41,458 bases of DNA from the NCBI GenBank assembly GCA_902826025.1, contig CADEDH010000022.1:43230-84687 (forward strand). The letters are read 5' to 3'. This document shows, one piece after another, positions 1 to 41,458 of the stretch (positions are counted from its first letter, which is position 1; every line of letters starts with the position of its first letter). The DNA comes from an uncultured Actinomycetes bacterium. Its GTDB lineage: Bacteria; Actinomycetota; Acidimicrobiia; Acidimicrobiales; SZUA-35. The translations under genes were made by a program, and so were the position numbers. The notes beneath the pieces were generated by a model. That model was not told the DNA's origin, made no database searches, and was given only the letters and a program-made list of their open reading frames with translations.

Positions 1-1
1 G

Positions 2-238
2 CACTTCGCCCAGCTCATGGACGCCCTGCGCATCGAGTGCGACCGCCAGGGGCGCGACATCGCCGAGCTGGAGATCACGGGCTACTGGAACCACAGCCGG
101 GAGGGGCTGGAGGGGGCCCAGGCCTACCTCGATGCCGGCGTCACGCGCCTGCTGGTGAACCCCATGGCCCTCCGGATGGGAGGCCATATGGACGCCGCCC
201 GCCAGTTCGCCGCCGAGGTCCTCCCCCAGGTGCCCTAA
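2..238 (+). CDS. LLM-class (luciferase-like, probably F420-dependent) oxidoreductase, C-terminal fragment
   Basis: Only the last 78 residues are in the window; the frame is open from the first complete codon to TAA. The helix-rich tail has the motif AYLDAGVTRLLVNP near its middle, followed by a helix ending in FAAEVLPQV. This is how many actinobacterial F420-dependent LLM-class oxidoreductases end: a last TIM-barrel strand predicted by 'G(V/A)TRL' and then a C-terminal helix. These enzymes usually transfer hydride between F420H2 and small organic substrates. The substrate cannot be read from this fragment, and an FMN-dependent LLM monooxygenase is equally possible. A G/C-rich multi-hairpin element follows the stop. 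Confidence 0.55.
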   Translation, partial: HFAQLMDALRIECDRQGRDIAELEITGYWNHSREGLEGAQAYLDAGVTRLLVNPMALRMGGHMDAARQFAAEVLPQVP

Positions 239-240
239 CT

Positions 241-343
241 CGGGGGGCTGTCATCCGGGGGGCTGCGCCCCCGGCGCCTGCGGCGCCTCCCCATCTCCGT
301 CGGGGGCCCCAACCCCGCCGGGCGCCTGCGGCGCGGCGGTAGC
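241..343. repeat. Dispersed G/C-rich multi-hairpin element, copy 1
   Basis: Intergenic block between the LLM oxidoreductase stop and the RidA gene. In order it holds a GGGGGC-type hairpin (CCGGGGGGCTGCGCCCCCGG), a short hairpin GGCGCCTGCGGCGCC, the linker TCCCCATCTCCG, and a stem made of CGGGG / CCCCG around GCCCCAA. The same order recurs at 15782-15955 and, shortened, at 25699-25775. It probably works as a transcription terminator, but the shared architecture marks it as a repeat family. Confidence 0.7.
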
Positions 344-352
344 ATCCGGACG

Positions 353-700
353 ATGGTCACTCCCGTTGGTCCCTATACGCCGATCGTGGAAGCCGGGCCC
401 TGGTTGGTGTGCTCGGGGCAGATCGGGCTGGCCGACGGGGCCCTGGTGGCCGGCGGCCTGGAGCCCGAGCTGCGTCGGGCCATGGCCAATCTGGCCGGCC
501 TGCTCCAGTCGAAGGGCTCGTCGCTCGACGCCGTGGCCAAGACCACGGTGTTCCTCACCGACATGGGCGACTACGGTGACATGAACCGGATCTACGTGGA
601 ATGCTTCGGCGACCACCGGCCCGCCCGCTCGGCGGTGGCGGTGTCGGCGCTGCCCCTCGGGGCCCGGGTCGAGATCGAAGCCTGGGCCTACCGAGGTTGA
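353..700 (+). CDS. RidA/YjgF/UK114 family enamine/imine deaminase
   Basis: A 115-residue protein, the usual RidA length of 110-130. It opens with a GPYTPIVEAGPWLVCSGQ stretch, matching the family pattern 'GPYSQAV..G..v..SGQ', and ends with the strand VSALPLGARVEIEAWAY. The Arg of HRPARSAV is at the place of the family's substrate-carboxylate-binding Arg. RidA proteins hydrolyse reactive 2-aminoacrylate/enamine intermediates from PLP enzymes in the cytosol and form trimers. The nearest downstream gene starts 2 bases after the stop, so the two are probably co-transcribed. The family is clear, the exact subfamily is not. Confidence 0.88.
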   Translation: MVTPVGPYTPIVEAGPWLVCSGQIGLADGALVAGGLEPELRRAMANLAGLLQSKGSSLDAVAKTTVFLTDMGDYGDMNRIYVECFGDHRPARSAVAVSALPLGARVEIEAWAYRG

Positions 701-702
701 GC

Positions 703-861
703 ATGGTTGCAGCCGTCATCTTCGCCGTCATCGTCGTCGTGGTCATCCCCGTCGGCTTCCTGATGAGCACCACCGTCGGGGCCGCCGCGCTGGGCGCTCT
801 GCTCAAGCTCGACGGCGACCGCCGCCACCCCGACTCCGAGCTGCTCGACACGAACTACTGA
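703..861 (+). CDS. Small single-pass membrane protein
   Basis: A 52-residue open frame whose ATG lies 2 bases after the RidA stop. Residues 2-22 are almost wholly hydrophobic (VAAVIFAVIVVVVIPVGF), and a short polar acidic tail (DGDRRHPDSELLDTNY) follows. One transmembrane helix with a small exposed tail is predicted. I do not recognise a family. Tight linkage to the RidA gene supports its being translated. The only alternative is a chance ORF, which the strongly hydrophobic profile makes less likely. Confidence 0.6.
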   Translation: MVAAVIFAVIVVVVIPVGFLMSTTVGAAALGALLKLDGDRRHPDSELLDTNY

Positions 862-885
862 ACACTGGCCGCCACAACTGAGCCA

Positions 886-916
886 GCTGGAAGCGCTCCC
901 TCCGAACGCTTCCAGC
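886..916. terminator. Intrinsic-terminator-like hairpin
   Basis: GCTGGAAGCG (886-895) pairs perfectly with CGCTTCCAGC (907-916) around an 11-base loop, 25 bases after the small membrane protein gene. There is no U-tract, which is common in high-GC actinobacteria. A second hairpin, ACCCGCC/GGCGGGT, follows at 927-942 and could serve the convergent secreted-protein gene. Confidence 0.6.
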
Positions 917-1000
917 CGACGTTCCCACCCGCCTCGGCGGGTTGCGGTCAGTGACACCCGGGATTCACCTGGCGGCCCGGGTACTGGGCACCTCCACGAA

Positions 1001-1366
1001 CTAGGCGAAGCTGATCAGACGGCCCTTGGTGGCGCCCTTCACGCCAGTGACCGCACCCTTCGGGCCACCGGTCGTGGTCGGGGTCGTGGTGCCCGTCTCG
1101 AGAGTGGCGGGATGATCGAGGATCACGGTGCCGAAATGCCACTCGCCGTCGGAGCCGCAGTAGAAGAGCCCCACCCGGCTGCCCTCGGGCACCTGGCTGA
1201 CGTTGCCGTTCTCGTCCTCCACGTCACAGCTGGCGGGGGTCGAGCCGCTGCGGGGCTTCTGGGCGCTCGCCGGGCCGGCGGCCAGGCCGATGACGGCCAG
1301 GGGGGCCAGGCCGAGGGCGATGCGGGCCAGGGCGGTGCGGGAGAGGGTGGTGCGGGAGAGGGACAT
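1001..1366 (-). CDS. Small secreted protein of unknown function
   Basis: A 121-residue protein with a clear Sec signal peptide: an Arg-containing N-region, a hydrophobic core at residues 15-30 (ALGLAPLAVIGLAAG) and a PASA cleavage motif near residue 35. The mature part is about 85 residues with two cysteines (C47, C70) that could form a disulfide. A Thr/Pro-rich stretch (TGTTTPTTTGG) precedes the C-terminus. The ATG is preceded on its own strand by AGGAG at about 9 bases. It is monocistronic and convergent with the RidA unit. No family was recognised. Confidence 0.7.
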   Translation of the reverse strand: MSLSRTTLSRTALARIALGLAPLAVIGLAAGPASAQKPRSGSTPASCDVEDENGNVSQVPEGSRVGLFYCGSDGEWHFGTVILDHPATLETGTTTPTTTGGPKGAVTGVKGATKGRLISFA

Positions 1367-1599
1367 GGTCGGGTGCTCCTTGTACGGTCGGTCCTGACGG
1401 GCCCGGTGGTGAGGCGGGCGACCACTTTGATCGGGGGGCCGCTGCTGATGTCCTCATCGTGCGCCGCCGGCCCTCATCCCGGATCGGGGAGACCCCCCGA
1501 GGGGCAGGCCTCCGATAGGGGGCGGCTCGGCCCCGGCGAACCGCTCGGGAGTTGAATTGCCATCCGAACCCGCTGCGGGGCGGGGTACCGTACGGGTGC

Positions 1600-2871
1600 G
1601 TGATAGATCTGCGCCTGCTGCGTGATGACGAGGCCTACCGGCGGGGAGCCGAGGCCAAAGGGGCGCCCGCCGCCGCGATCGCCGAGCTGCTCGACCTCGA
1701 CGGCCGCCGCCGGGAGTGCCTGGCCACGGTGGAGTCGCTCCGGGCCGAATCCAACGCCGCCTCCAAGGAGATCGGTAAATCCGATCCGGCCGAGCGCCCC
1801 GCCCGCATCGAGGCCGCCGGCGCCCTCAAGGCCCGCCTCACCGCGGTCGAGGCCGAGCTGGCGGAGCTGGACGCCCAGGTCAACGAGCGGGCCCTGCGGG
1901 TCCCCAACCCGGCCCACCACTCGGTGCCGCTCGGTGGCGAGGACGACTACGTGGTGGAGGTGGTCAAGGGCGACACCCCGCCCCCACCGGCCTACGACCA
2001 CGGTGCCGTTGGCGAGTTGCTCGGCATCGTCGACACCGAACGGGCCGTGCGCATGTCGGGCAGCCGCTTCGCCTACGTGCTAGGCGACGGCGTCCGTGTC
2101 CAGTTCGCCCTGATCCAGTGGGTGCTGGCCAAGCTGTCGGCCTGCGGGTTCGTGCCCGTCATCACCCCCGTGCTGGTGCGGGAGGAGATGATGGAGCTGG
2201 CCGGCTTCTTCCCCACCGACCGCAGCCAGGTCTACGAGGTGGGCGCCGACGGCCTCTATCTCATCGGCACGGCCGAGGTGGGCCTGGCCGGCCTGCACCG
2301 GGAGGAGCGGTTGGCCGAGGCCGATCTGCCCCTGCGTTACGTCGGCTACTCCAGCTGCTTCCGCCGGGAGGCCGGCACCTACGGCAAGGACACCAGCGGC
2401 CTGTTCCGGGTCCACCAGTTCGACAAGGTGGAGATGTTCATCTACTCCCACCCCGACCGGTCGTGGGAGGAGCTGGAGCTGCTGCGCCAGCTCCAGGAGG
2501 AGATCGTGGGCGAGCTGGAGCTCCCCTACCGGGTGATCACCACGGCGGCGGGAGACCTGGGGGCCTCGGCGGCCAAGAAGCACGACCTCGAGGTGTGGCT
2601 GCCGTCGGAGCAGCGATACCGGGAGATCACGTCCTGCTCCAACTACACCGATTATTCGGCCCGGCGGATGGGTACGCGGGTGAAGGCCGAGAAGGGCACG
2701 GTTCTCGCCCACACCCTGAACGGCACGGCGTGCGCCGTAGGTCGCACGCTGCTCTACATCATGGAGAACCACCAGCGGGCCGACGGCAGCGTCGCCGTTC
2801 CCGCTGTGCTCCGTCCCTACTGCGGCGGGCTGGAGGTGATCGAACCGCGCGCCAAACCTGAGCCGGGCTAG
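1600..2871 (+). CDS. serS: Seryl-tRNA synthetase
   Basis: Class II aminoacyl-tRNA synthetase that charges tRNA-Ser, and tRNA-Sec if present, in the cytosol. The GTG at 1600 gives VIDLRLLRDD, the canonical SerRS N-terminus, and a 423-residue product close to the usual 420-430. An upstream in-frame TTG at 1552 would add 16 unrelated residues and was rejected. The N-terminal arm (about residues 25-100) is a Glu/Ala/Arg-rich antiparallel coiled coil that grips the long variable arm of tRNA-Ser. The motif-2 region reads FRREAGTYGKDTSGLFRVHQ and motif 3 contains LNGTACAVGRTL. A hairpin begins at the stop codon. Confidence 0.96.
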   Translation: MIDLRLLRDDEAYRRGAEAKGAPAAAIAELLDLDGRRRECLATVESLRAESNAASKEIGKSDPAERPARIEAAGALKARLTAVEAELAELDAQVNERALRVPNPAHHSVPLGGEDDYVVEVVKGDTPPPPAYDHGAVGELLGIVDTERAVRMSGSRFAYVLGDGVRVQFALIQWVLAKLSACGFVPVITPVLVREEMMELAGFFPTDRSQVYEVGADGLYLIGTAEVGLAGLHREERLAEADLPLRYVGYSSCFRREAGTYGKDTSGLFRVHQFDKVEMFIYSHPDRSWEELELLRQLQEEIVGELELPYRVITTAAGDLGASAAKKHDLEVWLPSEQRYREITSCSNYTDYSARRMGTRVKAEKGTVLAHTLNGTACAVGRTLLYIMENHQRADGSVAVPAVLRPYCGGLEVIEPRAKPEPG

Positions 2872-2889
2872 GTGTCCCTTCGGGACACC
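2871..2889 (+). terminator. Short stem-loop at the serS stop
   Basis: GGTGTCC (2871-2877) pairs with GGACACC (2883-2889) around a CTTCG loop. The hairpin starts on the last base of the serS stop codon. It could end serS transcription or be an mRNA 3' protector. There is no U-tract. Confidence 0.5.
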
Positions 2890-2979
2890 CCATCCCACCT
2901 GGGGGGAGTCGGCAACGGTGCCGGTTCTCCCGTCGAACGAATCCCTTCACATCACGCGTCAGTTGACGACGAGGACACT

Positions 2980-4248
2980 ATGAGCGAAGAGAGGCAACGG
3001 AGCCTCCACCAGGTGGCGGTCGAGCAATTCCAGCGGGCCGCCGACATCATCGATCTGAAGCCGCAGTACCGGGAGATCCTGTCCCACCCGAAGAACGAGA
3101 TCATCGTGAACTTCCCGGTCAAGCTGGACGACCGGAGCACGAAGGTCTTCACCGGCTACCGGATCCAGCACAACAACATCCTCGGCCCGTTCAAGGGCGG
3201 GCTGCGGTTCCACCCCCAGGTCGATCTGGACGAGGTCCGGGCCCTGGCGGCCTGGATGACGTTCAAGACAGCCCTGGCCGGCATCCCGTTCGGCGGGGCC
3301 AAGGGTGGGATCACCATCGATCCGAGCCAGTACTCCGAAGAGGAGATGGCCCGGGTGGTCCGCCGGTTCACCCACGCCCTGGGCGGCAACATCGGCCCCG
3401 AGCACGACATCCCGGCCCCCGACATGGGTACCAACAGCCAGACCATGGACTGGGTGATGGACACCTACGCCAACATCACCCCACCCGGCGCCCGCCAGAG
3501 CGTCAAGGGTGTTGTCACCGGTAAGTCACTGGCCTGCGGCGGCTCGCTGGGGCGGGAGGAGGCCACCGGCCAGGGGGTGCTGTACGCCCTGCGCCACTGG
3601 TGCGGCGAGACCAGCGCCCGCCTCGAAGGCCTCAAGGTGACCGTCCAGGGCTTCGGCAACGTGGGCAGCCACTTCGCCGAACTGGCGGCCGATGCCGGCT
3701 GCCACATCGTGGCCGTGGCCGACCATACCGGCACCGTGCGGGCTGATGGCGGCCTCGACATCCACAAGCTGCGGTCGTGGGTGGCTGACACCGGCGGCGT
3801 CGGCGGCTTCCCGGCGGCCGACGAGATCACCACCGAGGAGCTGTTCAGCGAGGAGGCCGATGTGTTCGTGCCCGCCGCGCTGGAGAACCAGCTCACCGCC
3901 ATACGGGCCCGGTCGCTCAAGGTGCGTCTGGTGATCGAGGCGGCCAACGGCCCCACCACCCCCCACGGCGAAGCGGTGCTGGCCGACCGGGGCATCGAGG
4001 TGATCCCCGACATCCTGGCCAACTCCGGTGGCGTGGTGGTGAGCTACTTCGAGTGGCTGCAGAACAAGACGTCGATGGCGTGGTCGCTGACCGACGTCGA
4101 CGAGCGGCTGCGGTCGATCGTCTGGGCAGCTCACGATGAGGTCGTGGTCACGGCCGCTCAACATCAGTGCTCCCGGCGAGACGCCGCCTACATCGTGGCG
4201 CTGAACCGCCTGGCCGACGCCTACAACCGTCGGGGCATCTTCCCGTAG
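2980..4248 (+). CDS. gdhA: Glutamate dehydrogenase, Glu/Leu/Phe/Val dehydrogenase family (small hexameric type)
   Basis: Catalyses reversible oxidative deamination of glutamate to 2-oxoglutarate and ammonium. From the ATG at 2980 it is 422 residues, the size of RocG/GudB-type enzymes. The frame is open further upstream, but that part is not enzyme-like. GPFKGGLRFHP carries the substrate-binding Lys of the family. The catalytic-Lys region GIPFGGAKGGI and the Rossmann signature VQGFGNVGSHFAE also stand out. The next three metabolic genes are a GlnR-like regulator and two glutamine synthetases, so this is a nitrogen-assimilation neighbourhood. Cofactor preference (NAD or NADP) cannot be read safely. 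A leucine dehydrogenase is less likely at this length. Confidence 0.9.
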   Translation: MSEERQRSLHQVAVEQFQRAADIIDLKPQYREILSHPKNEIIVNFPVKLDDRSTKVFTGYRIQHNNILGPFKGGLRFHPQVDLDEVRALAAWMTFKTALAGIPFGGAKGGITIDPSQYSEEEMARVVRRFTHALGGNIGPEHDIPAPDMGTNSQTMDWVMDTYANITPPGARQSVKGVVTGKSLACGGSLGREEATGQGVLYALRHWCGETSARLEGLKVTVQGFGNVGSHFAELAADAGCHIVAVADHTGTVRADGGLDIHKLRSWVADTGGVGGFPAADEITTEELFSEEADVFVPAALENQLTAIRARSLKVRLVIEAANGPTTPHGEAVLADRGIEVIPDILANSGGVVVSYFEWLQNKTSMAWSLTDVDERLRSIVWAAHDEVVVTAAQHQCSRRDAAYIVALNRLADAYNRRGIFP

Positions 4249-4256
4249 CGCCTGCT

Positions 4257-4297
4257 GGCCCGGGCCCGGGGAACCTCAGAGGCCCCGGGCCCGGGCC
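4257..4297 (+). terminator. Strong GC hairpin after gdhA
   Basis: GGCCCGGGCCCGGGG (4257-4271) pairs perfectly over 15 bp with CCCCGGGCCCGGGCC (4283-4297), with an 11-base loop. It begins 9 bases after the gdhA stop. This is one of the strongest hairpins in the window and almost certainly a factor-independent terminator, although it lacks a U-tract. Confidence 0.8.
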
Positions 4298-4382
4298 GAG
4301 CCTGCCAACAGAGGCATCCTACCACCGGACCGACAGAATGGGAACTGTTCTCATTCAATTTCTACGGCGCTACGGTGATGTC

Positions 4383-4631
4383 ATGACCGCCTTCCCTGCC
4401 GATCCCCACCTCCACACGACGGAGCTCATCGACTGTCTGGGCCGGGTCACCCATGCCCTCACCGTCGAGCCCGACGGGTCGGTGGCGGTCCGCATCGGGT
4501 CGATCAACGCCAAGGTCCATCCCGCCACCAGGGCCGTGCACCCACCCGGGTTCCGCCTCAGTGCCGGCGAGTACAGCCACGACCAGGTGGTGGAGCTGGC
4601 CTGCCAGCTGGCCCGAACGCTCGGCCGCTGA
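4383..4631 (+). CDS. Small hypothetical protein
   Basis: An 82-residue cytosolic-looking protein with no signal peptide or membrane segment. The middle (DGSVAVRIGSINAKVHP) looks like two beta strands and the last 20 residues (HDQVVELACQLARTLGR) an amphipathic helix. An in-frame ATG at 4338 would add 15 residues. I prefer 4383 because the AT-rich stretch 4345-4375 looks like promoter DNA for a short-leader or leaderless transcript. Convergent with the GlnR-like regulator, 12 bp apart. No family recognised. Confidence 0.5.
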   Translation: MTAFPADPHLHTTELIDCLGRVTHALTVEPDGSVAVRIGSINAKVHPATRAVHPPGFRLSAGEYSHDQVVELACQLARTLGR

Positions 4632-4643
4632 CCGGGCGCCGAC

Positions 4644-5336
4644 CTACTCCTTCCAGCGGCTCTGGCCCAGCTTGTAGCCGACGGAGCGCACGGTCTGGAT
4701 CAGGTTGGCGTGCTCCTCGCCCAGCTTGGCCCGCAGGCGACGGACGTGGACGTCCACCGTGCGGGCCCCGCCGTAGTATTCGTAGCCCCATACCCGGTTG
4801 AGCAGCGTCTCCCGTGTGAACACGCGGCCCGGATTGGCGGTGAGGAACCGCAGTAGCTCGTACTCCATGTAGGTGAGGTCCAGTGGGCGGCCGTCGATCA
4901 TGGCCTGGTACGTCTCCAGGTTCAGCTCGATCGGCCCGTAGTTGACCACCTCGGGCCTCGCCCCCCGCCCGGCCCGCCACAGCAGGTGCTTGAGGCGGGC
5001 CTCAAGCTCCCGGGGATGGAAGGGGGTGATGATGAAATCGTCGAACAGGTCGTCGGCCGAACCCAGCTCGTCGAGCTGAGCCCCCGAGATCAGCACCAGG
5101 AGGGGCTCGGTGGCCACGTCGCCCCGGCGCAGCTCGCGACACAGGGCCCAGGCCGCCTCGGGCTGGGTGTCGGCGGCCACGATGGCGCCGGTCCAGGTTT
5201 CCCCGCTCTCGTTGCCGTTTCGCACGGCTTCGGCCCCGGCCGCCGTCTTCCACCGGTAGCCGCCCAAATCCAGGCAGCGGACGAGATCCGGCGGTGCCGG
5301 ATCCGGAAAAACCAGAAAGGTCTCGTTGCTGTCCAT
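4644..5336 (-). CDS. glnR: GlnR-like atypical OmpR/PhoB-family response regulator
   Basis: A 230-residue DNA-binding regulator. Residues about 130-225 form an OmpR-type winged helix, with YMEYELLRFLTANPGRVFTR, RVWGYEYYGG and RTVDVHVRRLRAKLG. The N-terminal domain (6-120) keeps the receiver-fold outline (GAIVAAD with D56; CRELR) but lacks the usual acidic pair at the start, and the conserved Lys is missing (IITPFHPREL instead of a KP motif). Actinobacterial GlnR proteins are likewise degenerate receivers working without a cognate kinase. Its place between gdhA and two glutamine synthetases supports a nitrogen-control role. The symbol is assigned from family and context; another orphan OmpR-type regulator remains possible. 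Confidence 0.75.
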   Translation of the reverse strand: MDSNETFLVFPDPAPPDLVRCLDLGGYRWKTAAGAEAVRNGNESGETWTGAIVAADTQPEAAWALCRELRRGDVATEPLLVLISGAQLDELGSADDLFDDFIITPFHPRELEARLKHLLWRAGRGARPEVVNYGPIELNLETYQAMIDGRPLDLTYMEYELLRFLTANPGRVFTRETLLNRVWGYEYYGGARTVDVHVRRLRAKLGEEHANLIQTVRSVGYKLGQSRWKE

Positions 5337-5372
5337 CGTCGATCCCGGGTTGCCGCACCCTACCCTGCCGTC

Positions 5373-6707
5373 CTACCAGGACGGAAGGTAGCGCTCCAGT
5401 TCCCATTGGCTGACGTGGGACTTGTAGGCCCGCCACTCGCTGCGCTTGTTGCGCAGGAACCACTCGAAGATGTGGCTGCCGAGGGCGTCGTGGACCAGTT
5501 TGGACTGCTCCATCACGTCCAGGGCCTCGGCCAGGCTCTGGGGAAGCGGGTGGACGCCCAGATCCGACATCTCCTCAGCTGTCAGCTCGAAGATGTTGCG
5601 GGTGGTCTGGGCCGGTAGGTCGTATTCCTGGCGGATCCCTTCCATGCCGGCGGCCAGTATCACGGAGAAGGCCAGGTAGGGGTTGCATGCCGGGTCGGGC
5701 GAGCGGTACTCGACCCGGGTCGACGAAGGCTTGTCGGCCTTGGTCACCGGTACCCGGATGAGGGCCGACCGGTTGTTCTGGGCCCAGGTGACCCACACCG
5801 GGGCCTCGAAGCCCACCACCAGGCGCTTGTAGGAGTTCACCAGCTGGTTGGTGACGGCCGTGATCTCCCGGGCGTGGACGAGCAGGCCGGCCATGAACTG
5901 GCGGGCCACCTTCGACAGGGCGAACTCGGCCTCGGGGTCGTGGAAGGCGTTGGCGTCCTTCTCGAACAGCGACAGGTGCAGGTGCATGCCCGAGCCCTGC
6001 ATCCCCTCCAGCGGTTTGGGCATGAACGAGGCGAAGCGGCCACGCTCCAGCGCCAGCTCCCGCACCACCAGGCGGAAGGTCATGATCTGGTCGGCCATCG
6101 ACATGGCGTCGGTGTAGCGAAGGTCGATCTCGTGCTGGGAGGGGGAGTCCTCGTGGAACGAGTACTCCACCGGGATGCCCATCGTCTCCAGCACCGAGAT
6201 CGTCTCCCGGCGCAGGTCGGAGGCGACGTCGCTGGTGGTCAGGTCGAAGTAGGAGCCGGAGTCGAGCAGCTTGGGGGTGTGGGTGGGCTCGCCGTCGGCG
6301 AAGTAGAAGAACTCCATCTCGGGGGCCACGAAGAACGAGTAGCCGGTCTGGTGGGCCGCCTCCAGGTTGCGTCGCAGCACCTGGCGGGGGTCGCCCTCGA
6401 ACGGATCGCCGTCCTGGCTGAAGATGTCGCAGAACATGCGGGCGGTGTTGCCACCCTCGGCCCACGGAAGCAGCTCGAACGTGGTGGGGTCCGGCTTGGC
6501 CAGCACGTCGGACTCCTGGATCCGGCTGAAGCCGTCGATCGCCGATCCGTCGAAGTGAACGCCCTCCTCGAGGGCCGTCTCCAGCTCCACCGGCGAAATG
6601 GCGACAGATTTCAGCTGGCCCAGGACATCGGTGAACCAGAGGCGCACGAGCTTGACGTTGCGTTCCTCGACCGCTCGGAGCACGTATTCCTGCTGACGTT
6701 GCACCAT
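5373..6707 (-). CDS. glnA: Glutamine synthetase type I (GSI-alpha-like)
   Basis: ATP-dependent glutamate-to-glutamine amidation by a cytosolic dodecamer. The ATG at 6707 starts MVQRQQEYVLRAVEERN and gives 444 residues, the GSI-alpha size. An upstream start at 6761 adds 18 residues with no family support. Visible signatures are FDGSAIDGFSRIQESD, the Glu ligand in APEMEFFYF, the KPLEGMQGSGMHLHLSL ammonia/ATP loop, and RVEYRSPDPACNPYLAF. The C-terminal end (IFEWFLRNKRSEWRAY...WELERYL) is typical of GSI-alpha and lacks the NLYDLPPEE adenylylation-loop context of GSI-beta. Adenylylation control is therefore unlikely and transcriptional control by the neighbouring GlnR-like protein more likely. It is divergent from the GSII gene. 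Confidence 0.95.
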   Translation of the reverse strand: MVQRQQEYVLRAVEERNVKLVRLWFTDVLGQLKSVAISPVELETALEEGVHFDGSAIDGFSRIQESDVLAKPDPTTFELLPWAEGGNTARMFCDIFSQDGDPFEGDPRQVLRRNLEAAHQTGYSFFVAPEMEFFYFADGEPTHTPKLLDSGSYFDLTTSDVASDLRRETISVLETMGIPVEYSFHEDSPSQHEIDLRYTDAMSMADQIMTFRLVVRELALERGRFASFMPKPLEGMQGSGMHLHLSLFEKDANAFHDPEAEFALSKVARQFMAGLLVHAREITAVTNQLVNSYKRLVVGFEAPVWVTWAQNNRSALIRVPVTKADKPSSTRVEYRSPDPACNPYLAFSVILAAGMEGIRQEYDLPAQTTRNIFELTAEEMSDLGVHPLPQSLAEALDVMEQSKLVHDALGSHIFEWFLRNKRSEWRAYKSHVSQWELERYLPSW

Positions 6708-6946
6708 TGGAGTAGTAACAGCCTTCCTCGTCGGGGCCCAGACTGGAGAGAGTTGATTCACATTGCGTTAACACGCCAGCCATTGCCAGCGCCGGGCCGG
6801 TGGCGGTTAAGTGAAGCCGTAGCCACCCCCCGGCCGGACGGCGCCGCTCGGCATCGTCGGTTCGACAGCGGCGTCGCGGGGTGCGGCTGCTCCACCCTCC
6901 TCAGCGGGGGCATGTTCGGGTTCACGAAGGATTTGGAGATCACAGC
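6708..6946. promoter_or_regulatory. Divergent glnA / glnII regulatory region
   Basis: This 239-bp gap separates the two divergent glutamine synthetase genes and must hold both promoters. An AT-richer patch at 6752-6773 (GATTCACATTGCGTTAACAC, containing GTTAAC) stands out from the GC-rich surroundings. It loosely resembles half of a GlnR box (GTnAC-n6-GAAAC), but with several mismatches. GGAG at 6935-6938 is the ribosome binding site that fixes the glnII start. The promoter assignment is inferred. Confidence 0.45.
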
Positions 6947-7960
6947 GTGACATACAGGGCCGAGTACATGTGGATCGACGGTACGGTCCCAACTGCCGAG
7001 ATCCGGTCGAAGACCAAGATCCTGGCCGACGGCGAGAACCCCGGCATCTGGGGCTTCGACGGCTCCAGCACCAACCAGGCCAGCGGCGACAACTCCGACG
7101 TGGTGCTGCAGCCGGTGTTCCAGTGCCCCGACCCCATCCGGGGCGGAGACGACATCCTCGTGATGTGCGAGTGCCTCCTCACCAAGGATCTCTCACCCCA
7201 CCCCACCAACACCCGGGCCATGGCCGTGGCGGCCATGGAGAAGTACGGCGACCAGCAGCCCCTGTTCGGCCTCGAGCAGGAGTACACCATGCTCGATCCG
7301 GTGAGCAGCTGGCCCTACGGCTTCCCGTCGCATGGCTACCCCGGCCCCCAGGGCCCCTACTACTGCGGTGTCGGCGCCGTGAAGATCGCCGGCCGTGACC
7401 TGGTGGAGGAGCACACCACGCTGTGCATCAAGGCCGGTCTGGCCATCTCCGGTACCAACGCCGAGGTGATGCCCGGCCAGTGGGAGTTCCAGATCGGCCC
7501 AGTGGACACCGTGACCGTGGGCGACCACATGTGGATCGCCCGGTACCTGCTGTTCCGCATCGGCGAGAAGTACAACGTGGAGATGTCGCTCGACGCCAAG
7601 CCCATGAAGGGCGACTGGAACGGCGCCGGCATGCACACCAACTTCTCAACCAACAAGATGCGGGAGAGCTACGACGCCATCATCGCCGCCTGCGAGGCGC
7701 TCGGTGCCCCGGGTAAGCCGGAGGAGCACATCGCCGTGTACGGCCACGGGATCCAGGACCGCCTGACCGGCGCCCACGAGACCCAGCGCTACGACCAGTT
7801 CAGCTACGGCGTGTCGGACCGGGGTGCCTCGATCCGCATCCCGTGGCAGGTGGCCAAGGACCAGAAGGGCTACATCGAGGACCGGCGGCCCAACGCCAAC
7901 GCCGATCCCTACGCCGTGGCTGCGCTGATCACCAACACCTGCTGTTCCGTCCTGGCCTGA
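6947..7960 (+). CDS. glnII: Glutamine synthetase type II (eukaryote-like GSII)
   Basis: A 337-residue beta-grasp/alpha-beta-barrel enzyme, unrelated in detail to the neighbouring GSI but catalysing the same ATP-dependent synthesis of glutamine. The GTG at 6947, eight bases after GGAG, gives VTYRAEYMWIDG, the usual actinobacterial GSII start. The longer frame back to 6881 is not GSII-like. Key stretches are WGFDGSSTNQA, GLEQEYTM (metal-ligand Glu), NAEVMPGQWEFQIGP, DWNGAGMHTNFS and DRRPNANADPYAV. In Streptomyces, GSII is a nitrogen-limitation enzyme under GlnR. The regulator-like gene two genes away suggests the same here. Confidence 0.95.
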   Translation: MTYRAEYMWIDGTVPTAEIRSKTKILADGENPGIWGFDGSSTNQASGDNSDVVLQPVFQCPDPIRGGDDILVMCECLLTKDLSPHPTNTRAMAVAAMEKYGDQQPLFGLEQEYTMLDPVSSWPYGFPSHGYPGPQGPYYCGVGAVKIAGRDLVEEHTTLCIKAGLAISGTNAEVMPGQWEFQIGPVDTVTVGDHMWIARYLLFRIGEKYNVEMSLDAKPMKGDWNGAGMHTNFSTNKMRESYDAIIAACEALGAPGKPEEHIAVYGHGIQDRLTGAHETQRYDQFSYGVSDRGASIRIPWQVAKDQKGYIEDRRPNANADPYAVAALITNTCCSVLA

Positions 7961-7999
7961 TCACCGGGATCTCATCCCATCACCATTTGGATCGCGTTC

Positions 8000-8029
8000 G
8001 GGGAGGCTGGCCGGCCGGGCCGCCTCCCC
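8000..8029 (+). terminator. Hairpin after glnII
   Basis: GGGGAGGC (8000-8007) pairs with GCCTCCCC (8022-8029), and the loop itself contains self-complementary GGCCGGCC. It lies 40 bases after the glnII stop and is a probable terminator. Confidence 0.65.
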
Positions 8030-8117
8030 GAGCCGCGTCCCGCTGCTTTACGCCAGCTTTTCCCGCCGTGTGGTTGGGTGGGAGCACAAGCCCCCGACCA
8101 GCGGAGTCGCCACCTTC

Positions 8118-9206
8118 ATGGACCACTACGACCAGCTCCCCGGCCAGAACGACCCGGTGACGGTGTCGGGCCGTGTCACGACGGCCAAGACGAAGCGCTA
8201 CCTCGTGGTGGCCGGGGTGCTGGCCGGCGGTGTGACCCTCGGTGCCCTGTTCAGCCCGATCGGCTTGGCCAGCGCCCAGCAGGGCGAATCGGGCACGTCG
8301 GCGGCCGAGGGCGGCGAGTCGACACCCACTACTCAGGCCCCGGCCACCGACGAGTCCACGCCGGGCACCGACGCCCCGAGCGGGGGCAACGCCGACTGGC
8401 CCGCCGATGGCAAGGGCAAGGGCGATCATCATGGCCGCGGCGGCCACCACGGGTTGCGGGGCGCCACCGACGAGCTGGCCACGGTGCTCGGCCTGACCAG
8501 CGAGGAGCTGTGGAGCCAGCTGGCCGAGGGCAAGAGCCTGGGCGAGATCGCCGACGCCCAGGGCGTGAGCCGCGACGTAGTGACCGACGCCTTGACCAAG
8601 CGCCTGGCCGACCACCTGGCCGACGAAGTGGCCGAAGGCGATCTGACCCAGAGCGAGGCCGACTCGAAGCTGGCCGAGGCCAAGGACGCCGTGGCCTCGA
8701 TGATCGATCAGGGCTGGGGCGACTGGACCGGCGGCGGCTGGGGTAGCGGCGACGGCATGGGACGGGGATGGCACGACCACGGCGGTCCGGGCCTCGGCCA
8801 CCGCGGTGAGCTCCAGAGCCTGGCCGAGTCGCTCGGCATCGAACTCGACCAGCTCCGGACCGACGTGATGGGCGGCAAGACCGTCGCCGAGGCGGCTGCC
8901 GCCCAGGGCGTGAGCGCCGACGATCTCGCTGCCGCCCTCGAAACCAAGGCCACCGAGCACATCGATGAGGCCCTGGCCGCCGGCCGTATCGACCAGGCCA
9001 GGGCCGACGAGCTCAAGGCCGGGCTCGACGCCAGGATCGATGATCTGATCAACGGCACGGCCGACGATCTGGGCGGCCACGGCTGGGGTGGCGGCCCCGG
9101 CTGGGGCGGTATGGGCGGCGGCCACCACAACAACGGCAGGCACTCCGAAGACGGTCAGAGCGGCTCGGGTGGGGGTGAGACCCAGCAGTCGAGCTTTCAG
9201 GCCTGA
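8118..9206 (+). CDS. Membrane-anchored or secreted protein with two copies of an alpha-helical 'EIADAQGV' module
   Basis: A 362-residue protein from the ATG at 8118 (MDHYDQLPGQND). A hydrophobic segment at about residues 35-55 (YLVVAGVLAGGVTLGALF) ends in an ASAQ-like cleavage site. A Thr/Pro/Gly linker follows. Two diverged copies of one helical module lie at about 120-196 and 231-313. Each has 'LGL/I..EEL/DQL...GKS/T(L/V)(G/A)E.A.AQGVS.D' and then helices ending in Asp/Ile. Between and after them are Gly/His/Trp-rich tracts (GGHGWGGGPGWGGMGGGHH) that could bind metal or be flexible. Such repeats are common in actinobacterial exported proteins of unknown role. The function is unknown. Confidence 0.75.
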   Translation: MDHYDQLPGQNDPVTVSGRVTTAKTKRYLVVAGVLAGGVTLGALFSPIGLASAQQGESGTSAAEGGESTPTTQAPATDESTPGTDAPSGGNADWPADGKGKGDHHGRGGHHGLRGATDELATVLGLTSEELWSQLAEGKSLGEIADAQGVSRDVVTDALTKRLADHLADEVAEGDLTQSEADSKLAEAKDAVASMIDQGWGDWTGGGWGSGDGMGRGWHDHGGPGLGHRGELQSLAESLGIELDQLRTDVMGGKTVAEAAAAQGVSADDLAAALETKATEHIDEALAAGRIDQARADELKAGLDARIDDLINGTADDLGGHGWGGGPGWGGMGGGHHNNGRHSEDGQSGSGGGETQQSSFQA

Positions 9207-9232
9207 TCCCACCCCGACATCTCGATCGGGTT

Positions 9233-9258
9233 CCGCCGTTCCCCCTCTCCAACGGCGG
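9233..9258 (+). terminator. Hairpin after the repeat-module protein
   Basis: CCGCCGTT (9233-9240) pairs with AACGGCGG (9251-9258) around a pyrimidine-only loop (CCCCCTCTCC). It lies 26 bases past the stop and is a probable terminator. Confidence 0.55.
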
Positions 9259-9434
9259 GCCTGATCGACAGCGCTGGTTCCCCAACTCAGCGCTACCCGC
9301 AGCCCCGGCGTACCCCTCGCTCCGGGGCTGCGGCGCGCTGGAACATCGGGCGCTCCGGCCCCCGGTGCCGGCGCCGACGATGGGCGGAACGCCGCCTTCT
9401 GGCCCCTCCGCTCCCGGGTCGTACACTCGGCGGG

Positions 9435-11201
9435 GTGAGACGACTTCGGGTGGCCTGCTGCCAGTTCAACCCCACGGTCGGCGACCTCGACGGCAACCTG
9501 GCGGGCATGATCCGGTTCCTGGAACGGGCCGAGGCCGCCGGGGCTGACGTGGCCGTCTTCCCCGAGCTGTCGGTCACCGGCTACCCGCCCGAGGACCTGG
9601 TGCTCAAGCCCCGTTTCGTGGAGGACAACCTGGACGTGCTCCATGCCGTGGCCGCCCGGGCCGGCGAGTGCGCCGTGGTGGTGGGGTTCGTCGACCTCGA
9701 TCGTGACCTGTTCAACGGGGCTGCCCTGTGCCACCGGGGCCGGGTGGCATTGCGGTACCACAAGCGGCTCCTGCCCAACTACGCCGTGTTCGACGAGCAG
9801 CGCTACTTCTCCCGGGGCCAGGAGCCTCTCCGGCTGGTGGAGCTGAAGGGGGTCAAGATCGGTCTGTCGATCTGCGAGGACGCCTGGAGCCCCACCGGCC
9901 CCATCGCCGAGCTGGGCCGGGGCGGGGCCGAGGTCGTGCTCAACCTCAACGGGAGCCCGTTCCACGCCGGCAAGCAGCAGGCCCGGGAGACCATGCTCAG
10001 CACCCGGGCCGCTGACGCCTCGGTGCACCTGGTGTACGTGAATCAGGTCGGGGGCCAGGACGAGCTGGTGTTCGACGGTGGATCGATCATCGTCGACGCC
10101 CACGGCCAGGTGGTCACCCGGGCCCCGCTGTTCAGCGAGCACCTGCTGGTGTGCGACATCGACGTGCCCGCCCTGTACCGCAAGCGCCGGCTCGATCCCC
10201 GAGGTCAGTTCGAGCCCCTGGCCGCCCTACCCGTGATCGACCTCGATCCCGGGGGTCCGGGCGACGCCACGTCGAGTGAGGCCCGGGAGCGGCCGGAGCT
10301 GGAAGGCATGGCTACCGGGGCGCCGCTCGTTCCGCCGGCCGTTCCCATCCCCGACGAGCTGGAGCAGATCTGGAAGGCCCTGGTGCTCGGCACCCGGGAC
10401 TATGTGACCAAGAACGGTTTCACCGACGTGGGCGTGGCCGTGTCGGGTGGGATCGACTCCTCGATCGTGGCCGCCATCGCCGTGGACGCCCTGGGACCGG
10501 AACGGGTGCACGGGGTGCTGATGCCCAGTCGCTTCTCGTCCGAGCACTCGATCTCCGACGCCGAGGCGCTGTGCCGCAACCTGGGGATGGAGCACCGGAT
10601 GATCCCCATCGAGGCGGCCCATGCCGCCCTCCTGGGGATGCTGGAACCCAGCTTCGAGGGGCTGAACCCCGATACCACCGAGGAGAACCTCCAGAGCCGC
10701 ATCCGCGGCGTGCTGATGATGGCCCTGTCGAACAAGCTGGGCTGGCTCATCCTCACCACCGGCAACAAGTCGGAGACCTCGGTGGGCTACTCCACCCTCT
10801 ACGGCGACACCGCCGGCGGGTTCGCCGTGGTGAAGGACGTGCCCAAGGTCCTCATCTACGACCTGTGCCAGTGGAAGAACGGCGACGCCGGGCGGATCGT
10901 GATCCCGGAGAGCGTGATCACGAAGCCGCCCTCGGCCGAGCTTCGTCCCGATCAACGTGACGACCAGAGCCTGCCGCCCTACGAGACGCTCGACCCGATC
11001 CTCGAGGGCTACGTGGAGGGCGATCTCACCCGGTCCGACCTGATCGCGGCGGGCCACGACCCGGCGGTCGTCGACCGGATCGTCCGCCTGGTCGACGTGG
11101 CCGAGTACAAGCGGCGCCAGAACCCGCCCGGGATCCGCATCTCCCCCAAGGCCTTCGGCCGCGATCGCCGCGTCCCCATCACCAACCGCTACCGGGGATA
11201 G
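9435..11201 (+). CDS. nadE: Glutamine-dependent NAD+ synthetase
   Basis: A 588-residue two-domain enzyme that makes NAD+ from nicotinate adenine dinucleotide, ATP and glutamine. The N-terminal nitrilase-type glutaminase has the Glu-Lys-Cys triad: E44 in FPELSVTGYPPEDL, K110 in YHKRLLPNYAVFDE, and C147 in LSICEDAW. The C-terminal ATP pyrophosphatase domain carries the P-loop SGGIDSS at 337-343 and the GNKSETSVGYSTLYGD loop. It starts at a GTG directly before RRLRVACCQFNP, the expected first strand. With the neighbouring glutamine synthetases it is a glutamine consumer, but nothing shows co-regulation. Confidence 0.96.
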   Translation: MRRLRVACCQFNPTVGDLDGNLAGMIRFLERAEAAGADVAVFPELSVTGYPPEDLVLKPRFVEDNLDVLHAVAARAGECAVVVGFVDLDRDLFNGAALCHRGRVALRYHKRLLPNYAVFDEQRYFSRGQEPLRLVELKGVKIGLSICEDAWSPTGPIAELGRGGAEVVLNLNGSPFHAGKQQARETMLSTRAADASVHLVYVNQVGGQDELVFDGGSIIVDAHGQVVTRAPLFSEHLLVCDIDVPALYRKRRLDPRGQFEPLAALPVIDLDPGGPGDATSSEARERPELEGMATGAPLVPPAVPIPDELEQIWKALVLGTRDYVTKNGFTDVGVAVSGGIDSSIVAAIAVDALGPERVHGVLMPSRFSSEHSISDAEALCRNLGMEHRMIPIEAAHAALLGMLEPSFEGLNPDTTEENLQSRIRGVLMMALSNKLGWLILTTGNKSETSVGYSTLYGDTAGGFAVVKDVPKVLIYDLCQWKNGDAGRIVIPESVITKPPSAELRPDQRDDQSLPPYETLDPILEGYVEGDLTRSDLIAAGHDPAVVDRIVRLVDVAEYKRRQNPPGIRISPKAFGRDRRVPITNRYRG

Positions 11202-11308
11202 CCGGTGGAGGGAGAACTGCCCCTGGTCGGGAGCGGATCGAGACGGTATCCACCACACCTGTACCCCCTTCGCTATCATGAGCGGCCTGGCGGGTGGCCG
11301 GTGAATAC

Positions 11309-12526
11309 ATGCGTCTTTTTGAGTGCCTGAAGTCCCGCAGTCGCCTCCGTATCTTCGGCGCGTGCCTGGCGCTCTTCGTGGTTTCCACATCCACCGTGCC
11401 CAGCTCGGCCGACCTCAAGCAGGAGCTGGAGAAGCTGCGCGAGCAGCAACAGCAGGTCCAGGAACAGAAGAAGCAGAAGGCGGCCGAGGTCGACGCCGCC
11501 TCGGCCGAGACGGGTGACATCAGCTCCGCTCTCGAGGTGCTGAACGCTTCGGTGAACGAGCAGGCGGCCAAGGTGGCCGACGCCACCCAGCAACTGAAGG
11601 CGGCCGAGGCCCGCCACGACGCTGCGGTGGAGGCCGTGCTGTCCCAGTCGTCATTGATCACGGACCTGGAGGGCAAGCTCCAGGCGACGGCCATCAACTC
11701 CTTCGTGACCCGGGACGACACCCGTTCGCCCATTTTCGAGGGGGTCGACCCCAACAAGGCGGTGCGGATGCAGTCGCTCACCGAGGCCGTCACCGAAAGC
11801 GGGGTCAGCGTGGCCGACCAGCTGCGCGACGCCAAGGAAGACCTGGAGATCGAGCAGGCCGAGGCCGGTTCGGCCCAGCAGGAGGCGGCCGACCTGAAGA
11901 CCCAGCTCGACGCCGAGTTGGCCGAGCTCCAGACCCGTCAGGACGAGCACCAGGACATGCTCGACGCCGCCGAGGCACGGCTGGAGCGGGAGCTGGCCGA
12001 GGCGGCCGCCCTGTCCGATCTGGACAAGACGCTGTCCGACAAGATCGTGGCCACGAACGCCGAGCTGGCCCGTCAGGCGGCGGCCCGCAAGCGCAACCCG
12101 GCCCCGTCCAAGGGCTCGGTCGGGTTCCCGGCGGCCGCCGACATCGTGCAGGTGCGGGGCTTCTGGGTCCACAAGAGCATCGCCGAGAACCTCGATCAGA
12201 TGCTGGGGGCGGCCGAGGCCGACGGGATCCGCTTCGGGGGAGGGGGCTACCGCAACTCCCAGAACCAGATCGCGCTGCGCAAGGCCCACTGCGGCTCCAG
12301 CCAGTACGCCATCTACCAGATGCCGGCGTCCCAGTGCAGCCCCCCCACGGCCCGTCCCGGCCAGTCGATGCACGAGCAGGGCCTGGCCATCGACTTCACC
12401 TACAACGGCGGCATCATCGGCAGCCGTTCCAGCGCCGGCTACAAGTGGCTGGCCGCCCACGCTCAGAAGTACGGCTTCCACAACCTGCCGTCGGAGCCGT
12501 GGCACTGGTCGGTGAACGGCAACTGA
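11309..12526 (+). CDS. Secreted coiled-coil protein with C-terminal M15 (VanY-type) D-Ala-D-Ala carboxypeptidase domain
   Basis: A 405-residue exported protein. The ATG at 11309 begins a signal peptide (hydrophobic core FGACLALFVVSTSTV). A GTG at 11294 would add five residues. Residues about 33-260 are long Lys/Glu/Gln/Ala-rich coiled coils like those of FtsX-activated or EnvC/RipA-type cell wall hydrolases. The last 110 residues are an M15B/VanY-like zinc peptidase with SMHEQGLAIDF (H355, D362) and EPWHW (H399) as zinc ligands. It probably trims peptidoglycan stem peptides, with the coiled coil holding or regulating the enzyme at the envelope. No activating partner gene lies beside it. Confidence 0.85.
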   Translation: MRLFECLKSRSRLRIFGACLALFVVSTSTVPSSADLKQELEKLREQQQQVQEQKKQKAAEVDAASAETGDISSALEVLNASVNEQAAKVADATQQLKAAEARHDAAVEAVLSQSSLITDLEGKLQATAINSFVTRDDTRSPIFEGVDPNKAVRMQSLTEAVTESGVSVADQLRDAKEDLEIEQAEAGSAQQEAADLKTQLDAELAELQTRQDEHQDMLDAAEARLERELAEAAALSDLDKTLSDKIVATNAELARQAAARKRNPAPSKGSVGFPAAADIVQVRGFWVHKSIAENLDQMLGAAEADGIRFGGGGYRNSQNQIALRKAHCGSSQYAIYQMPASQCSPPTARPGQSMHEQGLAIDFTYNGGIIGSRSSAGYKWLAAHAQKYGFHNLPSEPWHWSVNGN

Positions 12527-12592
12527 GGCGTTCGGTCGTTCAGGCCGGAGCCGGTTGCTGCGGCCCCGGAGCGCTGGGCTATCGTCGCTCCG

Positions 12593-13243
12593 ATGTCAGA
12601 TCCCAGCTCGCCCCGTGCGGCGTTGGCCCCCTGGGACCGCCGCGACCTGCCCAGCGCCTTCACCGTGGAGGAGACGGCGAGCCGGGTGGGGCACTACAAG
12701 TGGATCGAGATGCGGATCTTCGAGCTGATGGGGGGCTGGGTGGCGGCGGTGCCCGAGCCCGACATCAAGCTGCGGCTCGGCACCCACTGCTACCACCACG
12801 CCTTCCACGCCGAGCTGTGGCACAAGCGGCTGCCCGAGCTGCGGGACATGAACCCTGAGCGTCTCACCCGGCCGGCGAACCCCGAGATGGAGGCGTTCGT
12901 GGTGGCCATGGGAGACCCCTACGCCCCAGGTGAGTCGATCGAGAAGCTGGTGGGCCTGTACCGGGTGCTGCTGCCCCACCTGGTGGCGGCGTACACCTAC
13001 CACCGGAACAACGCCAACCAGATCACCGACGCCCCCACCATCCGCGCGCTCGAGTTGTGCCTCCGTGACGACATGGAGGAGTGGCGGGAGGGGGAGATGA
13101 TCCTGCAGTCGCTGATCACCACGCCCGACGACGTCGACCGGGCCGCTGCCCGCCAGGCCGAGCTGGCCAAGCTCATGGTGGCGGCCGGTGGCGTGGTGGG
13201 CCCCGATTCGATCGGCGCCTTCGAGCTCGGCGACGACACCTAG
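12593..13243 (+). CDS. Ferritin-like (helical di-metal candidate) protein
   Basis: A 216-residue, mostly helical soluble protein without a signal peptide. It has spaced acidic and histidine residues on predicted helices: HYKWIEMRIFELMGGW, HCYHHAFHAELWHKRLPE, YTYHRNNAN and LRDDMEEWREGEMIL. E/H pairs of this kind in four helices resemble ferritin-like di-iron proteins, and helix 2 carries an HxxxHxE pattern. I cannot name the family with certainty. A metal-dependent oxidase or oxygenase role is inference only. It sits alone, 66 bp after the M15 peptidase gene. Confidence 0.6.
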   Translation: MSDPSSPRAALAPWDRRDLPSAFTVEETASRVGHYKWIEMRIFELMGGWVAAVPEPDIKLRLGTHCYHHAFHAELWHKRLPELRDMNPERLTRPANPEMEAFVVAMGDPYAPGESIEKLVGLYRVLLPHLVAAYTYHRNNANQITDAPTIRALELCLRDDMEEWREGEMILQSLITTPDDVDRAAARQAELAKLMVAAGGVVGPDSIGAFELGDDT

Positions 13244-13500
13244 CTGGGAGCCGCTCCGTCGGGGTAGTGTGTACAACACCCGACATCCAGCTCACTCCAG
13301 GGCTCAAGTCGGGGAGCCGCCTCACCGAAACTACAGTGCCGTAGTTGCAAGTAGCGGTCCGAGGTGCCATGGCGTTAGCCAGAACCACCCCGGTACACTT
13401 GTACAGCACAACATGGCAGCGGGTTGGCTAGCCTCCGGGACAGTCAGCAGGTGCCTCGACGGGGCAATCGGCCTCGCCGTAAGACGAGAGGTTGGATTCC

Positions 13501-14436
13501 TTGGCCAAGGAACGCGTCGAGCGAGACGAGGAAGACCTCGTCCGGCTTTACCTCACCGACATCGGTCAATACCCGCTGCTCACGAAGGAAGACGAAGTCC
13601 GGCTGGCCCAGGCCATCGAGAAGGGCAAGGAAGCGGCGGAGGAACTCGAAGCCGACGCCGACCTTTCTCCCACCCGCAAGCGCGAGCTACGGCGCGTCGC
13701 CCGCAAGGGCCGGGACGCCGAGCGGACGTTCGTGCAGTCGAACCTGCGGCTGGTGGTGTCTATCGCCAAAAAGTACCAGGCTTCGGGCCTCCCACTGTTG
13801 GATCTCATCCAGGAAGGCAACCTGGGTCTGATGCACGCCGTCGAGAAGTTCGACTGGCGCAAGGGCTTCAAGTTCTCGACCTACGCCACCTGGTGGATCC
13901 GCCAGGCCATCACCCGGGGCATCGCCAACACCGGGCGCACCATCCGGCTCCCGGTCCACGCCGGCGACACCCTGGCCCGCCTCCAGAAGGCTCGGGCCCG
14001 GCTGGAGCTCAAGTACGGGCGGCCGGCCACGCTGTCCGAGCTGGCGGCCGAGGTCGAAATGCCGGAAGACAAGGTGACCGAGGCGCTTCGCTTCGCCGCC
14101 GAGCCGCTGTCGCTGTCGGAGCCCCTGCGGGAAGACGGCGACGCCGAGCTGGGTGACGTGGTGGAAGACCGCTCGGCCGACTCGCCGTTCGAGGTGGCGG
14201 CCACGGCTCTGCTGCCGGAGGAGATCTCCCGGCTGCTGGCCCCGCTCGACGAGCGGGAGCGCGAGATCCTGAAGCTGCGCTTCGGGCTGGATCGGGGCGA
14301 GCCCCGCACCCTGGAAGAGGTGGGGGAGTACTTCAACCTCACCCGGGAGCGGATCCGCCAGATCGAGGCCCGGGCCATGTCGAAGCTCCGGCACCCGTCG
14401 TCCGACACCGGCGCCCGGGATCTCCTCGCCGTCTGA
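13501..14436 (+). CDS. RNA polymerase sigma factor, sigma-70 family group 1/2 (RpoD/SigB-like)
   Basis: A 311-residue sigma factor with all promoter-recognition regions and no long acidic region 1.1, which suggests a group 2 (non-essential primary-like) sigma. Region 1.2 is at about 10-45 (LYLTDIGQYPLLTKEDEV). Region 2 includes QSNLRLVVSIAKKY, DLIQEGNLGLMHAVEKFDW and the -10-reading YATWWIRQAI. Region 4 holds the -35-reading helix-turn-helix, LEEVGEYFNLTRERIRQIE. GAGAGG at 13486-13491 abuts the TTG at 13492 but lies nine bases before the TTG at 13501, so 13501 is preferred. If this genome has no longer RpoD elsewhere, it could be the housekeeping factor. Confidence 0.9.
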   Translation: MAKERVERDEEDLVRLYLTDIGQYPLLTKEDEVRLAQAIEKGKEAAEELEADADLSPTRKRELRRVARKGRDAERTFVQSNLRLVVSIAKKYQASGLPLLDLIQEGNLGLMHAVEKFDWRKGFKFSTYATWWIRQAITRGIANTGRTIRLPVHAGDTLARLQKARARLELKYGRPATLSELAAEVEMPEDKVTEALRFAAEPLSLSEPLREDGDAELGDVVEDRSADSPFEVAATALLPEEISRLLAPLDEREREILKLRFGLDRGEPRTLEEVGEYFNLTRERIRQIEARAMSKLRHPSSDTGARDLLAV

Positions 14437-14465
14437 GTCTGCTTCAACCTTTTCAAATCTTTCGA

Positions 14466-14520
14466 TCCGGATCTGTGACCTGGTGTGCTGGAATCCAGCA
14501 CCCGGGGTCACAGATCCCGG
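14466..14520. repeat. Long two-part inverted repeat downstream of the sigma factor
   Basis: GGATCTGTGACC (14469-14480) pairs perfectly with GGTCACAGATCC (14506-14517). An inner GTGCTGG (14484-14490) pairs with CCAGCAC (14494-14500) around AAT. The outer CCG flanks also pair with one bulge. The arms total about 22 bp. The only T run on the right is GGTTTT, so it may be a terminator, but it is longer and more ordered than the other terminators here. Confidence 0.75.
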
Positions 14521-14560
14521 TGGTTTTGGGTTCGGGGGCCGGAAACGGTCAGGATCTGGT

Positions 14561-15784
14561 ATGTCCACTGACCTGACGGGAGCCGGTGTGGCCCGCATGA
14601 GCCACGACGAAGTGGTCGACTGGGCCCGCTCGATGGTGCCGCGGCTGGCGGTGCGGGCGGCCGAGGCCGAGCAGCTCCGGTACCTGCCCGAGGCCACGAT
14701 CGCCGACTGCGACGCCGCCGGCATCTGGCGCCTGGTGGTGCCACCCGACCAGGGCGGGTTCGGCCTGGGACTCCGGTCACTGTGCGAGATGACCCGCACG
14801 CTGGCCCAGGGCTGCATGTCGACGGCGTGGACGGTGTCGTTCCTCACGCTCCACAACTGGTTCGTGTACCGGGCTGACGCCGCGGTGCAGGCCGCCGTTC
14901 TGGGCGACAGGACCTGGATACGGTTGGCCACCCCGCTAGCCCCCGGCGGGGAGGCGGTGCCGGTGGACGGCGGGTACCGCCTCACCGGGCGGTGGCAGTG
15001 GGCCACCGGGATCCTGCACAGCGACTGGGTGTCGGTGATGGCCTTCGTGCCGCCCGGGCCCGACGCCCCGGAAGGCACGCCCCCCAAGCCCCGGGTGCTG
15101 CTGGCCCCCGTGGGCGACGTTGAGGTGATCGACGTGTGGCACGTCTCGGGCATGCGGGCCACCGGCAGCCACGACGTGGCCGCCGACGGCCTGTTCGTGC
15201 CCGACGACCACACCATGAGCGTGGAGGACCTGCGGGGGGAGGACACGGCCGGGGCCCGGCTTCGGCCCGAGCTGCCGTTCCTGCGCTACCCGATGTCGTC
15301 GGTGCTCACCCTCTACGCAGCGGCAACCGCCGTGGGCGGGGCCGAGGCGGCGGTGGCCGGCTTCCGGGATCTGGTGGCCACCCGCCTGTTGCCCCACACG
15401 CCGGGCCAGCCCCAGGGCGAGCTGGCCACGAGCCAGGCCCGCCTGGGCGAGGCCCTGGCCACGGTGGGGGCGGCCCGGGCCGTGTGGTCGGCCGCCATCG
15501 ACGATCTGTGCTCGGTGTACGACGCCGGCGGCTCGATTCCCCGGCCTGAGCGGGCCCGGTTCCGCCTGGCCGCCGCCCACGCTGTGAAGCTGGCGCGCGA
15601 GGCGGTGGAGATCTGCGGCGTCGGCGCCGGAGCCAGCCGCTACTTCGACCATGAGCCCTTCCAGCGCATCGAGCGAGACCTGGCCATGCTCAAGGGCCAC
15701 GTGGTGTTCGACTGGGACCGGGTCACGGAGCTGGCCGGCCGCATGGCCCTCGGCCAGGCTCCGAGCCCGATCGACATGCTCTGA
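14561..15784 (+). CDS. Acyl-CoA-dehydrogenase-fold flavin-dependent oxygenase or dehydrogenase (HsaA/class D monooxygenase-like)
   Basis: A 407-residue protein from the ATG at 14561 (AGGA 7 bases upstream). The N-terminal helical domain includes PEATIADCDAAGIWRLVVP, like HsaA/HpaB-C2-type hydroxylases ('...l.eaGl.rl..P...GG'). The middle beta domain has GGYRLTGRWQWATGI and SGMRATGSHDVAADGLFVP. The C-terminal helical domain ends with FQRIERDLAMLKGHVVFDWD, where true acyl-CoA dehydrogenases carry a different active-site end and class D monooxygenases have an H-V-x-F/D pattern. It most likely uses reduced flavin from a separate reductase. The substrate is unknown and no reductase gene adjoins it. 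The stop codon is the first base triplet of the repeat element that follows. Confidence 0.8.
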   Translation: MSTDLTGAGVARMSHDEVVDWARSMVPRLAVRAAEAEQLRYLPEATIADCDAAGIWRLVVPPDQGGFGLGLRSLCEMTRTLAQGCMSTAWTVSFLTLHNWFVYRADAAVQAAVLGDRTWIRLATPLAPGGEAVPVDGGYRLTGRWQWATGILHSDWVSVMAFVPPGPDAPEGTPPKPRVLLAPVGDVEVIDVWHVSGMRATGSHDVAADGLFVPDDHTMSVEDLRGEDTAGARLRPELPFLRYPMSSVLTLYAAATAVGGAEAAVAGFRDLVATRLLPHTPGQPQGELATSQARLGEALATVGAARAVWSAAIDDLCSVYDAGGSIPRPERARFRLAAAHAVKLAREAVEICGVGAGASRYFDHEPFQRIERDLAMLKGHVVFDWDRVTELAGRMALGQAPSPIDML

Positions 15785-15955
15785 TTTGCGGGGGCTGGCG
15801 CCCCCGACGGCGGCAAGCCGCCTCCCCCATCTCCGGCGGGGGCCCCAACCCCGCCGGGCGGCAAGCCGTCTCCCCCATCTCCGGCGGGGGCCCCAACCCC
15901 GTCGGCGGCAAGCCGCCTCCCCCATCTCCGGCGGGGGCCCCAACCCCGCCGGGTT
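15782..15955. repeat. Dispersed multi-hairpin element, copy 2, with a 3x tandem 47-48-bp array
   Basis: It fills the gap between two convergent genes. It starts at the flavoprotein stop codon (TGATTTGCGGGGGCTGGCG...) with a GGGGGC/GCCCCC hairpin. Three tandem copies of a 47-48-bp unit follow; 'CGGCAAG' recurs at 15811, 15859 and 15906. Each unit has GGCGG-CAAG-CCGCC, the linker CTCCCCCATCTCCGG and the stem CGGCGGGG/CCCCGCCG. Copy 2 has compensating or single-base changes (GCCGTC). It probably ends transcription from both sides. Confidence 0.85.
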
Positions 15956-15966
15956 CGGGAGCAGGG

Positions 15967-17577
15967 TCAGTTGCAGCTGCTGGTGCCGAGGTCCCAGGGG
16001 CACGGCGCCGACTTGCCCGACAGCTCGACGATGCCGATGTCGGGATCGATCACCCAGCTCTGCTTGGCTGCGTCGAACCGGGAGATGTCGGACCCTTCGG
16101 TGGGGTAGGGGTCATCGGCGCCCTTCATGTTGTACTTCACGCCGTCGAGCAGGTTGGGGTTGGTCATGCTGAGCATCCGGGCCGCCAGCATGAAGTTGGG
16201 CCGGCTGACCCCGCCCGGCAGCTCGGCTGCGATCTTCAGCGACTCCACCACCGGCCAGCTGTGGTTGAAGCCCATGTTGAGCAAGCCAGAGCTCTCGGGG
16301 GCCTTGCCGGCATCGGTGAGCAGCTTGCGGGCGAACGCCACCCACGGGTCGTCGAGCAGGGCGGAGTCGTTGAAGTCCTTCACCCCGCCGCCCACGATGA
16401 GCCAGCCGTCGGACGCCGAACCGTCACCGCCAACGGCATCTTTGCCGATGTAGGTCATGGCCTTGCACACCGAGGGCTGGAACAGCAGCTTGGCCGACTC
16501 CTTGAGGCCGTTGTTGGCCGCTTCGAGGATGGCCTGGGTACACGGCGTGCCACCGGTCATGGCGATGAACACGTCGGGGTTGGCCGCCGCCAGCGTGGTC
16601 ATCTGGCTGGTGATCACCACCGCGGTCGGGTCGACCCGCTCGAACACGAAGTTGATCTTCGTGTCCGACGAGTCCATGAAGTTCTGGAAGCCGACCTCGT
16701 AGGCCTTGCCGAAGTCGTTCTGCATGATCAGGGCGGCCACCGTGATCTCCTCCTGGTCGCCCAGGCGGGAGGTGATCAGGTTGCCCCACAGCACGGCCTC
16801 GGTGTTGTAGGCCAGCAGGTTGCCCCAGGTCCACGGGTGGTTCACGGGGTCGCCCCAGGCGGGATGGCCGCTGATCACGTAGGGGTTGGGCACGCAGCGG
16901 GCGTTGAGTTTGTCGTAGACCTTGAGGGTGTTGGGCGAGCCGGTGGTCTTGATCATGAACGAACCCTCGGAGTCGAGCAGCTCGTCGACCAGGGGCACGG
17001 TCTTGGCCGGGTCGTAGCTGTCGTCGCGTCGGTCGCTGGTGATGGTGTAGGTCTTACCGGTGATGTCGGTGATGCCACCCTGGCCGTTGATGTAGTCGTA
17101 GTAGACACCTTCGGCGAAGCCGGCGTTGGTCCAGTCGGCGGCGATGCCGGAGGCCGGGATCGTCTGGCCGATCTTGACCACCCCGCCCTCCAGGCCCTGG
17201 TACGCGTCCCAGCCGGCGCCGCACTGGGAGAGGTCGACCTCGAAGCCAGGGCCAGTGAGCTTGTTGGCCCCCTGGTCCCACCCCCAGCCGTTGGCCTTGA
17301 TCTCGTCGATGATCTCCTGGCGCTGCGAGGCCCAGAGCGTCTCGTAGTCCTCCATCGAGGTGATGGTGGCGGGGGCATCGGCGGTCGATCCGCCGGCGCC
17401 GGTGGTAGTGGTGTTCTGGATGGCGTCCTCGGCCGCCTGCTGGGCGTTGGCGTCGACGATCCGGCCCTCCTCGGCCCCTTCGTCGTTGCCGCTGCTGCTA
17501 CCGCAGGCGGTGGCCACCAGGGCCAGGCTGAAGAGCGCGCCGACGGCGCGCCGGTATGGATGCTGTGCTCGTCTCAC
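15967..17577 (-). CDS. ABC transporter substrate-binding lipoprotein (Peripla_BP_6 / LivK-like)
   Basis: A 536-residue exported lipoprotein. The signal peptide ends in the lipobox VATAC, so C25 is lipidated. A Ser/Gly/Asp-rich linker follows and then a two-lobed type I periplasmic-binding fold: VVKIGQTIPASG (first strand of the ligand-binding domain), AGFAEGVYYDYINGQGGI, and later NPDVFIAMTGGTPCTQAI. Relatives bind branched-chain amino acids, amides or urea. Several cysteines occur, including a CPW...SSC C-terminus. It starts at the GTG at 17577. No permease or ATPase genes flank it, so it is an orphan receptor here and the ligand is unknown. Confidence 0.85.
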   Translation of the reverse strand: MRRAQHPYRRAVGALFSLALVATACGSSSGNDEGAEEGRIVDANAQQAAEDAIQNTTTTGAGGSTADAPATITSMEDYETLWASQRQEIIDEIKANGWGWDQGANKLTGPGFEVDLSQCGAGWDAYQGLEGGVVKIGQTIPASGIAADWTNAGFAEGVYYDYINGQGGITDITGKTYTITSDRRDDSYDPAKTVPLVDELLDSEGSFMIKTTGSPNTLKVYDKLNARCVPNPYVISGHPAWGDPVNHPWTWGNLLAYNTEAVLWGNLITSRLGDQEEITVAALIMQNDFGKAYEVGFQNFMDSSDTKINFVFERVDPTAVVITSQMTTLAAANPDVFIAMTGGTPCTQAILEAANNGLKESAKLLFQPSVCKAMTYIGKDAVGGDGSASDGWLIVGGGVKDFNDSALLDDPWVAFARKLLTDAGKAPESSGLLNMGFNHSWPVVESLKIAAELPGGVSRPNFMLAARMLSMTNPNLLDGVKYNMKGADDPYPTEGSDISRFDAAKQSWVIDPDIGIVELSGKSAPCPWDLGTSSCN

Positions 17578-17728
17578 TGATGGTCCCCCCCGGGATCAGA
17601 GATGGTTGTTTCGCAACGCTACTAGCGGGGGCGGGGCGGCGACAGCTCCGGGCTGGCCCGCAGGTCCGGGCGACGGGGATGGGGCCCCGGCGCTGATGGG
17701 GTCCGGGGGCGCCCCGCCTCCGAAAGGC

Positions 17729-19099
17729 TCAGCTCAGGCCGAGCTGGCGGTTGAGGCGACGGTGGAAGTGGGCGATGCGGCTTTCCTGGTAGTCGGCCAG
17801 GAGCAGGCGGTGGGTGGGATCGGCCCGCATGCCCCGCTGGACCCGGTGCAGGTTGGCGATGTCCTGGTCCACCACCATGCCCAGGGCCTCGAAGCCGGGG
17901 GCGTGGGTCCAGGTCTCGCCCGGCTCCAGCCAGTGCTCGGCCGCCGGCTCCCGGCTGGCCCCGGGGCCAACCGGGTGGAGCAGCATGATCTCCATCAGGC
18001 TCTGGCCCGGGTCGTCGCCCCAGGGCCGGAACCGGTAGGCGATCGGCAGCGACCAGCCCATCCAGGGGGCGAAGTTGGGGAACAGGAAGTACTGGATGGA
18101 GTCGAGCAGCTCGGCGTCCGACGCCGCCGACAGATCCACCCCCCACCGCTTCGAGTAGGACTGCCGGAACCGCTCGCCCAGGAAGGCCCGAACGTCGACG
18201 TCGTCGGGAACGTCGGCCACGCGGTCGGGCGCCGGCAGCATCTTCTGCACGGTGCGGGCGATCTCGCCCGCTGGCACCGTGCCCTGCAGGGCGGTGGCCG
18301 GGATCCCGATGGCCTGGAGGAGCCGGCTCACGTTCGGTCCGAAGAGGTCGTACTGGCAGTCGAAATCGTTGGCGAAGCGGATCGTGTGCCCGTGGGTGGT
18401 GGAGATGTGGTACGCCTCCAGGAAGGCCTCCATGGTCGCCTTCCAGTTGGCGTGCACCACCTGGCAGGCGTGGTGGGCCACCACCCGATCGGCCAGCGGG
18501 TGCTGGGCGAAGTGGTCGGCCAGGGGGTGGCTGAAGGCGGCGAACGGCTCGGGATCGGCCCCCGGGTGCACGAACACGAAGCCCTGCCACTCCGCCACCG
18601 CCACCTCACCCAGTCGCAGGGCGTCGGCCTCGGCGTGGGGGAAGTCCCAGGCTGCCGGCATACCCCGGAAGGTGCCGTCGATGCTCCAGGCGAACCCGTG
18701 GAACGGGCACTTGAACACCGCCGTGTTGCCTTTGCCCTCGACCAGGGTGGTGCCGCGGTGGCGGCAGGTGTTGCGGAAGGCCTGGATCCGGTCGGTTCCG
18801 GAGCGGACCACGATGATCGACTGGTCGGCCACCTCGTAGAGCACGTGGTCACCAACGTTGGGGATGTGCTCCCGGCGACAGGCGAATTGCCAGGTGTCGC
18901 CCCACAGCCGCTGGCGCTCGAGGTCGGCGAACTCCCGGGACAGGTATCGGTCCACCCCGATGGCGGTCGGCTCCGGGCCAGGGACGGGATCGCCCTGGAT
19001 CCGCAGGGCCGGGATGGGCGGTACCGGGTCGGTGTCGAGCACCTGCTGGTAGCTGATGCCGCTGCTGCTCCCCGCCCCCTGAATGCTCATGGTCGTCAT
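17729..19099 (-). CDS. Rieske [2Fe-2S] aromatic-ring-hydroxylating oxygenase, alpha subunit
   Basis: A 456-residue oxygenase component. The N-terminal Rieske domain shows C112-x-H114 (TCRHRGTTL) and C131-x2-H134 (KCPFHGFAW), which ligate the 2Fe-2S cluster. The catalytic domain carries the mononuclear-iron motif NWKATMEAFLEAYHISTTH (H231, H236). This family activates O2 for dihydroxylation, monooxygenation or demethylation with electrons from a separate reductase. The first Met (19099) gives MTTMSIQ; the Met at 19090, ten bases after GGAAG, is an equally reasonable start. No ferredoxin, reductase or beta-subunit gene is adjacent. The substrate is unknown. It is divergent from the kinase gene. 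Confidence 0.9.
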   Translation of the reverse strand: MTTMSIQGAGSSSGISYQQVLDTDPVPPIPALRIQGDPVPGPEPTAIGVDRYLSREFADLERQRLWGDTWQFACRREHIPNVGDHVLYEVADQSIIVVRSGTDRIQAFRNTCRHRGTTLVEGKGNTAVFKCPFHGFAWSIDGTFRGMPAAWDFPHAEADALRLGEVAVAEWQGFVFVHPGADPEPFAAFSHPLADHFAQHPLADRVVAHHACQVVHANWKATMEAFLEAYHISTTHGHTIRFANDFDCQYDLFGPNVSRLLQAIGIPATALQGTVPAGEIARTVQKMLPAPDRVADVPDDVDVRAFLGERFRQSYSKRWGVDLSAASDAELLDSIQYFLFPNFAPWMGWSLPIAYRFRPWGDDPGQSLMEIMLLHPVGPGASREPAAEHWLEPGETWTHAPGFEALGMVVDQDIANLHRVQRGMRADPTHRLLLADYQESRIAHFHRRLNRQLGLS

Positions 19100-19176
19100 G
19101 CTTCCACGCCCTATGCTGACGGGCCAGCCGTTGCGGCGGCACGGGTAGCGGGCGCGGACCAAAGAGGGGCAGGGCC

Positions 19177-21213
19177 GTGACGACGGTTGATCTCGGCATC
19201 GAGCACCTGAGCGAGGCCGAGGTGATCGGCCGGGGCGGTTTCGCCACCGTGTACGCCGCCACCAACGACCTGCTCGGCACCCGGGTGGCGGTGAAGGTGC
19301 TGGCCCCCCTGACCGACGAGGCCGACCGGCGGCGGTTCGAGCGGGAGTGCCGGGTGATGGGGCGGGTGTCGACCCATCCGTCGGTGGTCACCGTGCACCA
19401 CGCCGGCTACAGCGCCGAAGGTCGGCCCTACCTGGTTATGGAGCTGATGGAGGGCGGCTCGCTGGCCGACCGGCTCCGGGCCGGCGGGCCCCTGGGGTGG
19501 GCCGAGGCGGTGGACCACGGGATCGCCGTAGCCGAGGCGCTGGCCCACGCCCACGCCGAGGGCATCCTGCACCGTGACGTGAAGCCGGAGAACATCCTGG
19601 TGACCGCCGATCGGCCCCGCCTCACGGACTTCGGCATCGCGTACCTGCGGGACTCCACGGCGGCCACGTCGGCCAGCATCTCGGCCAGCTGGCTCCACGC
19701 CCCACCTGAGACCTTCGCCAACCAGCGCGACGAGCGGTCCGACCTCTACTCGCTCGGCTCCACCCTGTACCAACTGGTCGCCGGCCACGCGCCGTTCTGG
19801 CGCCCGGGGGAAGACTCGCTCAACCCGCTGCTGTACCGGCTGGTCAACGAGCCGGCCCCCCATCTGGCGCCGGAGGTGGCCCCGCCGGCGCTCGACGCCT
19901 TCCTCCAGCGGTGCCTGGCCAAGAGCCCGGGCGACCGTCCGCCGTCGGCCGCCGCCTGCGCCGACGAGCTGCGGGCGATCCGGGCCGGAGGGGTCGGCGG
20001 TGCGATCGGCGCCCCGTCGCCCGATCTGGCGGCCACGGTGGCCGCCCCGCTCGATCCGACGGTGGTCGCCCCCGCCCCGACCGTTGCCGCCCCGACTCCG
20101 ACTCCGACCCCGACCCCGACCCCGACCCCGGCTCCGCAGCCGGATCTGGGGATGCAGCACGTCACTTCTGACGCCCCTGATCCCCAGATCTCGGAGCAGG
20201 CCCCGGCACCGGCCAAGGGCCGGCGAGGGCTGCTCCTGGCCGGGTTGGGGGTGCTGGTGGCCGTGGCCGTGGTGGCCGGCGGGCTGGTGCTGGCCAACCG
20301 GGGCGGTGGCGGAGGCAGCCCGTTCAGCGAGACCGACGACGGAGCCCTCCTGTTCCACGGCCATGGCGACGGGGTGCTGGGCCTGGCCCAGCTGCCCGAC
20401 GGGCGGCTCGTGTCGGCCAGCGCCGACTCGACCATCCAGGTGTGGGACCCCGAGCGCACCGACGTGGCCCCGGTGGTGTTCGAGGGGCACGAGGGCGTCG
20501 TGCGGGGCGTGGCCGCGCTCGGCGCCGACCGGATCGTGTCGGCCGGCGCCGACGGCACGGCCCGGGTGTGGAGCGTGGCCGACCCGGGCGAGCCGGGCCC
20601 GGTGTTCGAGGGGCACGGCGCCGAGGTGGCGGCCGTGGCCGCCCTGGGCGACGGAGGCCCGGTGGCGACGGCCGGCGAAGACGGAGCGGTGCAGACGTGG
20701 GATCCCGCCACGGGCAAGGTGGAGGCCGTGCTCGACGTGGGTGGCGCGGTGCGGGCCGTCATCGGCGTGGAGGACGGCGCAGCGTTGGTGGCCGGCGGCA
20801 CCGGGGGCACGCTGCAGCGCTGGGACGACCCGGCGTCGGCCCCCACCGAGCCCGGCGCCAGCTACGGCGGGTCCCAGGGGTCGATCAACGGGCTGGCTCC
20901 CATCGGCGCCGACCGGTTCGTCTCGGTGGGCGAGGACGGTGTGATCCGGCTGTGGTCGGTGGCCGACGACTCGGGCCCGGCCGACAGCCTGGAGAACGAC
21001 GAGCCGGTCGACGCCGTCACCGTGACCCCTGAGGGCGTGATCGTCTTCGGTGACCGGTCGGGCACAGTGGTGGCATGGAACCCCGACACGGGTGACGTGA
21101 TCGATGTGGCCGAGCTGGGCGGGCGGGTCCGCTCGCTGCTGGCCCTGCCCGACGGCCGCCTGGTCGCCGGCACCGTGGGGGGCGACGTCCGCCTCTGGGC
21201 CCCGTCCTACTGA
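19177..21213 (+). CDS. Membrane-anchored Ser/Thr protein kinase with C-terminal WD40 propeller
   Basis: A 678-residue receptor kinase. The kinase domain (about 10-270) has a complete Hanks set: glycine loop GRGGFATV (18-25), K40 in VAVKVL, catalytic HRDVKPEN (D134), DFG (D151), and PPE where APE is expected. A Pro/Thr-repeat linker (PTPTPTPTPTPAPQP) leads to one transmembrane helix at about 350-372 (GLLLAGLGVLVAVAVVAG). The outside part has seven WD40 units, each ending in W (QVWD, RVWS, QTWD, QRWD, RLWS, VAWN, RLW), enough for one closed propeller. The GTG at 19177 follows GAGGGG. It should phosphorylate Ser/Thr when the propeller senses an unknown signal. Its last 7 bp overlap the convergent histidine kinase gene. 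Confidence 0.93.
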   Translation: MTTVDLGIEHLSEAEVIGRGGFATVYAATNDLLGTRVAVKVLAPLTDEADRRRFERECRVMGRVSTHPSVVTVHHAGYSAEGRPYLVMELMEGGSLADRLRAGGPLGWAEAVDHGIAVAEALAHAHAEGILHRDVKPENILVTADRPRLTDFGIAYLRDSTAATSASISASWLHAPPETFANQRDERSDLYSLGSTLYQLVAGHAPFWRPGEDSLNPLLYRLVNEPAPHLAPEVAPPALDAFLQRCLAKSPGDRPPSAAACADELRAIRAGGVGGAIGAPSPDLAATVAAPLDPTVVAPAPTVAAPTPTPTPTPTPTPAPQPDLGMQHVTSDAPDPQISEQAPAPAKGRRGLLLAGLGVLVAVAVVAGGLVLANRGGGGGSPFSETDDGALLFHGHGDGVLGLAQLPDGRLVSASADSTIQVWDPERTDVAPVVFEGHEGVVRGVAALGADRIVSAGADGTARVWSVADPGEPGPVFEGHGAEVAAVAALGDGGPVATAGEDGAVQTWDPATGKVEAVLDVGGAVRAVIGVEDGAALVAGGTGGTLQRWDDPASAPTEPGASYGGSQGSINGLAPIGADRFVSVGEDGVIRLWSVADDSGPADSLENDEPVDAVTVTPEGVIVFGDRSGTVVAWNPDTGDVIDVAELGGRVRSLLALPDGRLVAGTVGGDVRLWAPSY

Positions 21214-22463
21214 CCCACCGGGGTGCCCACGGGGAGGCGGAGGGTGAAGCGGGCGCCGCCCAGGGGGGAGCGGGAGGCCGCCACCGTCCCGTCGTGGGCG
21301 CTGGCCACCCCGGCCACGATGGCCAGCCCCAGGCCGGAGCCGCCGGCGTCGGCCGAGCGGGCCTCGTCGAGGCGGGCGAAACGCTCGAACACCCCGGAGA
21401 GTTGGTCGTTGGGAACCCCGGGCCCGTCGTCGTCCACGATCACGTCGGCCCAAAGGCCCTCGGAGTCGGCGGCCACCCTCACCGCCACCCGGCCGGCGGC
21501 GTGGCGTTGGGCGTTGGTGAGCAGGTTGCGCACGGCCCGGGCCAGGAGGTGACGGTCGCCGTCGACCACCAGCGGTTCTGGTGCCGTCACCTCGGCCGTT
21601 GGGGCCGCGGTCACTGCCTCCGCCTGCACCAGCTCGGTCAGGTCGACCGGGCGCCGGTGGAGGGGCCGGCCGCCCTCGTGCAGGCCCGAGAGCAGCACCA
21701 GGTCGTCCACCAGCTCGGCCAGCCGGGCCGCCTGGTGCTGCATGCGGCCCAGCGAGGCCTCGTCGCCCAGGCCCCGGGCCGACAGCTCCAGCTCGCCCTG
21801 CAGCGCCATCAGCGGCGTCCGCAGCTCGTGGGCGGCGTCGGTGGTGAAGCGGTCCATGGCCCGTCGGCCGTCGCTGATGCGGTCGAGCATGCCGTTCACG
21901 GTGAGGGCCAGGTGGCGGATCTCGTCGTCGGTGGAAGGTACCGGCACCCGCTCGGCGGCATCGGGGCCGATCCGGGCGGCCAGCCGGCTGATCCCGTCGA
22001 CCGGGCGGAGGGCCCGGTCGGTGGCGGCGCCGGCCACGGCGGCGGTGAACACAGCGGCGGCCGGCACCCCCACCCACAGGGCCCGGTGCAGGGGTCGGAG
22101 GCTCCGATTGAGGTTGCGGGTGGAGGCGGTGCCGACGAGCACCAGCGGCCCCGGGGCCCCGGTGACCGGGCGGACCACCTGGAGCTCGCCCGCCCGGGCC
22201 GGTGGCACGTCGGCCCCACCCGCGAGCACCCGGGCCGTCACCCCGTCGGCGGTGTCGATGCCCACCGCCACCTGGCCGGTGGCGGTCTGGGTCTCGAGCT
22301 GGTCGAGCACCTCGTCGATGCGCTGATTGATCGACTGGCGGCCGCTGCGCACCACCTGCAGGAACAGCAGGGTGCCGAGCACGGTGTAGAGGGCGGCGGT
22401 CACCACCAGAACGGTGAGCGTCACCCGCCCCCGCACCCCGGTCAGGTGGCGGCCCGGTGTCAT
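21207..22463 (-). CDS. Two-component sensor histidine kinase
   Basis: A 418-residue membrane kinase. TM1 is at about residues 12-37 (LTVLVVTAALYTVLGTLLFL), an extracytoplasmic sensor of about 120 residues follows, then TM2 (WVGVPAAAVFTAAVAG) and HAMP. The HisKA domain is FTTDAAHELRTPLMALQGEL, whose His is the phospho-acceptor. The HATPase_c domain has RNLLTNAQRH, VDDDGPGVP and GGSGLGLAI. The ATG at 22463 overlaps the response regulator stop by 4 bp (ATGA), so the pair is translationally coupled, regulator first. The domain layout matches MtrB/PrrB/TcrY-like actinobacterial kinases. The signal is unknown. Confidence 0.93.
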   Translation of the reverse strand: MTPGRHLTGVRGRVTLTVLVVTAALYTVLGTLLFLQVVRSGRQSINQRIDEVLDQLETQTATGQVAVGIDTADGVTARVLAGGADVPPARAGELQVVRPVTGAPGPLVLVGTASTRNLNRSLRPLHRALWVGVPAAAVFTAAVAGAATDRALRPVDGISRLAARIGPDAAERVPVPSTDDEIRHLALTVNGMLDRISDGRRAMDRFTTDAAHELRTPLMALQGELELSARGLGDEASLGRMQHQAARLAELVDDLVLLSGLHEGGRPLHRRPVDLTELVQAEAVTAAPTAEVTAPEPLVVDGDRHLLARAVRNLLTNAQRHAAGRVAVRVAADSEGLWADVIVDDDGPGVPNDQLSGVFERFARLDEARSADAGGSGLGLAIVAGVASAHDGTVAASRSPLGGARFTLRLPVGTPVGQ

Positions 22464-23128
22464 GCCGGGGCGGGCGCCGGGATGCGGTAGCCGACGCCCC
22501 GCACGTTCTCGATCTCCACCGGGGCCAGCTTGGCCCGCAGCTTGCGCAGGTAGACGTCCACGATGGTGGGGTCGACGCCGGCCTCGGGGCCCCACACCTC
22601 GTCGAGCAGCTCGTGGCGGGTGAGGCAGGCCCCAGCGGCCAGCAGAAGGTGACGCAGGAGCTGGTCTTCCCGGCTGGTGAGGGCGACCTCCCGGTCGGCC
22701 ACCAGGCAACGCCGGGTGCCCAGGTCGTAGCGGAGGGGGCCTCGCTCGATGCCGTTGCCGGCCAGGGCCGAGCCCCGCCGGATCAGGGCCCGGAGGCGGG
22801 CCGCCACCACGGCCACGCTCACCGGCTTGGTGAGGAAGTCGTCGGCGCCGGCGTCGAGCAGCTCGATCTGGTCGAGCTCGCCGGCCTTGGCCGTCAGGAT
22901 CAGGATGGGGACGGTCGACCCCTCGGAGCGGAGGTGGCTGCACACCCGGTAGCCGTTGAGGCCGGGCAGCAGCAGGTCGAGGACGATGGCGGCGTACCCT
23001 CCGGCGATGGCCCGCTCCAGGCCGGTGGCGCCGTCGGGCGCGGTGTCGACATCGAAGCCCTCGGCTCGCAAGCCGCGGTCGAGGACCGACCGGATGGCCT
23101 CGTCGTCCTCGATCACGAGCAACCGCAC
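22460..23128 (-). CDS. OmpR/PhoB-family response regulator
   Basis: A 222-residue regulator with an intact receiver: acidic pair D8/D9 (VIEDDE), phospho-acceptor D51 (IVLDLLLPG), T79 and K101 (FLTKPVS). A C-terminal winged helix follows (ALTSREDQLLRHLLL, VDVYLRKLRAKL, RGVGYRI). The start is GTG at 23128 (VRLLVIEDD); the longer frame upstream is not receiver-like. It is partner to the coupled histidine kinase. It probably binds the tandem repeats in the gap between its own gene and the divergent secreted-protein gene, giving both autoregulation and target control. Confidence 0.94.
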   Translation of the reverse strand: MRLLVIEDDEAIRSVLDRGLRAEGFDVDTAPDGATGLERAIAGGYAAIVLDLLLPGLNGYRVCSHLRSEGSTVPILILTAKAGELDQIELLDAGADDFLTKPVSVAVVAARLRALIRRGSALAGNGIERGPLRYDLGTRRCLVADREVALTSREDQLLRHLLLAAGACLTRHELLDEVWGPEAGVDPTIVDVYLRKLRAKLAPVEIENVRGVGYRIPAPAPA

Positions 23129-23179
23129 GGCTCGAACCGTAGCGGTGCCGCCCGGGCCGGGGTGGCCGGCACCGGGCGC

Positions 23180-23220
23180 CACGTTCAGCCCACGTTCAGA
23201 GTCGCACTGCTTCCATTCAG
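23180..23220. promoter_or_regulatory. Tandem 11-bp direct repeats, likely response regulator binding site
   Basis: CACGTTCAG occurs at 23180-23188 and 23191-23199, exactly 11 bp apart. A third, weaker TTCAG lies at 23216-23220, two periods on within 1 bp. PhoB/OmpR-type regulators bind head-to-tail on direct repeats of one helical turn, and actinobacterial PhoP boxes use GTTCA-type 11-bp units. The site lies 52 bp upstream of the regulator gene and about 90 bp upstream of the divergent secreted-protein gene. Confidence 0.7.
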
Positions 23221-23285
23221 GGATGGCCCCGGAAGATGCCCCCCAGAGCAGCGCGCAAGCCGCTGCCACCACCAAGGAGGACATC

Positions 23286-23942
23286 ATGGAACTTCCCGGA
23301 AGCAGGATCCCCTGGCTGCGGGCGGCGGGTGCCGCCGGCGCCGTGGGGGCGATGGTGATCGGCGGCGCCGTCACCACGGCCGGCGCCATCGACGACCCGG
23401 GCGGCGCCGAGCCGGCCAAGGTCCAGTTCATGGCCACCGACCCCGAGGGCGAGTGGTTCTCGTGCGACGTCGACGTGGACCTCGAAGGCGGCCCCGCCGG
23501 TGAGGGGGCGGGGCTGACCATCACCAATCTCAGGGCGGAGGCCGACGCCGACGGCGTCTCGTATGGCGTGGTGGTGAGCGCCTCGGGCGCCTTGCCCGCC
23601 GGCGAAGCCACGGAGGCGATGCCGGTGCCCGGCGGTGGAGGTGGGGCCGGCGTCATGATCGGCGAGATGGCCGAGCAGGGCGAGCCGCCCCGGGTCGTGG
23701 TGGGCGGCCATGCGATGGAAGCGGATGCGGTCGGGGCACCCGCTAGCGGGCCGCAGCGGACCGGTGCCGGGGCGGTGGCGATCGGCGAGCCCCCGGCCCT
23801 GCCCGCCCCGTCCGACGTCCGCCAGGGCACGGTCGAGGAGTGCAGCGACATCGACGTGAGGGTGGGTCCGGCCGCGATCGCGCCGCCGGGTACTCCTGCT
23901 GGGGCCGGCGTCGAGGCGGGCGGTCAGGACCAGGAGAGCTGA
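23286..23942 (+). CDS. Secreted Gly/Ala/Glu-rich protein of unknown function
   Basis: A 218-residue protein with a strong ribosome binding site (AAGGAGG, 5 bases before the ATG). Residues 1-35 are a signal peptide (LRAAGAAGAVGAMVIGGAVTT). The mature chain is acidic and low in aromatics, with a beta-like segment (GEWFSCDVDVDLEG) and a late TVEECSDIDVRV segment; C59 and the later Cys could bridge. It is transcribed away from the two-component pair with tandem repeats in between, so it is the most likely direct target of that regulator and may feed back on the sensor. No family was recognised. Confidence 0.7.
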   Translation: MELPGSRIPWLRAAGAAGAVGAMVIGGAVTTAGAIDDPGGAEPAKVQFMATDPEGEWFSCDVDVDLEGGPAGEGAGLTITNLRAEADADGVSYGVVVSASGALPAGEATEAMPVPGGGGGAGVMIGEMAEQGEPPRVVVGGHAMEADAVGAPASGPQRTGAGAVAIGEPPALPAPSDVRQGTVEECSDIDVRVGPAAIAPPGTPAGAGVEAGGQDQES

Positions 23943-24045
23943 GCTGGGTGGTGCGCCGGGAGGTGGCCCCGGCGTGACGCGGCGGGCTCACCGGCCCGCA
24001 TGAGTGGAGATTGGTCCGAACCGGCCGCTATGGTCCCCCGGCACC

Positions 24046-25701
24046 ATGGAGGCAGGATGGGCCGGGACGGCAGCGGCGGGGCGACGTGTGCTGTCCACCG
24101 GGTTCGGCCTGTTCGCGGTGGTGTTGGTCGGCTACCTCGCCGGAAGCTGGATCGCCTTCTGGCTGGCCGACCAGACCGGCCTGTCGGCCGTGTTCTTCCC
24201 CCCGGCCGGCATCACGGTGGGGGCGCTGCTGACCACCCGCCGCCGACGCTGGCCGCTCGTCCTGGCGGCGGTGGTGAGCGGCGAGCTGACCATGGATCTG
24301 CGCAACGGGCTGGGGCTGGCCGAGTCGATCGGATTCGTGGCCGCCAACGGATTGGAACCGCTGGTGGGGGCGGCGCTGGTGCGGTGGGCGGTGGCGGAGC
24401 GCCTCGACCTGTCGCGGGTCCGTCATCTGGTGTGTTACGTGGGAGGCGCGGCGGTGGGCGGGCCGGCGTTGGGGGCGGTGCTGGGCTCGGCCGCCGCCGT
24501 CGGGTTCGGGGACAACAGCTACCTCAGCACGGTCTGGCAATGGTGGCTGGGTGATGCCCTCGGGGTGCTTCTGGTGGCCACCGTCGTCGTCGCCTGGCGG
24601 ACCCCGGCTCACCGGCGGCGACACGACGGCCGATGGGCCTGGCCGGTGCTGCTGGCAGCCGGCACCGCAGGGGCCACGGTATGGGTCTTGTCGGGGACCG
24701 ACATGCCCCTACTGTTCCTCGCCCTGACCGGGATCGTGGTGAGCGGGGCACTGTTCGGGGTGAGGGCAGCGGCGGCTACGGCCCTGGCGGCGGCGCTGGG
24801 GGCCGGTGTGTGGCTCCCGTTCGAGGAGGGCGCCCTGTTCGGCGGTCTCGATCCCGGCACGGCGCTCGTGATCGTGAAGCTCAAGTTCTTCGTGTTCGAG
24901 TCGTCCGGGCTGCTGGTGGGGGCGGAGTTGGCCGAACGGGAGCGGCTGACGGCGGTCGCCGGCGAGATGGAGCAGGAGGCCGTGGTCCAACAGGCCACCG
25001 TGGAGCGGCTCCAGAGGCTGCTGCTGCCGCCGGAGCACCAGACGGGGAAGGCCTTCGAGGCCACCGGGCTCTACATCGCCGCCACCACCGAGCTGGGAGT
25101 CGGAGGCGACTGGTACGAGTCGACGGACCTGCCCGACGGCCGGGTGTTCGTGGCCGTGGGTGACATCGTGGGCCACGGTGCCGTGGCGGCGGCCTCCATG
25201 GGGCGCCTGCGGATGCTGGCCAGCATGTGCGCAGTGGAGGCCCGGGACGCCGGTGAGCTGCTGCGTCATGTCGAGGAGCGTGCGGTTTGGATGGTGGATG
25301 CGTTCGCCTCCACCGCCTGGTTCGGGCTGTTCGACCCGGTCACCCGCCTGCTGTCGTTCGCCTCGGCCGGGCATCCGCCGGCCTACCTGGTAGAGGGCGG
25401 GTGGGAGGGGGTGCACCGGCTCGTGTGCTCCCCCAACGTGCCCCTGCTGGTGCGGCCCGACGGCCCCAAGCTGGCGTCCGAGGTGCTGGTCCCGGAGGGG
25501 GCGACGCTGGTCATGTACACCGATGGGCTGATCGAGCGTCGGGGCGAGACCCTGGACGACGGGATAGCTCGCCTGGAAGCTGCCCTGTCGGGCCTGGGCG
25601 ATGGGCCGGTGCGACCCGAGGGGGTGTGGGCGGCGGTGCGGGACCGGGTGGCCAGTCCGTCCGACGACGACACGATCGTCCTCACCGTCACCTTTTTGTG
25701 A
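24046..25701 (+). CDS. MASE1-like membrane sensor fused to SpoIIE/PP2C-type phosphatase
   Basis: A 551-residue protein from the ATG at 24046. Residues about 10-285 hold some eight hydrophobic helices with the MASE1-like opening (ADQTGLSAVFFPPAGITVGALL) and GDALGVLLVATV. A linker helix (AELAERERLTAVAGEMEQEA) leads to a PP2C-like phosphatase (about 320-551) with the metal-binding motifs GGDWYE, VGDIVGHG, MYTDGLIE and SDDDTIVLTV. SpoIIE/RsbU-type enzymes dephosphorylate STAS-domain anti-anti-sigma factors, so it probably ties an envelope or ligand signal to sigma-factor release. No anti-sigma or STAS gene is adjacent. The stop codon lies within a dispersed hairpin repeat. Confidence 0.88.
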   Translation: MEAGWAGTAAAGRRVLSTGFGLFAVVLVGYLAGSWIAFWLADQTGLSAVFFPPAGITVGALLTTRRRRWPLVLAAVVSGELTMDLRNGLGLAESIGFVAANGLEPLVGAALVRWAVAERLDLSRVRHLVCYVGGAAVGGPALGAVLGSAAAVGFGDNSYLSTVWQWWLGDALGVLLVATVVVAWRTPAHRRRHDGRWAWPVLLAAGTAGATVWVLSGTDMPLLFLALTGIVVSGALFGVRAAAATALAAALGAGVWLPFEEGALFGGLDPGTALVIVKLKFFVFESSGLLVGAELAERERLTAVAGEMEQEAVVQQATVERLQRLLLPPEHQTGKAFEATGLYIAATTELGVGGDWYESTDLPDGRVFVAVGDIVGHGAVAAASMGRLRMLASMCAVEARDAGELLRHVEERAVWMVDAFASTAWFGLFDPVTRLLSFASAGHPPAYLVEGGWEGVHRLVCSPNVPLLVRPDGPKLASEVLVPEGATLVMYTDGLIERRGETLDDGIARLEAALSGLGDGPVRPEGVWAAVRDRVASPSDDDTIVLTVTFL

Positions 25702-25775
25702 TTTGCGGGGGCTGGCGCCCCCGTCGCCTTCGGCTCCCCCATCTGCGTTGGGGCTGGCGCCCCGTGTGGGGGAGA
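25699..25775. repeat. Dispersed multi-hairpin element, copy 3 (shortened)
   Basis: From the phosphatase stop codon it shares TGATTTGCGGGGGCTGGCGC and a few further bases with copy 2. Then come a variable small hairpin (TCGCCTTCGGCTC), the linker CCCCCATCTGCG and a closing GGGGCTGGCGCCCC hairpin in place of the usual CGGGG/CCCCG stem. It has no tandem expansion. It probably acts as a terminator. Confidence 0.75.
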
Positions 25776-25846
25776 TTGTCGGCGGGGGCGGTGGGTAGGC
25801 TGCCGGCTGGATGGCGCAGGGGCCGCCGGCGACGGGCGGTCGAGTG

Positions 25847-26326
25847 ATGGGTGGTGTTCGGGTGACGACGAGCCAGTTCGATTTCAGCAATGATCAGTGG
25901 GAGCTGGTGGCGGCGGCCCCGGTGCTGGTGGGGATGGCCGTGGCCCGGGCCGAGGACAGCGGCTTTCTGGGCAGCCTCAAAGAGACGCGCACCCTGATGG
26001 GCACGATCGCGTCCCAGGCCGAGCAGAGCCCGGCCGGCAGCCTGATCGCCCAGGCCGCCACCACCGACACCGGCGAGCAGTACGAGCACTACCGGGAGTC
26101 CGATCCGGCGGTGCTGGCCGCCGACGCCGTGGCCGTGTGTCAGCAGGTGGCCGACGTCCTGGCGGCGGTAGCCCAGCCCGACGAGGCCGACGGCTTCAAG
26201 CGGTGGGTCCTCGACGTGGCCCGGGCCGTGGCCGGAGCGGCGAAGGAGCACGGGGTACGGGTCAGCGCCGGGGAGGAAGCGGTGATCACCCAGGTCGAGA
26301 CGGCTCTGGGGCTTCAATCGACTTGA
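25847..26326 (+). CDS. Hypothetical helical protein
   Basis: About 159 residues from the ATG at 25847. A GTG at 25862 (VTTSQFDFSN) is an equally good start, and an ATG at 25811 seems too far upstream. All-helical, soluble and rich in Ala and Glu: WELVAAAPVLVGMAVARAED, then LGSLKETRTLMGTIASQAEQ, and a C-terminal DVARAVAGAAKEHGVRVS helix that reads like a bacterial oligomerisation or carrier helix. No family was recognised. It ends 31 bp before the MarR-GNAT start and may share a terminator or promoter context with it. Confidence 0.6.
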   Translation: MGGVRVTTSQFDFSNDQWELVAAAPVLVGMAVARAEDSGFLGSLKETRTLMGTIASQAEQSPAGSLIAQAATTDTGEQYEHYRESDPAVLAADAVAVCQQVADVLAAVAQPDEADGFKRWVLDVARAVAGAAKEHGVRVSAGEEAVITQVETALGLQST

Positions 26327-26359
26327 CCCCGGTATATCTCTGACTAAGGTCAGCGATAT
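26323..26359 (+). promoter_or_regulatory. Probable leaderless promoter covered by a palindromic operator
   Basis: TTGACC (26323-26328) and TAAGGT (26345-26350), 16 bp apart, fit an actinobacterial -35/-10 pair and put the start of transcription at or next to the ATG at 26358. Exactly over the -10 lies a palindrome, ATATCTCTGAC (26334-26344), TAAG, GTCAGCGATAT (26349-26359), with 10 of 11 arm positions matching. This is the form expected of a MarR-family operator and the downstream protein begins with a MarR domain, so autorepression is inferred. Confidence 0.7.
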
Positions 26360-27773
26360 GAGGGAAGCATCGGTGCTGCGGCGGTTCAACCGGGCCTACA
26401 CGCAACGGGTCGGGGTGTTGGAGTCGTCGTTCCTGGAGTCGGGGCGGCCGCTGGGCGAGGCCCGGCTGCTGTACGAAATCGGGTCGGGCTCGCCCCACGG
26501 TGTCGACGGGGCCGCCGGTGGTGTCGACTGTGGCGCCGATGGTGCAGGGGAGGTCGTGGTCGATCTGCGGCGACGGCTCGGGCTCGACTCGGGCTATCTC
26601 AGCCGCTTGTTGCGGGCGCTGGAGGGCGACGGGCTGGTGGTGGTCGGGGCCGATGTGGCCGACGGACGCCGGCGCCGGGTGGCGCTGACCGCCGACGGGT
26701 GGTCGGCGTGGCAGGACCTGGAGCGGCGGTCCGAGGCGCTGGCCCGGCGGCTGGTGGGAGCGCTCGACCCTGGGCGGCGGGAGGCGCTGGCCGAGGCGCT
26801 GGCCACGGCCGAGTGGCTGGTGCGGGTGGCGACGGTGACGGTGGAGCACCTGGAGCCGGCCGAGCCGGAGGCGGTGGCCGCCCTGTCGGCCTACTTCGCC
26901 GAACTCGACCGGCGCTTCGAGGGCGGTTTCGATCCCGGCGGGGCGCTCACGGCCGACGCCCCGGCCTTCCGTCCGCCGGGAGGCCGCTTCCTGGTGGCTC
27001 GGAACGACGACGAGGTCGTGGGGTGCGGGGCCCTGCAACGGGTCGACGAACGGACGGCGGAGATCAAGCGGATGTGGGTGGCGCCGGGGTGGCGGGGGGC
27101 GGGCCTCGGGCGCCGGTTGCTGTCGGCCCTGGAGCACGAGGCGGCCGATGCCGGCTACGTCCGGGTGATGCTCGACACCAATGCCGTGCTGTCCGAGGCG
27201 ATCGCCCTCTACGAGCGGTCGGGGTACCAGGCGGCCGAACGCTACAACGACAACCCCTACGCCCAACGCTGGTTCACCAAGGCGCTGGCCCCCGCCGTCC
27301 GGCCCTTCGCCCAGGGGGACGGCCACGGTTTGGTGGACCTGGTGCTGCCGATCCAGCAGGATGAGTTCGGGTTGGCGGTGACGGTGGCCGACCAGTCCGA
27401 CCTGGCTGATCCGGCGGCGGCGTTCCGGGCCGGCGGTGGTGAGGTGTGGGTGGCGGTCCACGGGGGCGCCGTGGTGGGGTCGGTGGGCGTGCTGCACGCC
27501 AGCTCCAGCGACGTGGTGCTGCGCAAGATGTTCGTGCGGGCCGACCAGCGGGGGAGCGGGCTGGCGGCGGCCCTGCTCGACACGGCCGTACGGTGGGCGG
27601 GGGAGCGGGGCTATCGGCGGATCCTGCTCGGGACGACGGCCGTCATGGTGGCCGCCCAGCGCTTCTACGCCGCTCACGGGTTCGAGCCGATCGAGGAAGC
27701 CGATCTGCCGGCCCACTTCCCCCGGATGGCGGTCGACTCCGTGTTTCTCGTGCGGGATCTGACCGCTACGTGA
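26358..27773 (+). CDS. MarR-type regulator fused to two GNAT acetyltransferase domains
   Basis: A 471-residue three-domain protein. Residues 1-150 are a MarR winged helix (VVVDLRRRLGLDSGYLSRLL, wing DGRRRRVALTADG) with a Gly/Asp-rich insert near residues 47-64. The first GNAT domain (about 160-315) has the acetyl-CoA loop RGAGLGRRLL. The second (about 318-470) has RGSGLAAALL near residues 398-407 and a FYAAHGFEP end. MarR-GNAT proteins are known, but a second acetyltransferase domain is less usual. It probably acetylates a small amine or a protein and represses its own promoter, with the ligand or substrate perhaps sensed by the MarR part. The substrate is unknown. Confidence 0.85.
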   Translation: MREASVLRRFNRAYTQRVGVLESSFLESGRPLGEARLLYEIGSGSPHGVDGAAGGVDCGADGAGEVVVDLRRRLGLDSGYLSRLLRALEGDGLVVVGADVADGRRRRVALTADGWSAWQDLERRSEALARRLVGALDPGRREALAEALATAEWLVRVATVTVEHLEPAEPEAVAALSAYFAELDRRFEGGFDPGGALTADAPAFRPPGGRFLVARNDDEVVGCGALQRVDERTAEIKRMWVAPGWRGAGLGRRLLSALEHEAADAGYVRVMLDTNAVLSEAIALYERSGYQAAERYNDNPYAQRWFTKALAPAVRPFAQGDGHGLVDLVLPIQQDEFGLAVTVADQSDLADPAAAFRAGGGEVWVAVHGGAVVGSVGVLHASSSDVVLRKMFVRADQRGSGLAAALLDTAVRWAGERGYRRILLGTTAVMVAAQRFYAAHGFEPIEEADLPAHFPRMAVDSVFLVRDLTAT

Positions 27774-27951
27774 GCTACGGAAGCGCTCCGGGCCACGCCC
27801 CAGAGTGGGTTCGGCCCGGCTCACCCCGCCGACCTGGGGTGATAGCCACCACCTGCGGCCCGCCGACCTCTATCGTCTTGGAGCCGACCGAACCTTCGGG
27901 CCCCACCCGAACGCCGGTCGTCCTTCACCCGCCGCGAGGAAAGATCACCCC

Positions 27952-28800
27952 ATGCGCGTCCGCCGCCGCCCCAGGATCGTGTTCTGTACCGCTGCCGCCC
28001 TTGTAGCGGTGTCCGGTCTCGTTCTTGTCGACGCCGCCGGTGCCGCTCCGGGTGTACCAGCGGCCCCGGGGCAGAGCGGGGCGCCCCGGGTCTGTATCGA
28101 GCCGACCATCCGGTTCGGTGAGTCATCCGATGCGCCATCGGTGGTGACCCGTGCGATCCCGGGAGGCATGCCCGCCGGCCGGTACCAGGTGTCGGTGACC
28201 ACCAGCGACGGGTATCCGGGGCGGACCGAGACACCGTTCGACATCGAGACCTCGGAACGGGTGACCGTCTACGGTCAGGTGACCGAAGACCTGGCCGACG
28301 GGGTGGAGAGCGACACCAACTCCCTCACGTTCGAGGTGTCGTTCGCCGAGCCGCAGAGCACGGTGGTGGTGTCGCACACCCCGGCCAACGGACCCGACTC
28401 GGTGCGGGTGGACCAGCTGTGCTGGGAGCGGCTGGGCGACCTGGAGGTCTCGACCACCACGACTGCCGCAACCTCGACAACCGCCACCTCGACAACCGCC
28501 ACCTCGACAACCGCCACCACGGCACCGGCGGCCGGCGGTGGCACGACCACGGTTCCCGGCTTGGTGCTGCAGACGGTGCCCGGTCTCGTCTTCCTCGACG
28601 GGGGCACGACCACGACCACGACTGCCGCTGGCGCCTGCACGGCCTCGGGTGGCACCAGCGGAGGCGCCGGCGCCGGGGGTTCGACGGGTGGGTCGACCGC
28701 GGCCACGGTCTGTCCGGGCTCCAGCACGGTCCTGGCCAACCAGTTGCCGCTGGCGCCAACGGCCAACGCAGTCACGGGCTCGCCCGCCTTCACCGGCTGA
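27952..28800 (+). CDS. Secreted Thr-rich protein with truncated cell-wall-anchor-like end
   Basis: A 282-residue exported protein. GAGGAAAG precedes the ATG by about 8 bases. The signal peptide spans residues 1-32 (FCTAAALVAVSGLVLVDAAGA). Residues 45-165 look like a beta-sandwich domain (CIEPTIRFGE, TPFDIETSERVTVYG, LTFEVSFAEPQSTVVVSH). A Thr/Ala linker encoded by 15-bp repeats (ACCTCGACAACCGCC, 3 copies near 28473-28517) follows, then a second Gly/Ser linker. The protein stops at SPAFTG, where many actinobacterial wall proteins continue with a hydrophobic helix and Arg tail after a similar AFTG motif. A missing anchor through an early stop is possible. The function is unknown, perhaps an adhesin or wall component. 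Confidence 0.7.
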   Translation: MRVRRRPRIVFCTAAALVAVSGLVLVDAAGAAPGVPAAPGQSGAPRVCIEPTIRFGESSDAPSVVTRAIPGGMPAGRYQVSVTTSDGYPGRTETPFDIETSERVTVYGQVTEDLADGVESDTNSLTFEVSFAEPQSTVVVSHTPANGPDSVRVDQLCWERLGDLEVSTTTTAATSTTATSTTATSTTATTAPAAGGGTTTVPGLVLQTVPGLVFLDGGTTTTTTAAGACTASGGTSGGAGAGGSTGGSTAATVCPGSSTVLANQLPLAPTANAVTGSPAFTG

Positions 28801-28895
28801 TCAGGCGGGATCAGGAGCTGGTGGTCGGCGGCGCCGAGGCGGGCCGGCGGCTTGATCCGGCGGGCAGCCGGGACCAGCCCGTGTAGCGTCATGCG

Positions 28896-29194
28896 ATGGA
28901 TCCTGAGGAGTATCTGAAGGGGATCGACCGTCTGGTCCGTCAGCACGGTGTGGCAATCCAGTTCGTCGGTGCGGGTGATGCGAAGCCGTCGTTTGGCTAC
29001 ACGGTGGGGCTCTTCCTCGTGTCTCCCGCCGGACTCGACCAAGCGGCGTCTGAACGACCTGGCCACCGCCCACCTCAGGGGCCTCCCGGCCAGCGACGTG
29101 CGGGCGCTCCAGGTTCACCTGCCTGACCCGTCCGGGCTGTTCATGGGGGACGAGGGTCGGTTGGCCCCTCAGGAGGGGTATCGTTTACGATACA
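28896..29194 (+). pseudogene. DUF4262-like gene, frameshifted remnant
   Basis: The frame opening at 28896 reads DPEEYLKGIDRLVRQHGVAI and then FGYTVGLF, which resembles the DUF4262 pattern of an N-terminal helix followed by '(F/Y)AYTVGL'. The family then continues with a 'GHPEL...LND(L)' segment. Here, after GLD, a +1 frame carries TKRRLNDLATAHLRGLPA instead. The expected GHPE part is missing, so a small deletion plus a frameshift near 29035-29040 is inferred. It is not translatable as one protein. A sequencing error could mimic the shift but would not restore the missing residues. Confidence 0.55.
29178..29193 (+). promoter_or_regulatory. Palindromic operator-like site in front of the XRE antitoxin gene
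   Basis: GTATCGTTTACGATAC is a perfect inverted repeat (7-bp arms, TT centre). It ends 1 base before the antitoxin ATG and overlaps a possible -10 (TACGAT or TACAAT). Antitoxins of type II and IV modules commonly bind such sites to repress their own operon. AGGAGG at 29171-29176 is too far (18 bases) to be a normal ribosome binding site for that ATG. Confidence 0.6.
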
Positions 29195-29719
29195 ATGGTG
29201 AGGTTCGCCCCAGCGCTTCTGGCAATGAGAACGGCTGCGGGATTGACGCAGGCCGACCTGGCGGTGCGCAGCGGCATCGCCCGACCGAACATCGCCGCTT
29301 TTGAAGCGGGACGACGCGAACCACGGTGGGAGACCGCTACCCGCGCCCTAGAAGCGACTGGAGCGATGATCGACATCGTCGAGCCGGTCGTGTGGACATG
29401 GACGACCGGGCGACGGCCGTACGCCGTGGCGTCGCATCTGTGGCGGCTGCCGCTGCGGGAGGCCTTTCGGAGCTTCGTCCCTGGACGCGGGTTGTGGTGG
29501 AGCGGGTCGCCCCCGCGATTCGACCTGGCAGATCGCCGGGATCGCACCCGTGCCTATGAGCTTGTGTTGCGGGAGGGTGGGCCGGGCGACATTCGATCGA
29601 TCATCGACGGTGCGCTGCTCATCGACGCTTGGCCGGAGCTGGTCGTGCCGGCCGATCTGCGCCGAGCGTGGCAGCCGATAATCGATGGACACCGAAGCGA
29701 CGTAGCCGAGGCGTCGTGA
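29195..29719 (+). CDS. XRE-family antitoxin-like DNA-binding protein (AbiEi-type partner)
   Basis: A 174-residue protein. Residues 8-45 are a classic XRE helix-turn-helix (LRTAAG-like start, AGLTQADLAVRSGIARPNIA, FEAGRREPRW). After about residue 75 comes an unassigned C-terminal domain (RRPYAVASHLWRLPLREAF, LVLREGGPGDIRSIIDG). The stop codon TGA overlaps the GTG of the next gene by 4 bp (GTGA), the usual coupling in toxin-antitoxin pairs. It appears intact while its partner is broken, so it may persist as a solo repressor. An alternative start is the ATG at 29225, which would cut into the helix-turn-helix and is less likely. Confidence 0.75.
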   Translation: MVRFAPALLAMRTAAGLTQADLAVRSGIARPNIAAFEAGRREPRWETATRALEATGAMIDIVEPVVWTWTTGRRPYAVASHLWRLPLREAFRSFVPGRGLWWSGSPPRFDLADRRDRTRAYELVLREGGPGDIRSIIDGALLIDAWPELVVPADLRRAWQPIIDGHRSDVAEAS

Positions 29720-30206
29720 GCGAACTGAGGCCATTCCAACGACAAGTGGCTGGCGTCCTGTTTGGTCTGCCTGAGGCCGTCGGGTACGCGCTCGCCCGGG
29801 GGGCGCTGCGCTTCTCCTTCGTCGAGTGATCACCCGTGAGACAGCTGATCTCGACGCGTTCGTGGCGGCCCGGCCCGGATCCAACCCGGGACGGTGGGTG
29901 CACTTGCCGACGCCTTCGCCGCCGCCGCCCGAGGTCATGGCTGGGGAGTCGAGTGCACTCACGATCGTCGACCGGCTCGAAGCGCGCGACTACACAGACC
30001 TCCATGCCCTGGCCGGCATCCTTGGCCGACGGACCTGCATCGAGGCGGCCTTCTCCATGGACCCAGGTGTTCGGGCGAACGACATCGCGGACGCCTTCAC
30101 ACGGGTCACCTCGATCCTCGACGAGCGCTTCCCAGCGGGCTTCGAGGAGGCGGCAGCGATCAAGCGCTACTTCACCGACTGGGCTGACGAGTTGGGCGCG
30201 ACCTGA
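29716..30206 (+). pseudogene. AbiEii-family nucleotidyltransferase toxin, broken
   Basis: The GTG at 29716 opens a frame (VSELRPFQRQVAGVLFGLPE...GYALARG) matching the family's N-terminus, but it stops at 29829. The next frame picks up ITRETADLDAF, where AbiEii-type toxins have their metal-binding 'R.T.DLD' motif, and runs on to LEARDYTDLHALAGILGR and a C-terminal FTDWADEL helix. Between the two a -1 (or +2) shift is needed, and the region after LDAFV is about 100 residues shorter than usual. Hence a frameshifted and deleted toxin. It would be inactive as a nucleotidyltransferase. Confidence 0.72.
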
Positions 30207-30569
30207 TCAAGGCCGGTAACCCATTTCAACCACGCTTGGCCACGCCATCCCTCGTGAGAGCTACGGGCTTGACGAGCGTTTGGTTCGGATCGCAATCGTC
30301 AGGACAGTGGAAGGCCAACATCCCAGGTCAGCGCCCTATGGGAAGGTCACCGCCGAGCCCAACTGGCTGGCCACATCGAACCCTCGTCTGATGATTGCGC
30401 ATGCGACGGGTTCGATTTGAACGGAGGTGGACGGGAATCCGCCAACGCCAGCATCTGACCAGGTCAAGGCGGTATTGCGGTCAGCGGCTTTCAGATAGAG
30501 AGCTATCGTGAGAGCCACCTCGCGATCCGGGTACATCGGGGTAGCGCTCTGACGGTTGACCGAGGCGTT

Positions 30570-30820
30570 GGTGTGCGGGTGCAGGCAGGGCAGCAGTGGG
30601 GCGAGCATGGGAAGCCACTCGTACTCCTTGAGAAGCAGCGCATCCGCGGTGTCTGCCAGGAAGTGGCACGGCGAGGTCTGCACCGACGCGCCACATGATG
30701 TTGTTTCACCCGAACGCTGTGAGCTCGAGAGGAATGGTGAGCGAGGTCTGGGTGCTGATCGAGAACGAGGTCGCGCACCACTTCGGCGGTCGGATCGATG
30801 CCACCGTCGGCGTGCCGCAA
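30570..30820 (-). pseudogene. Aminoglycoside-phosphotransferase-like (APH family) N-terminal remnant
   Basis: Read on the minus strand from a TTG at 30820, three frames in succession give an APH-type N-lobe: RHADGGIDPTAEVVRDLVLD (frame a), then IMWRVGADLAVPLPG (frame b), then ADALLLKEYEWLPMLAPLLP (frame c). The family order is 'vd..lV..L...q.p.l', 'N...rlg.dlvvRlPr', 'eaewLp.LaP.lP'. Two frameshifts and loss of the whole catalytic C-lobe make it dead. The cargo may once have given antibiotic or metabolite phosphorylation. It is a relic rather than a resistance gene. Confidence 0.6.
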
Positions 30821-30990
30821 TCCGCGGTCAGCAGTCAGCGGGGACCCTGCCCTAGCATGCAGGCTCAACTCTGGCCTGGGTTCCCCAGCAAGTGGGGCAA
30901 CATCGTCTCGTGCGCGAGATCGAGATGGCCCAAACCGTGACTGGGGGCAGGTCGCAGCCGGCAGCACTGCAAGCCCTACGACTTGCAACT

Positions 30991-31004
30991 CGAACGTACG
31001 TTCA
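30991..31004. promoter_or_regulatory. LexA (SOS) box-like palindrome
   Basis: CGAACGTACGTTCA is centred on the perfect 12-bp palindrome GAACGTACGTTC. The actinobacterial/Bacillus SOS consensus is CGAAC-N4-GTTCG/GTTYG. This site differs in the last base only. It lies in a spacer with no intact gene directly behind it, so either it is a relic of a damage-controlled gene or it is a chance match. Confidence 0.4.
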
Positions 31005-31171
31005 CCATACTGTCGATCGTGCGACGATCTGTTCCCCCATCACCTGCCTGCCGGCTGCTGGCTTCCGGTGGAGGGACATGCGCAGTTCTGTCCTGTCCCC
31101 ACCCCTGCTCAATCGGACAGACGGTGCGGTGCTCGACCGACGAAACGTACCCATCAGGACTTGACAGCCGT

Positions 31172-31232
31172 GGTATCCTTCGCGACGGAGTCTCCGACTT
31201 CGCCCTACGGGCCGAGGGTCGCGAAGGATACC
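31172..31232. repeat. 15-bp perfect inverted repeat (61 nt) of unknown role
   Basis: GGTATCCTTCGCGAC (31172-31186) and GTCGCGAAGGATACC (31218-31232) are perfect complements around 31 bases that contain a smaller pairing (GCCCTACGGGC). A TTGACA lies 5 bases upstream of the left arm. It could be a transcript hairpin, an operator for a dimeric repressor, or the ends of a decayed insertion. Confidence 0.65.
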
Positions 31233-31346
31233 TTGGCGTGGTTCAGTCATGGTGCTACCGCACCTGCCGATGCTGCCACTGTCACAGCGTCAGAGTAGGA
31301 TCGTTATCGAGATCCGAATTGAGGATCCTCACATCGGAGGCTAGTC

Positions 31347-31571
31347 ATGGCATCTTCAATTGACGAAGTCGAAGTAACATCTGAAGCCATTGACCGTACT
31401 GCGGGATTTGAATTGCTCGACCGAAGGGCTCGGGAGCTGCTCGGTGTAAGCGCTGGGGACTTCCTCACTGCCTGGGACTCTGGCGATCTCGGTCGCTTCG
31501 ACCACGTTGTAGCGATGGAACTAGGTATGCTAATACCCCTTGCCCGGAAACTCCCCCCAGCAGGCGTTTAA
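31347..31571 (+). CDS. Small antitoxin-like hypothetical protein
   Basis: A 74-residue protein with GGAGG seven bases before the ATG. Residues 10-60 are helical (VTSEAIDRTAGFELLDRRAR, FLTAWDSGDL) and end in AMELGMLIPLARK. Small proteins with this 'F...W..G...' layout and a basic LIP.AR end are frequent next to DUF genes in actinobacterial islands, where they are thought to be antitoxins. No DNA-binding motif is obvious. The next gene starts inside its last 32 bp in another frame, which suggests coupled expression. The antitoxin role is inferred. Confidence 0.55.
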   Translation: MASSIDEVEVTSEAIDRTAGFELLDRRARELLGVSAGDFLTAWDSGDLGRFDHVVAMELGMLIPLARKLPPAGV

Positions 31572-32130
31572 GAACTTTCTTGAACCACTGAAGCGGACAC
31601 TAAAGTGTCTCGGACAGGATGCAAAGTGGGTTCATGGCGACGAAATCCGTCTAGGCGGATACGTCGCACTTGCGCTAGCAAATCCGATCGTGGTTCGCTC
31701 GTCGCTCTACGCAGGCGGCCTGAGTCTCGATTCGCAGATCGCTGTGGATATCATCCATGATCCTGGGCCAAGCGGCGAGTACCGCTGCACAACTCGAAGC
31801 TATCTGCACAGTATCCGGTCTGGTGGCGAACAGCTCTTAGCTTTCCACTGGCATCCTCAATCGAATTCCCCTGAGATTGGACCACATCTCCACTTTGGGA
31901 AATCAGTGATGCCCCAAGACGGGACTATCCATATTCCGTGCTCGCGAACAACTCTAGAGTCGGTTGTCCGTATGATGCTTGTCAATTTGGGAGCAACGAC
32001 AAAGGTTCCTAAAGACGGACCTAATGGATGGCTAGAGGTCCTAAACAAGGTAGAGGGGAAGCACACCGAGTACCGCACTTGGGAAAGCTACCAAGAGGGA
32101 CGTATTCGTTGGTCTCCGGTTGAGAGCTAG
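31540..32130 (+). CDS. Unknown toxin-like DUF protein with HWHP/PHLH motifs
   Basis: A 196-residue soluble protein. The TTG at 31540 is the earliest start after an in-frame stop and overlaps the preceding small gene by 32 bp. The core is a beta-rich domain with IVVRSSLYAGGLSLDSQI, YRCTTRSYLHSIRSG, AFHWHPQSNSPEIGPHLHF and HIPCSRTTLESVVRMM. The three His clusters (HWH, PHLH, HIP) could form a metal or nuclease-like site. The order 'HWHP..PHLH..HIP..R.tLE' resembles TumE/DUF6516-type toxins in pattern only. Low GC sets it apart from the backbone. Function is unproven. Confidence 0.55.
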   Translation: MPGNSPQQAFKNFLEPLKRTLKCLGQDAKWVHGDEIRLGGYVALALANPIVVRSSLYAGGLSLDSQIAVDIIHDPGPSGEYRCTTRSYLHSIRSGGEQLLAFHWHPQSNSPEIGPHLHFGKSVMPQDGTIHIPCSRTTLESVVRMMLVNLGATTKVPKDGPNGWLEVLNKVEGKHTEYRTWESYQEGRIRWSPVES

Positions 32131-32574
32131 CCATGCGGAATACTCGACGCCTCTAGCCCAGCAAGTAGCCGAGCTGTACGAATCTGGTCTAACACGCAGC
32201 AAGGTTGGCTCGGAACTGGCCTCCGAGCTGCACCGCCAAATCGACCGGCTCTGAGATTTAGCGGCCGGACGGGCGGCCTCTCTCTACCAGCTCATCAACC
32301 TCCTCCCGTCGGACTGAGTGCAACGCGCGCAAGCCTAGTACTCGCCGCCTCAGGGATTCAGTCGCTTTGTCGCCGGATCGCCGCGCGCCATTTGGCTATC
32401 TACCGATGGACTGCCGGACCGCAGCAAATCTCAAGTGGCGTTACGAAAACTTGCCGCGTGTGGTTGGCGCATCGATACGCGGCAGTAGGGCGGCGAGCGC
32501 TTCTGCTGACGCCACGGATATAGTGGCCGGTCAGTGGTCCCTGCCGAATCACCAGATGCTGCTCCAACCTGCTT
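32131..32574. other. Low-information spacer with a short helix-turn-helix-like relic
   Basis: No full gene is supported. At 32156-32254 a 33-codon open stretch without a start reads AQQVAELYESGLTRSKVGSE, then LASELHRQIDRL and a stop. It looks like the beginning of the helix-turn-helix of serine recombinases or IS helpers, cut off mid-helix. The rest contains stops in all frames. The two-TM gene starts right after this spacer, so its promoter should lie in the last 100 bp. Confidence 0.4.
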
Positions 32575-33402
32575 ATGAACCGACTGAGACGATTGCTACG
32601 TAGCCGCGGTGTGCGCAGCGCCAGTCTGCTCGCAATTCTGCTGATCGTCCTATTCAGCGTCATAATTGCTTTCATTGGCCTCATCGCAAAAGATCACTTA
32701 GTCTGGCAGACGATCGGCTTCGCAGTAACTGGCGCATTGCTCCAAACGGCGTTTCTGGGACTTGTGTATGAAGTGTGGCTTCGAGACGAGGTCGAGAATT
32801 CGACACTACAGAAGCTCGATCTATCCCGTCGGGTCGTAGATCATGGGCTGGAGCGCATTTCGGGCCACGCTGATATCGACTGGACTTTGCTACTCGACGG
32901 CGTATCAACAATCTGTGTGGCCTCTAACAGGCCCGACCAGGCGATCGGGTTCTCCGCCAGCATCGTTATTCAACATGCGCGAAGTAACGGGCTCCGATCC
33001 GTACGGATCGCTGTTCCAGCATCGAACTGGAACGACTGCGAGCGATGGATATTGGACTTTGAGTCCACCTGGAGGCGTGCACGTCTATCATCCTCGACTC
33101 TCTACTTTGTGGAATTGGCCGCTCCTCTACCTTATGATCTTCTCGCCTTTGGCGATCGGGTAGCGATACTTCTTCCACCTGGACAGCCCGACCTAGCTGA
33201 GTCTGGGCCCAAGATGCTTCAATTCCGATCCACTCGGAAGGATGATGCTATTGGAACGTGGCTACACAGCCAAGTCCTCGAGATTGAGACTAAGAACTCA
33301 CGAAGGGTGTGTCTGCCCGAAAGAGTCAAGAATGATAGTCCGGCCTCACTCTCCGATACTGGTAGCGATACTCTCGACTCTGAAGCTGAGAGCTTGTCAT
33401 GA
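32575..33402 (+). CDS. Two-TM protein with C-terminal domain of possible PLD-like fold, unknown
   Basis: A 275-residue protein. Basic start (NRLRRLLRSRG), TM1 at about 16-37 (SLLAILLIVLFSVIIAFIGL) and TM2 at about 43-66 (TIGFAVTGALLQTAFLGLVY), then a soluble part facing the cytosol. The soluble domain has WTLLLDGVSTICVASN, LRSVRIAVPASNWND and a beta-rich end. 'W..LL....I.i.....' followed by '..vRi.vP' is the strand order seen in catalytically dead phospholipase-D-like domains of membrane effectors. No HKD motif is visible. The stop overlaps the next ATG by 4 bp (ATGA), so it is strictly coupled to the DUF262 gene. Candidate membrane effector of a defence pair. Confidence 0.55.
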   Translation: MNRLRRLLRSRGVRSASLLAILLIVLFSVIIAFIGLIAKDHLVWQTIGFAVTGALLQTAFLGLVYEVWLRDEVENSTLQKLDLSRRVVDHGLERISGHADIDWTLLLDGVSTICVASNRPDQAIGFSASIVIQHARSNGLRSVRIAVPASNWNDCERWILDFESTWRRARLSSSTLYFVELAAPLPYDLLAFGDRVAILLPPGQPDLAESGPKMLQFRSTRKDDAIGTWLHSQVLEIETKNSRRVCLPERVKNDSPASLSDTGSDTLDSEAESLS

Positions 33403-35036
33403 CGGCTACTTACGATGTCACCTCTCTGCGCCTGTCGGAAATAATCGACTGGGTTGAGGAAGGGCGGCTTGGCCTTCCCGACTTTCAACGCCGCTTCGAA
33501 TGGGGTACGGCGGACGTCAAGGCGCTCCTTTCTACCGTCCTGTGTGGGTTGCCCTCGGGAACGATTATCGTCGCTCGGGCAGATGAGATGGTTGTATCCC
33601 TTCGGTCGCTTGAAGGCGCAGCGCCACTCAACAGTCAGCCGGAATGGATCCTCCTCGATGGTCAGCAGAGGATTACTGCGCTGTACCATGCCGTTCACAA
33701 TCTCGGTCCATTTCGCTATGGGCTAGATATTTCGGCGCTTATGGACGGGCAAGATTTGCTCCAAGACAATGTCGTACTGGCAGGGCCGGCCCGACGTTGG
33801 GCCAACATGCTTGACGACTTCAAATTGAGCGGACGACTAGTGGCACCTATATCGGCGCTCTTGTCTGAACTTCACTTCTTCAGATGGGCTGAAGAAGAAG
33901 ACTTAGACGGCGACGTGTATTCTGACGTCGGTCAGATCTTTTCTCGATCGATCGCTGTCTTGTCTCAGTATCAAATTCCTGTCTTGCGTCTAGGTCGTGA
34001 GTTTGGGTTGCCAGCGCTGGCGCAGGTCTTCGAACGACTAAACAAATGGGGCCAAGCGCTAGACTCTTTTGACCTGCTCGTGGCCCGTGTTCAAGGCTCT
34101 GGATGGAACTTGCGTGAAGCATGGGCCCAGCTGGTTGATCAGCACACAGAGACCAGAGAGCTGATGGGCGGCAATGGGCTTCCAGCGATCGCCGCCTTGG
34201 CGCTTTTGCATCGCAACGACGTTCGACGTGGGTCCATTCTGGAGATGCCCGCCCCGCTAATAGCAGAACGGTGGGACTCGCTAGCAGTGGCCACCAAGAA
34301 GAGCACCGAGTTGCTCTACCGCCGATGCGGTGTAGCGAAGCCTGAGTACCTTCCGTATCAGAATATTCTCGTTGCAACTATAGCGACATTTCTGCAATCT
34401 GATGGTCAACTGGATGGTCGTGAGATGGAGCGGTACTTCTGGATGTCCAGCGCGGGGCGCCGCTACGATGCGGCATCAAATACTAAAGTTGTGGCCGACG
34501 TGACTGTCCTTGCTAGCGGTAGGCCGATCTTCAATGGCGCTGACTGGGTGCCGACCGTGGAAGACCTGGCGCTTTGTACTAGACGCAGCAGTTCCGCTCT
34601 TTGGGCGGCCATCATCTGTGCCATGCTTGCGCGTTCCCCCCATGACCTCGCGACGGGCAGTCAGATTGTTGATCAGGACGGATACTTCAGTTCCTTCGAA
34701 CTTGTTCCCATTTCCCTCGGCGGTGGCGGCGAGGAGTCGTCACGTGCAGCGACACGCCTTAGAGCTACCGGCCAAAGCTTGGTCCTGTCGAGATCACTGG
34801 CGCGGTGGAATCGGAGCGGATTCATTGCCTCTGTTCGACATGCTCACGAAGCACCGATGCTTCCGGGAGTAGGTGGTGCCACCATCGCCGATCGGCTTGC
34901 GGATCAGTTCTTCCCGCATCCTGAGTCCCTCTTGGATGGCACGATGTCTGCTCACGATATTTCGGTCTATCGTGCCGAGAGGATTCACGAGTTCCTATCA
35001 GATTGGGCTGTCATGGACAGTAAGCACGAGGAGTAG
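33399..35036 (+). CDS. DUF262 (GmrS/ParB-Srx-like) domain protein
   Basis: A 545-residue protein with the DUF262 signatures: LPDFQRRFEW at residues 26-35, LLDGQQRITAL at 85-95 (nucleotide-site DGQQR) and FERLNKWGQALDSFDLLVAR further on. DUF262 proteins include GmrS of the GmrSD restriction system and SspE of phosphorothioate defence, and DGQQR binds and hydrolyses nucleotide. The C-terminal 250 residues lack an HNH (DUF1524) nuclease, so this one cannot cut DNA by the GmrD route by itself. It is coupled to the two-TM protein and could sense a phage feature and trigger it. Lower GC than the backbone supports horizontal origin. Confidence 0.75.
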   Translation: MTATYDVTSLRLSEIIDWVEEGRLGLPDFQRRFEWGTADVKALLSTVLCGLPSGTIIVARADEMVVSLRSLEGAAPLNSQPEWILLDGQQRITALYHAVHNLGPFRYGLDISALMDGQDLLQDNVVLAGPARRWANMLDDFKLSGRLVAPISALLSELHFFRWAEEEDLDGDVYSDVGQIFSRSIAVLSQYQIPVLRLGREFGLPALAQVFERLNKWGQALDSFDLLVARVQGSGWNLREAWAQLVDQHTETRELMGGNGLPAIAALALLHRNDVRRGSILEMPAPLIAERWDSLAVATKKSTELLYRRCGVAKPEYLPYQNILVATIATFLQSDGQLDGREMERYFWMSSAGRRYDAASNTKVVADVTVLASGRPIFNGADWVPTVEDLALCTRRSSSALWAAIICAMLARSPHDLATGSQIVDQDGYFSSFELVPISLGGGGEESSRAATRLRATGQSLVLSRSLARWNRSGFIASVRHAHEAPMLPGVGGATIADRLADQFFPHPESLLDGTMSAHDISVYRAERIHEFLSDWAVMDSKHEE

Positions 35037-35099
35037 GAGAGTATCTGCGCCGAAGGCGAGCATAAGCCTGGGCTATCTCATGCGTCTTGAGCCTAAGAA

Positions 35100-35789
35100 T
35101 CAGAGAGCCCATGATGTTGGCCACGTGCTGAAGTCTGGGCACCCCCCGCCTTCTGTCAGATTATAGCTCCACAGCGGAAGGTATTCTGATGCCTCCATCT
35201 GGTGGTCTTCTCCCCATTTTCCTACCCACTTTGCTAGCCTCAAAAGCTCACTACGGTGGGCTCGACCGTGAGCGAGATTCCACAGCGCGGCATCCCACCA
35301 TAAGGCATGAGGACCTATGAGGCGATGCAGTAGATCAGGGGAGACAATCCCGGCTACTCGAGCAGCGTTGACCCGCTCAAAGTAGCGAAGTATCAGTACG
35401 CGGTCCTCGTCGGGAGTCCGAAGAGCACCAAATGAGTATTCGCTCAACCCAGCCTCTAGGCGTAGATCTCCTTCCTTTGGTTGCAGCACTCGCTTCTGGC
35501 CGTCCTTCTCCAGTCCGTGTTCCCGAAGATGCATCACGAGTCGATGGCGAGCCTCCCCTAGCTCGCCTTGGACGAGCTCCTCGTGAAAGCGAATCGTACG
35601 ATCGACTCTCCGAGCGGTTCGATCGTTCTGCAGTGACGCCCAGGCGATAGCGAGAGCCAGTCCAAGACCAATCGCCTGAACCGCTCCCATAAAGGCCTGA
35701 TAGCGGGAAGGGCCCATCCATCGGCCAGGAACGCCGACCACTACCGACAAGGTGATCACTGAAATAAGCCCAGTCAGCCAGGGCCTCAT
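35100..35789 (-). CDS. Two-TM protein of unknown function, converging on the DUF262 gene
   Basis: A 229-residue protein from the ATG at 35789 (GAGGAA 6 bases before it; an upstream ATG at 35813 lacks a good site). TM1 is at about 5-22 (LTGLISVITLSVVVGVPG) and TM2 at about 32-50 (MGAVQAIGLGLALAIAWASL). A helical cytosolic part follows: RTARRVDRTIRFHEELVQGE, RVLILRYFERVNAARVAGIV and LWWDAALWNLAHGRAHRS. The 'YFE.vn.a...giv....l......w' stretch resembles DUF4760-type membrane proteins. It ends 63 bp from the DUF262 stop and is convergent with it. It is either the third part of a local defence set or the tail of the rolling-circle element's own operon. Confidence 0.5.
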   Translation of the reverse strand: MRPWLTGLISVITLSVVVGVPGRWMGPSRYQAFMGAVQAIGLGLALAIAWASLQNDRTARRVDRTIRFHEELVQGELGEARHRLVMHLREHGLEKDGQKRVLQPKEGDLRLEAGLSEYSFGALRTPDEDRVLILRYFERVNAARVAGIVSPDLLHRLIGPHALWWDAALWNLAHGRAHRSELLRLAKWVGKWGEDHQMEASEYLPLWSYNLTEGGGCPDFSTWPTSWAL

Positions 35790-35846
35790 CTGACTTCCTC
35801 GGGTCATACGCATCCCGGCCGATGTTAGGCATAGCTGGGAACGAAA

Positions 35847-37229
35847 CTACGCTCTGAGCCCCGGTAGTTTCAGCCCGCCTGGGCTGTGGGCTTTGACGTC
35901 CTGGCCCACGGCCACGGGCGTGTGGCGAGAATCGGTTGCCCGCGAGCGGCGGACCTGAGCATCTTCCACAGCGCAGTCGACACGAGGTCCGCTCGCCCAT
36001 CGAAACAATGGCAACGCGTTCCCGCCCCCTGGTGGCTCGGCCGCTACCGGACGCCCCAGCCGGCGGCCGAGCACCTTCGCCAGGACCTCCGGAGCAGTAC
36101 GAGAGGCGAGCAGCCCTTTCAGCTCCGGCACGACCCCTGCCTTGTCGGCGGCTGAGTAGACCGAGCCCTCAGCGGCCACGTAGGGCACGAACTCGCCGTG
36201 CTGGCGTTCGGCCTCGGCCTTCTCGTCGACTTCATTTACGCCGGCCCGTTTCAGTAGCCCGTGTGACGTTGCGAACATGCGCCGGCCGCCGACGACGGAG
36301 GCGTATTCGGCCCACAGCGCCCGGCATCGAGCCCGGACCTCGACGGGGATCTTCGGATCGGGGTCGGCTGCGGTCGCGGCGATCTCCCACATCGACCAGG
36401 AATCGTAACGGCCGGTCTTGAGGGCGCCCATGGTCAGCTCCAGGCCGACCTTGGCGAGGTAGCGGCCCATGGCCGGGTCATCAGCCCGGATCAGCGTGAT
36501 CCCGTGCTCCTCGGAGACGTTTCGGCCGGCCTTTGCCATCTGGGTGGACCATTCCCGCCACAGCGCGTGTTCCATCTCGTCGACCTCCGAGGGTCCCCAG
36601 TCGCTGTCGGCGTCCAGGTCGAGCTTCGACCAGACCAGGACGTGGAGGTGGGGGTGGAACCCGTTGGCCAGGGACCAGGTGACCTCTACTTGTCGGCAGA
36701 ATCCTCCGCCTCCTGCGGTGAGCTTGCGGAACAGTCGTGACTGCCGCAGGGCGGTCCAGGCGTCCATCATGTCCTGGTAGCTGAGGGCCAGGCCGTCGCT
36801 GCGGGCGTGGGAAAACGTGGGGGTGACCATGTAGCAGTGGAACCCCAGGGCTTTCATCACGGCCGCCAGTAGCACGATCTGGCGGGCTCGGGCCGCTGCG
36901 ATCTTGATCGCACACCGCAGGCACAGGTTCCCGGCCGCACAGACGACGACGCCTCGGAGCTGGCCGGCGTCGAGTCCGTCGGGGACGGTGACGTAGCCCA
37001 TCTCCACCCGCTGGCCGTGGGGGAGCCCGCAGGTGCCGGCCCGGTGCCTCTTCGACCACTCGCCCGTCTCGGGGTTCTTGCGCGGCCCCAGGAGCTGCCG
37101 GTTCAACCGCTGGACCTGGTCTTCCCGCACCAGCCGGTCGTGCCGGCGCCCCTCAGCGTCTTCCGCCGCTGCTACGGCATCGAGCCAAGCGTCTCCGGTG
37201 CTCTGCTGGGCGGTGCTGGTGGCCGTCAC
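35847..37229 (-). CDS. Rolling-circle replication initiator (HUH endonuclease)
   Basis: A 460-residue Rep. The metal-binding HUH motif reads FHPHLHVLVW (H194-L-H196), and a Tyr in MGRYLAKVG (Y257) is in the place of the nicking Tyr. A Cys cluster C67, C97-x5-C103-x2-C106 can bind zinc. The layout matches Rep proteins of actinobacterial plasmids and integrative elements (RepSA-like). Such proteins nick one strand at a double-strand origin and drive rolling-circle replication. The start is GTG at 37229, overlapping the upstream membrane gene by 4 bp. The C-terminus is long and Gly/Arg-rich. An HUH relaxase is less likely, since no relaxase helices are present. Confidence 0.85.
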   Translation of the reverse strand: MTATSTAQQSTGDAWLDAVAAAEDAEGRRHDRLVREDQVQRLNRQLLGPRKNPETGEWSKRHRAGTCGLPHGQRVEMGYVTVPDGLDAGQLRGVVVCAAGNLCLRCAIKIAAARARQIVLLAAVMKALGFHCYMVTPTFSHARSDGLALSYQDMMDAWTALRQSRLFRKLTAGGGGFCRQVEVTWSLANGFHPHLHVLVWSKLDLDADSDWGPSEVDEMEHALWREWSTQMAKAGRNVSEEHGITLIRADDPAMGRYLAKVGLELTMGALKTGRYDSWSMWEIAATAADPDPKIPVEVRARCRALWAEYASVVGGRRMFATSHGLLKRAGVNEVDEKAEAERQHGEFVPYVAAEGSVYSAADKAGVVPELKGLLASRTAPEVLAKVLGRRLGRPVAAEPPGGGNALPLFRWASGPRVDCAVEDAQVRRSRATDSRHTPVAVGQDVKAHSPGGLKLPGLRA

Positions 37230-37720
37230 GATTGCTCCTGCCTTGCCTTACCAAGGCCTACCGTTCGGCGCTCACGTCCCGGTGGGGGTCCCGGTGTCAC
37301 GTTTATCCGCGATGTACCGAGAGAGCCGCTCTGGCCGCCCTTGTCGGGCTGGGTGGTTGAAGAGGAGTGGGGGAGAAGAGTGTTCGACTTCGTCGACCCG
37401 CCTGAGGGGCGACCCGACGGCTCGGCGGGACTCCGTCCCGCCGGCCGCCGGCCGCCCATGGGGTGATGAGCAGCAGCGAAGGCCTCGTACGCCTCTGAGG
37501 GTCGGGTGTCGTCGATGGTTCTCCCGACGAGCTCGAACCCGATGGCGATTCCTATCAGGCCGGGCCCGGTCAGGAGCAGGGCCGTCACGCTGGCTGTTCT
37601 GGTGGCCGTGATCGCGGCGGCGACGGTGGCGCTCGTGGCCACCAGGACCATGACGGTGGCAGTGACGGGTTGGTGGGCATGGCCATGCTGGCCCCTTGGC
37701 CAACGGTGGGGTGTTCTCAT
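37226..37720 (-). CDS. Small two-TM protein coupled to Rep
   Basis: A 164-residue protein with two hydrophobic helices at about residues 20-40 (TATVMVLVATSATVAAAIT) and 46-65 (SVTALLLTGPGLIGIAIGFEL), then a Ser/Pro/Gly-rich tail with many positive charges. It ends in a TGA that overlaps the Rep GTG by 4 bp, so the two are translated together. The ATG at 37720 has GAGGAG only 2 bases upstream, so a later start is possible. Such small membrane proteins in rolling-circle and ICE modules may be transfer or anchoring helpers. No family was recognised. Confidence 0.5.
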   Translation of the reverse strand: MRTPHRWPRGQHGHAHQPVTATVMVLVATSATVAAAITATRTASVTALLLTGPGLIGIAIGFELVGRTIDDTRPSEAYEAFAAAHHPMGGRRPAGRSPAEPSGRPSGGSTKSNTLLPHSSSTTQPDKGGQSGSLGTSRINVTPGPPPGRERRTVGLGKARQEQS

Positions 37721-38061
37721 GTCTCCTCGATGGGACTGGGCCGGCGGTCAGCTCTGATGACCGGCCCGGCTGTGGGTGCGTGGGGTTAGGCGGTGGCGGT
37801 GTGGCTGTGGGGTGGTGCCGGCGCTCTGGGTCGGTTGGTTTCCCGCCGGTTCCGCTGCGTCAAGGGCACGGGACAAACTTCGCCACCCACTGCCGCTAGC
37901 TCGACGGTGCGCTGGCGGTGGTGCCGGGGCGGGTGGGGTGTCGGCGAACTTTCTCCCTCTTCGGCCCTTGACCCATCGGCCCCGGCGGTTGGTTCGGTCT
38001 TCCAGTCCGAAGAACGGAGTTCTTCGGCTCGATTCGAGCCCCGGACGGTGGAGTGTGAGCG
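37721..38061. other. 341-bp divergent gap between the rep operon and the SprT-like gene
   Basis: No gene is supported. This gap must hold the start sites of both outward operons. Abutting palindromes at 38007-38040 are its clearest feature (separate entry). TTGACC at 37968-37973 could be a -35 for the plus strand, but no convincing -10 is present. A G/T-rich run (37785-37860) separates it from the rep side. An origin or operator region is plausible. Confidence 0.5.
38007..38040. repeat. Two overlapping perfect palindromes upstream of the SprT-like gene
   Basis: CCGAAGAAC (38007-38015), GGA, GTTCTTCGG (38019-38027) is a perfect 9-bp hairpin. Sharing its last GG, GGCTCGA (38026-38032), T, TCGAGCC (38034-38040) is a second perfect palindrome. 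They end 21 bp before the ATG. Close pairs of hairpins are typical of rolling-circle origins and also of dimeric repressor sites. Confidence 0.7.
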
Positions 38062-38805
38062 ATGGGGACCAGCAGCAACGGCGGTGGCAGCGGGAGCGGG
38101 AAGGTGGTGAAGCCGACCGATGTCACCTACCGGGGTTTCCAGGCGGCCTATGACGTGTTCAACCGGCAACTGTTCGGCCGGCGCCTGCCGCCGTGCATGA
38201 TCACGCTCCGGACGTTCCGGAAGGCGAGGGGCTACTTCTCGCCCGATCGGTTCGTCCACCTCACCGACGTGACCACGACGCACGAGATCGCCTTGGATCC
38301 CCGGCAGTTCATGGACCGCACCGCAGTCGAGGTCCTGTCGACCCTGGCGCATGAGATGTGCCACCTCGAGCAGCGGGAGCACGGGACCCCCAGCCGGAAC
38401 GGATACCACAACCGGGAATGGGTGGACCTGATGGCCCGGATCGGGCTGGTCGCCTCCGACACCGGTCGGCCCGGGGGGAAGCAGACGGGGCAAGCGATGA
38501 CCCACTACATCGAGCCGGGCGGCCGGTTCGAGAAGGTCGCTCGGGGCCTGGTCGACGCGGGCCGGTTCACCCTCCGCTGGGCCGACATCGAAGGATTCAT
38601 CGTGGATGAGCCCACCGGTGGGGCGCAGGGTGCGAAGGCGGTGGTGCCAGCGCCGAAGCCACCGAGGTCGGGGCGGGCGGGGGTGAGGGCCAAGTATCTG
38701 TGCGCCACCTGCGGAGCGGCCGTGTGGGGCAAACCGGGCCTGGCCATCGGGTGTCTCGGCCCCATCGACACCGTGCACGAACCGGACGTGATGACCGAGA
38801 TCTGA
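38062..38805 (+). CDS. SprT-like zinc metalloprotein of a mobile element
   Basis: A 247-residue protein with GGAG 8 bases before the ATG. Residues 20-120 match the SprT-like fold: YDVFNRQLFGRRLPPCMITL, a HEIALDPR strand, then the metal-binding THLAHEMCH-type helix, here TLAHEMCHLEQREHG (HExxH), with a further His in YHNREW as third ligand. The C-terminal tail has a zinc-ribbon-like CATCG...GC pair. SprT-like proteins in phages, plasmids and ICEs may act as nicking, processing or anti-defence proteases. It lies divergent from the rolling-circle rep operon. Confidence 0.8.
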   Translation: MGTSSNGGGSGSGKVVKPTDVTYRGFQAAYDVFNRQLFGRRLPPCMITLRTFRKARGYFSPDRFVHLTDVTTTHEIALDPRQFMDRTAVEVLSTLAHEMCHLEQREHGTPSRNGYHNREWVDLMARIGLVASDTGRPGGKQTGQAMTHYIEPGGRFEKVARGLVDAGRFTLRWADIEGFIVDEPTGGAQGAKAVVPAPKPPRSGRAGVRAKYLCATCGAAVWGKPGLAIGCLGPIDTVHEPDVMTEI

Positions 38806-38811
38806 GTTGAG

Positions 38812-38855
38812 GTTGTAGTGCACATCACAGGCGGGGTTGTGGTGTGCACTACAAC
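38812..38855. promoter_or_regulatory. Two copies of a palindromic motif between convergent operons
   Basis: Copy 1 is GTTGTAGTGCACATCACAG (38812-38830) and copy 2 is GTTGTGGTGTGCACTACAAC (38836-38855), 24 bp apart. Copy 2 is nearly self-complementary (TTGTGGTG/CACTACAA, one mismatch). A third copy identical over 19 bp to copy 2 lies at 39878-39896. The site is between the SprT-like stop and the end of the minus-strand operon. It could be a repressor or transfer-protein binding site. Confidence 0.6.
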
Positions 38856-38876
38856 GGTCGGGGTGGGGGTGGGTGG

Positions 38877-39623
38877 TCATGGGCGGGGGAGGCCGACTTG
38901 CTGGTAGGCGGTGGACCACAGCCGCCACACCAGCCGGTCATGATCGAACAGGGTGGGGTTCTGGGGCGGGCCGGCCCACGCCTCCGGGTCGATCTCGGTG
39001 ACCATCTCGATGGGCGCGCTCAGACCGTCGATGGTCCGGGCCGCTTGGGTGACCGCAGCCGTGAACACCTGGGCATAAGCGGTGAAAGTCATGCGGTAGC
39101 GGGCCGTGAGATCGGCCTCGGCCGCTTCGATGGCCTGCCAGGCCGCCTCGGCCTCGTCGTCAGACACGACCTCGCCGGCTTCTTCCTCGTGGGCGATCCA
39201 GAGGGCATCGAACGCCTGGTCGAGCGGCACGACCGGGGGATCCGCAAACGGCCCGTCTTCGTCAACCAGTTGAGCGACGTTGAGCGGCACCCTCACCGGT
39301 TCGGTGCGATAGGCCATCAGGTACTTGTCGTCGTGACCGACGGTGCCGGCGATGAGCTGGTGGACAAGGTCGGCTTCCCACGACCCGGGCCGTCCGGCGG
39401 TGACCCGCCACGTTCCCCCGACGTTGGCGGCCACCGCAGCCAGGACCTCGGCCAGGAACCCAGCGAAATCCTCCAGCTCACCCACCGTCTCCCCGGGCGA
39501 CACGGGAGGACGGGTGAGGCGCACCGTGCGGGCTAACACGTCGATGGCCTGGCTCTGGAGTCGGTCTCGTTCGTCCAGCCACTCCGCTTCGGTGGGGGCC
39601 ACTTTGTCGGCGGGGGTGGTCAT
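38877..39623 (-). CDS. Hypothetical protein, last gene of the overlapping operon
   Basis: A 248-residue soluble, helical, acidic protein (many Glu/Asp and Trp). Start is the ATG at 39623; an upstream GTG at 39665 seems too early. Features: helical N-terminus (EAEWLDERDRLQSQAIDVLA), WRVTAGRPGSWEADLVHQL, HEEEAGEVVSDDEAEAAWQA, and the end FDHDRLVWRLWSTAYQQVG. It overlaps the previous stop by 4 bp (ATGA). No family recognised; possibly an accessory protein of conjugative transfer. Confidence 0.6.
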   Translation of the reverse strand: MTTPADKVAPTEAEWLDERDRLQSQAIDVLARTVRLTRPPVSPGETVGELEDFAGFLAEVLAAVAANVGGTWRVTAGRPGSWEADLVHQLIAGTVGHDDKYLMAYRTEPVRVPLNVAQLVDEDGPFADPPVVPLDQAFDALWIAHEEEAGEVVSDDEAEAAWQAIEAAEADLTARYRMTFTAYAQVFTAAVTQAARTIDGLSAPIEMVTEIDPEAWAGPPQNPTLFDHDRLVWRLWSTAYQQVGLPRP

Positions 39624-39838
39624 TCGGTCGCCTCCGGGTCCCAGTCGGTCATCATGTCGTCCCACCGGTCGGCCCAGCCCGCGGTAGCGGTGTCGAGGGA
39701 GTCGACCAGGGCCGGGTCAGCGGGGAACCCTCCGCGGGACATCCACAGCGAGTAGTCGGCCAGGCCGGTCACGGCGGTGTAGTCGTCGTCTTCGTCGAGC
39801 CCGGCTATGGCCAGGCGGAGTGCTTCGTCGGGGTCCAT
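39620..39838 (-). CDS. Small hypothetical acidic protein
   Basis: A 72-residue acidic protein (DPDEALRLAIAGLDEDDDYT, DPALVDSLDTATAGWADRW). Its ATG shares a base with the preceding stop (TGATG at 39836-39840), and its own stop overlaps the next ATG by 4 bp, so translation is coupled on both sides. Highly acidic small proteins in mobile elements include DNA mimics and anti-restriction factors, but nothing here proves that. Confidence 0.55.
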   Translation of the reverse strand: MDPDEALRLAIAGLDEDDDYTAVTGLADYSLWMSRGGFPADPALVDSLDTATAGWADRWDDMMTDWDPEATE

Positions 39839-40119
39839 CACGCCCCCCTCTCGTGGTTGATGGTCGGTCGGTTGGGGGTTGTGGTGTGCACTACAAAGGC
39901 GGGTTGTGTCGGGTCCCAGGTGTGGGGGTCTGCGGCTTCCACCTCGTCGAGGTAGGTGTGGGCGGCGCGGAGGGCTTGGACCTCGTCGAGGTAAGGGCCG
40001 GTAGTGGTGGCGTCGTCGGTGGAGGTCCACCACAGGCCGCTCGGGTCCTGCTCGACGGTCGCCCACGGTGTGGTGAACCCGCCGCCGGGGAACGGTTCGG
40101 GGCCGGTCGGGGTCACCAT
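39838..40119 (-). CDS. Hypothetical protein containing the palindromic motif
   Basis: A 93-residue protein (VTPTGPEPFPGGGFTTPWATV, then a helical YLDEVQALRAAHTYLDEVEA with a tandem YLDEV). The third copy of the palindromic 19-20-bp motif lies in its 3' part (39878-39896), encoding VVHTTT. The ATG at 40119 overlaps the preceding gene by 7 bp. No family recognised. Confidence 0.5.
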   Translation of the reverse strand: MVTPTGPEPFPGGGFTTPWATVEQDPSGLWWTSTDDATTTGPYLDEVQALRAAHTYLDEVEAADPHTWDPTQPAFVVHTTTPNRPTINHERGA

Positions 40120-40388
40120 TCACCAGGCCAGTCGTCATCGGTGGCCATGCGTTCCAGCTCGGTGCTGAGCCCGTCGAAGGTGTGCCACAGGCTGGTCCAG
40201 TGCTCGACCTGGTTCTGTTCGGTCCAGTCGGTCGCTCCGACACCGAGGAGGCCGTCACTGATCCCGTCACCCAGAGCGGCCAAGCGGGCAGCGAGGTCCG
40301 GAGCGTCTTCAGTCAGGTGAGGCCAGGGTCCCGCCCGCCAGGACAGCGAGCGGGCGATCAGGTCGGCGTCGTCGGGCGGGTTCACCAT
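40113..40388 (-). CDS. Small hypothetical protein, overlapping operon
   Basis: A 91-residue soluble, Trp-rich helical protein (NPPDDADLIARSLSWRAG, WTEQNQVEHWTSLWHTFDGL). It overlaps both neighbours by 7 bp. It looks like an adaptor or small accessory protein of the element. No family recognised. Confidence 0.55.
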   Translation of the reverse strand: MVNPPDDADLIARSLSWRAGPWPHLTEDAPDLAARLAALGDGISDGLLGVGATDWTEQNQVEHWTSLWHTFDGLSTELERMATDDDWPGEW

Positions 40389-40771
40389 GACGCCACCTCG
40401 TCGATCGGGGCCGGTTGGGTGAGGGCGTCAGCCACGGCGAGGGACCAGGCGGACAGATCGACCGACACGCCTTCGCCGGTGGCGAGGTGGTGGAGGGCGA
40501 CCACGACCTCCGGTTGCGGATTCACCAGTCGGAGGGCTCGGGCAGCGTCGGCCGGGGTGGCAACCTGGGCCAAAGCGGCGAGGGCCCCGCCGGCAGCGTG
40601 CCACCACTGCCACGACACGATCGGCGGTGGCCCGTGGCGGAGCTGGCGGCGGGTTCGGGCCCGGCGCAGCGAGGCGAAGGCCAGTTGTCCGACCGCTCGG
40701 AACAGGCGGAACCAGGCGACCAGCAGCCACCACGCCACCCGGACCAACAGGACAGTAACGGTGAGGATCAC
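40382..40771 (-). CDS. Small membrane-associated hypothetical protein
   Basis: A 129-residue protein from the GTG at 40771. A hydrophobic N-terminal helix (LTVTVLLVRVAWWLLVAWF) is followed by an Arg-rich stretch (RRARTRRQLRHG) and two helical segments in an Ala-rich cytosolic part. It starts 4 bp inside the previous stop (GTGA). Membrane plus basic tail fits an accessory component of a transfer apparatus, but no match is recognised. Confidence 0.55.
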   Translation of the reverse strand: MILTVTVLLVRVAWWLLVAWFRLFRAVGQLAFASLRRARTRRQLRHGPPPIVSWQWWHAAGGALAALAQVATPADAARALRLVNPQPEVVVALHHLATGEGVSVDLSAWSLAVADALTQPAPIDEVASW

Positions 40772-41220
40772 GGCCGCCCCTCCACTCGGCCCGTTGTGAC
40801 CCTGGTCCCGTCGTCGGCCTGGACGAACCGGTCGCCGCTGGTGGTCGACGTCGTGTCGATCTCGAACGCCGAGGCCGCCACCCGGTGCAGGCCTACAACT
40901 TGGGCGACGGCCTGGTCGACCACGCCCTGGGACTCGGGAGAGTCGGGATCGAGGTTGAACACCGTCGGCGTGCCGTCCGGGTTGGCGCCCTGGGTGTCGC
41001 ACCGTTTCGGTGTCATCCACGTCATCGGTGGTTCCGAGCCGCAGGGGGCGAAAGCGGTGTAGGCGATCCACCGTCCGGTCCCGCCGACCACACCGACCAC
41101 GAGGCGGGTGGACTGGATCGGGGCCGACACGAAGATGACCACCAGCACCGCCCACACGAGTACCGATCCCCATGATTGAGGGGCGAGGCCCTTGACGGTC
41201 TTGTCTCCGATGCCGGTCAT
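40768..41220 (-). CDS. Membrane-anchored hypothetical protein of the transfer-like operon
   Basis: A 150-residue protein with one N-terminal membrane helix at about residues 15-38 (SWGSVLVWAVLVVIFVSAP). The external part has two Cys (APCGSEPP, KRCDTQ) and an Asp/Thr-rich end. The layout (short cytosolic head, one TM, extracytoplasmic domain with a possible disulfide) suits a minor component of an actinobacterial type IV secretion/TcpC-like apparatus, though no family was identified. Its ATG overlaps the partial gene upstream by 4 bp. Confidence 0.55.
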   Translation of the reverse strand: MTGIGDKTVKGLAPQSWGSVLVWAVLVVIFVSAPIQSTRLVVGVVGGTGRWIAYTAFAPCGSEPPMTWMTPKRCDTQGANPDGTPTVFNLDPDSPESQGVVDQAVAQVVGLHRVAASAFEIDTTSTTSGDRFVQADDGTRVTTGRVEGRP

Positions 41221-41456
41221 GCCGCCACCTCCTCAACCTCGATCGGTTCGGCGTCGGCGAACCGGTCGAACCGCTGCACGACCCGCTCGGGCGACGCCGG
41301 CAACGGGGGGAGGGAGGCCACGAATCGGTCGGAGGGGTAGTAGGCCTGGGCCGACATGGGCAGGGCGGAGCCTTCCGTGGCGCCGAGGGCCATGACGATC
41401 ATGCGGCCGGGGATGACTTGGCGGGTGCGGGCGGCGATCGCTTCGCCGGATTCTTT
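41217..41456 (-). CDS. Partial unknown CDS running off the window
   Basis: The C-terminal 79 residues, open to the window edge, so the start is not seen. The tail reads RTRQVIPGRMIVMALGATEG, then YYPSDRFVASLPPLPASPER and a Glu/Val-rich end. By position it could be an ATPase or coupling protein of the conjugation module, but the visible part carries no P-loop and no family motif. It overlaps the next gene by 4 bp, putting it at or near the head of the coupled operon. Confidence 0.5.
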   Translation of the reverse strand, partial: KESGEAIAARTRQVIPGRMIVMALGATEGSALPMSAQAYYPSDRFVASLPPLPASPERVVQRFDRFADAEPIEVEEVAA

Positions 41457-41458
41457 GA

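Follow-up and report, generated by a model that had tools for sequence, protein, structure and literature searches.

Spartan proteins are known as sequence-nonspecific, and SPRTN has a C-terminal Zn-binding part. To our knowledge, no member of the Spartan family has been described to read DNA in a sequence-specific way, the recognition of a palindrome forms no part of SPRTN as known to us, and we know of no function for the SprT-like genes carried by plasmids. In the metalloprotease-repressor pairs ImmA/ImmR and IrrE/DdrO, the protease and the DNA-binding repressor are two proteins. The ArdK/CUP regulon belongs to IncN and IncW plasmids. The conserved inverted repeats (CIR) of phage phiC31 are bound by repressor c. 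An actinomycete integrative and conjugative element (AICE) is defined by an integrase, a Rep and an FtsK-like TraB. The ArdK operators are given as TTGACA direct repeats near the -35 box (PMC9723621). The ESAS of cluster K mycobacteriophages are described as paired 17-bp imperfect inverted repeats with a spacer of mostly 4-13 bp, and some members of this cluster encode SprT, e.g. Pixie gp78 (PMC3203893). Among the matches listed for literature on SprT in phages and plasmids, operators and inverted repeats, the titles and the opening lines of the abstracts described no operator of the kind reported here.

The locus presented here can be compared to each of these systems. Dispersed near-identical palindromes resembling the phiC31 CIR (16 copies of CTACTCACGTGAGTAG in phiC31 at three or fewer mismatches) were found in 9-17 copies in the viral records G429, G432, G434 and G442, but the CIR CTACTCACGTGAGTAG is a sequence other than our motif, and the phiC31 repressor c (PF25746) gave no SprT-like match. 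In plasmid R46 the SprT-like gene adjoins ardK, but the motif is a palindrome without TTGACA and R46 has a separate site of this kind 17 bp before the SprT-like start. As in ImmA/ImmR and IrrE/DdrO, a zincin protease is tied to the control of a mobile element or regulon; in contrast to these pairs, the neighborhoods yielded no common partner repressor, and it is the protease that covaries with the site. IrrE and PprI matched the model of the SprT-like protein P0001 only weakly (Z 4.7 and 4.6). P0001 has in its model the protease fold of SPRTN and Wss1 and, like SPRTN, a C-terminal Zn-binding part, whereas palindrome recognition is proposed for the mobile SprT-like proteins. The likeness to the cluster K ESAS is one of description only, namely paired imperfect inverted repeats in a phage cluster of which some members encode SprT.

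The motif is a predicted operator of the class that accompanies the SprT-like (phrog_6361, plasmid 'Mpr') genes of mobile elements, and it is fairly probable that the SprT-like protein itself is the sequence-specific DNA-binding regulator that binds the palindrome. If true, it would be the first Spartan-family protein known to us to read a specific DNA sequence, and a shared operator together with a residue-base code would give mobile SprT-like genes a function, that of a self-encoded regulator.

Motif copies and neighboring genes in the window

The window is the whole stretch of DNA that was analysed (41,458 nucleotides). When it was searched, GTTGTGGTGTGCACTACAA was found exactly at both 38836-38854 and 39878-39896, with a variant at 38812-38831, as the first-pass annotation had claimed. 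Three matches at three or fewer mismatches were obtained compared to 0.01 expected by chance, and none of 100 shuffles reached three. The motif of about 20 bp had also been called palindromic, and each unit was indeed an imperfect palindrome, TTGTRGTGYRCAYYACAA. The copies had been placed across the element, which is too wide, all three lying within 1.1 kb (Table 1).

Table 1. Coordinates of the motif copies and of the features around them in the window.
Feature	Coordinates	Strand	Remarks
Rolling-circle-type Rep	35847..37229	-	Rep_1 30.3 bits, below 33.2 cut-off
Non-coding block	37789..38041		Upstream of SprT-like gene; common to C46 (82%) and C21 (73%, 179 columns)
SprT-like metalloprotease P0001 (predicted), HEMCH motif, C-terminal Zn ribbon	38062..38805	+	Pfam PF10263, phrog_6361, AlphaFold2, SPRTN fold
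Variant palindrome GTTGTAGTGCACATCACAGG	38812..38831	+	Half-site TTGTAGTGC plus weaker half-site
Palindrome GTTGTAGTGCACACCACAAC (minus-strand reading)	38836..38855	-	Inverted relative to 38812; hairpin partner of 38812
P0002	38877..39623	-	No Pfam match; converges on SprT-like gene
72-aa gene (MDPDEALRL...)	39620..39838	-	No Pfam match; homologue on C46 also follows motif
P0003, 93-aa ORF	39838..40119	-	3' end holds 39878 site (encodes FVVHTTT)
Palindrome TTTGTAGTGCACACCACAAC (minus-strand reading)	39878..39897	-	Centre 49 bp before 72-aa gene start (39838)

The start of the 72-aa gene was read by hand; its stop is overlapped by the start of P0002, and the two genes probably form an operon. 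The claim that one copy lies inside a gene held for the 39878 site in the small ORF P0003, and the homologue of this ORF on contig C46 of the same genome also holds the motif. A GmrSD-type restriction gene (PF03235) lies beside the element at 33399-35036.

The 38812 and 38836 copies are mutually inverted and together form a 19-pair hairpin on the plus strand (-34.7 kcal/mol over a 71-nt stretch, z -6.4), and the minus-strand fold of the pair has 17 pairs with a z of -7.6. A hairpin of this strength that separates two stops (38805 for the SprT-like gene, 38877 for the convergent gene) could act as a bidirectional terminator, a role that would be compatible with operator use. We consider it very improbable, as no terminator-like site with a T run was detected at 38812/38836, the unit occurs singly at 39878 and on contig C21, and the hairpin follows from two inverted palindromes. 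A terminator-only reading of the pair was rejected in view of the single copies and the operator class.

Copies in the genome and in related genomes

In the source genome (6,874,096 bases), all copies at one or no mismatch were confined to three rep-bearing mobile elements. Outside the two window places, zero-mismatch sites were limited to C21 (85163) and C46 (792); the 38812 variant had one mismatch and C46:824 had two. The two copies of C46, 32 bp apart, and the one exact copy of C21 each lie on a contig stretch with the Rep gene of a related element. The other matches at two mismatches amounted to eight in the genome with strands counted apart, about equal to the total of seven for the reversed control. 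The window and C46 share blocks of 76-89% identity in the same order. Profile searches found Rep_1 and a tyrosine integrase on C46; C21 has an integrase, a Rep, a GntR and an FtsK-like match at 20.0 bits (Pfam cut-off 24). The window element has a weak Rep only and is incomplete, as the window ends at the contig end.

On C46 the homologue of the 72-aa gene is also preceded by the motif, with centres at about -72 and -40 from its start compared to -49 in the window (starts read by hand). The two C46 copies encode different peptides (VVVHTTT and LQCALQTT), indicating that the DNA and not the peptide is what is kept.

The motif had no match in 38 other genomes of the family, and two of 394 other genomes of the class had a single match each, of differing sequence. 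The absence from relatives that the first-pass annotation had set against its own reading was thus seen in part near home, and support for the site came from outside the taxon. P0001 was found in its own genome only among 396 of the phylum, and the one PF10263 match of that genome is that of the window, though C21 and C46 carry the site.

The non-coding block upstream of the SprT-like gene is 73-82% identical in three otherwise diverged elements (window 37789-38041; L007 1317-1569; L006 10531-10707), and its window copy contains a GAAGAACGGAGTTCTTC hairpin. It is a candidate origin or promoter region.

Recurrence of the motif in viral records

In viral contigs, 21 stretches matched the degenerate pattern exactly and 16 the reversed pattern, the latter from 16 different contigs. 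The raw number therefore says little, and it is the clustering that tells. Six of 15 viral records carried 7-17 copies each at two or fewer mismatches, and the reversed control gave none in all 15. A PF10263 match at E <= 0.001 was found in five of the six multi-copy records (two above and three below the Pfam cut-off) and in none of the nine other viral records or the 16 control records; G442 had nine copies and no PF10263 match. The window protein and proteins of G429, G432, G433 and G435 matched phrog_6361.

When the low-GC phages G433 and G435 were compared by BLASTP with the window at 34.8-41.5 kb, SprT-like was the only family in common, and no other protein common to the window element and these phages was found at 1e-3. 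In G433, rough gene calls place at least four of the nine listed copies 12-64 bp ahead of a gene, and the positions in G435 are less clear. The records G429, G432 and G434, which are actinophage-like, have three copies ahead of the SprT-like gene and a phiC31-repressor-like gene near it; the phiC31-repressor-like proteins could own the sites in these three records.

Many of the dispersed palindromes of G429, G432, G434 and G442 are paired 47-49 bp apart, and 11 of the 17 in G429 lie inside genes by rough gene calls. Pieces of G429 and G442 compared to named phages gave no match and a 49-bp match only. In L018 and L022 (G433 and G437), a longer palindrome of 38 bp is built around the motif as its core; a single central pair of it is mismatched, and it lies close to a contig end.

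No window-type motif was present at three or fewer mismatches near five viral relatives of P0001 (L086-L090), and the search was therefore shifted to the palindrome class.

Family and predicted structure of the SprT-like protein

P0001 matched Pfam PF10263 with 37.9 bits, above the cut-off of 25.6, and phrog_6361 with an E of 1.3e-20. Residues H97, E98 and H101 were invariant in 77 sequences and H116 was kept in at least 90% (HExxH plus a further His), so P0001 is a predicted SprT-like metalloprotease. Its AlphaFold2 model (pLDDT 87.9) matched SPRTN (6mdx) with a Z of 10.5 over 107 residues and an rmsd of 3.4 (Foldseek E 5.6e-4) and Wss1 (5xbn) with a Z of 7.9; structural neighbors other than SPRTN, selecase and Wss1 had a Z of 7.8 or less. 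A Zn ribbon, barely covered by the structural matches, follows the protease fold. In the model, residue 209 lies just before strand 210-213, residue 113 in the turn before H116, and residue 144 in the loop before strand 147-150. P0001 matched 2611 PLSDB plasmid records at E <= 1e-5, 1299 of them over at least 80% of the query, and 2187 of the records were typed conjugative.

A palindrome class before mobile SprT-like genes

In the first 11 annotated loci, a class palindrome was found before the gene or operon in all five plasmids inspected (R46, pRS11DPr5, pAC258-29, pSD21_54kb and pMBUI2) and in one of six phages (Nsp-JY18). The site survey then covered 168 loci (77 genome and 80 viral loci, i.e. 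157, plus the 11 previously seen) with 162 proteins in 109 clusters at 80% identity. Palindromes of any sequence peaked at -100..0 relative to the protein match (44, 2.82/kb) compared to 0-1.1/kb in the other bins, the highest of which were directly after the gene and near +1600 to +1800. The class frame drawn from these loci, TTGNANNGYRCNNTNCAA, is an 18-bp palindrome (TTG-A--G plus its inverse). Across the 109 clusters, 27 frame sites (5.0/kb) lay at -50..0 before mobile SprT-like genes compared to a background of 0.074/kb. A strict site was present at -150..+20 in 33 of the 109 clusters and missing in 76; when the previously seen loci were left out, it was present in 30 of 99. The half-sites include TTGTATTG, TTGGATTG, TTGTATCG, TTGTAATG and TTGTAGTG, in loci with titles naming Proteobacteria, Bacteroidetes and Spirochaetes and in viral contigs. 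In Attoomi, Samy and phiAsp2, each with a SprT-like protein, no good class site was present (one weak, none and one weak at three or fewer mismatches, respectively). Nsp-JY18 has seven loosely similar 16-mers, one of them before its SprT-like operon.

L188 is the best match to P0001, at 57% in the best segment. Its gene is directly preceded by TTGTAATGCACACTACAG, of which one half-site is close to a window half-site. The window copies at 38837 and 39879 fit the class frame with one frame mismatch and two mismatched pairs, deviations within the limits applied to all loci. They lie 784 bp and 1826 bp after the SprT-like gene start and not 0-150 bp before the gene.

These findings bear on the alternatives of a protein-binding or a transfer-initiation site, which the first-pass annotation had left side by side. 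A putative protein-binding site is well supported by its palindromic form, its copy number and its presence in coding and non-coding DNA, and further by the different reading frames on C46, the recurrence in phages and the class found before mobile SprT-like genes. Transfer initiation is not supported, as six viral contigs carry 7-17 copies each and the site is most often found within the 50 bp that lead up to a gene start. An origin of transfer or replication (clt, dso) would agree with the distance of the motif from the conserved non-coding block near rep in three elements, which is 56 bp on C21, 475 bp on C46 and 771 bp in the window. It is scarcely credible nonetheless, and was rejected for the dispersal in phages, the gene-start position in plasmids and the copies inside coding DNA.

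Alternatively, the site might be a place where the protease acts on a DNA-bound protein, by crosslink removal or by stripping of Rep or relaxase, and not an operator. The SprT-like protein shares its fold with the DNA-protein crosslink protease SPRTN, and Rep genes lie within a few kb of the site in three elements. The position before gene starts and the 7-17 phage copies fit regulation better, and we hold protease action at the site to be improbable.

Within 5 kb of the site (BLASTP, 1e-5), SprT-like genes were found in 44 of 44 site-bearing loci, followed by resolvase in seven and ParA in six. No other neighboring family occurred in more than seven of the 44, the remaining rows being frames that overlap the SprT-like gene, and this holds for what BLASTP detects at 1e-5, which may miss a short, fast-changing common regulator, many loci having less than 5 kb on both sides.

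Covariation of operator bases and protein residues

Binding of the site by the SprT-like protein would predict that residues and bases vary in concert. Among 62 loci, T at base 7 went with R209 in 33 of 35 and another base with K209 in 24 of 27 (two R and one unreadable). G at base 4 went with E144 in 11 of 14 and T with Gln or Asp in 41 of 42, and where base 4 was C on both sides, residue 144 was Arg (two of two). When Pagel tests were run on a tree built from protease domain residues 18-135, without residues 144 and 209, the LR was 36.3 for base 7/209 (p 2.5e-7) and 33.8 for base 4/144 (p 8.1e-7), compared to 5.4 and 6.0 for the crossed pairings (p 0.25 and 0.20, respectively). In a scan of 368 residue traits, base 7 ranked residue 209 above 208 and 207 (35.7, 24.1 and 21.9; median 3.5), and base 4 was led by 144E (32.8) and 113R (31.1; median 3.8); the residues had originally been chosen on 48 loci that mostly overlap the 62. 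Once hand-assigned rows were dropped, the strict subset (n 35 and 33) gave p values of 0.0017 and 0.0007, and 0.86 and 0.54 when crossed. One full and three bootstrapped FastTree trees concurred, with crossed p values of 0.089 to 0.73. The tree has few supported forks, and treekit found only two supported independent pairs. These were uninformative, the average number in which the residue moved alike being 1.5 for base 7 and 0.8 for base 4. Base 6 covaried with scattered residues, mostly in the protease domain, and this was read as phylogeny.

Ten further plasmids served as a held-out test; under a relaxed criterion, a site was present in eight and absent from L271 and L276. Where the site was present and the protein readable, the base-7 rule held in seven of seven, the base-4/144 rule in five of seven (failing in L273 and L275) and the base-4/113 rule in six of seven; held-out L277 is 95% identical to L140, a previously sampled locus outside the 62.

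The joint evolutionary change of protease and site suggests that the protease reads the site. The palindrome would probably be bound by a dimer of the protein, each subunit occupying one 9-bp half-site TTG-A--G-Y; base 7 would be read by the residues leading into the Zn ribbon (207-209) and base 4 by residues 113 and 144 beside the protease site. In the usual case, the bound protein would control its own promoter. In the window, the 39878 site would control the operon of the 72-aa gene and P0002, and the 38812/38836 pair the region between the two convergent genes. The site, its position, its recurrence and its covariation with the protein are observed; direct binding, the dimer, repression and the choice of responding promoters are inferred.

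The sites may instead belong to another regulator, the SprT-like gene being merely a conserved member of the regulon. An operator before a gene need not be bound by the product of that gene, and diverse regulators occur on or near these elements, namely GntR on C21, ArdK and KorA on R46, and the phiC31-repressor-like proteins of three actinophage records. This is unlikely, since no other family was found in more than seven of the 44 loci within 5 kb, the operator bases track two SprT-like residues and not the crossed ones, and ArdK reads TTGACA direct repeats (PMC9723621). Against binding by the SprT-like protein to its own site, no site precedes the SprT-like gene of the window, where the copies stand downstream of this gene and ahead of another operon. 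This arrangement, and the copies on C21 and C46 in a genome with one SprT-like match, suggest that one SprT-like protein controls sister elements in trans or that the site is shared with an unseen regulator. Direct binding is also opposed by the 76 clusters without a strict site, by G442 with its nine copies and no PF10263 match, by the SprT-like proteins of Attoomi, Samy and phiAsp2 that come without a class site, and by the sequence-nonspecific character known for Spartan proteins.

If binding by the SprT-like protein is taken as the preferred reading, a wider and more doubtful possibility is that mobile SprT-like proteases form a new class of sequence-specific regulators that bind their own palindromic operator and are switched off by DNA-triggered self-cleavage, such that the entry of ssDNA of the element or damage derepresses establishment genes. 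Such self-cleavage would amount to LexA logic in a zinc protease.

Individual loci of the class showed further features. R46 (L108, IncN) carries four class palindromes (20733, 20784, 22547 and 30004), of which two fall within the annotated stbA, one directly follows a gene and one precedes the SprT-like gene. In L279 (Vibrio harveyi pVH1), the match to SprT-like is split in two, the frame stops early, and three sites lie before it. In L106 (Methylomagnum plasmid, 1-2014), genes for a Multiubiquitin-domain protein and of the ThiF family lie upstream of the SprT-like gene.
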